Shown here: piece after piece, positions 1-64,000 of the stretch | How the letters are laid out: every line of letters begins with the position of its first letter | Numbering within the stretch: position 1 is the stretch's first letter | NCBI RefSeq assembly: GCF_003634215.1 | Contig: NZ_RBWX01000010.1 | Span: forward strand, 1 to 64,000 | Direction: 5' to 3' | From: Sphingosinicella microcystinivorans | GTDB lineage: Bacteria; Pseudomonadota; Alphaproteobacteria; Sphingomonadales; Sphingomonadaceae | Length of the DNA: 64,000 bases | The notes under the pieces: model-generated | The model's input: only the letters and a program-made list of their open reading frames with translations | What the model was told of the DNA's origin: nothing | The model's database searches: none | Program-made: the position numbers and the translations under genes

Positions 1-493
1 AAAGGGTTGTGTCGACAACTTCACTTTAGAGACCTGCTGGCCGGTCATGACTGCCTTGATGAAGCCGGCGGGCGCTACGCGCCCTTGTCTCCATCAAGGC
101 AATGTGGCCCTTCAATAGGCCGCTTCCCAATGTGCTATGGCCCCGAGTTCGTCGCCCATGCGGTGCGTGAATGGCTGGGCAGGCTCGGCGTCACCACGCT
201 TTACATCGAGCCAGGCAGCCCCTGGGAGAATGGTTACATCGAGAGCTTCAATGCACGCCTGCGTGATGAACTGCTCAATGGCGAAATCTTCTACAGTCTG
301 GAGGAGGTCCGCTGCGTCACCGGCTGGTGGCGCGATCATTACAACCGATTGCGCCCGCACAGCAGTCTTGGCTATCGCCCACCAGCCCCGGAAACGATCA
401 AAATGCCAGCCTGGCCGCTCGGCTCCGCTACGCTTCGCCTCCCGCCCAGGCTGGCATCAGAAATGCGGATCAGCTAATCATGAAACCGGACCA
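1..493 (+). mobile_element. Right part of an IS3-family insertion sequence
   Basis: The window opens inside an insertion sequence. Its transposase reading frame ends at 477, and the next bases (479-493) read CATGAAACCGGACCA. The inverse complement, TGGTCCGGTTTCATG, looks like an IS3-family terminal inverted repeat starting with TG, so the right boundary is placed at 493. The left end lies outside the window, so the repeat pair cannot be verified. Bases 1-123 do not continue the transposase convincingly, and the junction near 124 suggests the element is itself rearranged. The downstream gene frame begins without any start codon right after this boundary, which fits an insertion. Confidence 0.6.
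124..477 (+). pseudogene. IS3-family transposase (OrfB, integrase core), C-terminal fragment
   Basis: The encoded segment contains YGPEFVAHAVREW, then GSPWENGYIESFN and NRLRPHSSLGYRPPAPE, the classic C-terminal half of the DDE integrase core of IS3 OrfB proteins. The final catalytic Glu is present in NGYIESFN. The second catalytic Asp, normally in a DNGPEF motif, is replaced by the unrelated residues MCYGPEF, and nothing upstream resembles the N-terminal half. The fragment therefore cannot be an active transposase. The HHRPH-like tail and the GYRPP end match the usual family terminus, so the 3' end is intact. Confidence 0.8.
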
Positions 494-1105
494 ATCATCG
501 CGGGCAGTCCACTAGCGGCGCTGATCGCGGAAGCGCTGTCCAATCCAAAGCGCTGGTTTGTGCTGACAGTGCTTGCGATCGGCGTGGTCGCGACATTCGC
601 CCTCGGCTTTCTGGACATGAAGGCCCAGGCATCGGCCGAGCGCGTCGAGTCAGCGCGGTTCGGTGCCCTAACATCGCAAGGGGCGCAAACGTCCTCCGGT
701 GTGGCCAAAGTTGAGCAGCGCGCCGTGGCCGTGGGTGCCGAGCTTGAAGACGCTCATGCCCGGCTTCGGCAGGTGCAGGCGGTCGCCGATACGCTGCGTT
801 CGGATAACACAGCACTGATACGCCAGAACGCCGACCTTCGGGTTGATGTCGTGAACCTACGTCAGCAGCTACTAACGATGGAAGGCCAGATCAGTCGGGA
901 TTCGTCCGAGTTCAAGGCCGCTCAGGCGGCATTCGCGGAGGCCCAGCGCGAACAGACGAAGGCTGCGGTATACGCAGCGCGGCAGGCGCATTGCGAGACG
1001 ACGATTAAGAGATACGATGGCGGCTACACGGAGACGCCGGCCGACCCGAACATCATCACGGAGGGGCGGTGCTTCCATGGCCGCTACTATCCGCCGGGAG
1101 AGTAA
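494..1105 (+). pseudogene. 5'-truncated membrane-anchored coiled-coil protein
   Basis: An open frame runs from the IS boundary to 1105 without an upstream ATG or GTG that would leave the membrane segment intact. The first in-frame GTG (560) lies inside the hydrophobic stretch WFVLTVLAIGVVATFALGF. After this single transmembrane helix comes a long Ala/Gln/Glu-rich region with heptad character (about residues 45-160 of the fragment), probably a coiled coil, and a Cys-containing tail ending in YYPPGE. I do not recognise a family. The topology suggests an inner-membrane anchor with a coiled coil outside the membrane. Loss of the start at the IS junction indicates a disrupted gene. Confidence 0.5.
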
Positions 1106-1109
1106 GACG

Positions 1110-1562
1110 ATGGGCTTGATTGAAACGCTTAGAAGCGCGCTCGCCGGGCGTTACGTCACGCCGCCGCAGCCACCTAGCGCAATTTTCAAAGAATTTGTTC
1201 CGGAAAATGAGCCAGAAGAATTTATCGAGCCGGCATCGATAGCGCCTCGTCTTGAGAACATCGAAGGCGTCGCCTGCGCCATTTCCTATACCGACAGCGG
1301 AGGCAGAGTGTCGGAGCGAACGATCACCTGCAAGCGGTTGGACCGCAAGGGTGGCACAGCATACCTTTACGCTTGGTGTCACGTCCGTGAGCAGGTTCGC
1401 CAATTTCGAACGGATCGCATCCGGGAAGTCTACGACATCGAATCGGGGGAGGTTATCACCCCACACCACTTTTTGCGCGCTTTTCCGGATCAGATGGCGC
1501 TTCACCCACAAATCTGTGGGGACTTTCTGTTGCTCACCGCGCGGACCTGCTCGCCGGATTGA
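1110..1562 (+). CDS. WYL-like domain protein, probably the N-terminal half of a split gene
   Basis: 150 codons from ATG 1110, preceded by GGGAGAG. Residues about 55-105 have the pattern of a WYL domain: an ISYTDSGG strand-turn, a basic ITCKRLDRKGG stretch, YLYAWCHVREQVRQFR and DRIREVYD. WYL domains act as ligand-sensing modules in bacterial regulators. The last residues (LLLTARTCSPD) look like out-of-frame translation. The overlapping next frame reads HRADLLAGLNIL straight into a TerB-like domain, so a single WYL-TerB protein may have been split by an indel at about 1520-1540. An alternative is two translationally coupled genes sharing TTGA at 1559-1562. Confidence 0.5.
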   Translation: MGLIETLRSALAGRYVTPPQPPSAIFKEFVPENEPEEFIEPASIAPRLENIEGVACAISYTDSGGRVSERTITCKRLDRKGGTAYLYAWCHVREQVRQFRTDRIREVYDIESGEVITPHHFLRAFPDQMALHPQICGDFLLLTARTCSPD

Positions 1563-1888
1563 ACATTCTGACATTCATTGCTCGTTGCGATCGGGACTTC
1601 CATCCAGACGAGTTGGAGACTGTGACGGACTATGTTGACGATTGGGCTGAAGCTCACCACTGTAGTGACCGACTTCCAGTTGATGACGTGTCCGATCATG
1701 TCGCCCGGCTGGCGCCGGACAGCGAACAGTTCGTAGTGTCACTTGAACGGGTTGTGGATCGCGGTGGCACAAACCTTGCCTTAATCGGTGATTATATGGA
1801 CGCTGTGATAGCCGCTGACGGGGTGTTGCACCCAAACGAGGCGCATTGGGCCTATGTTGCTCGCCGCTTAATCTCTGAGGCCGGGTAA
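1559..1888 (+). CDS. TerB-like small helical protein, probably the C-terminal half of a split gene
   Basis: 109 codons if translation begins at TTG 1559. The segment has two helical, acidic repeats typical of TerB-like proteins: a first half with ILTFIARCDRDFHPDELE and a second with YMDAVIAADGVLHPNEAHW, each carrying an aliphatic-Ala-x-x-D motif followed by HP-x-E. TerB-like domains are often found with WYL or DnaJ modules and are thought to bind metal or mediate membrane stress responses. No ribosome binding site precedes TTG 1559. The frame stays open upstream and reads sensibly (HRADLLAGLN), which favours a frameshifted remainder of the preceding gene over an independent protein. Confidence 0.5.
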   Translation: MNILTFIARCDRDFHPDELETVTDYVDDWAEAHHCSDRLPVDDVSDHVARLAPDSEQFVVSLERVVDRGGTNLALIGDYMDAVIAADGVLHPNEAHWAYVARRLISEAG

Positions 1889-2154
1889 CGCGAAAACTCG
1901 CAGGTGCATTAGATGCTGCCTCTTGCGTTCAAAACATTTCGGAAACGGAGGCAAACGTCACGAGATCGTCAGGAAACGCACGGGCTGCGGCCACTTTTTT
2001 GTCGTTAAGCTCCATCTGAGACGGCTCCCACGCCTCCGGGGACATCTTCGGCGCTTCCTGTACACACTGGCGTTACGTCTTGCATATCGCCGTTCGCTTG
2101 CACATTCTCTTGGTCCTGCGGCTTTCGTTTTTGCAGGCTTCAGAAGGAGGCTTC

Positions 2155-2547
2155 GTGGGCGACGAGGTCATTGATCTGCTGAACAAAGTTTCCGTCGAGC
2201 CCGAGCTTCTCCATGAGCTGGCGACGGTTACATGGCCTACCGCGGATTTCCTGGAGCCGAGCGTTGAGCGCAGCCGGCGCGTCTGCGAAGAGGTCTGGCA
2301 GTTCCTGGTTCAGCATGACCGCTGCGCGCCAGAGACCGACCCGATGGACATGGCGTTGGCGATCACGGCACGTATCTTCGCGCTGCACTGGTGGGTAGGT
2401 GAGCATAGGCCGGATGCCCGCTGGTACGGGCACGAGGCGCTCTTCAAAGCAGCTTGTACGGAGCCGTTGTGCCCGATCGACGGACAGGCTTTATTTGACC
2501 CCGAAAAGTTCGAGGAAGCTTTAGCGTTGAGCAGCGGCGCGCTTTAG
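2155..2547 (+). CDS. Hypothetical protein, about 130 residues
   Basis: The frame is open from 2080, but the best start is GTG 2155, preceded by AAGGAGG at 2144-2150. The 4-base spacing is a little short. The protein is acidic and helical, with conserved-looking aromatic patches (EEVWQFL and FALHWWVGEHRPDARWYGHEALF) and no signal peptide or membrane segment. I recognise no family. It stands alone between the WYL/TerB-like genes and the toxin-antitoxin operon, in DNA that has no clear operon structure. The 266 bases upstream (1889-2154) show no other credible gene. Confidence 0.45.
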   Translation: MGDEVIDLLNKVSVEPELLHELATVTWPTADFLEPSVERSRRVCEEVWQFLVQHDRCAPETDPMDMALAITARIFALHWWVGEHRPDARWYGHEALFKAACTEPLCPIDGQALFDPEKFEEALALSSGAL

Positions 2548-2781
2548 CCAAACGCGAGAAATTCTGCATTCCTTCAGATATCGAGCCGTCCAGGCATCAG
2601 CTGCAAGCCCGGTTGAGGGCGGTGTCGAAACAAGACGTTGATTATGAGCTCAACACTTTCTGATTATCCCATAGTAGCTATGCGCGGGGATAGTACGGGT
2701 GTGGGTTGAAACCTTTTCATTTCAAACGGTTCGCCTTCCGACTTCCTTACGCCTTTATACCGCAACAATGTCGTGATCACT

Positions 2782-2798
2782 TTATCAACTGTTGATAA
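2782..2798. promoter_or_regulatory. Palindromic operator upstream of parDE
   Basis: TTATCAACTGTTGATAA is a perfect palindrome with 8-bp arms around a single central T. It lies 33 bases upstream of the antitoxin start codon, where the promoter of an autoregulated toxin-antitoxin operon is expected. ParD antitoxins of the ribbon-helix-helix type bind short palindromes in their own promoters, so an autorepression operator is the obvious role. This is inferred from position and symmetry only. Confidence 0.5.
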
Positions 2799-2830
2799 GA
2801 TGCTATTCTCCCTGTGAATGGAGTCTCAAT

Positions 2831-3088
2831 ATGATTAGCGCGGATCTTGGAAAGCAGCTTGAAAATTTCGTCGCCAGCCTTGTCGCGACGGGTCGGTACA
2901 ACTCAAAAAGCGAGGTTTTACGTGAAGGCGTGCGCCTAATTCACGATAGGGAAACTCGTCTCGCCGCTCTCGATGCCTCGATAACGCGGGGTCTTGCAGA
3001 TGCGGACGCAGGACGCACAGCGCCGGCTGATCAGGTGTTCGACCGCCTAGAGGCCAAATATCGTGCCATGAGCGCTGGCAACGAATGA
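2831..3088 (+). CDS. parD: ParD-type antitoxin
   Basis: 85 residues from ATG 2831, preceded by GGAG at 2819-2822. The N-terminal part has the ribbon-helix-helix pattern of CopG/ParD antitoxins: a short strand (MISADLGKQLENFV), a helix, then SGRYNSKSEVLREGVRLI-like residues (here TGRYNSKSEVLREGVRLI). The acidic, Ala-rich C-terminus is the part expected to wrap the toxin. Its stop overlaps the toxin start in ATGA (3085-3088), the usual coupling of antitoxin and toxin. A perfect palindrome at 2782-2798 is a likely self-operator. Both genes look intact. Confidence 0.9.
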   Translation: MISADLGKQLENFVASLVATGRYNSKSEVLREGVRLIHDRETRLAALDASITRGLADADAGRTAPADQVFDRLEAKYRAMSAGNE

Positions 3089-3381
3089 TCGTCCATTTAT
3101 CGGCTGAGGCCGAGTATGACCTCGAGACGATTGGTGATTATATCGCCCGCGATAATCCGGCACGAGCGTTGAGTTTCTTGGAGGAGCTACGTTCGAAATG
3201 CTCGGACTTGGTCGATATGCCGAAACGCTTTCCACTTGTGCCGCGCTATGAGGCGACCGGTGTGCGGCGGCGTGGCCATGGTGATTATTTGATCTTTTAC
3301 CGGGTCGAGCCGGAAAGAGTGATCGTTATTCACATTCTGCACGGTGCTCAGAACTACAACACCATCCTCTTTCCATCTTGA
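3085..3381 (+). CDS. parE: ParE/RelE-superfamily toxin
   Basis: 98 residues overlapping the antitoxin by ATGA. The pattern fits the ParE fold: an N-terminal strand (IVHLSAEAEYDLETIGDYIARDNP), a helix rich in Ala and Leu, then MPKRFPLVPRYE, RRRGHGDYLIFYRVE and VIVIHILHG, the usual ParE beta-hairpin core. ParE proteins typically poison DNA gyrase, but the subfamily target cannot be read from sequence. The gene ends in a TGA at 3379-3381, immediately followed, in the same reading frame, by the remains of a TonB-dependent receptor, so the module appears to have inserted into or beside that gene. Confidence 0.9.
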   Translation: MIVHLSAEAEYDLETIGDYIARDNPARALSFLEELRSKCSDLVDMPKRFPLVPRYEATGVRRRGHGDYLIFYRVEPERVIVIHILHGAQNYNTILFPS

Positions 3382-4881
3382 ATCGCCGATTTAGCCGTCG
3401 TTCCGTGTTGCGAACGTCTCCGTCGGAAGCTGTCGCAGTTCACCTATGGCGGCCGCTCGCTCGATATCGCGCGTCTCCGCCGCGCCGTCGGCGATCCGGA
3501 CATCTGCGCAGTGACGTAGGGCTGCATTCCGGTCAACCTGTTCGGCGGCCCCGGCAGCATCACTGAAGCTATGCTGCACTCGATCACGTCGGACCGTTTC
3601 CGCGATGTCGATGCCGAGCTGAAGGCGGTGGTCGGCAACGTCACCGGCAAGCTGTTCGAACTGCCCGCCGGCGACGTCAATATTGCGCTGGGCACCGAGT
3701 ACCGTACCGAAAGCTTCTCGCAGATTCAGGACAACGCACCGGAAAAGACGACCCCGACGCCGCCGTTCCTGCCGCCGACGCGGAAGATCTACGAGTTCTA
3801 CGCGGAAACCTCGATCCCGCTGCTCAAGGAAATCCCGTTCATCTACAGCCTCGATGTCGAGGGCGCGGTCCGCTACTCTCACTACAACGCCTTCGGCTCG
3901 ACGACGAACCCGAAGGTCGGCGTGAAGTGGCGTCCGTCCAGCGATCTTCTCGTTCGCGGTTCGTGGGGCACCGGCTTCCGCGCGCCGAACTTCACGGAGG
4001 CGAACAGCACGCAGTCGCGCGGCTACCGCCCGGTCACAGACCCCTGCTACACCGCCGCTTATACGACGTTGCCGGGATGTAACGGGCGCCAGCCCGCGAC
4101 GATCCTCACCGGTACCTTCGTCACAACCGGCGGCAACCCCGATCTCAGGCCCGAAACGGCGGAGACGCTCACCGTCGGTCTCGTCTGGACGCCCGACTTC
4201 ATCCCCCGCTTCTCGGCCACGATCGACGTCTACCGCATCACCAAGGCCGACATCATCGGCGCCGCTGACGTCGATTACATCATCATGCAGAACGCGATGG
4301 GAACGGCTTTCGCGGGCCAGGTGGTCCGCAACGCGAACAACGAGATCATCGACGTGTTCGCCACGCGCGACAACCTTCTGGACCAGACCATCAAGGGCAT
4401 CGATTTCGGCCTCGAATACACCACGGCCGAAGCCTCGTGGGGTAGCCTCAACCTGCGCACGGACGCCACCTACATGGACACGTACAAGCTGTCCCCGGCG
4501 CCTGACACGCCCGCCGTCGAGCGCGTCGGCTCCTACACAACGGCGCTCGGCACGATCCCGCACTGGAAGGCGACGGGCCGCGTGACATGGACGTTCGGCG
4601 ACCTGTCGGCGACGTGGGGCCTGCGCTACGTGGGGCCGGTTCGCAACGATGCCTCGCTGCTGGTCGCGGGGGAGCGCATGCGCGCCGAATCCTATCTCCA
4701 GCACGATGTCGCGGTCACCTACAACATCGAGCCGCTGGCGATGCGCGTCACCGCGGCGGTGGACAATCTCACCGACGAGATGCCGCCGTGGCTTGAAGGC
4801 AACTACTTCAACGGCTTCGACAATCTGACGTTCAACTCGCGCGGCCGGTTCTTCTCCTTCCGCGTGGTGAAGGACTTCTGA
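3382..4881 (+). pseudogene. TonB-dependent receptor, 3' remnant with an in-frame stop
   Basis: From 3571 to 4881 the frame encodes a typical receptor barrel C-terminus: GTEYRTESF, a GVKWRPSSDLLVRGSWGTGFRAPN strand pair, NPDLRPETAETLT, DNLTDEMPP and a terminal RFFSFRVVKDF ending in Phe. The same frame extends upstream with receptor-like residues (GGRSLDIARLRR and DPDICAVT), then a TAG at 3517-3519, then GCIPVNLFGGPGSIT, a conserved receptor motif. There is no plug domain, TonB box or signal peptide. It is therefore a decayed 3' fragment with a nonsense codon. It precedes an M1 peptidase gene by 100 bases, as in intact receptor-peptidase pairs. Confidence 0.8.
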
Positions 4882-4981
4882 TCGGCAGCGGGTTTGGTAT
4901 CCCCCACAGCATCACCGGTGCGGCAAGCGCGGCGCCGGTGATGCCATTTCCGGGGGGCAGCGAGACAGGGGAGAACGTCAG

Positions 4982-6733
4982 ATGAGGCAATTCGGAATCG
5001 CGGCGGCAGCCATCGGCCTCGCCTTGCTCGCCCAGCCCGTCGTGGCGGCCGCGCAGGACGCCGCCGCGCCCGATCCCGATGCTGAAGCCAAGGCGATCAC
5101 CGCGCAGACCCGCAAGATGGGCGGCGTCATGCCCGCCGAACAGCTTGCATTGTCGTTCCAGCATCTCGACCTGTCGCTGAAGGTGTTTCCGGACGAGAAG
5201 CGCATCGAAGGCGACGCGGTCCTCACGCTGCGCGCCAAGTCGGCGGTGCCGGAGCTCGTCCTCGATTTCTATCCCCGGTTCCAGATCGCCTCGATCACCC
5301 TCAATGGCCGCAAGGTGGCGCCCGCCGATTACAGCAACCCCGAAGGGCAGCTTCGCATCAAGCTCGCGCGGCCACTCGCCGCCGGCTCGGTCACCAAGGC
5401 GCGCATCGTCTATTCGGGCACGCCGCCGCTCGCCAAGCGCCCGCCGTGGGAAGGCGGCACGACCTGGGCGAAGACGCCGGATGGCCAGCCGTGGATCGAT
5501 ACCTCGCACTGGGGCGGCGGGTGCGATCTCCTGTATCCCTGCATCGATCATCCCACCGGCAAGACCGAGGTCGCCGATCTTCACTACACGGTGCCCGCGC
5601 CGCTCGTCGCGCCGGGCAACGGCACCTTCATGGGCATGACCGAGAAGAACGGCTGGCGCACCTACAACTGGCGCGCGCGCAGCCCGCACACCTACGGCCT
5701 CGTGCTCGATGTCGGGCCGTTCAAGGTGCTGGAGGCGGACTACAAGAGCCGCTTCGGCAACACGATTCCGATGCGTTTCTGGTATCTGCCGGGTGAGGAG
5801 GAAAAGGCCGCCGAGCTCTTCAAGGAGTTCCCCGTCGCGCTCGATTTCTTCGAATCGCAGATCGGCCCCTATCCGTGGGGCGACCAGAAGATGGGCGTCA
5901 TCCGCGTGCCCTTCTCGGGCCTCGAGAACCAGACGCTCAACGGCTACAGCATCGATTACACGAAGACGATGTACGGCTTCGATCCGCTGATGCACCACGA
6001 GTTCTCGCACGAATGGTTCGCGAACCAGCTTTCGGTCGCCAACTACGACGACCTCTGGCTGCACGAGGGCATCGGCTCCTACATGCAGCCGCTGCTTGGC
6101 CGTTATCTGCACGGCGACATGGATTATAATGCGCTGCTGAAGTCGCAGCGCGCCGGCATCCGCAACGAGAAGCCGCTGGTCAGCGGCGAGGAGCGGCCCG
6201 AGAACTGGGTCTATGCCGATCCCACCGGCCCGCGCGGGGATATCTATCCCAAGGGCAGCTGGGTGATGCACACGCTGCGCGGCCTCATCGGCGACGATGC
6301 CTTCTACGAGGTGATCCGCCGTGTCACCTATGGCCGTCCCGATCCCCGGCCCGGCAACTTCCAGCCGCAGTTCGGCACCAGCAAGGGTTTCATGGCCACG
6401 GTCAACCAGGTGACGGGCGGCGACTACGACTGGTTCTTCAACATCTACCTGTACCGCGCCGGCCTGCCGAAGCTGGTCGACACGCGCGCGGGCGACACGC
6501 TGACGCTGCGCTGGGAAACGCCGGACAACCTGCCGTTCCCGATGCCGGTCGATGTGCGCGTCGATGGCAAGACCGTCACTGTGCTGATGACCAGCGGCAC
6601 GGGCACGCTGACCGTGCCGGCTTCCGCCACGGTCACGCTCGATCCGGGTGCGAAGATCCTGCGGCAGCTCGATTATATCGATCGCTTCCAGGCGTGGCGC
6701 GCCACCCAGCCCGATCAGGGCCGCCGCCGCTAG
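4982..6733 (+). CDS. M1 family metallopeptidase (aminopeptidase N-like), secreted
   Basis: 583 residues from ATG 4982, with GGGGAG upstream. A signal peptide is clear (hydrophobic IAAAAIGLALLAQPVVAAAQ, cleavage after about residue 24), so the enzyme acts in the periplasm. The gluzincin zinc site is complete: HEFSH at 339-343 and the third ligand Glu at 362 in DLWLHEG. The exopeptidase motif GLEN is at 313-316. Family members remove N-terminal residues from peptides. At 583 residues it lacks the large C-terminal domain of E. coli PepN. The neighbouring receptor remnant suggests it once served peptide uptake. Confidence 0.93.
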   Translation: MRQFGIAAAAIGLALLAQPVVAAAQDAAAPDPDAEAKAITAQTRKMGGVMPAEQLALSFQHLDLSLKVFPDEKRIEGDAVLTLRAKSAVPELVLDFYPRFQIASITLNGRKVAPADYSNPEGQLRIKLARPLAAGSVTKARIVYSGTPPLAKRPPWEGGTTWAKTPDGQPWIDTSHWGGGCDLLYPCIDHPTGKTEVADLHYTVPAPLVAPGNGTFMGMTEKNGWRTYNWRARSPHTYGLVLDVGPFKVLEADYKSRFGNTIPMRFWYLPGEEEKAAELFKEFPVALDFFESQIGPYPWGDQKMGVIRVPFSGLENQTLNGYSIDYTKTMYGFDPLMHHEFSHEWFANQLSVANYDDLWLHEGIGSYMQPLLGRYLHGDMDYNALLKSQRAGIRNEKPLVSGEERPENWVYADPTGPRGDIYPKGSWVMHTLRGLIGDDAFYEVIRRVTYGRPDPRPGNFQPQFGTSKGFMATVNQVTGGDYDWFFNIYLYRAGLPKLVDTRAGDTLTLRWETPDNLPFPMPVDVRVDGKTVTVLMTSGTGTLTVPASATVTLDPGAKILRQLDYIDRFQAWRATQPDQGRRR

Positions 6734-6868
6734 GCTTGTGCCCGGGGCGAACGAAAGGCGCCGGGTGCAAAGGAAGCATTGGAACCCACCGTGCGGCTCG
6801 GCCTACTTACGGGGCCGGACCTCGAAAGCCTGGCCTCCGCCGGCGTTCGCAGCACAAGGAGCAGAATC

Positions 6869-8431
6869 GTGAAAGCTGAGATGTTCATAGGCGCGTCGGC
6901 CGTGGTCGGCACCAACGGCCATGTTTCGGGCGTGAACCCGGCGACCGGCGAGACGCTGGAGCCGCCGTTCGGCGGCGCGACGCTCGCCGATGCCGACAGG
7001 GCCGCCGCGCTCGCCGACGCGGCGTTCGATGCCTACCGCGAAACCGCGCCGGAAGCCCGGGCGGTGTTTCTCGAAACCATCGCCGACAATATCCTCGCCA
7101 TCGGCGACGCGCTCATCGAGCGCGCCATGGCCGAAACCGGCCTGCCGCGCGCGCGGCTGGAAGGCGAGCGCGGCCGCACCATGGGCCAGCTCCGCCTGTT
7201 CGCGGACATTGTGCGCGATGGCGGCTACCTCGGCCTTCGCGTCGATCCGGCGATGCCGGAGCGTCAGCCGCTGCCGCGCTCGGACCTGCGCCTGCGCCAC
7301 ATCCCGCTCGGGCCGGTCGTGGTGTTCGGCGCCTCGAACTTCCCGCTCGCCTTCTCCGTCGCCGGCGGCGACACGGCCTCGGCGCTCGCCGCCGGCTGCC
7401 CGGTGATCGTGAAGGCGCATTCGGCGCATCCGGGCACCTCGGCGCTGGTCGGCCGCGCCGTCCGCGATGCGGTCGCGGCCTGCGGTCTTCCCGAAGGCGT
7501 CTTCTCGATGATCTTCGACAGCGGCCGCGCGGCGGGGCAGGCGCTCGTCGCCGATCCGCGCGTCAAGGCGGTGGGCTTCACCGGCTCGCGCGGCGGCGGT
7601 CTGGCGCTGGTCGCGATCGCGCAGGCGCGTCCCGAGCCGATCCCCGTCTATGCGGAGATGAGCTCGATCAACCCCGTCATCCTGCTGCCGCAGGCGCTCG
7701 AGGAACGCGCCGAGGCGATCGGCAAGGGGTTCGTCGCGTCGCTCACGCTCGGCGCCGGCCAGTTCTGCACCAATCCCGGCCTCGTCATCGCCGTGGAAGG
7801 CCCCGCGCTCGACCGCTTCGTCGCCAGCACGGCGGAGGCGCTCGGGATGGTCCCCGCCGCCACCATGCTCACGCCCGGCATCCATGCCGCCTATGCGCGC
7901 GGCGCGGCGGCGACGGCGGACAACCCCGCGGTCGAGGTCGCCGCGCGCGGCCAGGGCGGCGGCGGATGCGCCGGGCAGGCGGCGTTCTTCACCACGAGCG
8001 CCGCCGCCTTCCTCAAGGATCGCAGCCTTCAGGAAGAAATGTTCGGCGCCGCCTCGCTGCTCGTGCGCTGCGCGGACGCGGACGAGCTTGCCGCCGTCGT
8101 CGCCAGCCTCGAAGGCCAGCTCACCGCCGCGCTGCATCTTGCGGACGGCGATCACGACGCGGTGCGGGCGCTGCTGCCGCTCCTCGAACGCAAGGCGGGG
8201 CGCATTCTCGTCAACGGCTTCGGCACGGGTGTCGAGGTGAGCCACGCCATGGTCCACGGCGGCCCGTTCCCGTCCACTTCGGACGCGCGGACGACCTCGG
8301 TGGGCGGTCTCGCCATCCAGCGCTTCCTGCGCCCGGTCTGCTATCAGGATATGCCCGACGCGCTGCTCCCCGATGCGCTCAAGGCGGCCAATCCCCTCGG
8401 CTTCGACCGGCTCGTCAACGGCAAGCGTTAG
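6869..8431 (+). CDS. NAD(P)-dependent alpha-ketoglutarate-semialdehyde-type dehydrogenase
   Basis: 520 codons from GTG 6869, chosen because AAGGAG (6856-6861) sits 7 bases upstream. The frame is open further upstream but has no better start. It is an aldehyde dehydrogenase with the cofactor-binding [32 protein letters not shown] segment in the middle, the general-base Glu in PVYAEMSS and the nucleophile Cys in [10 protein letters not shown]. The AHSAHPGTS and EMSSINPV signatures are those of the 2,5-dioxovalerate dehydrogenase branch (EC 1.2.1.26), which ends pentose and hydroxyproline pathways by forming 2-oxoglutarate. No sugar or proline genes adjoin it, so the substrate is tentative. Confidence 0.85.
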
Positions 8432-8442
8432 CCGTGATCTCG

Positions 8443-9081
8443 ATGGTTCAGCACACGCTCTTCCTCCTGCTGATTGCGACTGAAGTTGCCCCGGCCGCCG
8501 CGGATCCAGGCGTGGTTGTCCGGTTCGAAACCTCGAAAGGGAATATCGACGCGCGATTGGCGCTCTCAGATGCGCCGGTTACCGTGTGCAATTTCCTGCG
8601 CTATGCGCTTGGCGCGCATTACGATGGCGGCCGCTTCTTCCGCACCGTCCGGAGCAATGAGAATGCCAGCAATCCTGTACCGATCGACGTCATTCAGCTT
8701 GAGGCGCGCGACGGTGAGGAGCACGACGCCTTCGGTCCCATCCCGCTGGAGCGCACATCGGTGACCGGGCTGACACACCGCACGGGCGCTCTCTCCATGG
8801 CGCGCTGGGGGCCGGATACTGCCACCTCGAGTTTCTCGATTGTCGTGAAGCCGAGCCCCGCCATGGATTTTGGCGGTACGCGCAACGGCGATGGCCAGGG
8901 CTTCGCTGTGTTCGGCTATGTGATACGCGGCATGGATGTGGTCCGGGCCATTCATCGAAGCCCCGCCGTCGCGGAAAAACTGCGGGAACCCGTGGCGATC
9001 AGGCGCACGGTGGTGAGTAATGCGCCGAAGATCAGGGAAAGCATACGGAAGACGTGCAGTTCGGTCGTTTCCACGAACTGA
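8443..9081 (+). CDS. Cyclophilin-type peptidyl-prolyl cis-trans isomerase, exported
   Basis: 212 residues from ATG 8443 (GTG 8434 is an alternative three codons upstream). A signal peptide (VQHTLFLLLIATEVAPAAA) is followed by a cyclophilin domain: VVRFETSKGNIDARLALSDAPVTVCNF, HYDGGRFFRTVR, then TGALSMARWGPDTATSSFSIVV and FAVFGYVIRGMDVV. The Arg of FFRTV is the family's catalytic residue. The domain is divergent, with GFAVFGYV where many have FAVFGKV. Role: proline isomerisation during periplasmic folding. It follows the dehydrogenase gene closely and may be cotranscribed. The last 25 residues extend beyond the domain. Confidence 0.88.
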   Translation: MVQHTLFLLLIATEVAPAAADPGVVVRFETSKGNIDARLALSDAPVTVCNFLRYALGAHYDGGRFFRTVRSNENASNPVPIDVIQLEARDGEEHDAFGPIPLERTSVTGLTHRTGALSMARWGPDTATSSFSIVVKPSPAMDFGGTRNGDGQGFAVFGYVIRGMDVVRAIHRSPAVAEKLREPVAIRRTVVSNAPKIRESIRKTCSSVVSTN

Positions 9082-9119
9082 ATGTAGTTGCAGACAGCAC
9101 GAAAGCGAGGAGAGTTACG

Positions 9120-9521
9120 TTGGCCCGGGCAAAGCCAAAGATGTGTATCGTGAACCCGGAATTTGTTGCCGATATCGCACCCTTGACCGGATCGCAGACC
9201 GAAATCATGCGCTGTATTGGTATCAGTTGGAACAGCTGGATCAAGATATGCGCCGGACTGCCGATTCGCCTTTCGGTCGGGCGCCGTCTGCGGGACCGGC
9301 TACTTGCCGAGGCGCCCGAATCGGCAGGCTTGCGGGGCAGGTTCTCGCACATCGCATCCGGCATCGAAATCCGCAGGAGGGCGCGCGAGGTCAATTTCCT
9401 GCTGCCAGCGAACACAACAGACGAAACCTCCCGGAGCATGCCTCAGCTTCGCTCCGTCGGCCGTGCACTAAAGATGCTGTCGGCGAAACGATCCGGTCTT
9501 GAGGTTGGTGTCCATCCCTGA
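9120..9521 (+). CDS. Small hypothetical protein, possibly helix-turn-helix
   Basis: 133 codons if TTG 9120 is used, which has GAGGAG six bases upstream. ATG 9141 is an alternative. Residues about 9-50 (NPEFVADIAPLTGSQTEIMRCIGISWNSWIKICAG) have alternating helices that could form a helix-turn-helix, with a following basic stretch LSVGRRLRDRLL. No enzymatic motif, membrane segment or signal peptide is seen. The frame overlaps the 3' end of no other gene from the chosen start. I do not recognise the family with certainty, so a DNA-binding role is only a suggestion. Confidence 0.4.
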   Translation: MARAKPKMCIVNPEFVADIAPLTGSQTEIMRCIGISWNSWIKICAGLPIRLSVGRRLRDRLLAEAPESAGLRGRFSHIASGIEIRRRAREVNFLLPANTTDETSRSMPQLRSVGRALKMLSAKRSGLEVGVHP

Positions 9522-10335
9522 TTGACGTCCGACCGGTGCGCGATCAGGCTCCGCCGGCAATTTTATCGCCGCGCTCGCTGACGATCCGCTCACCCGATTA
9601 AAGCGCGCATTTCTCGGATCCCGGTATTCGTTCCCATTGCCATGTGTGAACGACTTCTCCGCGTGGCAGATAGGATGATCGGAATAGTCCTCTCTCCGCG
9701 TCGAACGCTCAGCTTCAGAAACTGTGTCTGCTCACCTTGAATGCTGTCCTGAGGAACGGGAATCACGATCTCGTCGCCGTTCCGGAGACCCGCGATCGCG
9801 GCTGCGGTGGTCGGTGTGCCCGATCCGCTTTACGGCGAGATCGGCCATGCTTGGGTTCTGCCCGATGCGGCGGCAGGCGAGGCCACGCCCGACGCGGAGG
9901 CGCTTGAAAGCTACTGCCGCGACCATCTGACGAACTACAAGGTGCCCAAGCGGTTCCATGTCCGACCCAAGGGGCCCACTCTAATGACCGGACCGAAGAT
10001 AATCGAGTGGGTGGATGTGTCATACATTCACAACCTGATTGCGACCTTCGGTGAGGTAGGGATAGCGCGATACCGTGGCCCTAATTTCCTTCATAACACC
10101 GGCGAAGTCGCCCCACTGCACAGTTACCGGGACAGGGTCAGACGCCGAACGGCGCGATATGATTGTCCATCCGTCGCGCGTTCGCGGTGAGTGGGGCTTC
10201 ATCGAGAACGAGTGTTGGCGTCGCTAGGCGCGAGGAGATCGCGGAATGCGCAGGGGCGGGGCGCTGAGCTGCCGACGGAGTATAACGCAACGCGTCGACG
10301 TTAAAAAGTTAAGCAAATTCAATGTGATATTCATT
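9522..10335. other. Gene-poor stretch holding a relic and regulatory DNA
   Basis: No intact gene is visible. One segment (9783-9990) is a relic of an AMP-forming ligase. The rest, including 9522-9782 and 9991-10335, shows only short frames without family motifs. From about 10300 the base composition turns AT-rich as the promoter region of the next receptor gene begins. Confidence 0.6.
9783..9990 (+). pseudogene. Relic of the C-terminal domain of an AMP-forming acyl-CoA ligase
   Basis: The frame starting at 9783 reads RRPAIAAAVVGVPDP, then GEIGHAWVLPDA and ESYCRDHLTNYKVPKRFHV. This is the hinge-distal C-terminal domain of ANL-superfamily ligases (normally HPAVAEAAVVGVPD... and ...YKVPRRF). 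The catalytic Lys region (PTGKI-x-K-x-x-L) is replaced by GPTLMTGPKIIEW and the frame then loses similarity. No N-terminal or central domain is present upstream. It is a short leftover of a gene type that occurs twice intact in this window (37709-39289 and 50173-51819). Confidence 0.6.
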
Positions 10336-10385
10336 TATATCGAAATCAAAATATATCTGTGTACAAACATATCGAAATAGATATA
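10336..10385. promoter_or_regulatory. Two tandem copies of the recurrent TATATCGA palindrome
   Basis: Site one (10336-10353) reads TATATCGAAATCAAAATA and site two (10368-10385) reads CATATCGAAATAGATATA. Both match the window-wide consensus TATATCGA-WW-TCGATATA with a few differences. Their starts are 32 bases apart, close to three helical turns, so two dimers could bind the same face. They lie 71-120 bases upstream of the receptor start codon, in the right place for an operator. The likely binding proteins are the MarR paralogues at 27885-28340 and 56785-57276. Confidence 0.5.
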
Positions 10386-10455
10386 GTTTTAGCACTTGGT
10401 AAGCGTGCCGCCAAAAAAACGCAAAAATGCGGTAGGATTCTTGGGAGGGGAACGG

Positions 10456-12882
10456 ATGAAAATTCAATCTTCGATTCGCTGCGCTTTGGTATCTGCAACC
10501 GCGATGGTGACCATTTCCGCCATCTCGCCGGCATGGGCGCAGGAGGGTTCCGACGACCGCCAGATCGGTCTCGATGAAATCGTTGTTACGGCCCAGAAGC
10601 GCGCTGAGAACCTGCAGGACGTGCCGATTGCGGTCAGTGCGATCAACGCCGCTCAGATCGAGCGGACGTTCAGTCGGAATATCTCGGAACTCGGCTCGAT
10701 GGCGCCGAACCTCATCGTTGACACGATTTTCGGCGTGGCCACGCCTGCAATCAGTATCCGCGGCTTGCAGCTGAACGACGGCGAGAAGTCGTTTGATCCT
10801 GCGGTCGCAGTGTATCTCGACGGTGTCTACCTCTCGACCACGACCGGTGCTCTGCTGACGACATTCGATGCCGAGGCCGTGGAAGTCCTGCGCGGCCCGC
10901 AGGGAACACTGTTCGGTCGCAATACCATCGGCGGTCTCGTGCACGTTCGCCGCGCAGAGCCGACGGGTGAGCTCGGCGGCAAAGTGGCGGTGACCTACGG
11001 CCGGTTCGACCAGCTCGACGTCAAGGCTGTGCTCAACCTGCCGTCGATCGCGAATGGCGCCATTGCCGCCAAGGTCGGCGTGATGAGCCTGAATGGCGGT
11101 GGCTATTTCCACAACATCACGCGCGGCAAGCGCGAAGGTAACAATGACTTCATGATGTATAGCGCGGCGCTGAAGATCGAGCCCTCGCCGGACTTCAAGC
11201 TCAACCTCGCCTACGATTATATCGACGACAAGACCAATACGCGTCCCGTCACAGCGCTGACGTCGCCGACGGAAACCTTCTGCGCGATCACACCTGCCGG
11301 ATTCCCGTGCGGACAGCCGGCAGCGAACGCTTCATATCACCGTCACCCAATTCAGAATTTCGTGCAGCCGCAAGGCCTAAAAGGGCACTCGCTGATTGCG
11401 AATGCCGAGCTGAACCTCGCCGAGGATCATGCGCTGTTCGCGGTTGTCGGCTACCGGGATGCGAAGGAATATTCGGTTCAGAAGTGGGATGGCATTCAGC
11501 TGCCGTACTTCTTCACCTACCGTCCGCAGAAGCAGGACCAGTTTTCCGCCGAGCTGCGTTATCAGGGCGAAGTCGGTATCGTGAAAATGGTTGCTGGCGC
11601 CTACTATTATGAAGCCGGCTACACCAACCACCAGCAGACGTTCTTCTTTACGAGCAATTTCCCGACAAACGCGTCGGAGAAAGAGGTTCTCGCGGGCATC
11701 CGCGCCGGCTGGCCGGGCGAAGTTCCGGGTACCGACACGGATCAGGACAGCAAGAACTATGCGTTCTTCGGTCAGCTTGACTGGGAAATCGTTGAAAATC
11801 TGAATGTGTCCGCCGGAGGCCGCTACACGAAGGAGACGAAGCACTTCTGCGGCGCGAACGCGCTCGGTCCTGTGGGTTCCCGCGTTGTCGTCGGCTCGTT
11901 CGGCGATTGCCCGGATTCCTGGCGTAGCCAGCCCACCTACATGCCGAATGCGGTCAATCCCACCACAGGAGAGGTTTTCGAGCAGACCGGCCGCGACAGC
12001 TGGTCCCGTTTCACGCCGCGCTTTGGTGTGGACTACAAGTTCGACAACGGCATGGTCTACGCGAGTTATTCGAAGGGCTTCCGTTCCGGCGGTTACAACG
12101 GCCGCGGTACGGACTCCTTTAACATGGGGCCCTATCAGCCCGAGACGGTCGAAAGCTACGAAGCGGGCTTCAAGACTCAGTGGGCTGACAACCGCGTCCG
12201 CTTCAACCTCAGCGCCTTTTCGATGAACTACTCGAACAAGCAGGAAGACGTCGTGTTCCCGGATCCGGTATCGGTGACAGTGACAGTCGTTCAGAACGCA
12301 GCGCGCGCCCGCATCCGCGGTTTTGAAGCCGAGTTCCAGGCTGTGCCTGCGGATGGGCTGACCTTTGGTGTGAACGTCGGTCATTTGAACGCAAAGTATC
12401 GTAACTGGCAGGATATCGGCTTCAACCTTGATCCGGCCACTGCGGCAGCAGATCCGTTCGTTACTATCGATAAGTCAAACTTCAAGCTGCGCCGCGCGCC
12501 GAAATGGTCGCTCGATGCCACGATGAACTACCGGCATGAACTTGAAAACGACCATGCGCTCGTCTTCGATGTCGGGGTGCGTCTGAAGTCCGATTACTAC
12601 ATCGTTGCCAACACGCTGACCCCAGCAAACCCGAACAATGGGCTCGTCAAGAGCTTCGCGCTCCTCGACGCCAGCATCTCTTATGATGCTGACAACTGGC
12701 GTCTCTCATTCTTCGGCAAGAATCTCACCAACCACGACTACTTCTCCCATGTGTTGGACGTTGGCACCAGCTACGGCGCAACGCCGACGAACTCCACGCC
12801 GGTGCCACAGCCCGGGCTGTTCACATACGGCTCGATTGCGCCACCGCGCACGTGGGGTATCGAGGCGCTGTTCAAGTTCTAG
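10456..12882 (+). CDS. TonB-dependent outer-membrane receptor
   Basis: 808 residues from ATG 10456, chosen for GGGAGGGG at 10443-10450. The frame extends 20 codons further up without a better site. A signal peptide ends near residue 28 (AISPAWA-QEG). The TonB box DEIVVTAQKR is at 40-49, followed by a plug domain (NLQDVPIAVSAI, SIRGLQ, EVLRGPQGTLFGRNTIGG) and a barrel ending in GIEALFKF with terminal Phe. Such receptors import scarce or bulky substrates. Being first in the catabolic block and preceded by two operator copies, it probably transports the block's substrate. The plug carries GGLVHV where GAINV is usual. Confidence 0.95.
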   Translation: MKIQSSIRCALVSATAMVTISAISPAWAQEGSDDRQIGLDEIVVTAQKRAENLQDVPIAVSAINAAQIERTFSRNISELGSMAPNLIVDTIFGVATPAISIRGLQLNDGEKSFDPAVAVYLDGVYLSTTTGALLTTFDAEAVEVLRGPQGTLFGRNTIGGLVHVRRAEPTGELGGKVAVTYGRFDQLDVKAVLNLPSIANGAIAAKVGVMSLNGGGYFHNITRGKREGNNDFMMYSAALKIEPSPDFKLNLAYDYIDDKTNTRPVTALTSPTETFCAITPAGFPCGQPAANASYHRHPIQNFVQPQGLKGHSLIANAELNLAEDHALFAVVGYRDAKEYSVQKWDGIQLPYFFTYRPQKQDQFSAELRYQGEVGIVKMVAGAYYYEAGYTNHQQTFFFTSNFPTNASEKEVLAGIRAGWPGEVPGTDTDQDSKNYAFFGQLDWEIVENLNVSAGGRYTKETKHFCGANALGPVGSRVVVGSFGDCPDSWRSQPTYMPNAVNPTTGEVFEQTGRDSWSRFTPRFGVDYKFDNGMVYASYSKGFRSGGYNGRGTDSFNMGPYQPETVESYEAGFKTQWADNRVRFNLSAFSMNYSNKQEDVVFPDPVSVTVTVVQNAARARIRGFEAEFQAVPADGLTFGVNVGHLNAKYRNWQDIGFNLDPATAAADPFVTIDKSNFKLRRAPKWSLDATMNYRHELENDHALVFDVGVRLKSDYYIVANTLTPANPNNGLVKSFALLDASISYDADNWRLSFFGKNLTNHDYFSHVLDVGTSYGATPTNSTPVPQPGLFTYGSIAPPRTWGIEALFKF

Positions 12883-12947
12883 GGTTCCGCGTTGCGAGGG
12901 GGCGGGCTGCCGCAAGCCTCATCGCACGCACAGCAGGCGAAACGCAA

Positions 12948-13349
12948 ATGGCTGTTTTCGATGCCAATATCGCGGTGGCGCAAAAGATGTACGACATCGT
13001 GCGCGCCGGCGACTTTTCGAAGCTCGATACCATCGTGACCGAGGATTTCGAAATTGTCGAAGCGGACGGCCTGCCATTTGGAGGTGCCTCCCGCGGGCGT
13101 CACGCTCTCCGCGAGCTGCTTGAGCGGATTATTCCTATCCTTCGTCCCAGTGACATCAAGTTGAAGTCTATCACCGCCAACGAGAACGAGGTTGTGGGTC
13201 TGCTCGACCTCATATTCGCTGACGGGGACGGGGAGTTCATCATGCCTGTCGCCGAGTATTTCGAGATACGTGACGGGCACATCAGTCGCATCGTACCGTA
13301 TTTTTTTGATACACCCGGGCTTACGCAGTTCATCGCGCGCAGAGGATGA
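12948..13349 (+). CDS. SnoaL-like (NTF2-fold) protein
   Basis: 133 residues from ATG 12948. The pattern is that of SnoaL/NTF2-fold proteins: an N-terminal helix pair (VAQKMYDIVRAGDFSKLDTIVTEDFEIVEA), GRHALRELLERI, then alternating strands ending in PVAEYFEIRDGHISRIVPYFFD. Family members include isomerases, dehydratases, epoxide hydrolases and non-catalytic partners acting on cyclic substrates, so a precise reaction cannot be given. It lies 65 bases after the receptor and 134 bases before the molybdenum hydroxylase genes, probably within one transcription unit. Two other NTF2-fold proteins occur in the window (25607-25993 and 57412-57972). Confidence 0.8.
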   Translation: MAVFDANIAVAQKMYDIVRAGDFSKLDTIVTEDFEIVEADGLPFGGASRGRHALRELLERIIPILRPSDIKLKSITANENEVVGLLDLIFADGDGEFIMPVAEYFEIRDGHISRIVPYFFDTPGLTQFIARRG

Positions 13350-13483
13350 GGCCACCGGCCGGGTAGAGTGTCAATTCCAATGATGATTGCTACAGTCAGC
13401 CTCATGAACGTCCGTCGTCAGTATCTGCTGGGCGAGCGGGCGAGTGGAAACGTACTCAAGGCGGGTTACGGGGAGGCGTCGTG

Positions 13484-13960
13484 ATGGCAAAAATACGTGT
13501 GCAGGTGAACGGTCGCGAGACGGAAGGCGAGGTCCCTGACCGTATGCTTCTCATCCACTTCCTGCGCGATGAACTGAGGCTGACAGGGGCGCACGTCGGC
13601 TGCGATACGAGCCAGTGCGGCGCCTGCACCGTGCATCTCGACGGCCAGGCTGTCAAAAGCTGCGCTGTGCTCGCCGTGCAGGCGGATGGGCGTTCCATCA
13701 CCACGATAGAGGGCTTGTCTGCAGGGGGAGAGGCTCTCCACCCGATGCAGCAGTCGTTTCATGACAATCACGGCCTCCAATGCGGCTTCTGCACGCCCGG
13801 AATGGTCATGACCGGCATCGATATCGCGCGTCGTCACGGCAGGCCTGACGAAGCGACGGTCCGGCGTGAACTCGAAGGCAATCTCTGTCGCTGCACGGGC
13901 TATCAGAATATCGTGAAAGCGATTCTGGACGGCGCCGAGCGAATGGAGGCGGGCGCATGA
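13484..13960 (+). CDS. Molybdenum hydroxylase small subunit, two [2Fe-2S] clusters
   Basis: 158 residues from ATG 13484, with GGGGAGG upstream. The plant-type ferredoxin cluster ligands are C40, C45, C48 and C60, and the second all-helical cluster uses C100, C103, C135 and C137 (QCGFCTPG and LCRCTGY). This is the electron-transfer subunit of xanthine-oxidase-family enzymes such as CoxS. Its stop overlaps the next start by ATGA (13957-13960), fixing the S-L-M order. The protein accepts electrons from the molybdenum centre of the large subunit and passes them to FAD. Confidence 0.95.
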   Translation: MAKIRVQVNGRETEGEVPDRMLLIHFLRDELRLTGAHVGCDTSQCGACTVHLDGQAVKSCAVLAVQADGRSITTIEGLSAGGEALHPMQQSFHDNHGLQCGFCTPGMVMTGIDIARRHGRPDEATVRRELEGNLCRCTGYQNIVKAILDGAERMEAGA

Positions 13961-16323
13961 ACCAGCCGTTTCACGGAAAGACGTTCGGAAAATCGGTCAA
14001 GCGCAGTGAGGATGGACGGTTCCTTCGCGGTAAGGGGCGCTACGTCGACGATGTCATTCTTCCCGGCCAAGCTTATGCGGCGTTCGTCAGGTCTCCATTC
14101 GCTCATGCGCGCATCGAAAACATCGACGTGTCGGCGGCCTTGGCGATGCCCGGGGTGCAGCGCGTGGTGCTTGGTCAGGATATGGTCGAGGCAGGACTGC
14201 CGCCGCTTCCGTGCGGATGGATGATCCATTCCTCGAACGGTGAGCCGATGAAGGTTGGTGTGCGCCGGGCGCTTGCGGTCGATGCCGCGCGCTATGTTGG
14301 CGAGCCCGTGGCGCTCGTCATCGCAGATACGCGCGATCTGGCCCGCGATGCTGCCGAGGCGGTGCAGGTCGATTATGCCGACTTGTCGATCGCTGGGCAG
14401 ATGCCTGATGCGCTCGCTCCGGGAGCCGTGCAGATCCACGACGACATTCCCGGAAACCTTGCGTTCGACTGGGAAATCGGAAACCGTGCGGCTGTTGATA
14501 CAGCGTTTGCGAGCGCCGCCGTCACCGTCCCGTTGTCGCTTGAAAACAATCGTCTCGTGCCGAACGCGATCGAGCCGCGTGCGATCAACGCGCACTGGGA
14601 TGCCGTCGATGAAAAGCTGACGCTTTACATGACGCACCAGAACCCGATCGGCATTCGTATGTTCCTTGCCGCTCATTACCAGTTGGCGGCTGAGCATAAG
14701 CTTCGGGTCGTTTCTCCGGATGTCGGTGGCGGCTTTGGTTCGAAGGCGCCGAACTACCCCGAGGAGGTCGCTGTCGCCTTTGCGGCGAAACTCGTCGATC
14801 GCCCGGTAAAATGGACGGCGGACCGAACAGAGGCGTTCCTTACCGATGCACACGGGCGGGATCATCTGAGCGACGCGGAACTCGCGCTCGATGCCCACGG
14901 CCGCTTTCTTGCGCTGCGCGTCGACACACGCGCGAACGTCGGCGCCTATCTTAGCGCATCGGCATCGCTGGTGCCGACCTACATGTACGCAACGATGCTG
15001 TCGGGGCAGTATGTGATCCCCGCGATCCACGCGCGCGTCCGTGCCGTTTACACGAACACCTGCCCGGTTGATGCATACCGCGGCGCAGGTCGGCCGGAAG
15101 CCGCCTATCTGATCGAGCGCATCGTAAATGTCGCCGCGGAAACCATGGGGATCGATCAGGCGGAGATCCGCCGCCGGAACTTCATCCGGCAGTTTCCGTA
15201 TCAGACACCCGTCGTCTACGAATATGATTCCGGCGACTATGAAAAGACGCTCGATGCTGCATTAGAGCTGGCGGACTATTCGGGTTTCGAAGCCCGCAAG
15301 GCGGAATCCGCCGATCGAGGCAAGCTGCGCGGCATCGGTGTGTCAGCCTATGTCGAGGCGTGCGGCATCGGACCTTCGGCGAAACTCGCAGCGCTTGGCG
15401 GCGGGGCGGGGATGTGGGATTCTGCGGAGGTGCGTGTCCATCCCGCAGGTACAGTTGAGGTGCTGAGCGGCGCGCACTCGCACGGTCAGGGGCACCAGAC
15501 GACGTTCGCACAGCTTGTCGCGGACCGCTTCGGGATTCCGTTCGAAAACATCAGCGTCGTGCAGGGCGATACCGACCGTATTCAGGCGGGGACGGGCACA
15601 TACGGGTCCCGCGCGTCCGTGGGTATGTCTGCGGCTCTTCGGGCGTGCGACCAAATCATTGCCAAAGGCAAGCTGATCGCTTCGCACATTCTTGGCGTCG
15701 ATGCCGATCGCGTTGATTTCGAAGACGGTATTTTTCTCAGCAAGGATAGCAACAGCACACTGAGCTTTGGAGAGATGGCTTATGCTGCCCACATGGCAGC
15801 TGCCTTCCCGACAACGGAAATTGAACCGGGGCTCGTCGCGACGAGTTTCTTCGATCCGCCGAATTTCACCTACCCGGCGGGCATCTATGTTTGCGAGGTT
15901 GAGATCGACCCTGGCACGGGTGTTGTCGACGTCGTTTCGTTCGCGGCAGCGGACGATTTCGGCTTCGTCGCGAATCCGATGATTGTCGAAGGCCAGGTGC
16001 ATGGTGGCATGACGCAGGGGATCGGCCAGGCGCTTTGGGAACACGCCCGCTACGACGCGGAAAGCGGCCAGCTGGTGACGGCATCCTACATGGACTACGG
16101 CATGCCGCGCGCAGGCAGCGTTCCCAACTACAATCTCGTGTTCAGTTCGACGCCGTCTCCTGTCAATCCCCTCGGCATGAAGGGCTGTGGGGAGGCAGGC
16201 GCGATCGGGGCGCCACCTGCCGTCATCAACGCGATCTGCAATGCGCTTGATGTCCGGCACGTGGAGATGCCGGCAACACCTGAGAAGATCTGGAAGCTCT
16301 GTGCCGAGAAAGGTGTGCTCTGA
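13957..16323 (+). CDS. Molybdenum hydroxylase large subunit (xanthine oxidase family, form II)
   Basis: 788 residues. It binds the molybdopterin cytosine dinucleotide cofactor: the substrate and cofactor regions [22 protein letters not shown] and [14 protein letters not shown] are present, and the catalytic Glu is E746 in GCGEAGAIG. The active-site loop reads AYRGAGR at 373-379, the form II type, not the AYxCSFR loop with the Cu-binding Cys of true CO dehydrogenase. So it most likely hydroxylates an aromatic or N-heterocyclic carbon using water. It is translationally coupled on both sides (ATGA upstream, TGATG downstream). The exact substrate is unknown. Confidence 0.94.
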
Positions 16324-17114
16324 TGTACGACTTCACCTATCGGCGCCCGGCGAATCTTGCTGAAGCGACTGCGTTTCTGCGCGGAGCCGCCGATGCGCGG
16401 CCGCTGTCAGGGGGGCAAACGCTGCTTCCGGTCATGCGTGCGCGTCTCGCCGCGCCATCGGACGTGATCGATGTCTCGCAGCTGAGTGAACTGCACGGGA
16501 TTTCGGAGCAGGACGGCAGGCTTATCATTGGCGCTGCGGAAACGCATGCTGCCGTGGCGTCGAACGCTGTCGTCCAATTCGTCGTTCCGGCGCTTTCCGA
16601 ACTGGCTGGCGGTATCGGCGACGTTCAGGTGCGGCATCGCGGAACGATCGGCGGATCGGTTGCGAACAATGATCCGGCTGCGTGCTATCCGTCCGGTTGC
16701 CTTGCGCTTGACGCCGAGATCGTCACCGATCGCAGGCGGATTGCGGCGGCTGATTTTTTCACGGGCATGTTTTCCACCGCGCTCGAGCCCGATGAACTCG
16801 TAACAGCGCTCAGCTTCCCGAAATGCGACAACGCCTATTATCTGAAGTTTCACAATCCGGCGTCGCGCTTCGCATTGATCGGCATTTTCGCGGCGCACCT
16901 TTCGGGAGAAACGCGCATTGCCGTCACCGGGAGCGGGACGGGCGTGTTTCGCTGGCGCGAGGCGGAGGCGCAGATCGATACCGGCGGCGCGCGGGATTTC
17001 AGCCAGACTCCGCTCGATGCATCGCTGTTCACGGGCGATCTTCATGGCAGCGCCGATTACCGGCAGCATCTGGTCCGCGTGCTATCGGCACGTGCGCTCG
17101 ATCATTTGCGCTAA
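16323..17114 (+). CDS. Molybdenum hydroxylase FAD-binding medium subunit
   Basis: 263 residues, start codon sharing one base with the large-subunit stop (TGATG). The two FAD-binding motifs are visible: LSGGQTLLP near residue 29 and [12 protein letters not shown] near residue 104. The C-terminal CO_deh_flav_C-like part follows (ITVTGSGTG, here [12 protein letters not shown]). The Pro-Ala-Asn opening RRPANLAEA is typical of CoxM. It passes electrons from the iron-sulfur subunit to an external acceptor. The length is slightly under the usual 280-290 residues, with no obvious missing motif. Confidence 0.93.
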
Positions 17115-17140
17115 AGCTTGTTGGGAAGGCTCCGCAGACA

Positions 17141-17713
17141 ATGGATATTCGAGGCGATTACCTGCTGCCGTGTTCGATCGATCGAGCGTGGGAAGCGCTC
17201 AACGATCCGGAGATGCTGAAGGCTTCGCTCAAAGGGTGCGAAGTTTTGGAACGCATCGACGATCACAGCTTCAAGGGGACAGTTTCCGCCAAGATTGGGC
17301 CGGTGAGCGCCCGTTTCTCCGGCACAATGGTACAGAGCGAGCTGGATCCGCCGCGCTCATGTCGGATGACGTTCGAAGGTCAGGGTGGTGTCGCGGGCTT
17401 CGCGAAGGGCGGCGCTTTGGTGACCTTGACGCCCGAGGACGGCGGCACGCGCCTCGCTTATGACGCGAGTGCACAGGTGGGGGGCAAGCTTGCGCAAATG
17501 GGCGCCCGTCTCATCGAAGGTACGGCGCGCAGCATGGCCGATGATTTCTTCGCGAAGTTCGCTGCGGCCGTGGCCTTGCAAGAATCAGCGGCCCCAGCAG
17601 CGCCCGTTGTCGCTGCATCGCCGGAGCCGATGGCGGGCGATGGAAAACATGTTTGGCTGATCATTGCCGCGATCATTGCGGTCATCGCCGTCATTGTGGG
17701 GATATGGTTGTGA
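17141..17713 (+). CDS. coxG: CoxG-like SRPBCC protein with C-terminal membrane anchor
   Basis: 190 residues from ATG 17141. Residues 1-145 form a CoxG-type SRPBCC domain (GDYLLPCSIDRAWEALNDPEMLKASLKGCE, KIGPVSARFSG, GARLIEGTARSMADDFF). After an Ala/Pro linker, residues about 167-189 form one transmembrane helix (WLIIAAIIAVIAVIVGIWL). CoxG proteins recruit or help mature molybdenum hydroxylases at the membrane. Its place right after the S-L-M genes supports this. The ribosome binding site is weak (GGAAGG about 11 bases upstream). It ends the first part of the operon. Confidence 0.88.
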   Translation: MDIRGDYLLPCSIDRAWEALNDPEMLKASLKGCEVLERIDDHSFKGTVSAKIGPVSARFSGTMVQSELDPPRSCRMTFEGQGGVAGFAKGGALVTLTPEDGGTRLAYDASAQVGGKLAQMGARLIEGTARSMADDFFAKFAAAVALQESAAPAAPVVAASPEPMAGDGKHVWLIIAAIIAVIAVIVGIWL

Positions 17714-17759
17714 TGCGCCGCAGCCGTATCGAGCCAGCCGACATTTTTCGCTGAAGTCC

Positions 17760-17776
17760 CGGCGTTTCAGACGCCG
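17760..17776 (+). terminator. Small hairpin after the CoxG-like gene
   Basis: CGGCGT-TTCAG-ACGCCG forms a 6-bp perfect stem with a 5-base loop, 46 bases after the coxG stop. No T-tract follows, so it may be a pause or processing site, not a strong intrinsic terminator. It separates the molybdenum hydroxylase genes from the next promoter with its operator. Confidence 0.25.
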
Positions 17777-17799
17777 CAGGGGGCGATAGAAGTTGCAGA

Positions 17800-17817
17800 T
17801 ATATTGAAATCAATATA
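17800..17817. promoter_or_regulatory. Recurrent palindrome, best symmetric copy
   Basis: TATATTGAAATCAATATA is a perfect palindrome with 8-bp arms around AA and fits the window-wide TATATCGA-WW-TCGATATA motif. It lies 31 bases upstream of the amidohydrolase start, so it probably overlaps the promoter of the amidohydrolase-P450-SDR operon. A MarR-family repressor is the likely ligand. Confidence 0.55.
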
Positions 17818-17848
17818 AATTGAAGATCAGGAGGGATGGAGACAACTG

Positions 17849-19198
17849 ATGAACACAGGCTCGGCACAAATGATTCCGACACTGATCGAGAATGGCCGGG
17901 TCTTCGGCGCGGACACGCTCGAAAGCCGCGTGCAGCCGATCGTGTTCGCAGAGCGCATCGTCGCCACAGGTGCCGATGCATTGGCCTTTGCCGAGCAGCA
18001 GCCCGAGATTCATCGTATCGATGCATCGGGCATGACGGTCATGCCTGGGCTGATCGACGCGCATTGCCACATCAGTTTCGATGAACCGCACAGCAACGAC
18101 GAATTGTTTTTTCACCGCCGCGAGGGGCTGGCGGCGATCGTTTCGGCCTATAACGCCCAAAAGCTGCTTCGTGCGGGCGTGACGAGCATTTTCGACGCCG
18201 ATACCATCTTCAACGTCTCGCTCGATCTTCGAGACGCGATAGAGGCAGGGATCACGCCCGGCCCGCGCATGACGTGCGGTGGCAACGCACTGTTCACATC
18301 GGTCGGCGGCACGGCGGGAATGCTCGTCCCCGATGAAGGCGCTGTCGGCTATCTCAAGGTCACGCGGACGCGCGACGAGATCGTCACCGAAATTCGGCAG
18401 CAGGCGAAGCGCGGCGTCGACTGGATCAAGATCCACGTGACAGGCCTTATCCCGCGTCAGCGCGGAGAAGGTGAAATTCAGGTCTGGAATGCCGAGGAGT
18501 TGAAGCTCGCGGCGGACACTGCACATGAACTCGGCCTTCCCATCGTCGGGCATTGCCGAAACGCTTCAAGCACGCGCGATGCCGCGAACGCCGGTTTCGA
18601 CATGATTCTGCACGCCACCTACATGGATGAGGCCGCGCTGGAAGCCGTGGTGAAGGCCAAGGTTCCGATCGTTCCCACACTGACGTTTCAGGCGGTGCTG
18701 GCCGATCATGGGCCGAAGGTCGGCGCAAGCGCATTCCTTCAGGATCTTTTCGCACGTGAGGTTGCGGAAAGCAGCAAGCAGCTTCGCCGCGCATGGGACG
18801 CCGGGGTGCCGATCCTCTGCGGATCGGAAAGCGGATTTTCCATCACGCCCTATGGTGAATGGCATTGGCGCGAGTTGCAGGTTCTCGTGGAAAACCTCGG
18901 TCTCAGCGCGCCGGAAGCGCTTGTCTGCGCGACACGCGAAGGCGCGCGCGCGATGCGCATGGCAGATCAGATCGGCACGTTGGAAGTCGGGCGTCTTGCG
19001 GATGTCATCGTGGTGCGGGGCGATGTGACGACCGACGTCACCTTGCTCGGCCGCCCGGACGGAATGGCCCATGTGTTCAAGCAGGGGCGCCGCATCGACA
19101 TCGAAACACCGCTGCCGGAGCGTCTGCCGCTCCCGTCGTGGCGCGTCTCAACCTACTCGCAGATCGCGGCAACACGAGCCGCTGTGCAGGACTCGTGA
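17849..19198 (+). CDS. Metal-dependent amidohydrolase (imidazolonepropionase/prolidase-like)
   Basis: 449 residues from ATG 17849, with GGAG seven bases upstream. It has the amidohydrolase TIM barrel signatures: the HxH metal ligands H72 and H74 in DAHCH, a Lys in DWIKIHVTG, His in VGHCRN and ILHATYMD, and the C-terminal IGTLEVGRLADVIVV strand that closes the small beta domain. The last metal-binding motif reads CGSESG where GTDSG is expected, so the usual Asp is Glu. Family members open cyclic amides or related C-N rings. It starts the operon with the P450 and SDR genes, so it may open a ring produced by the molybdenum hydroxylase. Confidence 0.85.
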   Translation: MNTGSAQMIPTLIENGRVFGADTLESRVQPIVFAERIVATGADALAFAEQQPEIHRIDASGMTVMPGLIDAHCHISFDEPHSNDELFFHRREGLAAIVSAYNAQKLLRAGVTSIFDADTIFNVSLDLRDAIEAGITPGPRMTCGGNALFTSVGGTAGMLVPDEGAVGYLKVTRTRDEIVTEIRQQAKRGVDWIKIHVTGLIPRQRGEGEIQVWNAEELKLAADTAHELGLPIVGHCRNASSTRDAANAGFDMILHATYMDEAALEAVVKAKVPIVPTLTFQAVLADHGPKVGASAFLQDLFAREVAESSKQLRRAWDAGVPILCGSESGFSITPYGEWHWRELQVLVENLGLSAPEALVCATREGARAMRMADQIGTLEVGRLADVIVVRGDVTTDVTLLGRPDGMAHVFKQGRRIDIETPLPERLPLPSWRVSTYSQIAATRAAVQDS

Positions 19199-19214
19199 AA
19201 GAAGCGGGGGAACA

Positions 19215-20438
19215 ATGAAAGAGTACCACATCGCCAGCTTCGATGGCTGCAGCCATGCCTTGAAGCAGAACGATCTGCGGCAGGCGCTGTATGATCAGGC
19301 ATCGCTGATGATGGAGCACGCGCTCGTCAATCTGCACGGTGCCGAACATCGCGCGCGGCGGAATGTCGAGGCAACCGTGTTCCGCAAGAACATCTTTCTG
19401 GACTACGAAAAGAATGTGCTGCCACGCACGCTCGACGAAACGCTCGCCCCGTTTCTTAAGATCGGTCACGGTGATCTCGTAGATATCGGCTACCGCATCA
19501 TGATGAACCTGACGGCCGACTTCGCGGGGATCGATCGGCCGGAACGCAGCCCGGAAGAAACCGAGGAACTCGTCCGACTGCTGAAGGAGTTCAGCCTCGC
19601 GCCGGCGCTTGGGCAGTCGCGCCCTGAGGACGTTGCCGAGAAACGGGCGCGCATCGAAGCGGCGATGGCTGAGTTCAACGCGGCGTTTCTTGCGCCGTCG
19701 ATCGCGCGTCGTCGCTCTCTGCTGGCAGAGCGTGATGCGGGAACGCGGGATGATGCCGATCTTCCTAAGGACGTGCTCACTGCGCTCATTCGCGAGCAGG
19801 ACAAGCTTGCGATGACCGACGAGAAGTTTCTGCAGGAAGGCATTTTCTACGCGCTCGCAGGTGCCCACACATCAATCCATTCGCTCACACATGCGGTGAA
19901 TGAGCTTCTGCAATGGTTGAAGGCGCATCCCGAAGACGTCGAAACGCTTCGAAGCGATCCGTTCTTCGTTCAGCGCTGCGTATTCGAAAGCGTACGACTG
20001 CATCCGTCGAGCCCGGTCGCCAAGCGTCGTGCGCTGTGTCCGATCACGTTGGCGGACGACATCAAGGCGGACGAAGGCGATATCGTGGTCGTTAATCTTC
20101 ATGCGGCCAATCGGTCCAGGGATTTGTTCGGAGACGATGCGGACAGCTACAATCCCCACCGCGAAGTGGGTGGACCGCTCGCGCCGCACGGCATTTCCAT
20201 GGGGCTCGGCATGCACGCGTGCCTCGGGCGCAATCTGGCAATCGGCGTCGAACCGCGCGCCGACAGCGAGCCCGAGACGCATCAATACGGGACGGTGCCG
20301 CTTATCGTGGAAGCGCTGCTTCGCTGCGGAATTCAGGCTGACCCTGACAAACAGCCTGCAAAGGACGAAGGCATCACGCGCATCACCTTCGCAAGCTATC
20401 CGATCGTATTCCGCCCTGATGAGGCGCCGATCGCATGA
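19215..20438 (+). CDS. Cytochrome P450, first of a tandem pair
   Basis: 407 residues from ATG 19215. The heme loop MGLGMHACLGR carries the axial Cys at 336. The ExxR motif is ESVRLHP, and the C-helix heme contact is EHRARR. The I-helix signature reads AGAHTS (215-220): the acid of the [AG]Gx[DE]T proton-relay motif is His218. The N-terminal half (FDGCSHALKQNDLRQALYDQ and FRKNIFLDYEKNVLPRT) is unusual and shared with the next gene. It is coupled to that gene by ATGA. No ferredoxin or ferredoxin reductase gene adjoins it, so redox partners must come from elsewhere. Confidence 0.88.
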   Translation: MKEYHIASFDGCSHALKQNDLRQALYDQASLMMEHALVNLHGAEHRARRNVEATVFRKNIFLDYEKNVLPRTLDETLAPFLKIGHGDLVDIGYRIMMNLTADFAGIDRPERSPEETEELVRLLKEFSLAPALGQSRPEDVAEKRARIEAAMAEFNAAFLAPSIARRRSLLAERDAGTRDDADLPKDVLTALIREQDKLAMTDEKFLQEGIFYALAGAHTSIHSLTHAVNELLQWLKAHPEDVETLRSDPFFVQRCVFESVRLHPSSPVAKRRALCPITLADDIKADEGDIVVVNLHAANRSRDLFGDDADSYNPHREVGGPLAPHGISMGLGMHACLGRNLAIGVEPRADSEPETHQYGTVPLIVEALLRCGIQADPDKQPAKDEGITRITFASYPIVFRPDEAPIA

Positions 20439-21634
20439 GCGTGCATCGTTTGGACGCGTTTCAAGCGTGCGAAAGCGCGCTGCGGAAACGGGATTTGAAG
20501 CAGGCCCTTTACGACGCGGGAAAGGTCGTCATGGACGGCGTTCTCCTGACGCTGCACGGCGATGCGCACGTGGAACGACGCGGGGTCGAGGTTCGTGTGT
20601 TCCGGCGGAATTTCTTCAAATATTACGAGAAAGAGGTTTTTCCGGTCACGCTTGAGCAGACATTGGCGCCCTACATCGCGTCGGGCGGCGGCGACCTTGT
20701 GGAAATCGGCTACCAACTCACCGTGAACCTGACGGCAGACTTCGCGGGTATTGATCGACCGCAGCGCACGGCGCAGGAAACCGAACGACTGATCGCGATT
20801 ACCAAGAAGCTGAGCGAAGGCGCCACGATGGTGCACTCGACGCGCGACAAGGCTGAGTTGGAAGCGGAGGTCGGCGCGGCACTGACTGCGCTCGACAGTG
20901 AATTCCTCCAGGCATCCGTCGTTCGTCGGGAGGCCTTGCTGCGAGCAGTTGCAGCCGGCGAAATTGCCGATACCGAGTCGCCGCGTGATGTTCTGACCGT
21001 CATCCTGCAGGCACGCGACGAGTTGCAGATGGACCATCCGCAGCTCGTGCGGGAAATCGGCTTCTACATGCAGGCTGGCGCGCACTCGACCGCTAACTCC
21101 GTGATTCACGCGCTCCACGAGATCGAGCAGTGGGCAGGCGACGATGCTGACCGCTGGGCGCGGCTCGGTGATCCGATCTTTGTGCAGCACTGCGTACACG
21201 AAAGTCTCCGTCTCCATCCGGCAAGCCCGGAGGCTTGGCGCACGGCGACCTGTCCGATGCACGTCGGCGCTGATGACGTGGCGACCGGCGCCCGGATCGA
21301 GCTCGATCTGTTTCAGGCGAACCGAGACAAGTCGGTTTTTGGTGCGGACAGCGAAATCTTCGATCCCGACCGCGCGGTGCCCTCCAACGTATTGCGCTCG
21401 GGGCTCACCTTTGGGATCGGCCTGCATACATGCCTTGGCCGCGAACTCGACGGCGGTGTCGTTGCGAAAAAGGGCGCGGACATTGAATCCTGCCAGTTCG
21501 GCATTGTGACGCTGATCGTCATTCGCCTGCTCGCGCTCGGTGCCCGGACGATGCCCGATGATCCGCCTCAGCCGGATACCAAAACCACGCGGCCGAACTG
21601 GGGCCGCTTCCCCGTCACCTTCACGAAGGTTTGA
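20435..21634 (+). CDS. Cytochrome P450, second of a tandem pair
   Basis: 399 residues overlapping the previous gene by ATGA. The heme loop is FGIGLHTCLGR with axial Cys333, and the ExxR motif is ESLRLHP. The I-helix reads AGAHST, so His217 replaces the acid and Ser218 the Thr of the usual pair. Its N-terminal part mirrors the first P450 (DAFQACESALRKRDLKQALYD, FRRNFFKYYEKEVFPVTLEQTLAPY, and NLTADFAGIDRPxR in both). The two are clearly paralogous, probably from local duplication, and might form a heteromer. Loss of the acid suggests altered oxygen activation or a peroxygenase- or isomerase-like reaction, which is inference. Confidence 0.88.
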   Translation: MSVHRLDAFQACESALRKRDLKQALYDAGKVVMDGVLLTLHGDAHVERRGVEVRVFRRNFFKYYEKEVFPVTLEQTLAPYIASGGGDLVEIGYQLTVNLTADFAGIDRPQRTAQETERLIAITKKLSEGATMVHSTRDKAELEAEVGAALTALDSEFLQASVVRREALLRAVAAGEIADTESPRDVLTVILQARDELQMDHPQLVREIGFYMQAGAHSTANSVIHALHEIEQWAGDDADRWARLGDPIFVQHCVHESLRLHPASPEAWRTATCPMHVGADDVATGARIELDLFQANRDKSVFGADSEIFDPDRAVPSNVLRSGLTFGIGLHTCLGRELDGGVVAKKGADIESCQFGIVTLIVIRLLALGARTMPDDPPQPDTKTTRPNWGRFPVTFTKV

Positions 21635-21639
21635 AACAC

Positions 21640-22380
21640 ATGAAAACTGCGGTTGTAACGGGTGGCGCGGCGGGGATTGGCGCGGAAATCGTGCGCCTTC
21701 TTGCCGAAAACGGCTACCGTGTCGGCATTCTCGACGTTGACCCGCAAGCGGTCGCGACGGCATGCGCACCATATCCGAACGCTGTCGCAATGCCTGCTGA
21801 CGTGACGGACGAGGCTGCGGTGGCAGCAGCGTTCGACAGGCTGGAGGGTGCGCCCGATCTCGTCGTCAACAACGCAGGAATCGTTCGCTTCGGAAAGCTC
21901 GCGGACCAGACAGTTGCCGATTTTCGCAAGGTCATCGAGATCAATCTCGTCGGCGTCTATATCGTGACGCGCGAGGCCGTGCGGCGCATGGCGCCCAGGG
22001 GAAGTGGTCACGTGATCGGGCTTACGTCGATCAATGCCTATGGGCCGGGGCCGGGATCGGGCGCCTATCCGGCCGCGAAATGCGGCGTCAAACAGCTGAT
22101 CAAGCAGTTCGCGCTCGAATATGGCGATCAGGGACTGCGCTTCAACAGCATTGCGCCCGGCTTCATCGTTGGCGGCATGTCCGCCCCGATCTATGCCGAT
22201 CCGAAAGTGCGCGCGGCGCGCAGTGCCGGTGTGCCGCTGGGCCGTCTCGGCACGCCTGCCGACATCGCCAACGCGGTACTCTTTCTGGATGGCGAGGGCG
22301 CGGGATATATCACCGGGCACGATCTCGTCATCGATGGAGGGGTGAGCCACGCCGTGCTGCGAAACCTGCCACGGGAATGA
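21640..22380 (+). CDS. Short-chain dehydrogenase/reductase (SDR)
   Basis: 246 residues from ATG 21640, five bases after the P450 stop, with GAAGG upstream. The Rossmann motif TGGAAGIG is near the N-terminus, the NNAG motif follows DLVV, and the catalytic residues are canonical: Ser in LTSIN, then YPAAK thirteen and seventeen residues on. The C-terminus YITGHDLVIDGGVSHA is typical of classical SDRs. It probably oxidises an alcohol or reduces a ketone made by the P450s. NAD is more likely than NADP because Asp follows the second strand (GILDVDPQA). Confidence 0.9.
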   Translation: MKTAVVTGGAAGIGAEIVRLLAENGYRVGILDVDPQAVATACAPYPNAVAMPADVTDEAAVAAAFDRLEGAPDLVVNNAGIVRFGKLADQTVADFRKVIEINLVGVYIVTREAVRRMAPRGSGHVIGLTSINAYGPGPGSGAYPAAKCGVKQLIKQFALEYGDQGLRFNSIAPGFIVGGMSAPIYADPKVRAARSAGVPLGRLGTPADIANAVLFLDGEGAGYITGHDLVIDGGVSHAVLRNLPRE

Positions 22381-23084
22381 GGGCTAAGCCTTCCGCGCTC
22401 ATCTATTCGGGCGGCTATAGCCATCCGTTCGCGGAGACGACGTCCGTCCTCTCCGGCTATGCTGAAATGTCGGGCTTCGCTCTAGTCGTTGAAGAGGATA
22501 TCGACGCCGCCATCGCGCGTCTCGCAGAGGTCGACCTGCTCGTTGTGAATGCCCTCTACTGGGGGATGACGCAGTACGAACGATACGCGCCGCACCGCGA
22601 GAGGTGGGCTTATGTACTCCCGGACACGCACATGGCCGCACTTCGCAATTTCGTGGTGCGCGGCGGTGCGCTTCTCGTCATGCACACAGGAACCATCTGC
22701 TGGGACACGCAGCCGGACTGGATCCGGCTGATGGGCGGCGGTTGGTCCTGGGAACGCTCGTATCATCCGCCGCTTGGCGATGCGGTCGTCGAACTTACGG
22801 CGGAGGGACGCCGCTACAGCAATGGGCCGTCCCACTTCGCGCTGGTTGACGAGGTGTATCATCGTCTGGACCCTTCAACCGACTGCACAGTCCTTGCGAA
22901 CGGCGATGTCGGCGAAGGGGCGCAGCCGGTTGCGTGGGTGCGGCGTGAAGGGGCGGGGCGAGTGGCGGTCGATGCGCTCGGCCACGATGCGCGTTCGCTG
23001 ACCGCGCCCGGACATGCAGCGCTGATCATGGGCCTGCTTGCGTGGCTGCGTGTTCGAGCGACAGGGGAGGGTGAGGATGCGTGA
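22377..23084 (+). CDS. ThuA-like (class I glutamine amidotransferase fold) protein
   Basis: 235 residues, start overlapping the SDR stop by ATGA and end overlapping the next SDR by eight bases. The pattern matches ThuA domains: ALIYSGGYSHPFAE, DLLVVNALYWG, FVVRGGALLVMHTG, WIRLMGGGW, then HFALVDEVYHRLDPSTD and PVAWVRREGAGRVAVDALGHD. ThuA proteins in sugar operons hydrolyse or epimerise keto-sugar derivatives, and the His in the YHRL motif and the GGW loop are often conserved. Its presence between two SDRs of a P450 operon is unusual and hints at a glycoside-like or polyol-like intermediate. Confidence 0.8.
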   Translation: MRAKPSALIYSGGYSHPFAETTSVLSGYAEMSGFALVVEEDIDAAIARLAEVDLLVVNALYWGMTQYERYAPHRERWAYVLPDTHMAALRNFVVRGGALLVMHTGTICWDTQPDWIRLMGGGWSWERSYHPPLGDAVVELTAEGRRYSNGPSHFALVDEVYHRLDPSTDCTVLANGDVGEGAQPVAWVRREGAGRVAVDALGHDARSLTAPGHAALIMGLLAWLRVRATGEGEDA

Positions 23085-23832
23085 TCCGAAGGGCATGAGC
23101 GTGCTGATCACCGGCGGTGGATCGGGGCTCGGCGAGGCGACGGCACGCCATCTTGTGGCAGAGGGTGCGCGTGTCACGATAAGCGGCCGCAGGGCCGACA
23201 AGGTGAAAGCGGCCGCTGAAGCGATGGGCTGCGCCTGGGTCGCGGGAGATGTCAGCGTTGCGGCGGACCGCGAGGCGATGATCGCGGCGGCGCTCGCGCA
23301 TAGCGGCCGACTGGATGCGTTGGTCAACAATGCCGGCAACATGTACCGCGGCCCAATCGAGAAACTCGAAGAGGCGAAGCTGCTCGAGATATTCCATACC
23401 AATGTCGTTGGCGCGATGATGCTGACCGGGCTTGCTGTTCCGCATCTGGAGGCAAGCGGCGGCGCGGTGATCTTTATGGGCTCTTCGCACACGCGGCGCA
23501 GCTTCCCGGGTGCCTCGCCCTACGCGGCGACAAAGGCGGCGGTGCAAACGCTGACACAGGTTCTCGGCGCCGAACTCGGGCCGCGCGGCATCCGAGTCAA
23601 TTGCGTGATCCCGGGCGGGGTCGTCACCGAGATCAACGTGCGCGCGGGCCTCATGTCCGCAGACGAAGCTGCAGCGCGCCAGACGGCCATGCTGCCGATG
23701 CAGGCCATCGCGCATGCAGGCACGGGTGCGGACATTGCGGAGGCCATCGATTATCTGATCCGGGCCGAGTGGGTGACGGGCGCCATTCTTGATGTTGATG
23801 GCGGCCTCGGCCTCGGTGTCACGCAGGCCTGA
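23077..23832 (+). CDS. Short-chain dehydrogenase/reductase (SDR)
   Basis: 251 residues from ATG 23077, preceded by GGGGAGGGTGAGG. It shows TGGGSGLGEATA, NNAGNMY, a Ser in FMGSSHTRR and YAATK, and ends in TGAILDVDGGLGLG. It is a classical SDR. Arg after the second strand (ISGRRADK) favours NADP. It is the last gene of the rightward operon and faces the leftward amidohydrolase gene with only five bases between stops, so no terminator fits between them. Confidence 0.9.
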   Translation: MRDPKGMSVLITGGGSGLGEATARHLVAEGARVTISGRRADKVKAAAEAMGCAWVAGDVSVAADREAMIAAALAHSGRLDALVNNAGNMYRGPIEKLEEAKLLEIFHTNVVGAMMLTGLAVPHLEASGGAVIFMGSSHTRRSFPGASPYAATKAAVQTLTQVLGAELGPRGIRVNCVIPGGVVTEINVRAGLMSADEAAARQTAMLPMQAIAHAGTGADIAEAIDYLIRAEWVTGAILDVDGGLGLGVTQA

Positions 23833-23837
23833 AGCGT

Positions 23838-24830
23838 TCAGGCTCTGAGGAGCCGCCGCGCGTTGTCGGCAAGCGGAGCGTCGCAGCGCGGGCTTTCGAA
23901 GCGCTCGGGCGCATCCCAGCCTGAAAAGTTCGTGCCGTAAACGAGGCGCTCCGTGCCGACGCGCTCGACGAGCAAGTCGACCGCGCGGTCGTCGTGCACG
24001 TGGATGTCATACCAGATGCGCTGGAGCTCAGCGGCAAACGCGCCGTCCGCTTTCAGGTGGTCGGGCGCCCAGCGCCGCTTGTGCGCGGCATGTTCAAGCC
24101 GTCCCCAGAGCAGCGCGATTGCGCCGCCGCCATGGCTGATGCAGATGTCGAGTGTCGGATGCCTGTGCAGTACGCCGCCGTACACAAGTGTGGCGAGCGC
24201 AAGCGTTTCCTGCATCGTGAAGCCGGTGGTGATGTCGAGTTCGTAGCGCGACATGGCCGCGCTTGCCTTCGGGCCGTCGATCCCGGCGGGTGCCGGGTGG
24301 AGGAACAGCGGCACGTCGAGCGCTGTCACGGCTTCGTAGAAGGCGTCCATCTCGGGGTCGTCGAGGCCACGGATGCCATCGGTTCCGATATAGGCTGCGC
24401 GCATGCCAAGCTCGCCAACCGCGCGCCTGAGCTCCGCGATCGCCGCATCGATGTCCTGCATAGGAAGAGCCGCGGCGGCACCGAGCCGATCCGGATAGCG
24501 AGCGACAAGAGCAGCGAGCGCATCGTTGTGGCGGCGGCAGAACGATGTCGCCTCGGCGGCGGGAATGTAATGGAAATAGGTGAGCGGATTGGGCGACAGC
24601 AATTGCCAGTCGATCCCCGACCGGTCCATCGCCGCGATACGAAGGTCCGGGTCCATGAACGGGCTGCCGCGATAGCGCACGCCGCGAAGGCGATAGCCGC
24701 CGATGCGGAAAATCGGGGTTCCGTCGGCGTCGTCGTAAAGCTCGGGGCCATAAGCGCCTGCCGTTCCGAAGGTCTCCTCCAGAACCGCGTGTGCGTGAAT
24801 GTCGATTACCTTCGCGTCGTGAATGCTCAT
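23838..24830 (-). CDS. ACMSD/amidohydrolase-2 family hydrolase or decarboxylase
   Basis: 330 residues. The family signatures are DIHAH near residue 12 (two metal His), HPAPAG, and ISHGGG with the third His. The final Asp ligand, normally GSD or GTD, is Asn here (YGTNFSGWD). The start overlaps the upstream SDR stop by ATGA (24827-24830). ACMSD-like enzymes decarboxylate aromatic acids or hydrolyse lactones and 2-pyrones. With the Asp-to-Asn change the metal site may be altered, though some subfamilies tolerate this. It likely handles a ring-cleavage intermediate of the same pathway. Confidence 0.85.
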   Translation of the reverse strand: MSIHDAKVIDIHAHAVLEETFGTAGAYGPELYDDADGTPIFRIGGYRLRGVRYRGSPFMDPDLRIAAMDRSGIDWQLLSPNPLTYFHYIPAAEATSFCRRHNDALAALVARYPDRLGAAAALPMQDIDAAIAELRRAVGELGMRAAYIGTDGIRGLDDPEMDAFYEAVTALDVPLFLHPAPAGIDGPKASAAMSRYELDITTGFTMQETLALATLVYGGVLHRHPTLDICISHGGGAIALLWGRLEHAAHKRRWAPDHLKADGAFAAELQRIWYDIHVHDDRAVDLLVERVGTERLVYGTNFSGWDAPERFESPRCDAPLADNARRLLRA

Positions 24831-25603
24831 GCGTAACCCTGCGTTATCCCGCCATCCACCGCGATCGCGGTGCCTGTGATGTAGCTTGCAGCTTCAGATC
24901 CCAGGAACACGATCAGGTTCGCGATCTCCTCCGCCTCGCCAATGCGGCCAAGCGGGATCTGGCGCGCGATATCCGCCTCGATATCGTCGGCGCTACGTCC
25001 GCTCGTCCCCGATTGCTGCGAGACGAGGCTCTCGACCCGCGCGGTGCGCGTCCAGCCCGGGCAAACGGTGTTGACGAGGATGTTGTCGGCTGCGACCTGG
25101 GCCGCAAGCGTCTTGGCCCAGCCGAGGACGGCCATGCGGATGCTGTTCGAAAGCGTGAGGCCGGGAACCGGCTGCTTCACGCCGTAAGACGATACGTTGA
25201 CCACGCGGCCCCAGCGCCGCGCCCGCATCATCGGAAGCACTGCGCGCGTGGCCCGGATCGCGGACATGAGCGTGAGGTCGGCTGCGCGGTGCCAGTCGTC
25301 GTCACTCAGACTTTCGAAAAGCCCTGCGGGCGGCCCGCCAGCGTTGTTGACGAGGATGTCGATGGTGCCGAAATGTTCGGCAACGCGGGCAACCGTCCGC
25401 TCAATATCTTCCGCGATGAGAACGTCGGCCTGCAAAGCGAGGCATCTGGGCATACGCGCGGCGGCGGCATCAAGTCCCGCCTGAGAACGCGCGCAGATCG
25501 CGACATTCGCACCCGCGGCGCGAAAGCCCTCGGCAGCGGCAAGTCCGATGCCTTGGCTTCCCGCCATCACGAGCGCTGTACGCCCCTCCAGCCCTAGTCG
25601 CAT
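24827..25603 (-). CDS. Atypical SDR lacking the catalytic Tyr and Lys
   Basis: 258 residues. The cofactor motif is GSQGIGLAAA and NNAGG follows DILV, so the Rossmann fold is intact. The catalytic Ser is in NVSSYG, but at the positions of Tyr (+13) and Lys (+17) the sequence has Ser and Arg (LTLSNSIR). Several SDR homologues share this LSN-x-x-R variant, so it is not a random mutation. C-terminus ITGTAIAVDGGITQG is typical. It may use another base or act as a non-redox or chaperone-like member. It is placed three bases after the epoxide-hydrolase-like gene and coupled to the amidohydrolase. Confidence 0.85.
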   Translation of the reverse strand: MRLGLEGRTALVMAGSQGIGLAAAEGFRAAGANVAICARSQAGLDAAAARMPRCLALQADVLIAEDIERTVARVAEHFGTIDILVNNAGGPPAGLFESLSDDDWHRAADLTLMSAIRATRAVLPMMRARRWGRVVNVSSYGVKQPVPGLTLSNSIRMAVLGWAKTLAAQVAADNILVNTVCPGWTRTARVESLVSQQSGTSGRSADDIEADIARQIPLGRIGEAEEIANLIVFLGSEAASYITGTAIAVDGGITQGYA

Positions 25604-25606
25604 CGA

Positions 25607-25993
25607 TCAGGCTCCGCCGCCGCCGATACCGGCCGGCCATTGCGCCTGGTACGACGCGAGATCGAAATAATCGCGCCATTCGCAAATGAGCCCGTCCCGC
25701 ACGCGAAATGTTCCCATCACCGGCAGAACGATGTCGTGCCCTGCGACCTTCATGCGATCCACTCGCTCAGTCAGGACATACTCCCCGGCCTCCGCGATGT
25801 GGAGCACATCCCAACGGCAGTCTTCGAAGGCAGCGGCGCCGAGCAGATAGGCGGAAACATCCGCCTTTCCGCTCAGCGGCTGCATCGGAATGTTGTGATA
25901 AAAAATATCGTCCGAAAGCATGGTGAGCGCGCTGTTGACGTCCGGCCCCGTCCACGCATTGCAGAACGCCATCACCACGTCGGTATTGCTCAT
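25607..25993 (-). CDS. Limonene-1,2-epoxide hydrolase-like (NTF2-fold) protein
   Basis: 128 residues from ATG 25993, with AAAGGA upstream. It resembles the LEH/SnoaL fold: VMAFCNAWTGPDVNSALTMLSDDIFYHNIPMQPLSG, then VLTERVDRMKVAGHDIVLPVMGTFRVRDGLICEWRDYFDLASYQAQW. The Arg and Asp residues of the RVDRM and RDYFD segments are in the positions of the catalytic Asp-Arg-Asp triad of limonene epoxide hydrolase. It probably opens an epoxide or a related strained ring. It is first of a three-gene leftward operon whose promoter region holds the recurrent palindrome at 26064-26081. Confidence 0.8.
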   Translation of the reverse strand: MSNTDVVMAFCNAWTGPDVNSALTMLSDDIFYHNIPMQPLSGKADVSAYLLGAAAFEDCRWDVLHIAEAGEYVLTERVDRMKVAGHDIVLPVMGTFRVRDGLICEWRDYFDLASYQAQWPAGIGGGGA

Positions 25994-26063
25994 CGTTCGC
26001 GGTCCTTTCGAAGGGAGCTCACACCCTAGACTCGCTGCTTGACATCAACGACCGGCTTTGTGA

Positions 26064-26081
26064 AGCATCGATTTCGATATA
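26064..26081. promoter_or_regulatory. Recurrent palindrome, half-conserved copy in a divergent promoter
   Basis: AGCATCGATTTCGATATA keeps the inner CGA-TT-TCG core and the complete right arm TCGATATA of the window consensus, while the left arm differs at three bases. It lies between the leftward epoxide-hydrolase operon and the rightward VOC-MFS-MarR operon and could control both. It ends one base before the annotated ATG of the VOC gene. Confidence 0.4.
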
Positions 26082-26082
26082 A

Positions 26083-26634
26083 ATGCGGGGTGGTGAGGTG
26101 AATTGGCCTTTCAGCAGCGCGGCGCGGCAGCGCTTCGTTCAGAACGCCTATCATGTGGGCGATCTGGATGAGGCGATCATGCGCTGGCATCGCCTGTTCG
26201 GCATCGGGCCGTTTATCGTGCGCCGCAACATCGCACTCGGCAGCGTGCACTATCGCGGTGCGCCGTCCGAACTCCACATCAGCGCGGCGCACGCGCAAGC
26301 CGGGCCGGTGCAGATCGAACTCATCGTCCAGCATTGCGATACGCCGTCGACATTTCGGGATATGTACAAGGGCGGAGAGGAGGGCATTCACCACGTCGCG
26401 CTGTTTCCGGAAGATCATGACGCGATGGTCGCGCATTATGCCGCGCAGGGATGCGCGGTGACCACCGATATCGTCACCGCCGAAGGCCGGGGTGCATCCT
26501 ATGTCGATTGCCGGCAGCAGATAGGCCACATGATCGAGATTTACCGTGTCAATCAAAGCCTCTTCGATTTTTATGACACGATCGCCGATGCCGCCGCCAG
26601 GTGGGACGGGCGCCAGCTGGTGATCGAATATTGA
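26083..26634 (+). CDS. VOC-family (glyoxalase/dioxygenase fold) protein
   Basis: 183 residues if ATG 26083 is used. GTG 26098 (preceded by GGTGAGG) is a possible alternative, since ATG 26083 is only one base after the operator and would give a near-leaderless message. Two VOC modules are visible: AYHVGDLDEAIMRWHRLFGIGPFIV and GIHHVALFPEDHDAMVAHYAAQG, with metal-ligand His in each and a Glu in GHMIEIYRVN. VOC proteins include ring-cleavage dioxygenases, epimerases and isomerases. With His-His-Glu ligands, a metal-dependent reaction is likely. Its stop shares bases with the MFS start (TGATG). Confidence 0.82.
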   Translation: MRGGEVNWPFSSAARQRFVQNAYHVGDLDEAIMRWHRLFGIGPFIVRRNIALGSVHYRGAPSELHISAAHAQAGPVQIELIVQHCDTPSTFRDMYKGGEEGIHHVALFPEDHDAMVAHYAAQGCAVTTDIVTAEGRGASYVDCRQQIGHMIEIYRVNQSLFDFYDTIADAAARWDGRQLVIEY

Positions 26635-27881
26635 TGAGCCGGATGCCTGCGGGCGGGATCGACGAATTGCTCGGAGGCTGGCGTCTGCTGATTGCGTGTG
26701 CCGTCGGTGTCGGGTGCAGCGCAATTGCGCTGCCTTATTATGCGATCGGCGCGCTCACGCGGCCCATTGAGGATGCGATGGGGTGGGCGCGTTCCGATAT
26801 TCAGTTCGCGATCCTGTTCAGCTCGGGGGTCGGCGCGCTGTCGGCGCCCGTCACCGGCTGGATGATCGAAAAATTCGGAACCCGTGCGGTGGCGCTGCCC
26901 TCGTTCTTTGGCGTGTCGGCAGGCCTTTTCGTTGCGGCGAGCGCGAACACGATCAGTATGTTCTATGCGGGCTTCGCGCTCGCGGCGATCCTTGGCGCAG
27001 GGACAAACCCGGTGCTCTGGTCGCGGGCGATCGCAGGGAGCTTCGATAAGGCGCGCGGCACCGCGCTCGGGCTGGCGCTCGTCGGAACGGCGTTTGCCGC
27101 GCTCGCGCTGCCGAGCATGGTGACCGCGCTTGTCGAGGCAAGCGGATGGCGACATGCGCTTCGCGGTGTCGCGCTGCTGCCGCTCGTGCTCGCATTGCCG
27201 CTCGTCTTCCTGTGGCTCAGGAGCGGCAGCGATGGAGTGTCTGGCAGCGATGCAGTCGCGCACGTCGGGGTCAAGGTCGGCGAAGCGGTCAGCCATTATC
27301 GCTTCTGGCTTCTGGGCCTCTCGATCCTCGCGGGCTATCTTGCGATCTCGGGGTTGCTAACCGGCTTGATCCCGGCGCTTACCGACCGCGGACTGAGCGC
27401 AGCGTCGGCATCGGCCATCGTGGGTATGATCGGCATTGCGATGATCCCCGGCCGCATTGCGGTGGGCATCGTGATCGATCGCATCTGGGCGCCTGCGGTT
27501 GCCTGCGTGTTGCTGCTGCTCTCGGCAATCGCCTGCCTCGTCCTGCAGCAGACTACGGACACGGCGCTTCTTCTTGCCGCATGCGCGGTCTTGGGCCTCA
27601 CAGCGGGTGCAGAGCTTGATCTGCTCGCCTTTCTCACCGCGCGCTATTTCGGTCTTACTCAGTTTTCAAAGATTTACGCATTGCTCTACGCCGCGCTCGC
27701 CACGGGGAGCGCTGTTGCGCCGGGGATGTTCGCGTTCCTGCGCGAGAAAACGGGCTCTTATGACCTTAGCTTCAGCGTTGCCGCTGCGCTATTTGTGGTC
27801 GCCGCGCTGCTCTTGCCGATGCTGGGCCGCTACCCTAATTTCACGCCTGAAAACCAATCAGCTCAACCAGAAAGCGCGTAA
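26634..27881 (+). CDS. MFS transporter
   Basis: 415 residues from ATG 26634, overlapping the VOC stop. Twelve hydrophobic segments can be traced. The loop 2-3 motif of MFS proteins is degenerate (GWMIEKFGTRAV), and GRIAVGIVIDR marks the loop 8-9 counterpart. The sequence resembles the monocarboxylate/oxalate-formate antiporter-like group. It would move the substrate or an acidic intermediate across the inner membrane, complementing the TonB receptor at 10456. It sits between the VOC and MarR genes in one operon. Confidence 0.9.
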   Translation: MSRMPAGGIDELLGGWRLLIACAVGVGCSAIALPYYAIGALTRPIEDAMGWARSDIQFAILFSSGVGALSAPVTGWMIEKFGTRAVALPSFFGVSAGLFVAASANTISMFYAGFALAAILGAGTNPVLWSRAIAGSFDKARGTALGLALVGTAFAALALPSMVTALVEASGWRHALRGVALLPLVLALPLVFLWLRSGSDGVSGSDAVAHVGVKVGEAVSHYRFWLLGLSILAGYLAISGLLTGLIPALTDRGLSAASASAIVGMIGIAMIPGRIAVGIVIDRIWAPAVACVLLLLSAIACLVLQQTTDTALLLAACAVLGLTAGAELDLLAFLTARYFGLTQFSKIYALLYAALATGSAVAPGMFAFLREKTGSYDLSFSVAAALFVVAALLLPMLGRYPNFTPENQSAQPESA

Positions 27882-27884
27882 CCC

Positions 27885-28340
27885 ATGGCTGAACCGCTCG
27901 ATTCAGATGCTCAGCCGATCCTGAACCGTGTGTCGTTCATGATGCACCGGATCAACGCGCACATGCTGCGCATCTGCAACCCTTATTTCCAGGATTGGGG
28001 GGTCGATCTGGTCACGTCGCGAATGCTGGTCGCGCTGCTTGAACGCGGGCCAATGTCAGCCGGCGAGATCGTGCGCATCATGGCGCTGCCGCAGTCGACG
28101 ATTTCGCACCAGATCAAGCGCCTCGAAAAGCTCGGCTATCTCACGCGCACGGCAGGTTCCCAGGATTCTCGCATCGTCATCGCCGAACTCACCGATCACG
28201 GGCGCGACATCGCGAACCAGGCCAATGCGCTCAGCCGCCGCGTCACCGATACGTTGCTGCAGGCGATCGGGGACGACGAGGTTGAAACGGTGCGCGCCGC
28301 GCTGAAGCGAGTCGACCAAGCGCTTGAAGCCATGCGCTAA
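27885..28340 (+). CDS. MarR-family transcriptional regulator
   Basis: 151 residues from ATG 27885, three bases after the MFS stop. The winged helix reads MSAGEIVRIMALPQSTISHQIKRLEKLGYLTRTAGSQDSR, with the wing RTAGSQDSRIVIAELTDHG. The N-terminal helix MMHRINAHMLRICNPYFQDWGVDLVTSRML is strikingly like that of the second MarR at 56785-57276 (HQITAQMARICNPLFRSYGIDVISARIL). MarR dimers bind short palindromes and release them on binding phenolic or CoA ligands. The palindrome in front of this operon, and copies elsewhere, are plausible targets, so autorepression is likely. Confidence 0.93.
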   Translation: MAEPLDSDAQPILNRVSFMMHRINAHMLRICNPYFQDWGVDLVTSRMLVALLERGPMSAGEIVRIMALPQSTISHQIKRLEKLGYLTRTAGSQDSRIVIAELTDHGRDIANQANALSRRVTDTLLQAIGDDEVETVRAALKRVDQALEAMR

Positions 28341-28489
28341 GTCACGGGCGGGATGCCCTTTATTGCAGGCCCGCAGCCATTTTTTGCGATGGCAGTGCCC
28401 TGCCGGGCTCGCAGTCGCAGCTCCGCGGCCATCGCCGCCTGTCGGAACGTGCTGAACACCTTGTAGAAGCGCAGATCAGTAACCTCGGG
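28337..28489 (-). pseudogene. Relic of an aminoglycoside-phosphotransferase-like (APH) protein C-terminus
   Basis: On the minus strand the frame reads IPEVTDLRFYKVFSTFRQAAMAAELRLRARQG. This resembles the C-terminal helices of the APH-like kinase/acyl-CoA-associated phosphotransferases (typically D-L-x-Y-Y-E-V-F-x-x-F-R-L-A). Nothing of the kinase core precedes it. It abuts the MarR gene and an IS remnant and is probably a leftover of genome rearrangement. The similarity is short, so the assignment is tentative. Confidence 0.35.
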
Positions 28490-28626
28490 TATCCCATCTC
28501 TTCCAGACGGGCCTCGCGAGATAAGTGTCGTCCGGCAACAAATATTCCCGACGGGAGGCGCTAGCGTGATTGCCCAGGAGGTTGTCCTAGCGAACGACAA
28601 TCCGATTCCGGCAAAAGCGGTTCTAG

Positions 28627-29030
28627 CAGGCTGTTGAGGCGGTCTGGGATCATTCGAGCTTCACCACCAACCGGGAGCGACTGCTTTCGGGAGAGATAGC
28701 GGCGAAGTTCCTGCGCCGTTCTGGCGCAACCGAATGTGAAGCGGCGGATCTCGAGCGATCATTTCTCAGTGGACGGCACGCTGATCGAGGCGTGGGCATC
28801 GACCAAGAGCTTCCGCCGCAAGGATGGGAGCGACGATGACCCTGAGGGGCCGGGCCGCAACGCGACACGCAACTTCCACAAGGAGAGACGCTCCAACGAG
28901 ACGCATGCCAGCACGACCGATCCCGAGGCTCGGCTGTACAAGAAGGGCGACGGCCAGCCGGCCAGGCTTCGCCATATCGGCCACGTCATGATGGAGAATC
29001 GCAACGGCCTGCGCTACGCCCGGAGACCCG
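28627..29030 (+). pseudogene. IS5/IS1182-type transposase fragment with a frameshift
   Basis: The segment encodes EAVWDHSSFTTNRERLLSGEIAAKF in one frame, then continues one base out of phase as AVLAQPNVKRRISSDHFSVDGTLIEAWAS and NFHKERRSNETHASTTDPEARLYKKG, ending in GHVMMENRNGL. This is the central part of an IS5-group DDE transposase. The DGTLIEAW Asp and the THASTTDPEA region are conserved. A one-base indel near 28711-28714 and loss of both ends make it non-functional. The similarity stops near 29030. Confidence 0.75.
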
Positions 29031-29037
29031 CCATACA

Positions 29038-29298
29038 GTGAGACAGGCTGTCCTGGAGAAGACCGGCGACTGCGGCGAATATTATGCGGTCAAGAAGCCC
29101 ACGAACATCCGGGACGGCGGAAAGATGCTGGTGCATGTTGTGACAAACCACCCCGTTCCGGAAGCATGGCCGTCATTCTTGCGGTTTCGGCCGAACGGGC
29201 GGGCCTACTCGAACGACACCGGCGCTGGCCTGACCCGTCGCTGGTGTCTGGAGCAGGGCTTCGTGCGCGGCGAAGGCGATCACAAAGTGTCGATATGA
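29038..29298 (+). CDS. Unrecognised short open frame between IS debris and the cytochrome gene
   Basis: 86 codons from GTG 29038. I do not recognise it. It is mildly basic with aromatic clusters (VPEAWPSFLRFRPNGRAY and RRWCLEQGFV) and no signal peptide or membrane segment. No ribosome binding site is evident. It lies immediately after the transposase remnant, so it could be part of the decayed element or unrelated coding debris. The remainder of 28341-29464 contains only the two relics listed here. Confidence 0.2.
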   Translation: MRQAVLEKTGDCGEYYAVKKPTNIRDGGKMLVHVVTNHPVPEAWPSFLRFRPNGRAYSNDTGAGLTRRWCLEQGFVRGEGDHKVSI

Positions 29299-29464
29299 GG
29301 CGTGCACGGCATCGAACGGCCAAGATTAGGGGGCTGCTGCTCTACGACCAAAGACATGCCAACGACGGGTCCCGGCGCGAGTGGATAATTGAAGTTCTGC
29401 GAAATGTCATGAGTTGGTCGAAGCGGTATCTTGCCGGGCTTGGCGCAGCGGCCGAGGTGCGACG

Positions 29465-29857
29465 TTGAGACTGGCGCCGATCATTGCGGTCCTCGCGGCG
29501 TGTATCGGCATGCCGGTATCGGCCGAGGACGTCGCGCCCAGCTTTGCCAGGGATGTTGTGCCGATCCTCAAGACGCGGTGCGTGGCATGCCATATGTCGG
29601 GCGCCGAACCGGGCAAAATGTCGCTCGTGCCTGCCAAGGCTTACGCCGCATTGGTCGGCGCGAAATCGACAGTTTCCCCGATGGTGCGCATTCAGCCTTC
29701 TGTTCCCGAGCGCAGCTATCTGCTGCACAAGTTGGAAGGAACGCATGTGAAGGCCGGCGGTTCGGGAACGCGCATGCCGCTTGGCGGTGCGCCGTTGCCC
29801 GCAGACAAGATTGCGCTGATCCGCAACTGGATTGTGGCCGGCGCGCCGAACAATTGA
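29465..29857 (+). CDS. Periplasmic c-type cytochrome, PSD1/planctomycete-type
   Basis: 130 residues from TTG 29465, chosen because it directly precedes a signal peptide (LRLAPIIAVLAACIGMPVSA, cleaved near residue 20) and follows GAGGTG. The heme motif CVACH is at 39-43 (RCVACHMSG). The rest (SLVPAKAYAALVGAKS, SYLLHKLEG, MPLGGAPLPADKIALIRNWI) matches the single-heme domain seen in planctomycete-type cytochromes. The Met of RMPLGG is a candidate axial ligand. It may accept electrons from a periplasmic dehydrogenase such as the PQQ enzyme at 54662. It stands alone after mobile-element debris. Confidence 0.75.
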   Translation: MRLAPIIAVLAACIGMPVSAEDVAPSFARDVVPILKTRCVACHMSGAEPGKMSLVPAKAYAALVGAKSTVSPMVRIQPSVPERSYLLHKLEGTHVKAGGSGTRMPLGGAPLPADKIALIRNWIVAGAPNN

Positions 29858-30053
29858 TCGCGGGCGCCTGGAAATGGGGTTCGACCGCTTCCGCAATCGC
29901 TTCTGCACGATCGAAGAGCACGAATCCGCCTGCGTCGCCGAGGCTGCAGCCAGACTTTGATATGGAAACGCCACCGGCCCATGGGAAGGAGGGGCGGTGC
30001 CACAAGTGCTTCAGCGCGCCGCGCCGTCAGGCCACTACTTTTGTCCTGGCCTC

Positions 30054-31214
30054 TTAATCGGCAAGCGCCACGCCGTTTGTCATGCGCTGCACCATGCGAT
30101 GATAGTGCTGGATGGCCGGCTCATTGCGACCGATCGTGAATGCCGTGTTCGCACCGGAATCCAGCCCGGACTGAATGCCGAACCCGATCGGATAATCCTC
30201 TCCATGCACCGCAAGCTTGGCCATCTCACTGAAGGCGACCGATCGGGCATGGTCTTCCGGCGTTTCGGGCTTTTTCGCAGAAAGGATGGTCTGGCGCGTC
30301 ATCGTTTCACCGGCATTTGCGCCGGGCAGGATTTGACTGACCAGGCAGTGGTCACCGAGGATACCGGACAGCGACATGTTGGGGAAGATCGAGTGGATCA
30401 GGCGCAGGTAGGCGAGTGGCTGCCATTCGCTTTCGGGTAGTTCCTTCAGCTCTCCGAGGTTACGCCGGGCCATCGTCAGGCGCTGGTGCGGGCCGAAGGT
30501 ATCGTGGACCAGCAGATTGCCGATGGTATGCAGGGCCAGCGTGTTCGCGTGCACATTGTCGTGATGGTAGGCTTCCAGATAACCGTCCATCGTGACCTTC
30601 CACCCCGGCCCGGGGATCTCCCGCTGATCGAACAGATGCCAGTTGTTGAGGTCCAGAGTTTCGAGTTCGGGGGCGAAATCCCCCAGCCATTCGTCGATAT
30701 CAAACTCCGCGCCCGGCGTCAGGACGCCCCAGACGATACCCGCGCGCTCGGCACAAGGCAGGGCGGTCAGGCTCATATCGGCAGGGTCGATGTCACCGAA
30801 GCTGTCCTTGCCATACATGCCGACCAGCCGGCCCTCGCGGTCATAAGACCATGCGTGATACGGGCAGACAAAGCGCGGCGTCTTGCCGGACGCATCCTCG
30901 CAAAGCTTCGCGCCGCGATGGCGACAGACATTGAGGAAGATGCGAACCACGCCGTCCTTGCCGCGAACCATCAGCAGCGGCTTGCCGAGGATCGTGCGCG
31001 CGACATAGCTTCCGGCCTCCGGCAGCTCAACCGACAGCAGCAGACCTTGCGGCCTGCGCATGAAGATGGCGTCGAATTGACGCTTGAAAAGTTCCGGATC
31101 GGCATAGCTCTCCAGCGACAGCGGCAGCGTGGCTGGTGCCTGATCAGTCGTTCGGGAATCCAGATGGGCGATGGCCCTGCGCGCCAGATCAATTTCACGG
31201 GAAGTGCTGCGCAC
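30054..31214 (-). CDS. Rieske non-heme iron oxygenase, alpha subunit
   Basis: 386 residues from GTG 31214, with GGAGAG seven bases upstream. The Rieske cluster ligands are C97, H99, C117 and H120 (CRHRGAKLC and CPYHAW). The mononuclear iron site is E214-x2-H217-x4-H222 (LEAYHHDNVH) with a later acid. The N-terminal domain arrangement is that of aromatic-ring or steroid hydroxylases. It lacks a neighbouring beta subunit, reductase and ferredoxin, so electrons must come from elsewhere. The operator-like palindrome at 31251-31268 lies just upstream. It follows the thiolase-like/DUF35 pair and may act on the same ring system. Confidence 0.93.
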   Translation of the reverse strand: MRSTSREIDLARRAIAHLDSRTTDQAPATLPLSLESYADPELFKRQFDAIFMRRPQGLLLSVELPEAGSYVARTILGKPLLMVRGKDGVVRIFLNVCRHRGAKLCEDASGKTPRFVCPYHAWSYDREGRLVGMYGKDSFGDIDPADMSLTALPCAERAGIVWGVLTPGAEFDIDEWLGDFAPELETLDLNNWHLFDQREIPGPGWKVTMDGYLEAYHHDNVHANTLALHTIGNLLVHDTFGPHQRLTMARRNLGELKELPESEWQPLAYLRLIHSIFPNMSLSGILGDHCLVSQILPGANAGETMTRQTILSAKKPETPEDHARSVAFSEMAKLAVHGEDYPIGFGIQSGLDSGANTAFTIGRNEPAIQHYHRMVQRMTNGVALAD

Positions 31215-31250
31215 AACGTCTCTCCAATTCTCGCGTGACAGCCTGCAAAT

Positions 31251-31268
31251 TATATCGATATCGACATA
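31251..31268. promoter_or_regulatory. Recurrent palindrome upstream of the Rieske oxygenase
   Basis: TATATCGATATCGACATA matches the consensus TATATCGA-WW-TCGATATA with one substitution in the right arm. Its near edge is 37 bases upstream of the Rieske GTG on the minus strand, where it could cover the promoter. It lies in the gap after the upstream DUF35 gene, implying a separate promoter for the oxygenase. Confidence 0.5.
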
Positions 31269-31312
31269 TAATCAAGCGCGTAATTGTTGGTGGATGCTAC
31301 GTCGTTTTGTGT

Positions 31313-31753
31313 TTATCTATCTGAAATTATTTGAAATTGCGGCAAAGATTGACCATCGGGCAAGTCCTGCCAAATGACTGAGACGCGTGCGTCGATGGTG
31401 ATCGCGTCTATCGCGCTTTCCACAACGTTGCTGATGAGTCGGACGCCATCAGCGCCGTCCAGCGTGATGATCGCCGGCACGTAGGGAAGCGATTCTTCCA
31501 TGCCTGGAAAGATCGCGCGTGAGACGATGGTGTAGCTGTATACCGAGCCGGTCCCAGGCAGTTTTACCCAATCGATCTCTTGAGACTGACAGGTGGGGCA
31601 GAACGGGGTCGGCGGCATGCGGAATGTGCCGCAATCGCTGCAGCGTGACGCGACGAATTGGTGACGCGCGGCGGCTTGCCAAAACGGCAAGGTCCAGACA
31701 TTGGTCTCGATCTCCGCCAGCGGCAGCGGCGGACGTTTGGCGATCAGGCTCAT
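31313..31753 (-). CDS. DUF35 Zn-ribbon/OB-fold protein, partner of the thiolase-like enzyme
   Basis: 146 residues from ATG 31753, which overlaps the thiolase-like stop by ATGA. A rubredoxin-like Zn ribbon is formed by C38, C41, C52 and C55, followed by an OB-fold (GTGSVYSYTIVSRAIFPGMEESLPYVPAIITLDGADGVRLISNVV). DUF35 proteins form complexes with thiolase-like enzymes, including the Ltp2-type retro-aldolases that shorten steroid side chains. The tight coupling supports a physical partnership. The frame stays open upstream but has no role there. Confidence 0.9.
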   Translation of the reverse strand: MSLIAKRPPLPLAEIETNVWTLPFWQAAARHQFVASRCSDCGTFRMPPTPFCPTCQSQEIDWVKLPGTGSVYSYTIVSRAIFPGMEESLPYVPAIITLDGADGVRLISNVVESAIDAITIDARVSVIWQDLPDGQSLPQFQIISDR

Positions 31754-32925
31754 GGCGCGCGCTCCAGCAACAGGCCGCTCACGGGGATGACGGAAGGGCC
31801 ACCGGTAACCAGCGCGACGGCAGCGTCCGGCACCTGGTTCACTGCGGTTCCGCGCAGCTGTTCCACGGCCTCGCGCACATGCGTCATCCCCCAGGCATAA
31901 CCGGCGGAAAGCTGGCCGCCATCGGTATTGGTCGGCAAGTTCCCGCCAAGGCCGATCGCGCCGCTGGAAACGAAAGGTCCGCCTTCGCCCTTGGCGCAGA
32001 AACCATAATCCTCGATCTGCATGATGACCTGCGAGGAGAAATGATCGTAAACCTGCAGAGTGTCGACGTCGGACGGTCCGATACCGGCGGCAGCGTAAAG
32101 ATCGCGCGCCACCGATGCGTGCCCGGATGAAGCGAAGGTTTCGTCCGGCATGTTCATCCAGTAGATGGAGCGCCCCCAATCCCGCGATCCGCCCTGCGCG
32201 CTCGCCAGGATGTTTACCGGCCGCTGGCGCAAATCGCGGGCGCGCTCGCTGCTGGTGACGACGACGGCGACAGCGCAGTCGGTCTCCAGGCAAAAGTCGA
32301 ACAGGCAATGCGGGTCTGCCAAAAGCGGCGCGGCGAAATAGGCGTCACGCGTGAGTGGCGTGCGCATGATCGCATCCGGATTCGCCAGAGCATGATTGCG
32401 GATCGTCATCGCGACATCGGCGAAATGGTCGCGGGTCGTGCCGTAGAGATGCATGTGTCGGCGCGCCAGCAATGCGAACATGTGGCCGGGGCCAACAAGA
32501 CCGCTGGTGCCGAAGAACGCGTTCTCGGGTGTCAGCGGATAGGACGAGGTGATCGCGCCGAACCGCTGCGCACCCTGCTGGTTTCCGCCAACGCAAACGA
32601 TCGTCTTGGCAAGGCCCGCATGGACGGCTGCGGCGGCAAGCCCGACCGCGCCTGCCGATCCGCCTCCGGTTCCGGTCAGTGACGCGGTGAAGCGCACTTC
32701 GGGAATGCCTAGCATCTCCATCAGCATTGGTGTGTCGAAGCCGCCTGCGAAATAGGCGAAGCCATCGACATCGCGAATGGAAAGGCCTGCATCTTCCACA
32801 GCGGCCAGGATGGACTTGCCCACCAATTCGTCCAGCGTCTGGGGAAGCGATTGCCCACGCTTGTAATAAGGCGTGTAGCCAAGTCCGGCGATCGCGGCGC
32901 TACGGCGCATGGTGCGGTCGTTCAT
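31750..32925 (-). CDS. Thiolase-like (SCP-x/Ltp2-type) enzyme, possibly a retro-aldolase
   Basis: 391 residues from ATG 32925. The thiolase fold is clear, but the N-terminal nucleophile Cys motif is absent. The corresponding loop reads TASLTGTGGGSAGAVGLAAAA, with no Cys. The C-terminal region has VYDHFSSQVIMQIEDYGF and GGNLPTNTDGGQLSAGYAWGM, as in Ltp2 proteins that use Tyr residues for retro-aldol cleavage. It is coupled to a DUF35 gene. So it likely cleaves a 3-hydroxyacyl-CoA instead of thiolysing it. An ordinary acetyl-CoA acetyltransferase is the alternative. Its promoter faces the acyl-CoA dehydrogenase gene across a region with palindromic repeats. Confidence 0.85.
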   Translation of the reverse strand: MNDRTMRRSAAIAGLGYTPYYKRGQSLPQTLDELVGKSILAAVEDAGLSIRDVDGFAYFAGGFDTPMLMEMLGIPEVRFTASLTGTGGGSAGAVGLAAAAVHAGLAKTIVCVGGNQQGAQRFGAITSSYPLTPENAFFGTSGLVGPGHMFALLARRHMHLYGTTRDHFADVAMTIRNHALANPDAIMRTPLTRDAYFAAPLLADPHCLFDFCLETDCAVAVVVTSSERARDLRQRPVNILASAQGGSRDWGRSIYWMNMPDETFASSGHASVARDLYAAAGIGPSDVDTLQVYDHFSSQVIMQIEDYGFCAKGEGGPFVSSGAIGLGGNLPTNTDGGQLSAGYAWGMTHVREAVEQLRGTAVNQVPDAAVALVTGGPSVIPVSGLLLERAP

Positions 32926-32987
32926 TCAGCGATTCTCCTGCCGATCAATTTACTCTCCGTGAGTCGATTTTTACACTGTAAAAAAAT

Positions 32988-33058
32988 AATTCTGATATAA
33001 GAATTTTCATCCTGAATTCTTGGAGAAAACGCCAGAATTATTCTGATACAAGAATAAT
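32988..33058. promoter_or_regulatory. Two copies of a second palindromic operator in a divergent promoter
   Basis: Copy one (32988-33005) reads AATTCT-GATATA-AGAATT and copy two (33037-33058) reads ATTATTCT-GATACA-AGAATAAT, with perfect 6-bp and 8-bp arms. A third, partial copy with the reverse orientation is at 33065-33075 (TATTC-A-GAATA). The copies' centres are 51 bases apart, about five helical turns. The region separates the leftward thiolase-like operon from the rightward acyl-CoA dehydrogenase and IclR genes. The IclR protein at 34342 is the natural candidate binder. Confidence 0.5.
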
Positions 33059-33153
33059 AAACTATATTCAGAATAAATTATTTGTCGATTCGTATGCGTT
33101 GATGCACAAAGACGTCGATGCATGCTCGGCATGCGCAGGGTCAGGAGAGTGTC

Positions 33154-34317
33154 ATGGATTTCCAGCTCAACGAACAGCAGGTGGAACTGCAGGAAGCCGC
33201 ACGTCGCTTCGCACGCGAAACGCTGCCGACACTTGCGCAGGAACTCGAAAAGACGAACCAGCCCGTGCCGCATGAGATGGTGAAGCGGTACGGAGGCCTT
33301 GGCTTTCTGGGGATCAATGTCGATCCGGCCTATGGCGGGTTGGGCCTCTCCAATCTTGAGGCGCTGCTGGTGGTGGAGGAATTCGCCAAGATTTCCGGCG
33401 CGGTCGCGTTTCCGGTATTCGAAGCGTGCGCAGGGCCGGTGAAGGCAATCGAGCGCTTCGGCTCCGAAACGCTGAAACAGCGGGCGATACCGCCAGTCTG
33501 TCGCGGTGAGGCTATTATTGCGATTTCCATGTCCGAAGCGGAAGCCGGAACCGCGCTTACCGATCTACGCACGCGCGGCACAATCGAGGGCGATACTGTC
33601 GTGCTGAATGGCGCAAAGCGCTGGTGCTCCGGCGGTGGCCATGCCGACGCTTACCTTGTCTACTGCCGTCTTTCCGATGCGCCGGGCGCGAAGGGCATTG
33701 GCGCCGTTTATGTGGAAAAGGACACGCCGGGCCTCAGCTTCGGTCAACCTGAAACGCTGATGGGCTTCCGCGGCGTGCCGTCGAGCGACATCTATCTGGA
33801 GGACGTGCGCGTTCCGCTGGACAATATGGTGGTTCCTGCCGGCGGTTTTTCCAAGCTGATGGAAGCGTTCGATCTGGAACGCTGTGGCAATGCTACAATG
33901 TCGTTGGCGCAGGCGGCTGCGGCGCTTGAGGACGTGCTGGAGTATGTTCAGGAGCGCAAGCAGTTCGGCCGTGCGCTGGTTGAATTCCAGGCGGTTCAGA
34001 TTCGCCTGGCCGAGATGAAGATGAAGGTGGAGGCCGCCCGTCTTCTAATCCATCGCGCGGCAGCCAATGCGGCCAATGGGCATCCCAGCATTCTGGATTC
34101 ATCGCTGGCCAAATGCTACGCGAACTCGATTTCGCGGGAAGTGACCGGCGATGCGATGCAGTTGATGGGCGCTTATGGCTATTCGAGCGAGTTTGCGATG
34201 GAGCGGCGGCTTCGCGATGCCTGGGGTTGGGGGATCGCCGGTGGCGCGATCGATATCCAGAAGGTCAATATCGCATCGGCCATGGTTGGACGCCGGTTCG
34301 ACCAGCGCCGCGCCTGA
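33154..34317 (+). CDS. Acyl-CoA dehydrogenase
   Basis: 387 residues from ATG 33154, with AGGAGAG six bases upstream. An earlier in-frame ATG (33118) has no such signal. The acyl-CoA dehydrogenase fold is evident: FARETLPTLAQELEK, AISMSEAEAGTALTDLRT, FRGVPSSDIYLEDVRVP and ERKQFGRALVEFQAVQIRLAEM, with MQLMGAYGYSSEFAMERRLRDAWGWGIAGGAIDIQKV near the C-terminus. The usual Glu base of IYEGT is replaced by the GGAIDIQ segment, as in several acyl-CoA dehydrogenase subgroups using another Glu. It precedes the IclR gene by 24 bases. FAD-dependent alpha,beta-desaturation is expected. Confidence 0.9.
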   Translation: MDFQLNEQQVELQEAARRFARETLPTLAQELEKTNQPVPHEMVKRYGGLGFLGINVDPAYGGLGLSNLEALLVVEEFAKISGAVAFPVFEACAGPVKAIERFGSETLKQRAIPPVCRGEAIIAISMSEAEAGTALTDLRTRGTIEGDTVVLNGAKRWCSGGGHADAYLVYCRLSDAPGAKGIGAVYVEKDTPGLSFGQPETLMGFRGVPSSDIYLEDVRVPLDNMVVPAGGFSKLMEAFDLERCGNATMSLAQAAAALEDVLEYVQERKQFGRALVEFQAVQIRLAEMKMKVEAARLLIHRAAANAANGHPSILDSSLAKCYANSISREVTGDAMQLMGAYGYSSEFAMERRLRDAWGWGIAGGAIDIQKVNIASAMVGRRFDQRRA

Positions 34318-34341
34318 TATGCGCCGGGCGGTGGCGGCGCG

Positions 34342-35109
34342 ATGAGCACGGAGGAACGCCGGCCGACCGGTATCGTCGTTCGTCCGGTGGTGAATGCGGT
34401 TGCGATACTGCGTCACCTTGCCGATACGCCGGGGCCTCACACCGCAACCACTGTGTCCCGGGCCTTGTCGATCAACCCGAGCACCTGCTTCAACATCCTG
34501 CGCACCTTGCTGGGTGAGCGGGTGATCGATTTCGATCCGGTCACGAAGAGCTATTCCGCCGGTCACGGCCTCGCCAAGCTCGCGCGGAACCTGCCGCAGG
34601 ATGCCGGGCTCCAGGCCGCGCGGCCCTTGCTGCGACAACTGGCCGATACGTATCGCCTTACTGTCTGCCTGTGGCAGCGCGTTGATCCTGATCGGATCGT
34701 GGCGGTTCTGGTCGAACCGATCGCGTCCGATTTCCGCGTTCATTGCCGGGTCGGTCAGCGATTGCCCTTGCTGATGGGGTCGGCTGGCCGTGCACTCGGC
34801 CCTTATCTCGGTCTGGATGAAGCCGCGCTCAAGCGCGCATTCTCGGAATTGCGCTGGGCAAGGCCGATCAGCTTCGACAGCTACTGGGCCGAGATGGAAG
34901 ACGCGCGCGCGCTCGGATACGCCATCGACGATGGCCATTTTGCAAGTGGTCTCGTCACGATATCAGCCCCCGTTCTCGACCGTGGGAGTGTCGCGCGTTA
35001 CGCCGTCACCAGCCTTGCCTTCCGTAGCGAATTCGATGCGGAGGCGCGCAAGGCGCTGGGCGAAGATCTAGCATCGCTGAGCCGCGAACTGCGCGATATC
35101 CTGTTCTAA
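34342..35109 (+). CDS. IclR-family transcriptional regulator
   Basis: 255 residues from ATG 34342. A winged helix-turn-helix (VNAVAILRHLADTPGPHTATTVSRALSINPSTCFNILRTLLGERVI) is followed by the IclR effector domain (VGQRLPLLMGSAGRALGPYL and ALGYAIDDGHFASGLVTISAPVLDRG). IclR proteins respond to aromatic or acyl intermediates. Located 24 bases after the acyl-CoA dehydrogenase, it is likely cotranscribed with it and could control the divergent operon through the palindromes at 32988-33058. Its 3' end overlaps the convergent amidohydrolase gene by four bases. Confidence 0.93.
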   Translation: MSTEERRPTGIVVRPVVNAVAILRHLADTPGPHTATTVSRALSINPSTCFNILRTLLGERVIDFDPVTKSYSAGHGLAKLARNLPQDAGLQAARPLLRQLADTYRLTVCLWQRVDPDRIVAVLVEPIASDFRVHCRVGQRLPLLMGSAGRALGPYLGLDEAALKRAFSELRWARPISFDSYWAEMEDARALGYAIDDGHFASGLVTISAPVLDRGSVARYAVTSLAFRSEFDAEARKALGEDLASLSRELRDILF

Positions 35110-36122
35110 ATCCTGTAGGTTTCCGCTGCCGTCTTGTAGAACAGGGCCGCCTTTTCGGTGTGGTTTGCGCTGGCTGCGATATGCTTGAAGGCATTCCAGA
35201 TGGTGCGGTAGTTACCTGAAACACGGTCCACTGGATAATTGCTTTCGAACATCGCCCTGTCGTGGCCAAATGCTGTGATCGCAGTCTCGATATACGGTGC
35301 CCAGGCGGCGGCAAGTTTCCGTGATCCCGGCGGCGTTGGCTGTTTGCGGAATCCGAACCCTGCCAGCGCCATGCCAAGCCCGCCGAGCTTCACCCTGACA
35401 TTGGGGCGCTGCGCGAGATCATTCAGCGCGCTAGACCACGCCGCGAACACCTCCGCGCGCTGATCCTTGTAGGGGCCGATGCCGATCACGCCGCCCAGAT
35501 GATCGAGGACGAAGATCGTGTCGGGGCAGGCATCCGCTGCGGCGGCGACCTCGTCCAATTGCGTGAAATAGGTCCAGACATCGAATGTCAGACCCATGCG
35601 GCCAAGCGTGGCAATGCCGTCGCGCACCGCCGGCTCGTTCAGCATATGTGCCCGCGTCGGATAGGCGCCGTGGAGCTTTTCGCTTTCGTGCCAGGCGGTG
35701 GCGTGGCGCACACCGCGAAATCGCTCCGGCGCGGCGGCGATATGCGCGGCGAGTACAGGCTCCACGCCTGCGCCCAGCGTTAGATCGGCATAACCAACGA
35801 TGGCAGCCGCAGCCGCGATGGGGCCAGCCGCGCCGGACAGCGGCTTGTGCAATGTCTCGACAACGAAATCGGTTTCACCGATGGGGCGCAGTTCCATCGG
35901 GCCGTCCGGCCGGTAGCCCGACAGGCATTCGACATAGCCCGTCGCAACGATCCTGTGCCCGCAATCGAGATCTGCCAGCAACGCGGCGGCCAGATAGGTG
36001 TGGCCGCCGCGATCCCAGAGGTGATGATGCGGATCGATGATCGGCAGGTCGGGAGCAAGGATCGGTTCGGGCGGCGTGAGTGCCAGCCAGTTGTCGAGAT
36101 CCTGAGGCGAGGATGCTCTCAA
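35106..36122 (-). CDS. Amidohydrolase-2 family (TIM-barrel) hydrolase
   Basis: 338 residues from TTG 36122, whose bases overlap the SDR stop in TTGA (36119-36122). No ATG is near. It shows IIDPHHHLWD near residue 30 (two metal His), FRGVRHATAWH, FVLDHLGG and MFESNYPVD, the sequence set of the L-rhamnono/fucono-lactonase-like amidohydrolases (COG3618 type). Lactone hydrolysis is the commonest activity. It is the last gene of a four-gene leftward operon (CoA ligase, hydratase, SDR, this enzyme), consistent with opening a lactone or cyclic ester. Confidence 0.85.
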   Translation of the reverse strand: MRASSPQDLDNWLALTPPEPILAPDLPIIDPHHHLWDRGGHTYLAAALLADLDCGHRIVATGYVECLSGYRPDGPMELRPIGETDFVVETLHKPLSGAAGPIAAAAAIVGYADLTLGAGVEPVLAAHIAAAPERFRGVRHATAWHESEKLHGAYPTRAHMLNEPAVRDGIATLGRMGLTFDVWTYFTQLDEVAAAADACPDTIFVLDHLGGVIGIGPYKDQRAEVFAAWSSALNDLAQRPNVRVKLGGLGMALAGFGFRKQPTPPGSRKLAAAWAPYIETAITAFGHDRAMFESNYPVDRVSGNYRTIWNAFKHIAASANHTEKAALFYKTAAETYRI

Positions 36123-36865
36123 AGCATGCGTCCGCCATCGACGACAAGCGTTTGGCCATGGATGTAACTCGCGAGCGGCGAGGCAAGGAACAACGCGGCT
36201 CCCGCCATGTCGTCGGGCGTGCCGAGCCGGTTGGCCGGAATGCCCTTCAGCCGCGCGGCGAGGCGGTCCGGATCGTCGACCGTCACCTTGGTCAGCCGCG
36301 TGTCAACCAGGCCCGGCGCGACGGCGTTGACGCGGATGCCTTCCCGCGCCCACGCCTGAGCGAGCACGCGCGTAAGGCCGAGTGCGCCTGCTTTCGAGGC
36401 GGCATAGGCAGGGTTGCCGCGTGTCGGCCGGAATGCGCCCACCGAATTGATGAAGATCACCGATCCGCCCACCGCGGCCAGCATCTCGCGAAATCGGGAT
36501 GCGCAGTTCATCAGGCTGTTGAGATTGACGTCAACGACCTTGCGGAAGGAATCGAGATCGAATTCCTGCCTTTGATACAGTGCCAGCCCCTGTGAGCAGA
36601 CGAGCACATCGAGCCTGTCGAACGGCGCTTCATACGCCATGACCGCATCCGAATTTGCCGCGTCCATCTGGCCATAAGCGAGGCCGGCAAGATCGCCATC
36701 TTCACCCGCGTAATCAGCTGGGCTGGAGCGCCTGCCCCAGATGTGAGTTTCCGCGCCGGCATCGCGCAGTGCGCATGCAATGCCGTTGCCGATCCCTGTC
36801 GTTCCGCCCACCACCAGCGCAACCTTGCCGGTGAAGTCGAACGCCTTTGCGAGGTCGAGGCTCAC
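36119..36865 (-). CDS. Short-chain dehydrogenase/reductase (SDR)
   Basis: 248 residues from GTG 36865, overlapping the hydratase stop in GTGA. The frame is open upstream but in another gene's DNA. It contains GGTTGIGNGIA, CSQGLALY at the NNAG position, a Ser in FINSVGAF with YAASK thirteen and seventeen residues on, and IHGQTLVVDGGRML. The CSQG replacement for NNAG is mildly unusual. It is probably a beta-ketoacyl-CoA or hydroxyacyl-CoA reductase-like step in the operon, next to the CoA ligase and hydratase. Confidence 0.9.
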   Translation of the reverse strand: MSLDLAKAFDFTGKVALVVGGTTGIGNGIACALRDAGAETHIWGRRSSPADYAGEDGDLAGLAYGQMDAANSDAVMAYEAPFDRLDVLVCSQGLALYQRQEFDLDSFRKVVDVNLNSLMNCASRFREMLAAVGGSVIFINSVGAFRPTRGNPAYAASKAGALGLTRVLAQAWAREGIRVNAVAPGLVDTRLTKVTVDDPDRLAARLKGIPANRLGTPDDMAGAALFLASPLASYIHGQTLVVDGGRML

Positions 36866-37668
36866 AGCGGGGTGTTCGGGTTGAAGGAGGGCGGACGCTT
36901 CTCGAGGTGTGCGGCAAGGCCTTCCTTCACTTCTGGCCCCGCGAAACCAAGCATCTCGAGCGCGAGGCTGGTTTCGAACACCGGCCATGCCATGCGCATC
37001 CAGTTGTTGAGCGAATGCTTGGTCCAGCGAATTGCCGATGGCGCAGCCTGCGCCAGATCGAGCGCGACTTCGAGTGCGGTTTCCTGCAACTTGTCATCGT
37101 CGACACACATGGTGATGAGGCCGATGCGCTCGGCTTCCTCGGCGGTCAGTGCCTTGCCCGACATAAGATAATATTTGGTGCGGGCCATGCCGCAAAGCAG
37201 CGGCCAGATGATCGCTGCATGATCGCCCGCCGCGACGCCAAGGCGGACGTGGCCATCGGCCAGCTTTGCCGAACGCGCCATGATCGTAACGTCGGAAAGG
37301 ATCGCCGCCGCAAGACCGCCGCCCGCCGCCGCGCCGTTGATCGCCGAGACGAGCGGCTTTGAGAAATTGAGCATGTTGAGGACGAGATTGCGTCCGTCCT
37401 TCCACATGCGGGCCTTCCAGTCGAAGTCGTTGATGACCGCATCTTCCAGCGCGAAATCGCCGCCGGCGGAGAATGCGCGACCTTCGCCGGTCAGGATCGC
37501 CACGCTGGTGTCGGGATCTTCCTCGACATGCCTCCAGATCTCGGAAATGGCGTGATGCATGTCGAAATCCATCGCGTTCATTTTCCCGCGCGACATAGTG
37601 ATGCGCAGGATGCGGTCGGCAGGACGGTCGAGTTTCAGCGATTCATATTCAGGATACTGATAGGCCAT
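36862..37668 (-). CDS. Enoyl-CoA hydratase/isomerase family protein, HVxxG-AGD subgroup
   Basis: 268 residues from ATG 37668. The crotonase oxyanion loop is present (GEGRAFSAGGDFAL and INGAAAGGGLAAAILSDVTIMA). Where hydratases carry their first catalytic Glu, this protein has LADGHVRLGVAAGDHAAIIWPLL, the HVxxG-x-x-AGD variant of a crotonase subgroup. A simple trans-enoyl hydratase reaction is therefore less certain, and hydrolase, isomerase or lyase chemistry is possible. It is positioned 40 bases after the CoA ligase and coupled to the SDR, so it acts on the CoA ester. Confidence 0.88.
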   Translation of the reverse strand: MAYQYPEYESLKLDRPADRILRITMSRGKMNAMDFDMHHAISEIWRHVEEDPDTSVAILTGEGRAFSAGGDFALEDAVINDFDWKARMWKDGRNLVLNMLNFSKPLVSAINGAAAGGGLAAAILSDVTIMARSAKLADGHVRLGVAAGDHAAIIWPLLCGMARTKYYLMSGKALTAEEAERIGLITMCVDDDKLQETALEVALDLAQAAPSAIRWTKHSLNNWMRMAWPVFETSLALEMLGFAGPEVKEGLAAHLEKRPPSFNPNTPL

Positions 37669-37708
37669 TGTTTGTCCTTGTCGGAGGCTGGGAGGCGGCC
37701 GCAAATAA

Positions 37709-39289
37709 TCAGGATTGCGGCCAGTAGGGATCGCGAAGTGCGCGCTTGAGAATCTTGTCGTGGGTCGCGCGCGGGAACGTCTCGCGGAACTCGACGCGCG
37801 AAACGCGCTGCCAGTGCCCGAGCTGGGGATTGCCCCATTCGCGCAATTCCTCTTCGCTGATGTCATGCCCTTCGCGCTTGATTGCGAGCAGCAGCGGCGT
37901 TTCCACCCAGCGCTCGTGCGGGATGCCGATGGCCGCGACCTCGGCCACAGCCGGGTGGCGCATGAACACGTCCTCGATATCGGACGCGTAGACGTTGATG
38001 CCTCCGGACTTAATCATGTCCTTCACGCGGCCTGCGATATACAGATAGCCATCTTCGTCCATGCGCCCGAGATCGCCGGAGCGCAGAAACGTTCGGCCTC
38101 TGTGGTCGTGCCACGTCATTTTGGCGGTTGCCTCGGGATTGTTGTAATACCCCGTCATCAGCGCCGGACCGTATCCGGCGATATCTCCGACTTCGCCCGG
38201 AGGCAGCACATTTCCGTCATCGTCGAGAATGACGAGTTCGCCCCCGAAGAGAGCGAGGCCGACGGTCTTGCCCTTGCCGGGCAGCGCCTTGTCCTCGGGC
38301 GATGCGAGCGTGCTGAAGCCTTCGGTGATGCCGTAGCATTCATAGAGTCGGACGTGCGGAAGCTGTTCCTGCAGAAGATCGACAGTCGTCGATGCGATGG
38401 CCTGCCCGCCGCTCATCAGCACCTTGAGCGAAGACGTATCGTAGTTGCCAACGACGCCGGACTCGACGAGCACGATGAACTGCGTCGGCACCGCGAAGGC
38501 GTGCGTGCAGCCGTGATCCTGGACCGTCTGGAGAAAGGCGTCCGCCGAAAACTTCTTCATCAGTACGGTGGTGCCGCCAAGATATACCGCCGGCAGCATC
38601 GTGATCCACGTGCCGTTGGTGTAGAGCGGCGTGGAGCAGAGCGGCACGGAAAACCGCGTCATCTCAAGCCCTGGACCGAAACCCAGCGTGTAGATGTGGC
38701 GCGCAAGCTGGCTGTGCTCGATGCCCTTCGGTGCGCCGGTTGAACCAGATGAGTAGATGATGTTCATGGGGTCGGCCATCGTCAGGCCGACATCGGGTTC
38801 CTGCTCCGATCCGGTCGCAAGGATAGGTTCCGCGATGCGCCAGCCTGGCGCCTCTCCACCCACCACAAAGAAGCCGTCCGCATCAACCTTGCCGAGTTCG
38901 CCGCGCACCGCGTCGACGCTTTGCGTCGCGTCTGCGTCGGCGAACAGGAAGCGCGCGTCGCAATTGTTGATGGTCGCGGCAAGGCCGTCCGCCGACATCA
39001 TGCGATTGAGCGGGACGATCACGCCGCCGGCCTTCACCGTGCCCCAGATCAGCTCGAACATCAGGATCGAGCTGTTCATGACGAGGCAAACCTTGTCACC
39101 CTTCTTCAGGCCAAGGTCGATCAGCGCGTTGCCGACCACGTTGGTGCGGCGGTGAAAGTCTGTCCAGCTGAGCTGGTTCTCGCCGCAGATCACGGCGGGT
39201 TTATCCCGGAAACGTGCGGCGTTGATCCGGATCATGTCGGTGAAGAGCAAGCCGGGTTGATCCAGAATTGCGCCCGATGACATGCTCAT
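37709..39289 (-). CDS. AMP-forming acyl-CoA ligase
   Basis: 526 residues if ATG 39289 is used, which has GGGAG five bases upstream. ATG 39301 and ATG 39319 are possible alternatives. The P-loop-like motif is IIYSSGSTGAPKGIEHS, A5 region YGITEGFSTL, A7/A8 region GDLGRMDEDGYLYIAGRVKDMIKSGGINVYASDIE and a C-terminal Lys in THDKILKRALR. It forms an acyl-adenylate then a CoA thioester of a carboxylic substrate. It begins a leftward operon and is divergently arranged from the duplicated-family gene at 39387, with 97 bases between them. Confidence 0.92.
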   Translation of the reverse strand: MSMSSGAILDQPGLLFTDMIRINAARFRDKPAVICGENQLSWTDFHRRTNVVGNALIDLGLKKGDKVCLVMNSSILMFELIWGTVKAGGVIVPLNRMMSADGLAATINNCDARFLFADADATQSVDAVRGELGKVDADGFFVVGGEAPGWRIAEPILATGSEQEPDVGLTMADPMNIIYSSGSTGAPKGIEHSQLARHIYTLGFGPGLEMTRFSVPLCSTPLYTNGTWITMLPAVYLGGTTVLMKKFSADAFLQTVQDHGCTHAFAVPTQFIVLVESGVVGNYDTSSLKVLMSGGQAIASTTVDLLQEQLPHVRLYECYGITEGFSTLASPEDKALPGKGKTVGLALFGGELVILDDDGNVLPPGEVGDIAGYGPALMTGYYNNPEATAKMTWHDHRGRTFLRSGDLGRMDEDGYLYIAGRVKDMIKSGGINVYASDIEDVFMRHPAVAEVAAIGIPHERWVETPLLLAIKREGHDISEEELREWGNPQLGHWQRVSRVEFRETFPRATHDKILKRALRDPYWPQS

Positions 39290-39386
39290 TCTCACTCCCA
39301 TTTGCCCCTTGGCAGTCATGTTGTGTTTGCAATTACGCCATGATACATATAAAATCTGACACGGCAAAATATATTTGGAGGTGGAT

Positions 39387-40229
39387 TTGAGCGCCGATTT
39401 GCAGTACGAAATGGTCCGGACCGCGCGTGGGGCGGTCATAGCGGTCGATAGTGCTGCCGACATTACCGAGGTTAATCGCGGCTCGGATGTCATGGTGACA
39501 GCCTCGTACATTGGCGTTCTGCCTGCCCGGCTGGCGATGGATCATGCGCCCCGTGCAGTGCTCGGCTTCGATGGCGGGGTGGGGCCGGAAGGCGCGGGAA
39601 TGGCCGGGGTTTGGTATTATGAGGCGCTGAACGTGCCGGCCGCCGCGATAGACGTCATGTCGATCATTCTGGGCGATGGCGTGGATGCCTATGAGAACGG
39701 TGTCGTCAGCTTCGCTAACCGACCGGCGCGTGACTGCGGGGTAGAGGTCGGCATGGCGGTCAGCACCGCCGCGCGGCTCATGCTTGATAATGATCCGGGT
39801 TTGCCGAGCGCGTATCAGGTGACCAATCGCACCAGCGTTGAACAGGGGCCGGACGGTCGCGAGGTGATCGTCACGGATTCCATCGTCTTTGGTATCGAGG
39901 CGGACAAACGCAATGTGCTGGTGACGGCGGGGCACACCGGTCGCAGCGGCGCGCGGCATATCGAGACGGTGCGTCCGTTCGGCTTCATCTGTTCGGATGG
40001 CGGCCGTGGGCGCAATGATTCCGGCATGGCGGGTCTGCCCATCGTCAATGCTGCAGGCATCGCCGGTGCGACGGTGGATGCGCGGCTGGCGCGATTGGGC
40101 GACGGCATGAGCACATACCGCGACGGCATCATCAGCGCGGCGAACGAACTGGCGCTGGCGTGCGGCGTGCGGATTGGCATGGCCGCGCGTGAAGCGGCGA
40201 GCCTGCTCGTAAACCGCAAGGCAGACTGA
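39387..40229 (+). CDS. Uncharacterised internally duplicated protein, paralogue A
   Basis: 280 residues from TTG 39387, preceded by GGAGG (39377-39381). I do not recognise the family. Two halves are related: each has a D-S segment, then (V)(M/L)VTA-x-x-(I/T)G, a (G)F-x-x-DGG-x-G loop, an Ala/Gly-rich helix and a final GD-x-x-x-Y-x-x-G-(V/I)-(V/I)-S-x-(A)N motif with GV-x-x-GM. The repeat units are about 110 residues. The protein has no signal peptide or transmembrane helix, so it is likely cytoplasmic. It starts a rightward operon (ALDH, GMC dehydrogenase, paralogue B, GntR) and is closely related to paralogue B. An Asp-rich loop may bind metal or a phosphate-containing ligand. Confidence 0.85.
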   Translation: MSADLQYEMVRTARGAVIAVDSAADITEVNRGSDVMVTASYIGVLPARLAMDHAPRAVLGFDGGVGPEGAGMAGVWYYEALNVPAAAIDVMSIILGDGVDAYENGVVSFANRPARDCGVEVGMAVSTAARLMLDNDPGLPSAYQVTNRTSVEQGPDGREVIVTDSIVFGIEADKRNVLVTAGHTGRSGARHIETVRPFGFICSDGGRGRNDSGMAGLPIVNAAGIAGATVDARLARLGDGMSTYRDGIISAANELALACGVRIGMAAREAASLLVNRKAD

Positions 40230-40280
40230 AATCTGAACCACTATCCTGACGGGCAGCCGTCACCCACGATACAGGAGAGA

Positions 40281-41765
40281 ATGCCCATGGCAGTACGTCC
40301 CGCCCTTCCGACCATTCCGGGGCTCGACAAGGTTTTCATCGGCGGGCGCTGGCAGGAATCGCGAGGCGGCGGCCTGGTCGACGTTATCTGCCCGGCGGAC
40401 GAGGAAGTCGTCGCGCAGGTCATGGACCCGTCCATCGCTGACGCTGACGCGGCAGCGTTGGCCGCGCATCAAGCCTTCGATACAGGGCCGTGGGCGCGCA
40501 TGTCGGTGCAGGATCGTGCGACCGTTTGCGAAAGGCTGGCCGATGCCATCGAGAAGCGCCTCGGCCTGCTCAATACGGCTTGGCTGCTCGAAGCCGGTGC
40601 GCCGATCGCGCATGGCGAGATGATCAACAGCGGTGCCGGCACGATGATCTGGCGCAACGCCATCGCGCAGGCCCGCGCCGCGAAGTTTGAAGAACGGCGG
40701 AGCGGTCCGCTGGGCGAAGCGGTCATCATTCATGAGCCGATCGGCAGTGTGCTCGCCGTGCTGACGTACAATGGGCCGGTTGTGCTGATGGGGATGAAGG
40801 TCATACCGGCGTTGCTTGCGGGCTGCACTGTGCTGATAAAGCCGGCGCCGGAATCTCCGCTGACGTCGCGCCTCATCGCCGATGCGATTGAAGAGGCTGA
40901 TTTCCCTGAGGGTGTGGTCAGTGTGCTGGCGGCGGGTACGGCCGTGACGCAGCATCTGGTGGAGCATCCGCTGATTGACATGATCGCGCTGACCGGCGGC
41001 ACTGCGATCGCGGTGGACGTGGTGAAGCGCAGCGCTGCGCGCCTTGCGCGCACTGCGCTTGAGCTTGGCGGAAAGTCCCCGGCGATCATCGCCGACGATG
41101 CGCCGCTGGAAACCGTCCTGCCGACGCTGATGGATGGCATGACGGGCTTTCTCGGTCAGGTCTGCGTCTGCCGCTCCCGCGTGCTTGTGTCCGAGCGTCG
41201 CTACGAGGAAGTGATTGACGCCTTCGGCAGCGCCTTCCGTGATCTGAAGGTCGGTCTGCCATGGGATTCGGACGTCGACTTCGGACCGCTTGCCGTGAAG
41301 CGTGGCCGGGACCGTGCCGAGGCGATGGTGCAGCGCGCCCGGGAACAGGGTGCCGAGGTCGTGGCCGGCGGTCGTCGCCCCGCACACATGAATAGGGGCT
41401 GGTATTACGAGCCGACGCTTCTGCGCAATGTCACAAATGATATGGAAATCGCCCAGGAAGAGGTCTTCGGTCCGGTGATCGGCGTCATTGCTTATCGTGA
41501 TCTCGACCACGCGATCGACATTGCCAATGACAGCAAGTTCGGCCTCGCTTCGTCCATCTACACGGCCGATCCGGATGTGGCGATGAACGTGGCGCGCCGT
41601 ATCCGGTCCGGAGGGGTCGCGGTCAATAATGCAGGCGTTTCGCTGACGGAGCCGTTCGGGGGATTCAAGCAGTCCGGCTGGGGTCGCGAATGCGGCGTCG
41701 AAGGCATCTTCGAATTCACCGACACCAAACAGGTGCTGCTGAGCGGAAGCTATCTCAATGCGTGA
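40281..41765 (+). CDS. Aldehyde dehydrogenase
   Basis: 494 residues from ATG 40281 (ATG 40287 is an equal alternative, AGGAG at 40273). The ALDH signatures are complete: AVLTYNGPVVLMGMKVIPALLAGCTVLIKP, the general-base Glu in ALELGGKSP and nucleophile Cys in GFLGQVCVCRSR. The GRECGVEGIFEFTDTKQV tail is typical. It oxidises an aldehyde to an acid with NAD(P). It overlaps the GMC dehydrogenase by eight bases, so the two likely convert an alcohol through the aldehyde to the acid for the CoA ligase. The substrate is unknown. Confidence 0.93.
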   Translation: MPMAVRPALPTIPGLDKVFIGGRWQESRGGGLVDVICPADEEVVAQVMDPSIADADAAALAAHQAFDTGPWARMSVQDRATVCERLADAIEKRLGLLNTAWLLEAGAPIAHGEMINSGAGTMIWRNAIAQARAAKFEERRSGPLGEAVIIHEPIGSVLAVLTYNGPVVLMGMKVIPALLAGCTVLIKPAPESPLTSRLIADAIEEADFPEGVVSVLAAGTAVTQHLVEHPLIDMIALTGGTAIAVDVVKRSAARLARTALELGGKSPAIIADDAPLETVLPTLMDGMTGFLGQVCVCRSRVLVSERRYEEVIDAFGSAFRDLKVGLPWDSDVDFGPLAVKRGRDRAEAMVQRAREQGAEVVAGGRRPAHMNRGWYYEPTLLRNVTNDMEIAQEEVFGPVIGVIAYRDLDHAIDIANDSKFGLASSIYTADPDVAMNVARRIRSGGVAVNNAGVSLTEPFGGFKQSGWGRECGVEGIFEFTDTKQVLLSGSYLNA

Positions 41766-43410
41766 CGCGGGCGCGACCGAGGCGGACGGCGGCCAGTTCG
41801 ATTATGTGATATGCGGTGCGGGCGCGGCGGGCTGCGTCGTGGCCAACCGCCTTTCCGCCGATCCCAGGATCAGCGTTCTGCTGATCGAAGCGGGGCCATC
41901 CGACAAGGGTTGGCTGACCGACATGCCGCGCGGGTTCGCGAAGCTGCTGCTGAATCAGCGCCGTGCGCGCTATTTCCAGACCGGTCCTGACAACGGTGCG
42001 AAGCCTGGCGGTGAGATGTGGTCGCGCGGACGGATGCTGGGCGGATCGAGTTCGATCAACGGCATGCTCTATTTCCACGGGCTGCCGCAGGATTATGACA
42101 ATTGGGAAGCGCTCGGCAACGAGGGTTGGGGCTGGGATAGGATCGGCGCGATCTTCCGCCAGATGGAAGATCATGTGCTGGGCGCGGGCGAGGCGCGCGG
42201 CGCCGGCGGCCCGGTCAAGGTCACGATCAACCCCGAGCGCAGTCCGCTGATGGACGAGGTCATTCGCGCGGGCGGCGCGCTCGGTTGGGACATGGTCGAC
42301 GACCTGAACGAACCGGCCGGCGACCGGATCGGCTACACGCCGTTCAATATAGGCAAGGCGAAGCGATCGGGATCCTCGCAGGCGTTTCTGCATCCGGTGA
42401 TGAGCCGCCCAAACCTGACCGTGCTGACCGGGACGCTCGTCCAGCGCGTGGTGTTCGAAGGGCGGCGCGCAGTGGGCGTCGTTGCCGATGGCGGCAGTGG
42501 GTCCACGCGATATCTCGCAGGCCGCGAGGTCATTCTGGCGGGCGGAGCATTGCAGACGCCCCAACTGCTGGAGCTTTCCGGCATCGGCTCGGCGGAACGC
42601 CTGAAAGAGCACGGGATCGAGGTTCTTCACAACAGCCCCGGCGTTGGCGAGAACATGCGTGAGCATTGCCTCATCATCATGCAGCGGCGTCTCAAAAAGG
42701 AATGGAGCCTCAATCGCGAATTCAGCGGCTGGCGCGCACCATTTAACGTGGCGCGCTGGTTTGCGCTGCAGAATGGACCGATGGCGTTTCCGGGCTTTGA
42801 TGCGGCGGCGCTGATCGCCTGCGATCCGGCGGCAACCCATCCCGATTGCCACCTGATCTTCTCACGCACATCAATGGACCTGCGTTCGTGGGATGGCTGG
42901 ACCAAGGGGCCGCAGCTTGAGGCACTGCCGGGTATGCAGCTGATGGGCTATCCCAGCCAGCCGCGCAGTCAGGGCAGTGTGCACATCACGTCGGCCGATC
43001 CGGCGGCTGCGCCACAGATTCGGGTCAATTACCTGACAGACGAATACGACCGGCAGGTCAGCATCCACATGTTCCGCAAGATGCGGGCGCTGATCGAGCA
43101 TCCCAGCCTTGCCGATATCGTCGGCGAGGAGACGATACCGGGCGCAAAGGTTGAGAGCGACGACGAGATCCTGGATGCCTTTGCTACCTATTCAGGGCCA
43201 GGTTATCACGCCTGCGGAACAGCGCGCATGGGCAGCGATCTCATGGCCGTGGTTGACAACCGACTGCGCGTGCACGGTGTGGAGGCGCTGCGCGTGGTGG
43301 ATATCTCGATCTTCCCGACCCAGACATCGCAGAACACCGGCGCGCCTGCCATGGCTGTCGCCTGGCGTGCGGCGGACATCATAAACGAAGACAGGCAACG
43401 GGCGGCGTAA
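41758..43410 (+). CDS. GMC-family FAD-dependent alcohol dehydrogenase
   Basis: 550 residues. The FAD-binding Rossmann motif is GAGAAGCVVANRL, with LLIEAG following. GRMLGGSSSINGMLYFHG is the second GMC motif and GGALQTPQLLELSGIG the third. The catalytic His lies in YHACGTARMG and the last part carries NTGAPAMAVAWRAAD. GMC alcohol dehydrogenases of this size resemble choline and polyethylene-glycol dehydrogenases. Overlap with the aldehyde dehydrogenase by eight bases and a three-base gap to paralogue B place it in the middle of the operon. Confidence 0.94.
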   Translation: MRDAGATEADGGQFDYVICGAGAAGCVVANRLSADPRISVLLIEAGPSDKGWLTDMPRGFAKLLLNQRRARYFQTGPDNGAKPGGEMWSRGRMLGGSSSINGMLYFHGLPQDYDNWEALGNEGWGWDRIGAIFRQMEDHVLGAGEARGAGGPVKVTINPERSPLMDEVIRAGGALGWDMVDDLNEPAGDRIGYTPFNIGKAKRSGSSQAFLHPVMSRPNLTVLTGTLVQRVVFEGRRAVGVVADGGSGSTRYLAGREVILAGGALQTPQLLELSGIGSAERLKEHGIEVLHNSPGVGENMREHCLIIMQRRLKKEWSLNREFSGWRAPFNVARWFALQNGPMAFPGFDAAALIACDPAATHPDCHLIFSRTSMDLRSWDGWTKGPQLEALPGMQLMGYPSQPRSQGSVHITSADPAAAPQIRVNYLTDEYDRQVSIHMFRKMRALIEHPSLADIVGEETIPGAKVESDDEILDAFATYSGPGYHACGTARMGSDLMAVVDNRLRVHGVEALRVVDISIFPTQTSQNTGAPAMAVAWRAADIINEDRQRAA

Positions 43411-43413
43411 GCG

Positions 43414-44256
43414 ATGAACGAGGCGTTGCAGCGAGAGATGGCGAGAACGGACCGGGGCAGAGTGATGGCGGCGGATTCCGCCTATCATGTCTTCCCGGAA
43501 AACCGCGGACGCGATGTGATCGTCAACGCTTCCTATTGCGGCGTGCTGCCTGCGCGCTTTCTGGGCGCGCAGGCGCCGCGCGGCGCGATAGGCGTGGATT
43601 GCGGCGTCGGGCCGGCCGGCGCCTCCATCGCGGGGCTGTGGTATCTTGAGGCGCTGAATATCCCCGCGGCTGTCGCGGATGTGATGACCGTTCAACTGGG
43701 CAATGGTGTTGACCTGTATGACCGTGGTGTCATCAGCTTCGTCAACCGACCCGCTCAGGATTGCGGGGTACAGGCTGGTATGAAAGTCTCCGAAGCGGCG
43801 ATGCTGATGCTGATTGCGGACCCGGCTTCGCCTGACGCCGCCGAGGTGACCAACCGCACGCTCGTGGATACCAGCCCGTCGGGCCGGAAGATATTCTGTA
43901 CCGATTCAATCGCTTTCGGTTTGCCAGAGGATGTCGAGAACGTGCTGGTGACGGCGGGGCACACCGGCCGCAGCGCCGTGCCTTATCTACTCAAGGTGAG
44001 GCCGTTCGGCTTCATTTGTTCGGATGGCGGTGGGGGGCGAGACGCGTCAGGCCGGCTCGGCCTCGAGATGGTTGAGAATGCAGGCCTTGCCGGCGCTACG
44101 GTGGATGCGCGCCTTGCCCGTATGGGCGATGCCCTTTCCAGCTACCACGACGGAATCATCACCGGCGCCAACAGCCTGGCACGCGCCGCTGGCGTTGACA
44201 TTGGAATGTCGGCTAGGGTAGCCGCACGCATTCTGGCTGAACGCAATATACTCTGA
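43414..44256 (+). CDS. Uncharacterised internally duplicated protein, paralogue B
   Basis: 280 residues from ATG 43414. It is a clear paralogue of 39387-40229, sharing VTNRT, VLVTAGHTGRS, VRPFGFICSDGG and TVDARLAR. Residues about 20-130 repeat as 163-273: DSAYHVFPEN with DSIAFGLPED, DVIVNASYCG with NVLVTAGHTG, GAIGVDCGVG with GFICSDGGGG, and GVDLYDRGVIS with ALSSYHDGIIT. Each repeat ends with a GV-x-x-GM segment. Function unknown. The fold is likely alpha/beta with a nucleotide- or metal-binding D-x-G-x-G loop in each half. It lies in the operon between GMC dehydrogenase and GntR regulator, so it acts in or regulates the alcohol-oxidation pathway. Confidence 0.85.
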   Translation: MNEALQREMARTDRGRVMAADSAYHVFPENRGRDVIVNASYCGVLPARFLGAQAPRGAIGVDCGVGPAGASIAGLWYLEALNIPAAVADVMTVQLGNGVDLYDRGVISFVNRPAQDCGVQAGMKVSEAAMLMLIADPASPDAAEVTNRTLVDTSPSGRKIFCTDSIAFGLPEDVENVLVTAGHTGRSAVPYLLKVRPFGFICSDGGGGRDASGRLGLEMVENAGLAGATVDARLARMGDALSSYHDGIITGANSLARAAGVDIGMSARVAARILAERNIL

Positions 44257-44276
44257 GGAGGTCGGAGGAATACGGA

Positions 44277-45026
44277 ATGAAGGCCGATCTAGAGCTTGAT
44301 ACCAAAGCCGGCAAGCAGGCTGGCACTGAACGGCCGAAGGGCAAGAAGGCGCAAGCCCGAGTTACGCACGCCAGCGCGGTTCGCATGGCTATCGAAAGCG
44401 ACATCTTCATGGGCAAGCTCCTGCCGGGGACGCCCATCGACGAAGACGAACTTGCAGAGCGTTTCAATGTGTCGCGCACGCCGGTTCGCGAAGCCATGTT
44501 GCAATTGTTGCAGAGCGGGCTGATCGAAAAGCTGCCGCGCCGTCCCGCCATGGTCGCCCGGCTGGATCTGCCACGCTTGATCCACATGTACGAAACAGTG
44601 TCCGAACTGGAGGCGCTGTGCGCGCGCTATGCCGCAACGCGGATGACCACGCGCGAACGCGATGCGCTTGTAAAAGTGCACGAACTTTCGGAACTCGCGC
44701 TGCAGGCCGGAGACACTGCGGGCGTCGGCCGGCACGGTCGCAAGTTCCACTCGCTCATCATCGAATCCACGCATAACAGCGTATTGATTGAAACGACCAC
44801 CAAGCTCGCGCTGCATACGCTGGCCTATCGCCGCTTTCAGCTCTCGCGGCCGGGCTTTTCCGAACAGAACCAGCATTTCCATGCTGCGATCCTCGAAGCA
44901 ATCCTTGCCGGCGACAATGTTGAGGCCTTCGAGCAGATGCGGCGCCACGTTACCGTGCAGGGCGATGTTCTGGCCGATTATATCTCAATGGGCGAAGACA
45001 ACGTCAATCTGTCGGACGACCTGTAA
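44277..45026 (+). CDS. GntR-family regulator with FCD effector domain
   Basis: 249 residues from ATG 44277, with GGAGGAA six bases upstream. The GntR winged helix is VRMAIESDIFMGKLLPGTPIDEDELAERFNVSRTPVREAMLQLLQSGLIEK. The C-terminal FCD domain (residues about 100-225) has the metal-ligand pattern Asp/His of FadR-type regulators, including GRKFHSLIIESTHNSVL and NQHFHAAILEAI. It is the last gene of the operon with the duplicated proteins and probably senses their substrate or product. A strong hairpin follows at 45038-45060. Confidence 0.93.
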   Translation: MKADLELDTKAGKQAGTERPKGKKAQARVTHASAVRMAIESDIFMGKLLPGTPIDEDELAERFNVSRTPVREAMLQLLQSGLIEKLPRRPAMVARLDLPRLIHMYETVSELEALCARYAATRMTTRERDALVKVHELSELALQAGDTAGVGRHGRKFHSLIIESTHNSVLIETTTKLALHTLAYRRFQLSRPGFSEQNQHFHAAILEAILAGDNVEAFEQMRRHVTVQGDVLADYISMGEDNVNLSDDL

Positions 45027-45037
45027 GGGTGTGCACG

Positions 45038-45060
45038 GCTCCGCCCGGTTTGGGCGGAGC
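45038..45060. terminator. Hairpin between convergent operons
   Basis: GCTCCGCCC-GGTTT-GGGCGGAGC forms a perfect 9-bp GC-rich stem with a five-base loop, lying between the rightward GntR gene and the leftward acyl-CoA dehydrogenase. No T-run follows on either side, so it is a plausible factor-assisted or bidirectional terminator, not a textbook intrinsic one. Confidence 0.55.
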
Positions 45061-45079
45061 GCTGCATTCCCGGAAGGTC

Positions 45080-46255
45080 TCAGCCGCGCATCTTGCCGGC
45101 AATGAGATGGCGTCCCACCACCAGTTTCTGCACTTCGGACGCACCCTCGTAGATCCGCATCGGTCGTGCCTCGCGGTACAGCTTCTCGACCAGGTTGCCG
45201 CGCGTGACGCCGGCGCCGCCGCACAGCTGCACTGCACGGTCGACAACTCGTCCCGCCGCTTCGCTGGCGACCAGCTTGGCCATGCAGGCGTGGTAGGGCG
45301 TCGCGTCACCGCGAACGTCATGAACCCAGGCGGCGCGATAGACAGTGAGCGCAGCGGTGTCGATGTCGCTCGCCATGTCGGCAAGGCCCATCTGCACGCC
45401 TTGTAACTCGCCCATCTTTTTGCCGAACAGTTCGCGAGCGCGTGCCCGCTTCAACGCTTCGCCCATCGCACGGCGGGCTAGGCCAACACCGGCGGCACCG
45501 ACCGAAGGCCTGAAGATGTCGAATGCGCCCATGGCGACCTTGAAGCCCTGTCCAGCTTCACCGATCAAGGCATCGGCCGGAATGCGGCAGTCGGTAAAGG
45601 TCATGCTGGCGGCAGGATGCTCGGCGATGAACTCGATCGGATCGCTGCATTCCAGCCCCGGCGTATCGGCATCGACGAGGAACACGGACAGTCCGCGCGA
45701 ACCGGGCGCTTCGCCAGTTCGCGCGATGACCAGATAGTGATCGGCAAAACCGGCGTTGGAGATCAGCGTCTTCGCGCCGTTCAGCACCCATCCACCGGCA
45801 ACGCGTTCAGCTGTCGTGGTGGTCGCGGCGACGTCAGAGCCGCCATCGGGTTCCGTTAGTGCGAAAGCGGCAACGGCTTCACCGCTGCGGCAGCGCGGGA
45901 GATAGCGCTGCTTCTGTTCCGGCGTGCCATAGTTCTGGATCGCCAGTGTGCCGATGCCCTGCATGGTGAACATCGCATCGAATAGCGCTTCTTCATATGT
46001 CAGCGCTTCGCGGATGAGGCAGAGCGAGCGCACGTCGAAGGGCGCGCCTTCGTCGGGGATGAGATACTTCAGGAAGTCCGCCGCGCCCAACGAGGCGACG
46101 ATGGCGCGGCATTTCTCCGAAAAGTCTGCGATCTCAGCCTTGTGGTGTTCGGCCTGTGCCCATGCTGTGACGGCCTTCGCCAGCTCATGATGGCGAGGCT
46201 CGAAAAAGGGCCAGTCCCACAACGCCCAATGCTGATCGGTTACTGCCTCGCTCAT
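45080..46255 (-). CDS. Acyl-CoA dehydrogenase
   Basis: 391 residues from ATG 46255. It has the full acyl-CoA dehydrogenase pattern: [15 protein letters not shown] (flavin and acyl binding), [50 protein letters not shown] and the catalytic Glu in [11 protein letters not shown] near the C-terminus. It is last in a long leftward beta-oxidation operon and overlaps the aldo/keto reductase stop by ATGA. It would desaturate the acyl-CoA made by the ligase at 50173-51819. Confidence 0.94.
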
Positions 46256-47262
46256 GGCTTCACGGCCTCCGGATTGCCTTTGAAATTGGGATCGTAGCGC
46301 GATCCCGCCGCGCCCCCGATCGGCAACAGTGCTTCGAGCGTCGCCAGGTCAGACGGATCGAGCGCAACCTGCGACGCCGCTACATTCTCTTCCAGATACT
46401 TGATCCGCTTCGTGCCGGGGATCGGCACGATATCCCGGTCCTGGTGTAGCAGCCAAGCAATCGCGATCTGGCCCGCCGTGCATCCTTTGCGCTGCGCAAG
46501 GTCATTTACATGCGCGACGATGGCGAGGTTTCGATCGAAATTGTCACCCTGAAAGCGAGGCGAAGTCAGGCGGAAATCATCTTTGGCGAGATCGTCGGCC
46601 TTCTGGATCGCGCCTGTCAGGAAACCACGGCCGAGCGGGCTGTAAGCGACGAAAGTGATATTGAGTTCGCGGCAGATCGGCAGAACGTCCCGCTCCGCCT
46701 CGCGTGTCCACAGCGAGTATTCGGATTGCAGCGCGGCTATGGGATGCGTTGCATGCGCGCGGCGCAGCGTGTCGCCATCGATTTCGGATAGGCCGATCCC
46801 GCGGATTTTTCCCTCCTCCACCAGGCGCGAAAGTGCGCCGACAGTGTCTTCGATCGGAATGCCCGGCGCGGCGCGATGCACATAATAGAGATCGATCACA
46901 TCGGTGCCGAGCCGCGCCAGCGATTCTTCGCAGCACTGGCGCATATAGGCGGGCGAATTGTCGATATCTCGATCGTATGTGCTGCCCTGTGTGCCGCCCG
47001 GGTCGCGTACCACGCCGAACTTGCTCGCCAGCATCACGCCATCGCGCTTGTCGCGGATAAAGTCTCCGACAAGCTGCTCATTATGGCCACGGCCATAGAC
47101 ATTCGAAGTGTCGAAATGCGTTACGCCCAGCTCAAACGCTCGTTCCAGCGTGGCGCGGGACTGCACGTCGTCCCGCTCTCCATAGAACTCGGACATGCCC
47201 ATGCAGCCGAGGCCCATGATGGAGCTTTGGATCCCGGAAGCGCCCAGGGTTATGGTCTTCAT
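46252..47262 (-). CDS. Aldo/keto reductase
   Basis: 336 residues from ATG 47262. The catalytic tetrad is visible: Asp and Tyr in [14 protein letters not shown], Lys in LASKFG and His in YYVHRAAP. The TIM-barrel C-terminal motif [15 protein letters not shown] binds NADPH. It is most like the AKR13-type YakC/Tas-like reductases. It lies inside the beta-oxidation operon between thiolase and acyl-CoA dehydrogenase, coupled to the latter by ATGA, and may reduce an aldehyde or ketone side product of the pathway. Confidence 0.93.
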
Positions 47263-47273
47263 GGTGAGGTTCC

Positions 47274-48449
47274 TCAGTCCAGTCGCTCTATCACCGTCGC
47301 GGTACCGAGTCCTCCGGCACAGCAGATCGCCTGTGCGCCATAGCGTGCGCCGCGCCGCTCCATCTCGTTGAGCAAGGTCGTCATGATGCGTGCGCCGCTT
47401 GCCCCGAGCGGATGGCCGAGCGCGATGGCGCCGCCATTGACGTTGAGCTTGTCGTGGCTCACGCCGAGTTCCTTCATCCAGACGATGGGCACCGAGGCGA
47501 AGGCCTCGTTTACCTCGAACAGGTCGATATCGGCGATCGTGAGGCCGGCGCGATCGAGCGCTTCGCGCGTGGCCGCGATAGGCCCGGTCAGCATCAGCTC
47601 CGGATCGGAACCGACGACGGCGGTGCTGCGAATCCGTGCGCGGGCGCGCAGGCCGAGTTCGGCCGTCTTTTCCGCAGACATCAGTAGAAGCACAGACGCG
47701 CCGTCACAGATCTGCGAGGCATTCCCGGCGGAGACGCGGCCATCTTCCGGCCGGAACACGCGCTTCAGCGTATCGAGCTTCTCGCGCGTCGTGTCGCGGC
47801 GGATGGTCTCGTCGCTGTTAAACACGCCGCGTGGCTCGTCAGCGCGGGCTTCGGCAAGGGCGTCGATATCGATCGGCACGATCTGGCTGTCGAACCAGCC
47901 CGCATCGGCGGCGGTCGCTGCACGGCGATGGCTTTCCATCGCGAAGTCATCGTGATCGGCGCGCGAGATATCCCAGCGGTCCGACAGCACTTCGGCCGCC
48001 TCGCCCTGCGAGGTCAACGCGAAGCGCTCGTTGAGCATCCACCCGAAGGTTTCGCCATGAACGTCGCGGTTGCCACCCATCGGTACGCGGGTCATGCTTT
48101 CAGCGCCGCCCGCAACGACGATGTCCGCCATGCCCGATGAGATAAAGGCGAAGGCGGTGTGGATTGCTGCCTCGGCTGAACCGCATTTGCGATCAACCGT
48201 CATGCCTGGAATGGTTTCCGGCCACCCGGCCGAGAGCAAAGCTGTGCGCGCGATGTTTCCGCACTGTTCGCCGACCTGGGTGACGCAGCCGAAGATCACG
48301 TCGTCGATCTTCGCCACGTCAATCCCGGTGCGACCCGGCAGGGCTTTCAAGAGCGCGGCGGCGAGGTGATCGGCGCGAACGTCCTTCAGCGCGCCGCGGA
48401 AGCGGCCGGTCGGCGTACGAACGGCATCGACGATGACGACATCTCTCAT
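47274..48449 (-). CDS. Acetyl-CoA C-acyltransferase (thiolase)
   Basis: 391 residues from ATG 48449. The thiolase catalytic residues are present: nucleophile Cys in [15 protein letters not shown], His in [13 protein letters not shown] and second Cys in [11 protein letters not shown]. The N-terminus [14 protein letters not shown] is standard. It cleaves 3-ketoacyl-CoA with CoA, the last step of beta-oxidation. Its start overlaps the upstream hydroxyacyl-CoA dehydrogenase stop by ATGA (48446-48449), and it precedes the aldo/keto reductase by 11 bases. Unlike the Cys-less enzyme at 31750, this is a genuine thiolase. Confidence 0.95.
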
Positions 48450-49345
48450 CGCACGGCCCTCAGGCCCGAACCCGGTACTTTCGCACCATTCTCGTCGTAT
48501 TCGTAAACGCCGCGTCCGACTTTGCGGCCATGACGACCAGCCTTCACCATCTTGATGATGAGCGGGCAGGGTCGGAACTTCTCGCCCATCACACCATGCA
48601 GATATTGCAGCACGCGAAGGCGGGTATCCCAGCCGGTCAGGTCGCCCAGTTCCAGCGGTCCCATCGGGTGATTGAACGCCATACGCAGCGACTTGTCGAT
48701 ATCCTCAGCAGACGCGACACCCTCCGCGAGCATGTACATCGCCTCGTTGCCCATCATCGCCGACATGCGGCTGGTGGTGAAGCCGGGCGCTTCGTTGACG
48801 ACGATATGATCCTTGCCGAGCCGCTTTACCCAGTCGATCGCCTGCACAAGCGCTTCATCGCTGGTTTCCAGTCCCCGAATGATCTCAACGAGTTTCATCT
48901 TGGGCACGGGATTGAAGAAATGCATGCCGATCACGCGGCCGGGCGTATCGATGACCGAGGCGATTTCGCTGATCGACAGTGCCGAGGTGTTCGTGGCGAG
49001 AAAGGCGGTGGAAGGCAGAAGGGCAGCGGCGTCCTTCAGGATCGTATGCTTGATCTCGATATTCTCGACCGCCGTTTCAACGAGCAGCGCGGCATTGGCG
49101 AGGCGCTCGTCCAGAGTTGTGGCGGTGGTGATGCGCGCCTTCGCGGCCTGCGCATCCGCCTCCGCCAATTTGCCGCGGCTGACACCTTCGTCCAGCAGCT
49201 TGCCAATGGACTTCAACGCTTTGTCCAGAGCGCCCTGCGCAGGATCGATCAGCAGGACATCACATCCCGCGACGGCGAAGCCGTGCGCGATGCCGGTTCC
49301 CATAAGGCCTGCGCCAACAACCGAAACTTCATTCTTACTCGACAT
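48446..49345 (-). CDS. 3-hydroxyacyl-CoA dehydrogenase
   Basis: 299 residues from ATG 49345, with AGGA six bases upstream. An earlier in-frame ATG (49360) lacks such a signal. NAD is bound by VSVVGAGLMGTGIAHG. The catalytic His lies in GMHFFNPVPKMKLVEII and the family motif FNHPMGPLELGDLTG closes the second domain. It oxidises 3-hydroxyacyl-CoA to 3-ketoacyl-CoA. It is a stand-alone form of about 300 residues, not a fused multifunctional protein, which fits the separate hydratase gene next to it. Confidence 0.94.
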   Translation of the reverse strand: MSSKNEVSVVGAGLMGTGIAHGFAVAGCDVLLIDPAQGALDKALKSIGKLLDEGVSRGKLAEADAQAAKARITTATTLDERLANAALLVETAVENIEIKHTILKDAAALLPSTAFLATNTSALSISEIASVIDTPGRVIGMHFFNPVPKMKLVEIIRGLETSDEALVQAIDWVKRLGKDHIVVNEAPGFTTSRMSAMMGNEAMYMLAEGVASAEDIDKSLRMAFNHPMGPLELGDLTGWDTRLRVLQYLHGVMGEKFRPCPLIIKMVKAGRHGRKVGRGVYEYDENGAKVPGSGLRAVR

Positions 49346-49378
49346 GTAGAGTCCTAACATTGAATCTCTGTTGAGAGC

Positions 49379-50176
49379 TCAATTCCCTGTAAAATTCGGT
49401 GGTCGCTTCTCGCGGAATGCGGCTGCAGCTTCGGCGCGGTCGCTGGTGCCCATCAGCAGCGTGAACAAACTCTTTTCAAGACGCAGCCCGCTTGCCAGAT
49501 CCAGATGCGCGCCGCTGATCGCCGCTTCCTTGCAATAGGCGACGGCAGCAGGCGGCCGCGCCGCGATGGTTGCAGCCAAAGCGAGGGCATGGGCGATGGC
49601 ATCCTCGCGGTCCTCGGCCAGACGCGTGACGATGCCAAGCCGGTATGCTTCTTCTGCCGGGATCTTTTCGGCTGAAAGCAGTAGATCGAGCGCGGGCCCA
49701 AGCCCGATCAGGCGCGGCAGGCGCTGAGTGCCACCGCCGCCCGGTATCAGCCCGAGCGCGGTTTCGGTCAGTCCGAAGCGGGCGTCGCGTGAGGCGATGC
49801 GAATGTCGCAGGCCAGCGCGATTTCCATGCCGCCGCCAAAGCAGATGCCATGGATCGCGGCGATGACCGGCTTTGACACCCGGTCAAGCGCCTCGATCCA
49901 GCTGTGCGGCATGAAGCGGCGGCGTTCGGAAACGAGCGATCCAACCTGGCGGCTTTCCTTGATATCGGCGCCCGCACAAAATCCACGCTCGCCCGCCCCG
50001 CAGAGCACAAGCGAGCGGATTGCCGGTTCCTGCTCTATCGCGGCTAGCAGTTGCGGAAAGGACTGGCGAATATCCTCGTTGAAGGCGTTGATCTGCTCGG
50101 GGCGATTGAACGTCACCTGCGCAACGTCACCATGGTGTTCGATGAGCAGGGCGGGCGTCGGCGAGGTGACAGTCAT
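49379..50176 (-). CDS. Enoyl-CoA hydratase
   Basis: 265 residues from ATG 50176. The crotonase oxyanion loop is GERGFCAGADIKE and IHGICFGGGMEIALACDIRIAS, and the catalytic Glu region ARFGLTETALGLIPGGGGTQRLPRLIG is canonical, so it should be a true hydratase. Its start overlaps the CoA ligase stop (ATGA at 50173-50176). It is second of the operon, next to the hydroxyacyl-CoA dehydrogenase. Confidence 0.94.
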   Translation of the reverse strand: MTVTSPTPALLIEHHGDVAQVTFNRPEQINAFNEDIRQSFPQLLAAIEQEPAIRSLVLCGAGERGFCAGADIKESRQVGSLVSERRRFMPHSWIEALDRVSKPVIAAIHGICFGGGMEIALACDIRIASRDARFGLTETALGLIPGGGGTQRLPRLIGLGPALDLLLSAEKIPAEEAYRLGIVTRLAEDREDAIAHALALAATIAARPPAAVAYCKEAAISGAHLDLASGLRLEKSLFTLLMGTSDRAEAAAAFREKRPPNFTGN

Positions 50177-51819
50177 TGTGCTGCCTCGCGCCGCGTGGCC
50201 GGGGCAAGCCGGTCCCAGGTCCGCTCGCCGATGCCGCGTTCGCGCAGCGCCTTCTTGCGCACTTTCTCTGTTGCGGTTTGCGGCAGGGCGTCGACGAATT
50301 CGAGATAGCGCGGCACCATAAACGCGGGCAGAGCCACATCGCAGGCAGCGATAATGTCTTCAGGTGCTGCGCTTTCACCTTCGGCGAGCACGATGAAGGC
50401 CATGACCTCATCTTCGCCTGCATCCTCGTCAGCCCGAACGCCGACCACGGCGCATTCCGCGACCGCCGGGTGCTTGCGCACGCCGGCCTCGACTTCGAAC
50501 GACGAGATATTCTCACCACGCCGGCGCAGCGCGTCCTTCACGCGGTCGACGAAATAGTACCAACCCTCTGCATCGCGGCGCAGGCCGTCGCCGGTGTGGA
50601 ACCACAAGTCGCGCCAGGTCTCGACCGTCTTTTCGGGCATGCCGAGATATTCGCTGCAGATGATGCCAGGCGCCTTGGGGCGGACGAGCAGTTCGCCCGA
50701 CTCTCCTTCCGGCACATCCTCTCCGGTCTCGGGGTCCGCCAGCCGAACTTCGAACCACTGGTCGACCAGAACGCCGGACGCGCCATCGGGGCGCTTTGCG
50801 CCGTGCGGTGTCATGAAGACGTTGGAAATCTCGGTTTGGCCGAAGCCGTCCACATAGTCTGAAACCCCGAAGCGTTCCGTGAAACGCCTGCCCAGTTCGG
50901 GCGCGAGCGGAGCCGCGTAGATCGTCCGGACGTTGTGCGTGCGGTCATCCTCGCTGGGCGGACCGGCGAGAATGAACGCCATCGTCGCGCCAAGCAGGTT
51001 CGTGACCGTCGCGCCGGAGCGCTTTGCCCGACCAGCCCAGTCGGATGCTGAGAACCTGGGGTACAGTACAACCTGCGCGCCGGCGATCAGGCTCGGATAG
51101 ACGGTAAGGAACTGCGCGTTGCCGTGGAACAGCGGGAAGCCCGTCATATAGACGTCGTCTTCAGTGAGACGCATCAGTTGTACGTCTTCCTCGGCGAAGA
51201 AGTAGAACTGCGAGTGCGGCATGACCACACCCTTTGACACGCCGGTCGTACCGGATGTCATGAGCACGGCCGCCGGATCGGACGGCTTCACTGCGATACC
51301 CGGATTGCTCTCGTTTCCCGACCGCAAGACGTTGAACGGGTGAACTGCAATGCGGTTGAAGTGCGGGGCGGATGCCTCGCCTTCAATCAGGAAAAGAGCT
51401 TCCAGTGAAGGGAGCTTGTCTTCGATCTCCGCAATACGTGTAGCCAACTCAGGGCTTGTGACGAGGATCTGCGTCTGGCTCAGGTTGATTGGATGCGCGA
51501 GGAAGTCCCCCTTGTACGCATCGCTGATTGCAACCTCCACCGCGCCGAGTTTGGCGAGGGCGAACCATGTCAGTACGAACTCAAGGCAATTCGGCAGAAG
51601 AATGCCCACCATGTCGCCCTTGCCGACACCAAATCCGGCTAGTCCATGGGCCAGGCTGTTCGCGGACGCATTCGTCTGCCCGAAGGTGAGCGGCGTGCCG
51701 GCATCAGTCCATCTTATATAGGGCCGATCCGGGTGTGCGGCCGACTGATGTTCGAGCACGGCGGGCAGCGTCCAACTTTCGCGGGGGAAACGGGATTGGA
51801 AATGCGGAAACGTCAGCAC
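50173..51819 (-). CDS. AMP-forming acyl-CoA ligase
   Basis: 548 residues from GTG 51819. The frame is open upstream to 52143 but has no ligase similarity there, and no strong ribosome binding site fixes the start. The ligase core is complete: LMTSGTTGVSKGVVMPHSQ, FGQTEISNVFM, GDGLRRDAEGWYYFVDRVKDALRRRGENISSFEVE and the C-terminal Lys in ATEKVRKKALR. The sequence resembles crotonobetaine/carnitine-CoA ligase-like ANL enzymes. It leads the leftward beta-oxidation operon and activates its carboxylic substrate. It is transcribed divergently from the second TonB receptor. Confidence 0.9.
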   Translation of the reverse strand: MLTFPHFQSRFPRESWTLPAVLEHQSAAHPDRPYIRWTDAGTPLTFGQTNASANSLAHGLAGFGVGKGDMVGILLPNCLEFVLTWFALAKLGAVEVAISDAYKGDFLAHPINLSQTQILVTSPELATRIAEIEDKLPSLEALFLIEGEASAPHFNRIAVHPFNVLRSGNESNPGIAVKPSDPAAVLMTSGTTGVSKGVVMPHSQFYFFAEEDVQLMRLTEDDVYMTGFPLFHGNAQFLTVYPSLIAGAQVVLYPRFSASDWAGRAKRSGATVTNLLGATMAFILAGPPSEDDRTHNVRTIYAAPLAPELGRRFTERFGVSDYVDGFGQTEISNVFMTPHGAKRPDGASGVLVDQWFEVRLADPETGEDVPEGESGELLVRPKAPGIICSEYLGMPEKTVETWRDLWFHTGDGLRRDAEGWYYFVDRVKDALRRRGENISSFEVEAGVRKHPAVAECAVVGVRADEDAGEDEVMAFIVLAEGESAAPEDIIAACDVALPAFMVPRYLEFVDALPQTATEKVRKKALRERGIGERTWDRLAPATRREAAQ

Positions 51820-52146
51820 GATTGAAGTGTAATCCCTATTTGAAGCCGCAAAAATATTTTGTTCAGCTTTTAATATATATACGTAACGCCCAATGCAAGT
51901 ATGTAGCGGTCGATCCCATAAAACTCCTACGATCCCGGGGATTCTAAGCCGGATTAACGTCCGTTTTACCCCTGCCGTCGACCGTGGATCGAAGGGCCAG
52001 GGTCGCCTTCTTGTATTAAAAAACCATATTGCAAATATATATATGGATGAGTATCTTTGAAATAATTCTGGCGGCCCTGGTTGTCGGAGTGCGCAGAAGT
52101 GGCCCATTTTCAAGGGCGCCAATATGCAGGGAAGGAAAGCCAAATC
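51820..52146. other. Divergent promoter region between CoA ligase and TonB receptor
   Basis: This 327-base, AT-rich stretch contains no gene. It should hold the promoters for the leftward ligase operon and the rightward receptor. A poorly matching copy of the recurrent palindrome may lie at 52025-52042 (CATATTGCAAATATATAT). Its left arm fits, but the right arm does not. The receptor's ribosome binding site is in GGAAGGAAAG near 52130. Confidence 0.5.
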
Positions 52147-54597
52147 ATGAGTTCCAGGTCAATTTGTCGGGTTCTGTGCGGGTCTACCGCGCTGAGCACA
52201 GCGCTGCTGCTGGCTGGAGTGGCGCACGCGCAGGGTGTCGAAAACGCGACGGCGGCAGAAACCGCCGTTCAAGGCGGCGTAGAAGATATCGTCGTGACTG
52301 CGCGAAAGCGCGAAGAATCGATCCAGAACATTCCTGTCGCTGTAAGCGCCTTCTCGCAGGCCCAGATCGATCGTGCTGACCTGACCAGCGTTGAGAAGAT
52401 TGCGGCCTCGACGCCTCAGCTTACCGTCGGTCGCGCTTCCAACGGTTCGGGTGCGCAGATCAGCATGCGCGGTATCGGCTCGAACTCCACTTCGCTCGGG
52501 ATCGAACAGTCGGTCGCGGTGATCGTGGACGGCGCTTATTCGGGGCAGGGCCGCGTTATTAATGAAGGCTTCTTTGATCTTGCGCGTGTCGAAGTTTTGA
52601 AGGGGCCGCAGGCGCTGTTCTTCGGCAAAAATGCGACAGCAGGCGTCGTTTCGCTGACGACCGCCGATCCCACGGACGAATTTGAGGGGCGCGTGCGCGC
52701 TGGTTACGAATTCAAGGCAGAGCAAGCCGTTCTCGAAGGCGTCATCTCCGGTCCGCTGTCCGACACGTTTGGTGTGCGCTTTGCCATACGCGGTTCAAAA
52801 ATGTGGGGCGGCTACTACCGCAACGTTTCAGAGGCTTTCGACTATCCGACGACCGACTTCGTCACGGGCGTGACCACGCCGCATGAAGCCCTTCCCACGC
52901 CGAACAATCAGCCGCGCGAAAAGGAACTTCTCGCCCGCCTCACGCTGAAGTGGGAGCCGACCAGCCGTCTGACTGTGAATGTCAAAGGCACGATCAATTA
53001 CAACCGCAACAATAACAACAGCTGGAACTACGTGGCGTTCGGCTGCCAGTCCGGATTCAGCACCGTAAATCCAACAACTGAATGCCGGGACGACAATTTC
53101 GTCAGTCACATGAACAAGTTTCCGGTTGCGTTGGGTGAGGAAACGCCATTCGGCAAGGATGACGGTTCGCTGTATAACTATTACCGCGCCTGGGGGCTGA
53201 CTGGCCAGGTCGGTTATGAACTGGACAATATCACCATTACCTCGGTGACCAACTATAGCCGGAACAAGAACAGCTGGGCCTGCTCGTGTGCGTATCAGGC
53301 GGCCGGTGTCTATGCGACCGAAGGCACGACCTGGCGCTCATTCTCGAACGAAACGCGTGCGCTGACATCATTCGACGGTCCGGTGAATCTGATGATCGGG
53401 GCGCTCTACCAGAAGACGAAGCGTGTGTTCGACCAGAATGTGGTGTTCGCTGGTGTCGAAAACAGTGCTGCCCCGGCTGGTATGCGCTATGTCGCCTATT
53501 CCAAGAATTCCGAGACAGAGGGCGAGACGATCTCTCCGTTCGCGCAGGTGATCTGGGACGTTACTGACGCGCTTAATTTCACCGCAGGCGTGCGCTATAC
53601 GCATGAAACCAAGGACAGCTATTTCGTCCAGCCATACGTCAACCCTAGCCTGACCGGGCTGTTCGTGCCGAACGCCACCGTCGCGGCCGATCAAACTTTC
53701 ACCAACTGGTCGCCAGAAGCCACGATCGCCTACAAGGTTACGCCCGACATCAACGTCTACGCCGCTTACAAGACGGCCTACAAATCGGGAGGCTTGTCCA
53801 ACTCGGGCATCTATTCCGGTCTGTCGACGACGCCTGACGAGGACTTCCTGTTCGATCCGGAAAAGGCGAAGGGCTTTGAAGTCGGCTTCAAATCGACGCT
53901 GTTCGACCGCCAGTTGCGCTTCAACGTCACCGGCTATCGCTTCAAGTTTTCGAACCTGCAGGTCGACTTCTTCAACGCGCCGACATTCGCCTACCTCACG
54001 ATCAACGCGGGTGCGGCGATTTCGAAGGGCATCGAGACCGAATTCGAATACGCTCCGCACGGTGTAGAGGGCCTGACGCTGCGTGGTACGCTGAACTACA
54101 ACAGCTCGAAGTACCGCAACTTCCTCGGCCCGTGCTTCGCCGGTCAGACGATTGCGCAGGGCTGCCCCAGCCCGACCGGACCTGGCGGCTTCCCGCTCCA
54201 GGACCTGAGCGGAAAATCAACCTCGGTCGCACCGAAGTGGACGGCGACTTTGGGTGGCTACTATGAAACCGACATCGGCGCCGACACCACGTTCGGGATT
54301 GGCGCGGATGCCCGGTACAGCGGTAGCTATCTCGCCTCGGCCTTCGGCAATGAACTGTCACACGTTGACAGCTACATCACGTTCGATGCCTCGGCGAAGG
54401 TCGGCTTCCAGGGCGGGCGCTGGGAACTCGCTGTGCTCGGGAAAAACCTGACCAATCGTCAGTACTTCCTTGGTGCGCATGCGGATGGTCCGCTCACCGG
54501 CTCTGGCACGGGCACTGCTGCCGGCATCAGCGCCGACCAGATCGGCTTCGGCACGATTCCCCGGACGGTGATGCTGCAGGCGACGTTCAACTATTGA
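52147..54597 (+). CDS. TonB-dependent outer-membrane receptor
   Basis: 816 residues from ATG 52147, with a purine-rich GGAAGGAAAG upstream. The signal peptide ends near residue 28 (LLLAGVAHAQ). The TonB box EDIVVTARKR is at 47-56, followed by plug-domain motifs (NIPVAVSAF, SMRGIGSN, VEVLKGPQALFFGKNATAGVVSLTTADP) and a barrel ending in TVMLQATFNY with terminal aromatic. The plug has KGPQALFFGKN, typical of sphingomonad catabolic receptors. It is adjacent to, and probably cotranscribed with, the PQQ dehydrogenase, so it may take up that enzyme's substrate. Confidence 0.95.
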   Translation: MSSRSICRVLCGSTALSTALLLAGVAHAQGVENATAAETAVQGGVEDIVVTARKREESIQNIPVAVSAFSQAQIDRADLTSVEKIAASTPQLTVGRASNGSGAQISMRGIGSNSTSLGIEQSVAVIVDGAYSGQGRVINEGFFDLARVEVLKGPQALFFGKNATAGVVSLTTADPTDEFEGRVRAGYEFKAEQAVLEGVISGPLSDTFGVRFAIRGSKMWGGYYRNVSEAFDYPTTDFVTGVTTPHEALPTPNNQPREKELLARLTLKWEPTSRLTVNVKGTINYNRNNNNSWNYVAFGCQSGFSTVNPTTECRDDNFVSHMNKFPVALGEETPFGKDDGSLYNYYRAWGLTGQVGYELDNITITSVTNYSRNKNSWACSCAYQAAGVYATEGTTWRSFSNETRALTSFDGPVNLMIGALYQKTKRVFDQNVVFAGVENSAAPAGMRYVAYSKNSETEGETISPFAQVIWDVTDALNFTAGVRYTHETKDSYFVQPYVNPSLTGLFVPNATVAADQTFTNWSPEATIAYKVTPDINVYAAYKTAYKSGGLSNSGIYSGLSTTPDEDFLFDPEKAKGFEVGFKSTLFDRQLRFNVTGYRFKFSNLQVDFFNAPTFAYLTINAGAAISKGIETEFEYAPHGVEGLTLRGTLNYNSSKYRNFLGPCFAGQTIAQGCPSPTGPGGFPLQDLSGKSTSVAPKWTATLGGYYETDIGADTTFGIGADARYSGSYLASAFGNELSHVDSYITFDASAKVGFQGGRWELAVLGKNLTNRQYFLGAHADGPLTGSGTGTAAGISADQIGFGTIPRTVMLQATFNY

Positions 54598-54607
54598 TAG
54601 CTGATAT

Positions 54608-54637
54608 GGTGCCGCGCCGCAGCGCCGGCGCGGCACC
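54608..54637 (+). terminator. Strong GC-rich hairpin between receptor and PQQ dehydrogenase
   Basis: GGTGCCGCGCC-(8-base loop)-GGCGCGGCACC forms an 11-bp perfect stem, beginning 11 bases after the receptor stop. There is no following T-tract, and the next gene starts 25 bases later on the same strand. It could attenuate readthrough or stabilise the receptor mRNA, giving the two genes different expression levels. Confidence 0.45.
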
Positions 54638-54661
54638 AGAAGTCATCGATGAAAGACTGGT

Positions 54662-56773
54662 ATGCCTGTTTTTAGCGGTGGACACTTTCTGACACGCAGA
54701 CTGGAGATGGCGCTGGGCGCCGCGCTCCTGCTCGCCCTCGCTGGTTGTGGCCAGCAGGGCAGTGAACGCGAGCAGGCCAAAACTGCTCCCGCAGGCCAGC
54801 TTTCCGATTCCAGCGATGGCGAGGATTGGCCCGCCTACGGCCGCACATACGGCGAACAACATTTCAGCCCTCTCGACGCGATCGATGTCGACAACGTTAA
54901 GCGCCTGGGCCTTGCTTGGACGCTCGATCTCGGGCCGGGCAATAGTGTAACGGCGCCGATTGCTGTTGGCGGAACCGTGTATTTCGCCAATGCCTACAGT
55001 CACGTCCATGCCGTGGATGTGGAGACGGGCAAGCTGCTGTGGGATCACGACCCCAAGGCTGCGGAAGCGGCGGGGCGCCGGTTACGCCAGGGCTGGGGCA
55101 GTCGCGGTCTCGCGTGGTGGAACGGCAAAATCTACACCGGCACGCAGGATGGCCGGCTGATGGCGCTGGACGCCAAAACGGGCAAGGAACTGTGGAGCGT
55201 TCAGACTCTGCAGGAAGGCGATTACCGCTTCATCAGCGGTGCCCCCCGGATATTCGGCGGCAAGGTCATCATCGGCCACGGCGGTGCGGATGCATCGGAT
55301 GTGCGCGGCTATGTGACCGCTTATGATGCCGAGACAGGAAAGCAGCTCTGGCGGTTCTACACCGTCCCGGGCAATCCGGCCGACGGTTTCGAAAACGACG
55401 CCATGAAGATGGCGGCCGAGACATGGTTTGGTGAGTGGTGGAAGTACGGCGGTGGCGGAACCGTGTGGAACGCCATCACCTATGACGAGGCGCTCGACCA
55501 GATCTACATCGGCACCGGCAACGGCGCGCCCTGGAACCACAATATTCGCAGCGAAGGCAAGGGCGACAACCTGTTCCTGTCTTCCATTGTCGCATTGGAT
55601 GCAAAGACGGGTGCCTACAAATGGCACTACCAAACCAACCCCGGCGAAAGCTGGGACTACAACGCGTCCATGGACATGGCGCTGGCCGATGTGAAGGTGG
55701 ACGGAAAGCCGCGTCAGGTACTGGTGACGGCGCCCAAGAACGGTTTCCTTTACACAATTGACCGGACAAGCGGAAAGCTTGTTTCCGCCAAGCCCTATGT
55801 GCGCGTAACCTGGGCTACGGGCGTCGATCTCAAGACCGGTCGCCCGATCGAGGCTGCCAATCTGCGCGATGCCAGCAAGCCGTTCGAGATGGCGCCGGGA
55901 ACGTTCGGTGCGCATTCCTGGTTGCCGATGGCCTACAGTCCGCGCACCAACCTCGCCTATATACCGGCAATCGAGCTATCGACGACGTTCGATCAGCGCG
56001 GGATCGAGACGAAGGGCTGGAAGCGCGCGAAAGAGAATATCCTTGATGTCGGGACTGCGGCAAGCTTCCCGCTCGACGCTGAAGGCGCGAGCGCACTCGT
56101 TGCCATCGACCCGGTCACGCAGGAACAGCGCTGGCGTATCCCGACACCGGGCTACATGAATGGCGGCGTCATGGCGACAGGCGGCAACCTCGTATTCCAG
56201 GGCCAGATCGACGGCAGTTTCAACGCCTATGCAGCGGACGACGGCAAGAAGATCTGGAGCTTTGATGCGAAATCGCCGGTCATTGCGCCGCCGATCACGT
56301 ACCGGGTCAAAGGCAAGCAGTATATCACCGTGCTGACAGGCATGGGCACCGCCGGCGCCTATCTTGGCCCTCTGCTTGAACGCTTTGGTATCAACCCCGC
56401 CACGCAGGCGCGCCGTGTGCTGACCTTCGTTCTGGATGGCAATGCGAAGCTGCCACCGACCGAGCGCGGCCCCGTGGAAATTCTGGATGATCCGGAATAC
56501 AAACCTGACGTGGCGTCCGAGACGCGCGGCGTAGTCCTCTATGGCCAGCGTTGCGGCGTGTGCCACGGCTTCCGCGCTGTTGGGGTTGGTGCCGCGCCGG
56601 ACCTGCGCGCTTCGGGTATGCCCCGTTCCGCCGAAGCCTTCACTTCGGTGTTAAGGGATGGGCTGCTCGTTTCAGGTGGCATGCCGCAGTTCGATGAACT
56701 GACTGAACAGCAGCGCGATGACATCCGCCAGTACATCCGCATGGAGGCGCACAAGGCGCTAAAGCGCAAATAG
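54662..56773 (+). CDS. PQQ-dependent alcohol dehydrogenase with C-terminal cytochrome c (quinohaemoprotein)
   Basis: 703 residues from ATG 54662. A lipobox (LLALAGC) puts the modified Cys at residue 29, so it is probably a periplasmic lipoprotein. The eight-bladed PQQ propeller has repeated W-docking motifs (GRLMALDAKTGKELW and GYVTAYDAETGKQLWRF) and the active-site segments GESWDYNASMDM and APKNGFLYTIDR. A heme c domain follows with CGVCH at 631-635. The adjacent Cys-Cys pair above PQQ is missing: residues 142-149 are RQGWGSRG where CCDxVNRG is usual. It oxidises an alcohol and passes electrons to the heme and the respiratory chain. Confidence 0.93.
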   Translation: MPVFSGGHFLTRRLEMALGAALLLALAGCGQQGSEREQAKTAPAGQLSDSSDGEDWPAYGRTYGEQHFSPLDAIDVDNVKRLGLAWTLDLGPGNSVTAPIAVGGTVYFANAYSHVHAVDVETGKLLWDHDPKAAEAAGRRLRQGWGSRGLAWWNGKIYTGTQDGRLMALDAKTGKELWSVQTLQEGDYRFISGAPRIFGGKVIIGHGGADASDVRGYVTAYDAETGKQLWRFYTVPGNPADGFENDAMKMAAETWFGEWWKYGGGGTVWNAITYDEALDQIYIGTGNGAPWNHNIRSEGKGDNLFLSSIVALDAKTGAYKWHYQTNPGESWDYNASMDMALADVKVDGKPRQVLVTAPKNGFLYTIDRTSGKLVSAKPYVRVTWATGVDLKTGRPIEAANLRDASKPFEMAPGTFGAHSWLPMAYSPRTNLAYIPAIELSTTFDQRGIETKGWKRAKENILDVGTAASFPLDAEGASALVAIDPVTQEQRWRIPTPGYMNGGVMATGGNLVFQGQIDGSFNAYAADDGKKIWSFDAKSPVIAPPITYRVKGKQYITVLTGMGTAGAYLGPLLERFGINPATQARRVLTFVLDGNAKLPPTERGPVEILDDPEYKPDVASETRGVVLYGQRCGVCHGFRAVGVGAAPDLRASGMPRSAEAFTSVLRDGLLVSGGMPQFDELTEQQRDDIRQYIRMEAHKALKRK

Positions 56774-56784
56774 GCCGCAGCCTG

Positions 56785-57276
56785 TCAGGCGCTATCCGCG
56801 CCGTCGTTCTCACCCAGTTGCGACAGCGCGCTCAGGATTTTGGCCGTGCCGGACTGCATCGCTGCGATCTCCATCGCCGTCAGGCTGGCATGTACGGCTT
56901 GATGCACAGCGATACTCAGTCTTTCACAGGCCTGGGCGACTTCGTTGCCCTTGGACGTGAGGGTCAGCGTGATCGCGCGGCCATCGACCTTGGAACGGGC
57001 GCGCATCACATAGCCGTGGTTCTCGATGCGCTGGATCTGATGGGCAAGGGTGGAATGGGGCAAGTGCATAAGCTTGCGCACGCGCGACACTTCCAGAACG
57101 TCCGCCTCGAGCGTAAGCACAAGAATCCGGGCGCTGATGACATCGATGCCATAGGACCGGAACAGCGGATTGCAGATACGCGCCATTTGGGCAGTGATCT
57201 GGTGGAAACTGAATGAGAGGCGGTCCTCCAGCGGGGGAAGATCGGCAGGAAGCACTTTGGGCATTGTCTGGCTCAT
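56785..57276 (-). CDS. MarR-family transcriptional regulator
   Basis: 163 residues from ATG 57276. The winged helix is VSRVRKLMHLPHSTLAHQIQRIENHGYVMRARSKVDGRAITLTLTSKG. The first helix HQITAQMARICNPLFRSYGIDVISARIL is the counterpart of that in the MarR at 27885, so the two are paralogues and may share DNA specificity. It is transcribed away from the SnoaL/oxidoreductase genes, with a perfect copy of the recurrent palindrome in the promoter region between them. Autoregulation and control of the divergent genes are likely. Confidence 0.93.
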   Translation of the reverse strand: MSQTMPKVLPADLPPLEDRLSFSFHQITAQMARICNPLFRSYGIDVISARILVLTLEADVLEVSRVRKLMHLPHSTLAHQIQRIENHGYVMRARSKVDGRAITLTLTSKGNEVAQACERLSIAVHQAVHASLTAMEIAAMQSGTAKILSALSQLGENDGADSA

Positions 57277-57353
57277 CGCGCGACTGTGGCAGAAATGTAG
57301 GCGTTTAAAAACGCGCTTTCGTGATGTCCTACTGGACTTGTTGAGTGTGAATT

Positions 57354-57371
57354 TATATCAATATCGATATA
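57354..57371. promoter_or_regulatory. Recurrent palindrome in the MarR/SnoaL divergent promoter
   Basis: TATATCAATATCGATATA matches the window consensus, and a wider inverted repeat extends to AATTTATATC and GATATAAATT (57350-57375), perfect over ten bases in each arm with a six-base centre. It lies between the MarR start (57276, minus) and the SnoaL-like start (57412, plus), so it could repress both directions. Confidence 0.6.
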
Positions 57372-57411
57372 AATTTCTGTGATAGCGGACCGCCGGGAGA
57401 ATGGAAAAGCC

Positions 57412-57972
57412 ATGACACTGTCACTCGAACGCCGGCTCGATCGTCTGGAAGCCCGCGCGGAAATCGCCGAGCTTTGCACCAACTACTGCATCGCATGCGA
57501 CGACCGCGACCTGGCGCTGCTGGAAAGCTGCTTCACCGCGGATGTGCGCTTACTTTCGCTCGACCGCTTGTTAGACGCAAATGGCCGCGACGAGGCGATG
57601 ACGATGTTCCGCAACATCCTTGGCATCCGGGGACCGGGATTCCACTGGACGCATGACCGCATCATCCGGTTCGACGATGCCAATCCCGATCGCGCCGAAG
57701 GGCTCGTTCTGGCGCACGCAGAAACCACGCCGCACGGCAAGGCCAGCATCGCCGGCATCCGGTACAACGATGCCTATCGTCGGGAGGGTGGGCGCTGGAA
57801 GTTCGCGGCGCGAACGCTGTCGTTCCTGTATTACATGGAGATGGCCGACTTCATCCAGCATTTCCCTACGCGCAAGCGGATCGGCCTTGGCGGCAATTGG
57901 CGCGAGGCGGATTTTCCTGAAAAGCTGCCGAACTGGGCAACTGCCCCGTCTCTGGAACAGTCGGGCGGTTAG
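57412..57972 (+). CDS. SnoaL-like (NTF2-fold) protein
   Basis: 186 residues from ATG 57412. An upstream in-frame GTG (57379) is possible, but GGGAGAATGGAAAAG favours 57412. It shows the SnoaL_4-like pattern: IAELCTNYCIACDDRDLALLESCFTADVRL, FRNILGIRGPGFHWTHDRIIRFDD, a strand pair with AHAETTPHGK, then YNDAYRREGGRWKFAARTLSFLYYMEMADF. NTF2-fold proteins with WTHD motifs include dehydratases and hydroxylase accessory proteins. The conserved Tyr/His/Arg cluster may form an active site. It faces the MarR gene and precedes a quinone-oxidoreductase-like gene by about 200 bases. Confidence 0.8.
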   Translation: MTLSLERRLDRLEARAEIAELCTNYCIACDDRDLALLESCFTADVRLLSLDRLLDANGRDEAMTMFRNILGIRGPGFHWTHDRIIRFDDANPDRAEGLVLAHAETTPHGKASIAGIRYNDAYRREGGRWKFAARTLSFLYYMEMADFIQHFPTRKRIGLGGNWREADFPEKLPNWATAPSLEQSGG

Positions 57973-58180
57973 CGTATCGCGCGAAACATGTCGCGAATAT
58001 CGGTGCGGACGATACGAAACTGTTCGTGACCCAGTAGAGCATCGTCGTGATCATGAAATCGCGATCGAACACCGTATCTTTTGCTGCTGAAATATATCTG
58101 AAATTCTAAATCTGGTGATCCATCCTGAATAAGCCGTGGTGTTTGCCGGGCTGTGTCTGACGATCGAAAAGAGGACAAAC

Positions 58181-59164
58181 ATGAAGGCAATCGTATCACG
58201 GCATCTGCTGGCGCTGGACGGTTATAGGCTCGACAACGTCGAGGTCAGGGAGCCTGAGCGTGATGAAGTCAGTGTCAGAGTGCACGTTGCGGGCGTCAGC
58301 TTCGTCGATGTGCTGATTGCCTGCGGAGGACATCAGAACAGACCGGCCTTGCCTTACATTCCTGGCAGCGAATGTGCGGGCGTAATCGAGGCGGTGGGGC
58401 CGGAGGGAGATCAATCGCGCATTGGCGAGCGGGTCTGCGTGATGCCGCTTGGCGGGGCATATGCGGAGCGCGTCGTAGTGCCTGGATCCGCAGCGCTGAC
58501 GATCCCGTACGAGATGAGCTTTTCCGAAGCGGCCATTGTGCAGGTGAATTACATCACTGCATATCATGCGCTTGTAGAACGCGCGCATATCGGGCCGCAG
58601 GAAACGGTTCTGGTGCTGGGCGCTGGCGGCGGCGTTGGTTCTGCGTCGGTGCAGCTTGCCCGCGCGTTGGGCGCGCGGGTCGTAGCGTCGGCCTCGAGCG
58701 CAGAGAAGCGCGCTGCAGCCCTGTCCGCAGGTGCGAGCGTCACGATTGACAGCAATCCAGCCGGTTGGCGCGACGCCGTTCGCGATGCCACCGATGGCTG
58801 CGGTCCCGACATCGTGATCGATCCGGTCTGCGGGAATTTGTTTGAGCTTGCTTTCCGGTCTTTGGCGTGGGGTGGGCGACACATGGTGGTAGGGTTCGCA
58901 GCCGGGACTATACCCACCCTGAACGCCAACCTTCCGCTTCTGAAGGGCGCCTCGCTCATGGGCGTGGAATCGAAGCAAGCGCTGGACCGTGATCCTGGGC
59001 TGCGGCCAAGAGCGATGAACTGCATGTTCGACTTTTTCAGGAACGGGCTGATCAGGCCGCGCGTCGGAAGGCTTTTCGAGTTCGATGAGTTCGCAATGGC
59101 CATGAAGCAGGCCTCATCGGGACAATCTGCCGGACATATGGTTCTCAAAACAATAGCGGAATAA
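58181..59164 (+). CDS. MDR-family NADPH:quinone oxidoreductase-like enzyme
   Basis: 327 residues from ATG 58181, with AAGAGGA six bases upstream. It is a medium-chain dehydrogenase/reductase without the zinc-binding Cys/His set: FVDVLIACGGHQNRPALPYIPGSECAG is the quinone oxidoreductase/acrylyl-CoA reductase-like N-terminus, and VLVLGAGGGVGSASVQLARALGARVVA binds NADPH. Members reduce quinones or enoyl-CoA/enone double bonds. It is in line with the SnoaL-like gene but about 200 bases away, with only a half-copy of the palindrome (58093-58110) in between. Confidence 0.92.
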   Translation: MKAIVSRHLLALDGYRLDNVEVREPERDEVSVRVHVAGVSFVDVLIACGGHQNRPALPYIPGSECAGVIEAVGPEGDQSRIGERVCVMPLGGAYAERVVVPGSAALTIPYEMSFSEAAIVQVNYITAYHALVERAHIGPQETVLVLGAGGGVGSASVQLARALGARVVASASSAEKRAAALSAGASVTIDSNPAGWRDAVRDATDGCGPDIVIDPVCGNLFELAFRSLAWGGRHMVVGFAAGTIPTLNANLPLLKGASLMGVESKQALDRDPGLRPRAMNCMFDFFRNGLIRPRVGRLFEFDEFAMAMKQASSGQSAGHMVLKTIAE

Positions 59165-59184
59165 GGCGCCCTGTCGCGGGGTAA

Positions 59185-59207
59185 GCGCGGGTACGACGAT
59201 CCCGCGC
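59185..59207 (+). terminator. Hairpin after the quinone-oxidoreductase-like gene
   Basis: GCGCGGG-TACGACGAT-CCCGCGC forms a 7-bp GC stem with a nine-base loop, 20 bases after the stop. No T-tract follows, so it is a weak candidate for transcription termination. Confidence 0.3.
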
Positions 59208-59417
59208 CGGTTGACAAACCGCTGCGTCTTCATCGACGTGGCTCCTCATCAAGGAAAATCCGTCGGAAATACTAACTTTGCAACTGGACCACTTTCACAA
59301 TGTCACCTCAGCCTCCCTTGGTGCGTTTGCTACATAATGCCGGAAAAGTCCTTGTAAGCCTTAGGCTTCAACCATGCGCCGGGGTCGTTGTTCCCTGGGT
59401 CCGAACGCGCTGCCGCG
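59208..59417. other. Intergenic DNA, possible mobile-element debris
   Basis: No complete gene is visible. On the minus strand a short frame begins with ATG at about 59235 (MKTQRFVNRRG) behind GAGGAG, and the DNA before it has AT-rich, IS-like wording, but no transposase motif follows. It separates the quinone-oxidoreductase-like gene from the leftward ALDH gene. Confidence 0.3.
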
Positions 59418-60821
59418 TCAGGCGCGCAACACCATCAGTTTCTTCTCCGTGAGTTCGCTCACCGCGTCCGCGACGCCTTCGCGGCCCAGCCCTGCCGCGC
59501 CGATCCCGCCAAAGGGCATCGCGTCGATGCGGAAGTCCGTGGAGTCGTTCACGATCAGAGCGGCGGCGTTCACGCGCTCGTGCGCGGCCATGGTCAGTCC
59601 CAGCGATCCGGTGAAAAGCCCCGCATGAATCGCATCCGCCGCGCCGCCCAGCCGGTCGAGCAGTGCCGCATCGTCTGGCACGGTTTCCAGCGTCGCGACC
59701 GGGCCGAAAATCTCGTGCGTCATGAGCGGATGGTCGGTGGACAGACCGGCAAGCCAAGTCGGCTGCACATGCGTGCCGTGCGCCTCTCCGCCGATCAGGA
59801 GCCGCGCGCCCGCCTGCCGTGCGTCGGCGATCGCGGCGGCGACGCGCGTCGCTGCCGCCTTGTCGACCATCGGGCCCATGTCGGTCGCATCGTCGAGCTT
59901 GGGGCCCAGTGACATCGCTTTCGTCAAGGCGATTAGTCGCTCCGTGAGCGGCCCGGCCATCCTGTCGTCGACGATGATGCGCTGGGCATGGACGCAATTC
60001 TGCCCCGCCGCCCAGAAAGCGCCGGAATGGATGCAGGCTGCGGCGCGGTCCAGATCGGCGTCCGCCGCGACGGCGACGGTACCCACTCCGCCCAGTTCAA
60101 GCGCCAGCCGCTTGATCCCCGCGCGGCGCGCGATGGCGCCCCCCGCCTGCCGACCGCCGGTGAAGGAAATGACGCGCGGACGACTGTCGACCACCAGCCG
60201 GTCGCCCAGATCGCCGCCGCCGATCAATATCTGGATCATGTCGGCCGGTGCACCGGCGGCATGGAAATGTTCGACCAGCCGCAAAGCCGAATAGGGCGTC
60301 TGCGGATGCGGTTTCAGGATGACGGGCGCGCCGACGGCAAAGGCTGGCCCCAGCTTGTGCGCGACCAGGTTGAGCGGGTCGTTATAAGGGGTGATCGCGA
60401 CGACCAGTCCGGCCGGGCGGCACACCCACCAGCCGGTACGGCCAGCACCCGAGGGCGCCTGGTCCATCGCAACCGTGCCGCCCGCCAGCCGCTTTGCCTC
60501 TTGCGCGGAAAGCCGAAGCGTTTCGGCGGCGCGCAGCGCTTCCCCTCGCGCCTCGTGGATCGTCTTCACACCTTCGGTCGCGATCAGGACGGCGTGCGCT
60601 TCCTGATCGCGCGCAACGCGGTCGGCGACGTCGTTCAGGATGCGGGCGCGTTCGTGCGCGGGTAGCAACGGACGGCGCAGCGCCGCCATGCCCGCCGACA
60701 GCGCGCGCTCCGCATCGGCGGCGCTGCTCAGCGGCACTTCCCCGACAACCGATCCGTCATCGGGGTTCAGCACTGTAAGCATGTCGTCGACCGCCAGCAC
60801 GCTCACCATGTCAGAGCGCAT
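59418..60821 (-). CDS. Aldehyde dehydrogenase
   Basis: 467 residues from ATG 60821 (ATG 60809 is an alternative avoiding the 11-base overlap with the aminotransferase). The ALDH features are present: VAITPYNDPLNLVAHKLGPAFAVGAPVILKPH, the base Glu in LALELGGVGT and nucleophile Cys in WAAGQNCVHAQR, with HEIFGPVATLE. It most resembles phosphonoacetaldehyde/succinate-semialdehyde-type enzymes. Following a class III aminotransferase, it probably oxidises the aldehyde left by transamination of an omega-amino compound. Confidence 0.92.
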   Translation of the reverse strand: MRSDMVSVLAVDDMLTVLNPDDGSVVGEVPLSSAADAERALSAGMAALRRPLLPAHERARILNDVADRVARDQEAHAVLIATEGVKTIHEARGEALRAAETLRLSAQEAKRLAGGTVAMDQAPSGAGRTGWWVCRPAGLVVAITPYNDPLNLVAHKLGPAFAVGAPVILKPHPQTPYSALRLVEHFHAAGAPADMIQILIGGGDLGDRLVVDSRPRVISFTGGRQAGGAIARRAGIKRLALELGGVGTVAVAADADLDRAAACIHSGAFWAAGQNCVHAQRIIVDDRMAGPLTERLIALTKAMSLGPKLDDATDMGPMVDKAAATRVAAAIADARQAGARLLIGGEAHGTHVQPTWLAGLSTDHPLMTHEIFGPVATLETVPDDAALLDRLGGAADAIHAGLFTGSLGLTMAAHERVNAAALIVNDSTDFRIDAMPFGGIGAAGLGREGVADAVSELTEKKLMVLRA

Positions 60822-62205
60822 TTTCCCGAGTGAGCTGATCGACGACGGTATCGACCGACGCCTTAACGATCGCGACGATTTCGTCGGCGTCGCCCGGGGT
60901 CAGGACCAGCGGTGGCGCGAAGCCGAGGATGTCACCATGCGGCATCGCACGCGTGATCAGGCCCCGCCGCCGCGCTTCCGCCGACAGCCGTGCGCCGACT
61001 TTCAGTGCCGGGTCGAAGCGGCGCTTCGCCTGGCGATCGGCAACGAATTCGACCGCCGCCAGCATCCCGATGCCGCGTACTTCGCCAACCAGCTCATAGT
61101 CGCCCACCGCCTTGCGGAGCTGTTCGAGCAGATAGCCGCCGACGCGCTCGGCATTGCCGGCCAGGTCTTCGCGCTCGACAATGTCTAGGCAGACATTGGC
61201 CGCCGCAGCGCCGAGCGGATGGCCGGAATAGGTGTAGCCGTGGCTGAACGCGCCGACCTTGTCCGCGCCGTCGCGAACAACTTCCCAGACGCGCTCGCCA
61301 ATGATCGCGGCCGACATGGGCACATAGGCGCTGGTCAATCCCTTTGCGCAGGTCACCAGGTCGGGTTCGATGTTGAAGCGATGGCTGCCAAAGGGCGTGC
61401 CGATGCGCCCGAAGCCGCAGATAACTTCATCGGCGATCAGCAGCACGTCATGCTTTTTCAGCACGGGCTGGATGGCATCCCAATAGCCGGCGGAGGGCGG
61501 CGTCAGCCCGCCCGTGCCCAGCACCGGCTCCGCGATGAACGCGCCGACGGTGTCCGGTCCTTCGGCCTCGATCTGCGCGTCCAGTTCGGCGGCGCGGCGC
61601 TTGGAAAAGGCTTCCTCGCTCTCCCCTTTATGCGCGCCCCAATAATGGTGCGGCACGCCGGCGTGCCGGACGATCGGCAGCGGCAGGTCCATATAGTCGT
61701 GATAGAAGGACATGCCGGTCATCGAACCGGAAATGACCGAGCAGCCATGATAGCCGCGCTCGCGCGACAGGATTTTCTTCTTCTTCGGCTTGCCGCGCAG
61801 GTTGTTGTAATACCAGACGAGCTTGGCCTGTGTTTCGTTGGCGTCGGACCCGGACAGGCCGTAGAACACCTTGCTCATGCGGCCCGGGGCCATTTTGACC
61901 AGCCGGTCGGACAGGGTTGCCAGCGCTTCGGTCGTATGGCCGGCATAGCTGTGGAAATAAGCGAGTTTGTGCACCTGTTCCGAAATCGCCTCCGCCACTT
62001 CGCTGCGGCCATAGCCGACGTTGACGCAATAGAGGCCGCCGAAGCCGTCGATCAGTTGCGATCCGTCGGCACCCCTGATGCGCACGCCCGACCCGGTCTC
62101 CACGACATAGCAATCGCCCACACCGGCGGCGAAATCCTTCGCATGGGTAAAGGGGTGTAGGACAGTCGCCCGGTCCATCTCCTTGATCGTGTCGAGTGCC
62201 GTCAT
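60811..62205 (-). CDS. Class III (omega-type) aminotransferase
   Basis: 464 residues from ATG 62205. The PLP site is complete: the Lys in CAKGLTSAYVPMSA, the Asp in LLIADEVICGFGRIG and the SGSDANETQAKL segment binding the phosphate. ERGYHGCSVISGSMTG and HGYTYSGHPLGAAAANV are standard for this class. It transfers an amino group from an omega-amino acid or amine to pyruvate or a keto acid. It overlaps the ALDH gene by 11 bases and is divergent from the Lrp regulator, which probably controls it. Confidence 0.94.
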   Translation of the reverse strand: MTALDTIKEMDRATVLHPFTHAKDFAAGVGDCYVVETGSGVRIRGADGSQLIDGFGGLYCVNVGYGRSEVAEAISEQVHKLAYFHSYAGHTTEALATLSDRLVKMAPGRMSKVFYGLSGSDANETQAKLVWYYNNLRGKPKKKKILSRERGYHGCSVISGSMTGMSFYHDYMDLPLPIVRHAGVPHHYWGAHKGESEEAFSKRRAAELDAQIEAEGPDTVGAFIAEPVLGTGGLTPPSAGYWDAIQPVLKKHDVLLIADEVICGFGRIGTPFGSHRFNIEPDLVTCAKGLTSAYVPMSAAIIGERVWEVVRDGADKVGAFSHGYTYSGHPLGAAAANVCLDIVEREDLAGNAERVGGYLLEQLRKAVGDYELVGEVRGIGMLAAVEFVADRQAKRRFDPALKVGARLSAEARRRGLITRAMPHGDILGFAPPLVLTPGDADEIVAIVKASVDTVVDQLTRENAL

Positions 62206-62307
62206 GTGAAATCTCCTCGTATTTCGAGAGAAATTAGCACATCACGCAGCAAGCAATTCGCATAAGCGCGTGTTCGGCAATAATGTTTATCGACTGAGAG
62301 GTGCTCG

Positions 62308-62799
62308 ATGACAAAGACTCTAAGCCTTGATGCGGTCGACTATCGCCTGCTTGAAGCGTTGCAGGCCAATGCCCGCGCGTCGGCGGAGGAACTGTCGGAA
62401 ATTGCGCGGCTGTCCGCACCGGCCTGTTACCGCCGCATCCAGCGCCTGCGCGCGGGCGGGGCGATCGAGCGCGTAGTCGCGATCGTCGCGCCCAAGACAA
62501 TGGGCTGGCCGCTGGTGATGATCGTGCTGGTCGCGCTAGAGCGGGAACGGAGGGAGATCATTGACGGGTTCATCCGCAAGCTGGCGGCAGTGCCCGAAAT
62601 CGTCGAGGCCTGGTACGTCACCGGCGATCATGATTTTGCCTTGCGCGTGCTGGCGCGCGATATGGAAAGTTTCGAGGAAATGACCCGCCGCGTGCTCTAC
62701 GGCGACGAAAATGTGAAATCGTTCAAAACGCTGGTCACGATGCGGCAAGTGAAGAAAGCAAGTCCCGTGCGGCTGGCGGACGACCTTGCCGTCGACTGA
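62308..62799 (+). CDS. Lrp/AsnC-family transcriptional regulator
   Basis: 163 residues from ATG 62308, 102 bases from the divergent aminotransferase gene. The helix-turn-helix is SAEELSEIARLSAPACYRRIQRLRAGGAIERVVAIVAP, and the RAM effector domain follows (LVMIVLVALERERREIIDGFIRKLAAVPEIVEAWYVTGDHDFALRVLARDMESFEEM). Lrp proteins sense amino acids and commonly regulate a neighbouring aminotransferase operon. Control of the divergent operon at 62205 is therefore likely. Confidence 0.94.
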   Translation: MTKTLSLDAVDYRLLEALQANARASAEELSEIARLSAPACYRRIQRLRAGGAIERVVAIVAPKTMGWPLVMIVLVALERERREIIDGFIRKLAAVPEIVEAWYVTGDHDFALRVLARDMESFEEMTRRVLYGDENVKSFKTLVTMRQVKKASPVRLADDLAVD

Positions 62800-62806
62800 C
62801 GCGGGC

Positions 62807-62825
62807 GGGCGCCCGGGACGCGCCC
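62807..62825 (+). terminator. GC hairpin after the Lrp gene
   Basis: GGGCGC-CCGGGAC-GCGCCC gives a 6-bp stem with a seven-base loop, eight bases after the stop. It lacks a T-tract. Weak candidate terminator. Confidence 0.3.
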
Positions 62826-62943
62826 TCGCACTTTCCTTTGCCGCGAGCGGACGCGCCAGACGATTCTTCTCGCGCGCGCCCGTCGCAAGAAGCCGTCCTT
62901 TTCCGTCATCGCCTAATGTCGTCGATGATTTCGACATTTGCGC

Positions 62944-63354
62944 ATGGGTGACATTGTGCGGCTCTACATTTCGGCGGACATCGAAGGCATCGTTCACGTC
63001 ACGTCGGCGGCGCACACCATGCCCGGCGCATCGGAATATGACTCCGCGCGCCGGTGGATGACCAACACCGTGCTGACGGCGGCAGAAACGGCGCATGCTC
63101 ATGGCTGCGACGAGATCATCGTGTCGGATTCGCACGGCAATGCGCAGAACATCCTGCCCGATGCGATGCCAGATTATGTCCAGCTTGTCCGCGGATGGCT
63201 GCGACGGCTGTCGACGATGGAAGGGATCGACCACGGCACTTTCGACGGTGCGATATTCCTAGGCTACCTCGCCGGCGGGATGAGCGTGGGCGGCAGGTCC
63301 AGCCGCGTGCTCGATCAACTATTGGTCGCGCTTCGTTGCAGTAAATGCCAGTGA
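62944..63354 (+). pseudogene. Truncated M55-type D-aminopeptidase (DppA-like)
   Basis: 136 codons, against about 270 for the family. The N-terminal half is recognisable: LYISADIEG (metal-binding Asp and Glu), CDEIIVSDSHGNAQNILPDAMPDYVQLVRGW (metal His) and GIDHGTFDGAIFLGYLAGGMSVGG. The next ligand, normally His in a GYHA motif, is Leu here (GYLAGG), and after GG the frame diverges to RSSRVLDQLLVALRCSKCQ and stops. So it lacks the C-terminal half and one metal ligand. ATG 62944 or GTG 62956 would start it. It follows the Lrp gene and was probably once part of the same amino-acid module. Confidence 0.75.
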
Positions 63355-63478
63355 GAAAGATGCGGAATCCCTTTCTCGTTTGAGCATCGTAACAGCTCTC
63401 GACAATATTGAGCATTATTTAAGTCAAAAATAGCACTCGTAAATGCTCATTAAAAATTTGAATTTCAAGGAAATTGCT

Positions 63479-64000
63479 ATGAGTATTGTCGAATTGCCGA
63501 AGCGTCAAGTGAGAGACATCCCGCGCGAGGGCGCGGGGGGATTCTCTGAGTCATGGTATCCGATATGCTTATCTGGCGATGTAAATTCGAACGAAATTAT
63601 TGGCAAACCGTTCCTTGATGGTAACGTCATTATCTGGCGCGAGAATGACGGGACTCCGCACGTCCAAAGTGGGTACTGTCTGCACTTTGGCGCGGGGCTG
63701 GCTCAAGGTAAAATTATCGATAATAAAGTCGTTTGTCCGTTTCATGCGTGGGAGTACGATCATACAGGTCGTTGTTTGAAAACTGGGATTGGAGATCGTG
63801 CGCCGAAGGATACCAAGCTGTTCGACTTTCCTACTGTTGAGCGTTACGGCATGATCTGGGCGTTCAACGGCCACGAATCAACGTGGTCACTTCCAGATTT
63901 TAAATATCCAGATGAAGAATTAAATGTTATTGTTCAATATATTGGAGAGTGGTCGATCGATCCCTGGATGGTTTGCTGCAACACTCTTGATTTTCAACAT
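63479..64000 (+). CDS. Rieske [2Fe-2S] oxygenase, N-terminal part (continues past the window)
   Basis: An open frame runs from ATG 63479 to the window end without a stop (174 codons visible). It has a Rieske domain: ESWYPICLSGDVNSNEIIG, a cluster motif with C-L-H (GYCLHFGAG) and C-P-F-H (VVCPFHAWEYDHTG), then YGMIWAFNGHES. The CLHFGAGL half differs from the usual CPHRGAxL. The C-terminal catalytic domain is beyond the window, so the role (oxygenase or ferredoxin-like) is not settled. Coding sequence and the 125 bases upstream are visibly richer in A and T than the rest of the window, which suggests different origin. Confidence 0.75.
   Translation, partial: MSIVELPKRQVRDIPREGAGGFSESWYPICLSGDVNSNEIIGKPFLDGNVIIWRENDGTPHVQSGYCLHFGAGLAQGKIIDNKVVCPFHAWEYDHTGRCLKTGIGDRAPKDTKLFDFPTVERYGMIWAFNGHESTWSLPDFKYPDEELNVIVQYIGEWSIDPWMVCCNTLDFQH

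Follow-up and report, generated by a model that had tools for sequence, protein, structure and literature searches.

The known family nearest to the two proteins described here is DUF1805 (PF08827, COG3377; B. subtilis YunC, T. acidophilum TA1206, PDB 1QW2), whose members consist of one undoubled domain of about 100 amino acids. TA1206 (1QW2) has been assigned to COG3377/DUF1805 (PMC9425974). A YunC-like query retrieves 1QW2 by sequence, and this entry, released in 2004 and the one solved DUF1805 relative that we found, is still titled as a protein of unknown function. A likeness of architecture only links the two proteins to the Asp/Glu racemase superfamily, which has two homologous alpha/beta halves per chain, pseudo-symmetry, and a cysteine-based active site with a catalytic cysteine in each half.

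The two genes lie on the plus strand of a 64,000-nucleotide stretch of Sphingosinicella microcystinivorans DNA (the window). Paralogue A (280 amino acids, 39387..40229) begins with a TTG codon behind the ribosome-binding site GGAGG (39377-39381), and this site is adjoined by a palindrome, AAATATATTT (39367..39376, plus strand), which is likewise found in Croceicoccus and is a possible operator. Downstream of A, and all on the same strand, follow an aldehyde dehydrogenase (ALDH, PF00171, Pfam E 3.3e-134; 40281..41765), a GMC oxidoreductase that is choline-dehydrogenase-like by Pfam and NCBIfam (41758..43410), paralogue B (280 amino acids, ATG start, 43414..44256) and a GntR/FCD regulator (by Pfam; 44277..45026). 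With gaps of 51, -8, 3 and 20 nucleotides, the five genes form a tight, operon-like run; both the positions of A and B and this gene order had been given correctly by the first-pass annotation. Divergent from A are an AMP-binding CoA ligase and then a crotonase, an SDR and an amidohydrolase-like protein (the last named by eye), and the opposite flank of the run carries an acyl-CoA dehydrogenase, an aldo-keto reductase, a thiolase and a second crotonase. A hydroxyacyl-CoA dehydrogenase-like protein, also named by eye, is found among the genes of that flank. When nine enzymes of the neighbourhood were scanned against NCBIfam, only general names came back, the amidohydrolase-like protein having no match at E≤1e-20, and deduction of a substrate from the neighbours was dropped. 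The genome contains A and B, one of each type as defined below, and no third family copy at E≤0.001. An open literature search for such an operon found no description.

A and B share 61% identity across 277 amino acids, with an alignment score of 847 against a mean of 41 and a maximum of 66 in 300 shuffles, in agreement with the paralogy proposed earlier. The further proposal that each protein repeats itself also held: the halves are 36% identical over 118 amino acids in A (score 171, shuffle maximum 59, z 24.5) and 27% identical over 117 amino acids in B (score 107, shuffle maximum 53, z 15.2). For a profile comparison of the halves (39426..39809 and 39840..40226 in A, 43453..43836 and 43867..44253 in B, all plus strand), 51 rows were used, namely A and B themselves plus 49 relatives; the latter remained from 78 match stretches after removal of 11 (stops, frame, N, length), leaving 67, and of sequences more than 92% identical. 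hhalign then matched half to half with a probability of 99.7% (E 3.7e-26, 121 columns).

Structure prediction, which the first-pass annotation had suggested as a check, gave internal symmetry in the model of B. AlphaFold2 folds the whole chain into two alpha/beta halves (pLDDT 91.6, pTM 0.71) with a nearly equal order of strands and helices, the second half having one additional short helix (residues 171-175). Modelled alone, the second half reaches a pLDDT of 94.5 and a pTM of 0.91; since pTM is lower for the whole chain, the mutual arrangement of the halves is less certain than the structure of either half. Each protein is one small domain in tandem, with true internal symmetry.

No characterized family matched closely in the libraries searched, in line with the earlier failure to recognize one. 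Against Pfam and NCBIfam, no best stretch in A or B exceeded 46 residues, and Foldseek searches of the PDB with the models of B and of the half-domain found nothing at E≤0.001. The top match of the half-domain, among 437 rows, was 1QW2 (E 0.49, probability 0.72, 57 columns, 2.1 Å). In Pfam, PF08827 scores 18.6 bits for A and 20.3 bits for B, under the cut-off of 29.5, and 30.9 bits, above it, for a distant relative (L127). DUF1805 is listed for 9 of 12 family members at E≤1 and for 14 of 26 wider members at E≤0.01. A comparison by hhalign with four DUF1805 proteins gave probabilities of 2-38% over 24-27 residues in the C-terminal helices, a weak test because it used only four sequences, and inspection of these four proteins by eye revealed no SHGG-like first loop. 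We therefore treat DUF1805 as the nearest known family, and A and B as no more than candidate members. PF08827 was found neither in the window's genome (E≤0.01) nor in 249 Pseudomonadota genomes including it (E≤0.001), with B. subtilis and M. acetivorans positive as controls in both searches; A and B, which come near this model in score, escaped the search as well, so that it shows only the rarity of true DUF1805 proteins there.

Pfam lists no Asp/Glu racemase family for A or B (E≤10) or for the 12 family members (E≤1), and none is among the 50 Foldseek rows listed for either model. B does have a cysteine in each half, Cys63 and Cys202, and the latter is present in 102 of 103 close relatives (drawn from the best 80 of 136), but the two do not occupy matching positions in the half-to-half alignment.

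The family is widespread in bacteria and archaea and nameless in the libraries searched. By profile search, 2 genomes out of 59 near relatives contain members, as do 47 of the 385 sampled from the same class and 6 of the 398 sampled from the phylum as a whole; each count includes the window's genome. Thirteen plasmid records contain relatives, from Rhodococcus (about 50% identity) and from alphaproteobacteria and haloarchaea (about 30%); twelve of these are annotated as hypothetical proteins and the thirteenth record is unannotated. Phages gave no match. PHROGs had none for B or for the single-domain member L020 and two very weak ones for the haloarchaeal L005, and 75 pattern matches in viral contigs scanned with six distant relatives included no true relative. 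In the wider family, each half displays DSxT-, SHG-, NDAG-, ARIGD- and SxxN-like motifs, and there are single-domain members of 130 and 134 amino acids (L020 and L021).

The closer relatives were ordered by their similarity to B, and the top 80 of 136 were kept (78 loci); two contigs yield two loci each (L038/L099 and L069/L097), and some loci come from one genome. A tree of 103 close relatives from this set, without copies that contain N or are shorter than 200 amino acids, was a quick build with SH-aLRT support only and long outgroup branches. In it, A falls into an eight-row clade (support 100) that does not include B, and there is a further clade III (25 rows, support 91), mostly from Actinomycetota, to which the second copies of actinobacterial loci belong. 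In this tree, A and B are separate lineages, each predating the species that share it here.

The types differ at position 63, in the first half. Among the 103 rows (best 80 of 136 relatives), Cys63, encoded in B at 43600..43602 (plus strand) in a D-C-G loop, is found in 70 of 70 B/core proteins, in 0 of 8 of the A clade, where all 8 have glycine, and in 0 of 25 of clade III; the wider family has alanine at this place, within its N-D-A-G motif. Cys42, encoded at 43537..43539 (plus strand) in an S-Y-C-G loop, is present in 60 of 70 B/core rows and absent from the remaining 33 of the same 103. A cysteine at position 64 is common in clade III (18 of 25, from the best 80 of 136), and the partner of a Cys63 type is thus not always thiol-free. 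Because A is nested within the B/core side of the tree, B/core is not a single clade and Cys63 was probably lost on the path to A. The first half has also diverged from the wider-family motifs. Its motif histidine (position 41) is replaced by tyrosine in all 103 rows, and its motif arginine, Gln in B and Ile in A, is still arginine in 16 of the 103 (best 80 of 136 in both cases). The second half of B retains the motif histidine (H183).

Copies of the two kinds tend to occur together. All 25 two-copy loci found among the best 80 of 136 relatives combine one B/core copy with one copy of A or clade III (22 III, 3 A), in a count that covers 76 of 79 loci after the same filter on N and length; L083 shows both types in the tblastn locus scan only. 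Of 36 genomes reached through loci chosen by hand, and not at random, 24 have one Cys63 type and one type without Cys63, the latter being in G823 and G828 a further type with D-V-G. Ten have a single copy (nine Cys63-type alone, one clade III alone), G821 has five Cys63-type copies and no partner, and G814 has A and a fragment of untypable kind. Some of the single-copy genomes are small MAGs, unlike those of Paraburkholderia xenovorans LB400 and Variovorax WDL1, which also have one copy. The co-occurrence of types with and without Cys63 only argues for one complex, and the retention of one of each suggests joint work in organic-acid breakdown.

The gene neighbourhood points to CoA-linked catabolism. 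Using tblastn with chosen reference proteins, we counted genes within 5 kb of 79 close-relative loci (best 80 of 136 relatives) and found crotonases at 54 of them, AMP-binding enzymes at 44, SDRs at 39, acyl-CoA dehydrogenases at 30 and PF04909-type amidohydrolases (Amidohydro_2) at 24. ALDH was found in only 2 of these 79 loci (L023, L088) and a GMC gene like that of the window or of L139 in 1 (L023), for which reason we rejected the two enzymes as fixed partners. Among the best 80 of 136 relatives, Croceicoccus ponticola (L023) alone shows the full order A-ALDH-GMC-B-GntR. The search with the window's GMC overlooks divergent GMC genes, such as that about 2.8 kb from the member in L091, and among 20 distant alphaproteobacterial regions, two (L135 and L139) have a GMC gene of another type directly upstream of the family gene; a GMC link is therefore occasional. 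It had been proposed to check in other genomes whether the two proteins always occur together and always with a GMC dehydrogenase: pairing of one of each was seen in the 24 of 36 chosen genomes, and a GMC gene was only an occasional neighbour. Most likely, GMC and ALDH are a local addition that supplies an acid to the CoA pathway.

More distant members have other company. Within about 4 kb, 9 of the 20 wider alphaproteobacterial regions (L127, L129, L132, L133, L134, L138, L141, L144 and L146) carry an acetolactate-synthase-like ThDP gene, four of the nine coming from one family, so that the 20 regions are not independent. The ThDP genes, like the other genes in the surveys of L023, L091 and the 20 regions, were named by eye, in agreement with a Pfam tally and an NCBIfam scan of L133; in 5 of the 20 regions the family gene itself had been missed by the ORF caller and was restored afterwards. 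Five haloarchaeal plasmid members are near genes annotated as RuBisCO-like protein and four-carbon acid sugar kinase. In the one haloarchaeal locus that was scanned (L005), the best NCBIfam matches were OiaX and OiaK, both under their cut-offs; the pathway roles that we attach to OiaK, OiaX and ApnO beyond their NCBIfam names are presumed.

We judge the chances to be about even that A and B are unequal partners of a pseudo-symmetric alpha/beta enzyme in CoA-linked organic-acid breakdown. In alpha/beta enzymes, active-site loops follow successive core strands, and in the predicted secondary structure the elements SYxG/GHTG, DCG/SDGG, LGxG/MGD and SxxN appear to do so. The occurrence of S-H-G, N-D-A-G and R-I-G-D in both halves, together with the single-domain members, suggests that the ancestor was a homodimer of single domains, which would have had equivalent sites. 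In the branch of the window, this symmetry would have been broken within the chain, by the change from His to Tyr in the first half, and again between the paralogues, by the presence of Cys63 in B only. The partners would probably form one heteromer with B as the catalytic chain, or else carry out two consecutive steps, and the role of GMC and ALDH would be no more than to supply an acid for activation by a CoA ligase. As to the reaction, our guess would be a cofactor-free isomerization, epimerization or ring-opening hydrolysis. Extended to the whole family, the same idea becomes more tentative: a DUF1805-like domain may have been doubled in each chain, one branch may have split into a heteromer of a catalytic Cys63 chain and a partner without it, and the step, one with no earlier assignment, may be common to acyl-CoA, acyloin (ThDP) and branched-sugar-acid catabolism.

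A and B could also act separately, on successive or parallel intermediates (for example, in two ring-opening or isomerization steps), with no complex. The frequent separation of the copies by kilobases, with opposite orientations (L025, L043, L048, L050-L052, L055, L062 and others), the two genes between A and B in the window and the 10 single-copy genomes would fit such a division of labour; the consistent composition of the 25 two-copy loci and the tandem adjacency of the copies in L030, L049, L087 and L088 would not, and we regard separate action as possible but somewhat doubtful. Members are moreover found in very different pathways (CoA ligase/SDR; ThDP enzyme, E1; OiaK/OiaX-like in the scanned haloarchaeal locus), as might be expected if they served the catabolic pathway not as enzymes but by binding substrate or CoA, by sensing, or as scaffolds. 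Such a role is unlikely, as the strongly conserved polar loop residues and a cysteine that is invariant in one subtype look catalytic. We consider it similarly improbable that A and B work as lactonases or ring-opening hydrolases with oxidation products as their substrates. Some neighbours could yield lactones or cyclic intermediates (GMC in the window, L023, L135 and L139, a PQQ sugar dehydrogenase in L003), and the OiaK- and OiaX-like genes of the haloarchaeal locus would be compatible with this, but separate Amidohydro_2-type hydrolases are common in the same clusters (the 24 of 79 loci above) and no lactonase family is listed by Pfam or NCBIfam for the members scanned.

A relation to Y-family DNA polymerases (Pfam IMS), with A and B as fragments, is suggested by PF00817 scores of 30.2 (A) and 29.0 bits (B) against a cut-off of 23.2, by the listing of IMS for 6 of 12 family members at E≤1 and 9 of 26 wider members at E≤0.01, and by the Foldseek superposition of 27 residues on DinB at 0.4 Å. 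The best stretches, however, comprise only 39 residues in A (profile positions 24-59) and 30 in B (30-59), out of a profile of 148 positions, so that the IMS domain is incomplete. About 30 residues resemble the polymerase palm in sequence and shape (strand-helix-turn-helix, GVISxxNxxAxxxGVxxGMxxxEA), while the remainder of the polymerase is unmatched and the context is catabolic. We consider an origin as polymerase fragments extremely improbable and rejected IMS as a domain name for A and B; the assignment is refuted, and a short super-secondary element may be shared.

With partnership of A and B in CoA-linked acid breakdown as the preferred reading, the first-pass annotation stands in its unnamed family, its internal symmetry and the tendency of the two types to stay together; its proposal that the pair acts on the alcohol of the GMC/ALDH step found no support. 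Neither outcome that it had named as a refutation, a close match to a characterized family or a model lacking symmetry, was observed. The family sits in catabolic gene clusters, on haloarchaeal plasmids too, without a name in the libraries searched. New here is that Cys63 separates the B type from the A type and clade III, with one of each in 24 of the 36 chosen genomes. A defined pair with a predicted catalytic cysteine makes the function of the family directly testable, and a first assignment of function could offer a lead on DUF1805.

The sequence AAATATATTT, a short palindrome, occurs five times in the window when up to one mismatch is allowed (at positions 10349, 39367, 51850, 52033 and 58090), versus 0.25 copies expected, and five copies were reached in none of 100 shuffles. 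The copy preceding A (39387-40229, + strand), one of the two paralogous, internally doubled proteins, has an exact match in the Croceicoccus ponticola locus (6001-6010). Judged from sequence, the element before A common to the window and Croceicoccus is a possible shared operator. The intergenic region between A and the divergent CoA ligase gene also contains a 17-nt imperfect palindrome (39316-39343, 76% complementary).

The betaproteobacterial MAG G821, the genome of locus L031, carries five copies of the B-like type with Cys63. Four of the five have a changed GHTG loop (GHNG, GITG, GHFG and GVTG), and the partner type, lacking Cys63, was absent among the family copies found in this genome.

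Hydantoinase genes lie near family members at two loci. In a Woeseiaceae MAG (L091), both family copies flank a hydantoinase A gene (10872-12911), and at L136 a member has hydantoinase A and B genes, named by eye, as neighbours; the Pfam tally of wider alphaproteobacterial regions, L136 included, contains one Hydantoinase_B match. At L086, in an assembly of 5.0 Mb, the family occurs close to genes resembling those for acyl-CoA dehydrogenase and thiolase; the record's title, Bifidobacterium breve MAG, is probably wrong.

PF00817 (IMS), a Y-family DNA polymerase element, scores above the curated Pfam cut-off in both A (39666-39782) and B (43720-43809), with a best stretch of just 30-39 residues, and is also listed for 6 of 12 (E<=1) and 9 of 26 (E<=0.01) family members in the other sets. 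Because so short a match passes the cut-off, automatic annotation could misname proteins of this family as DNA polymerase fragments.
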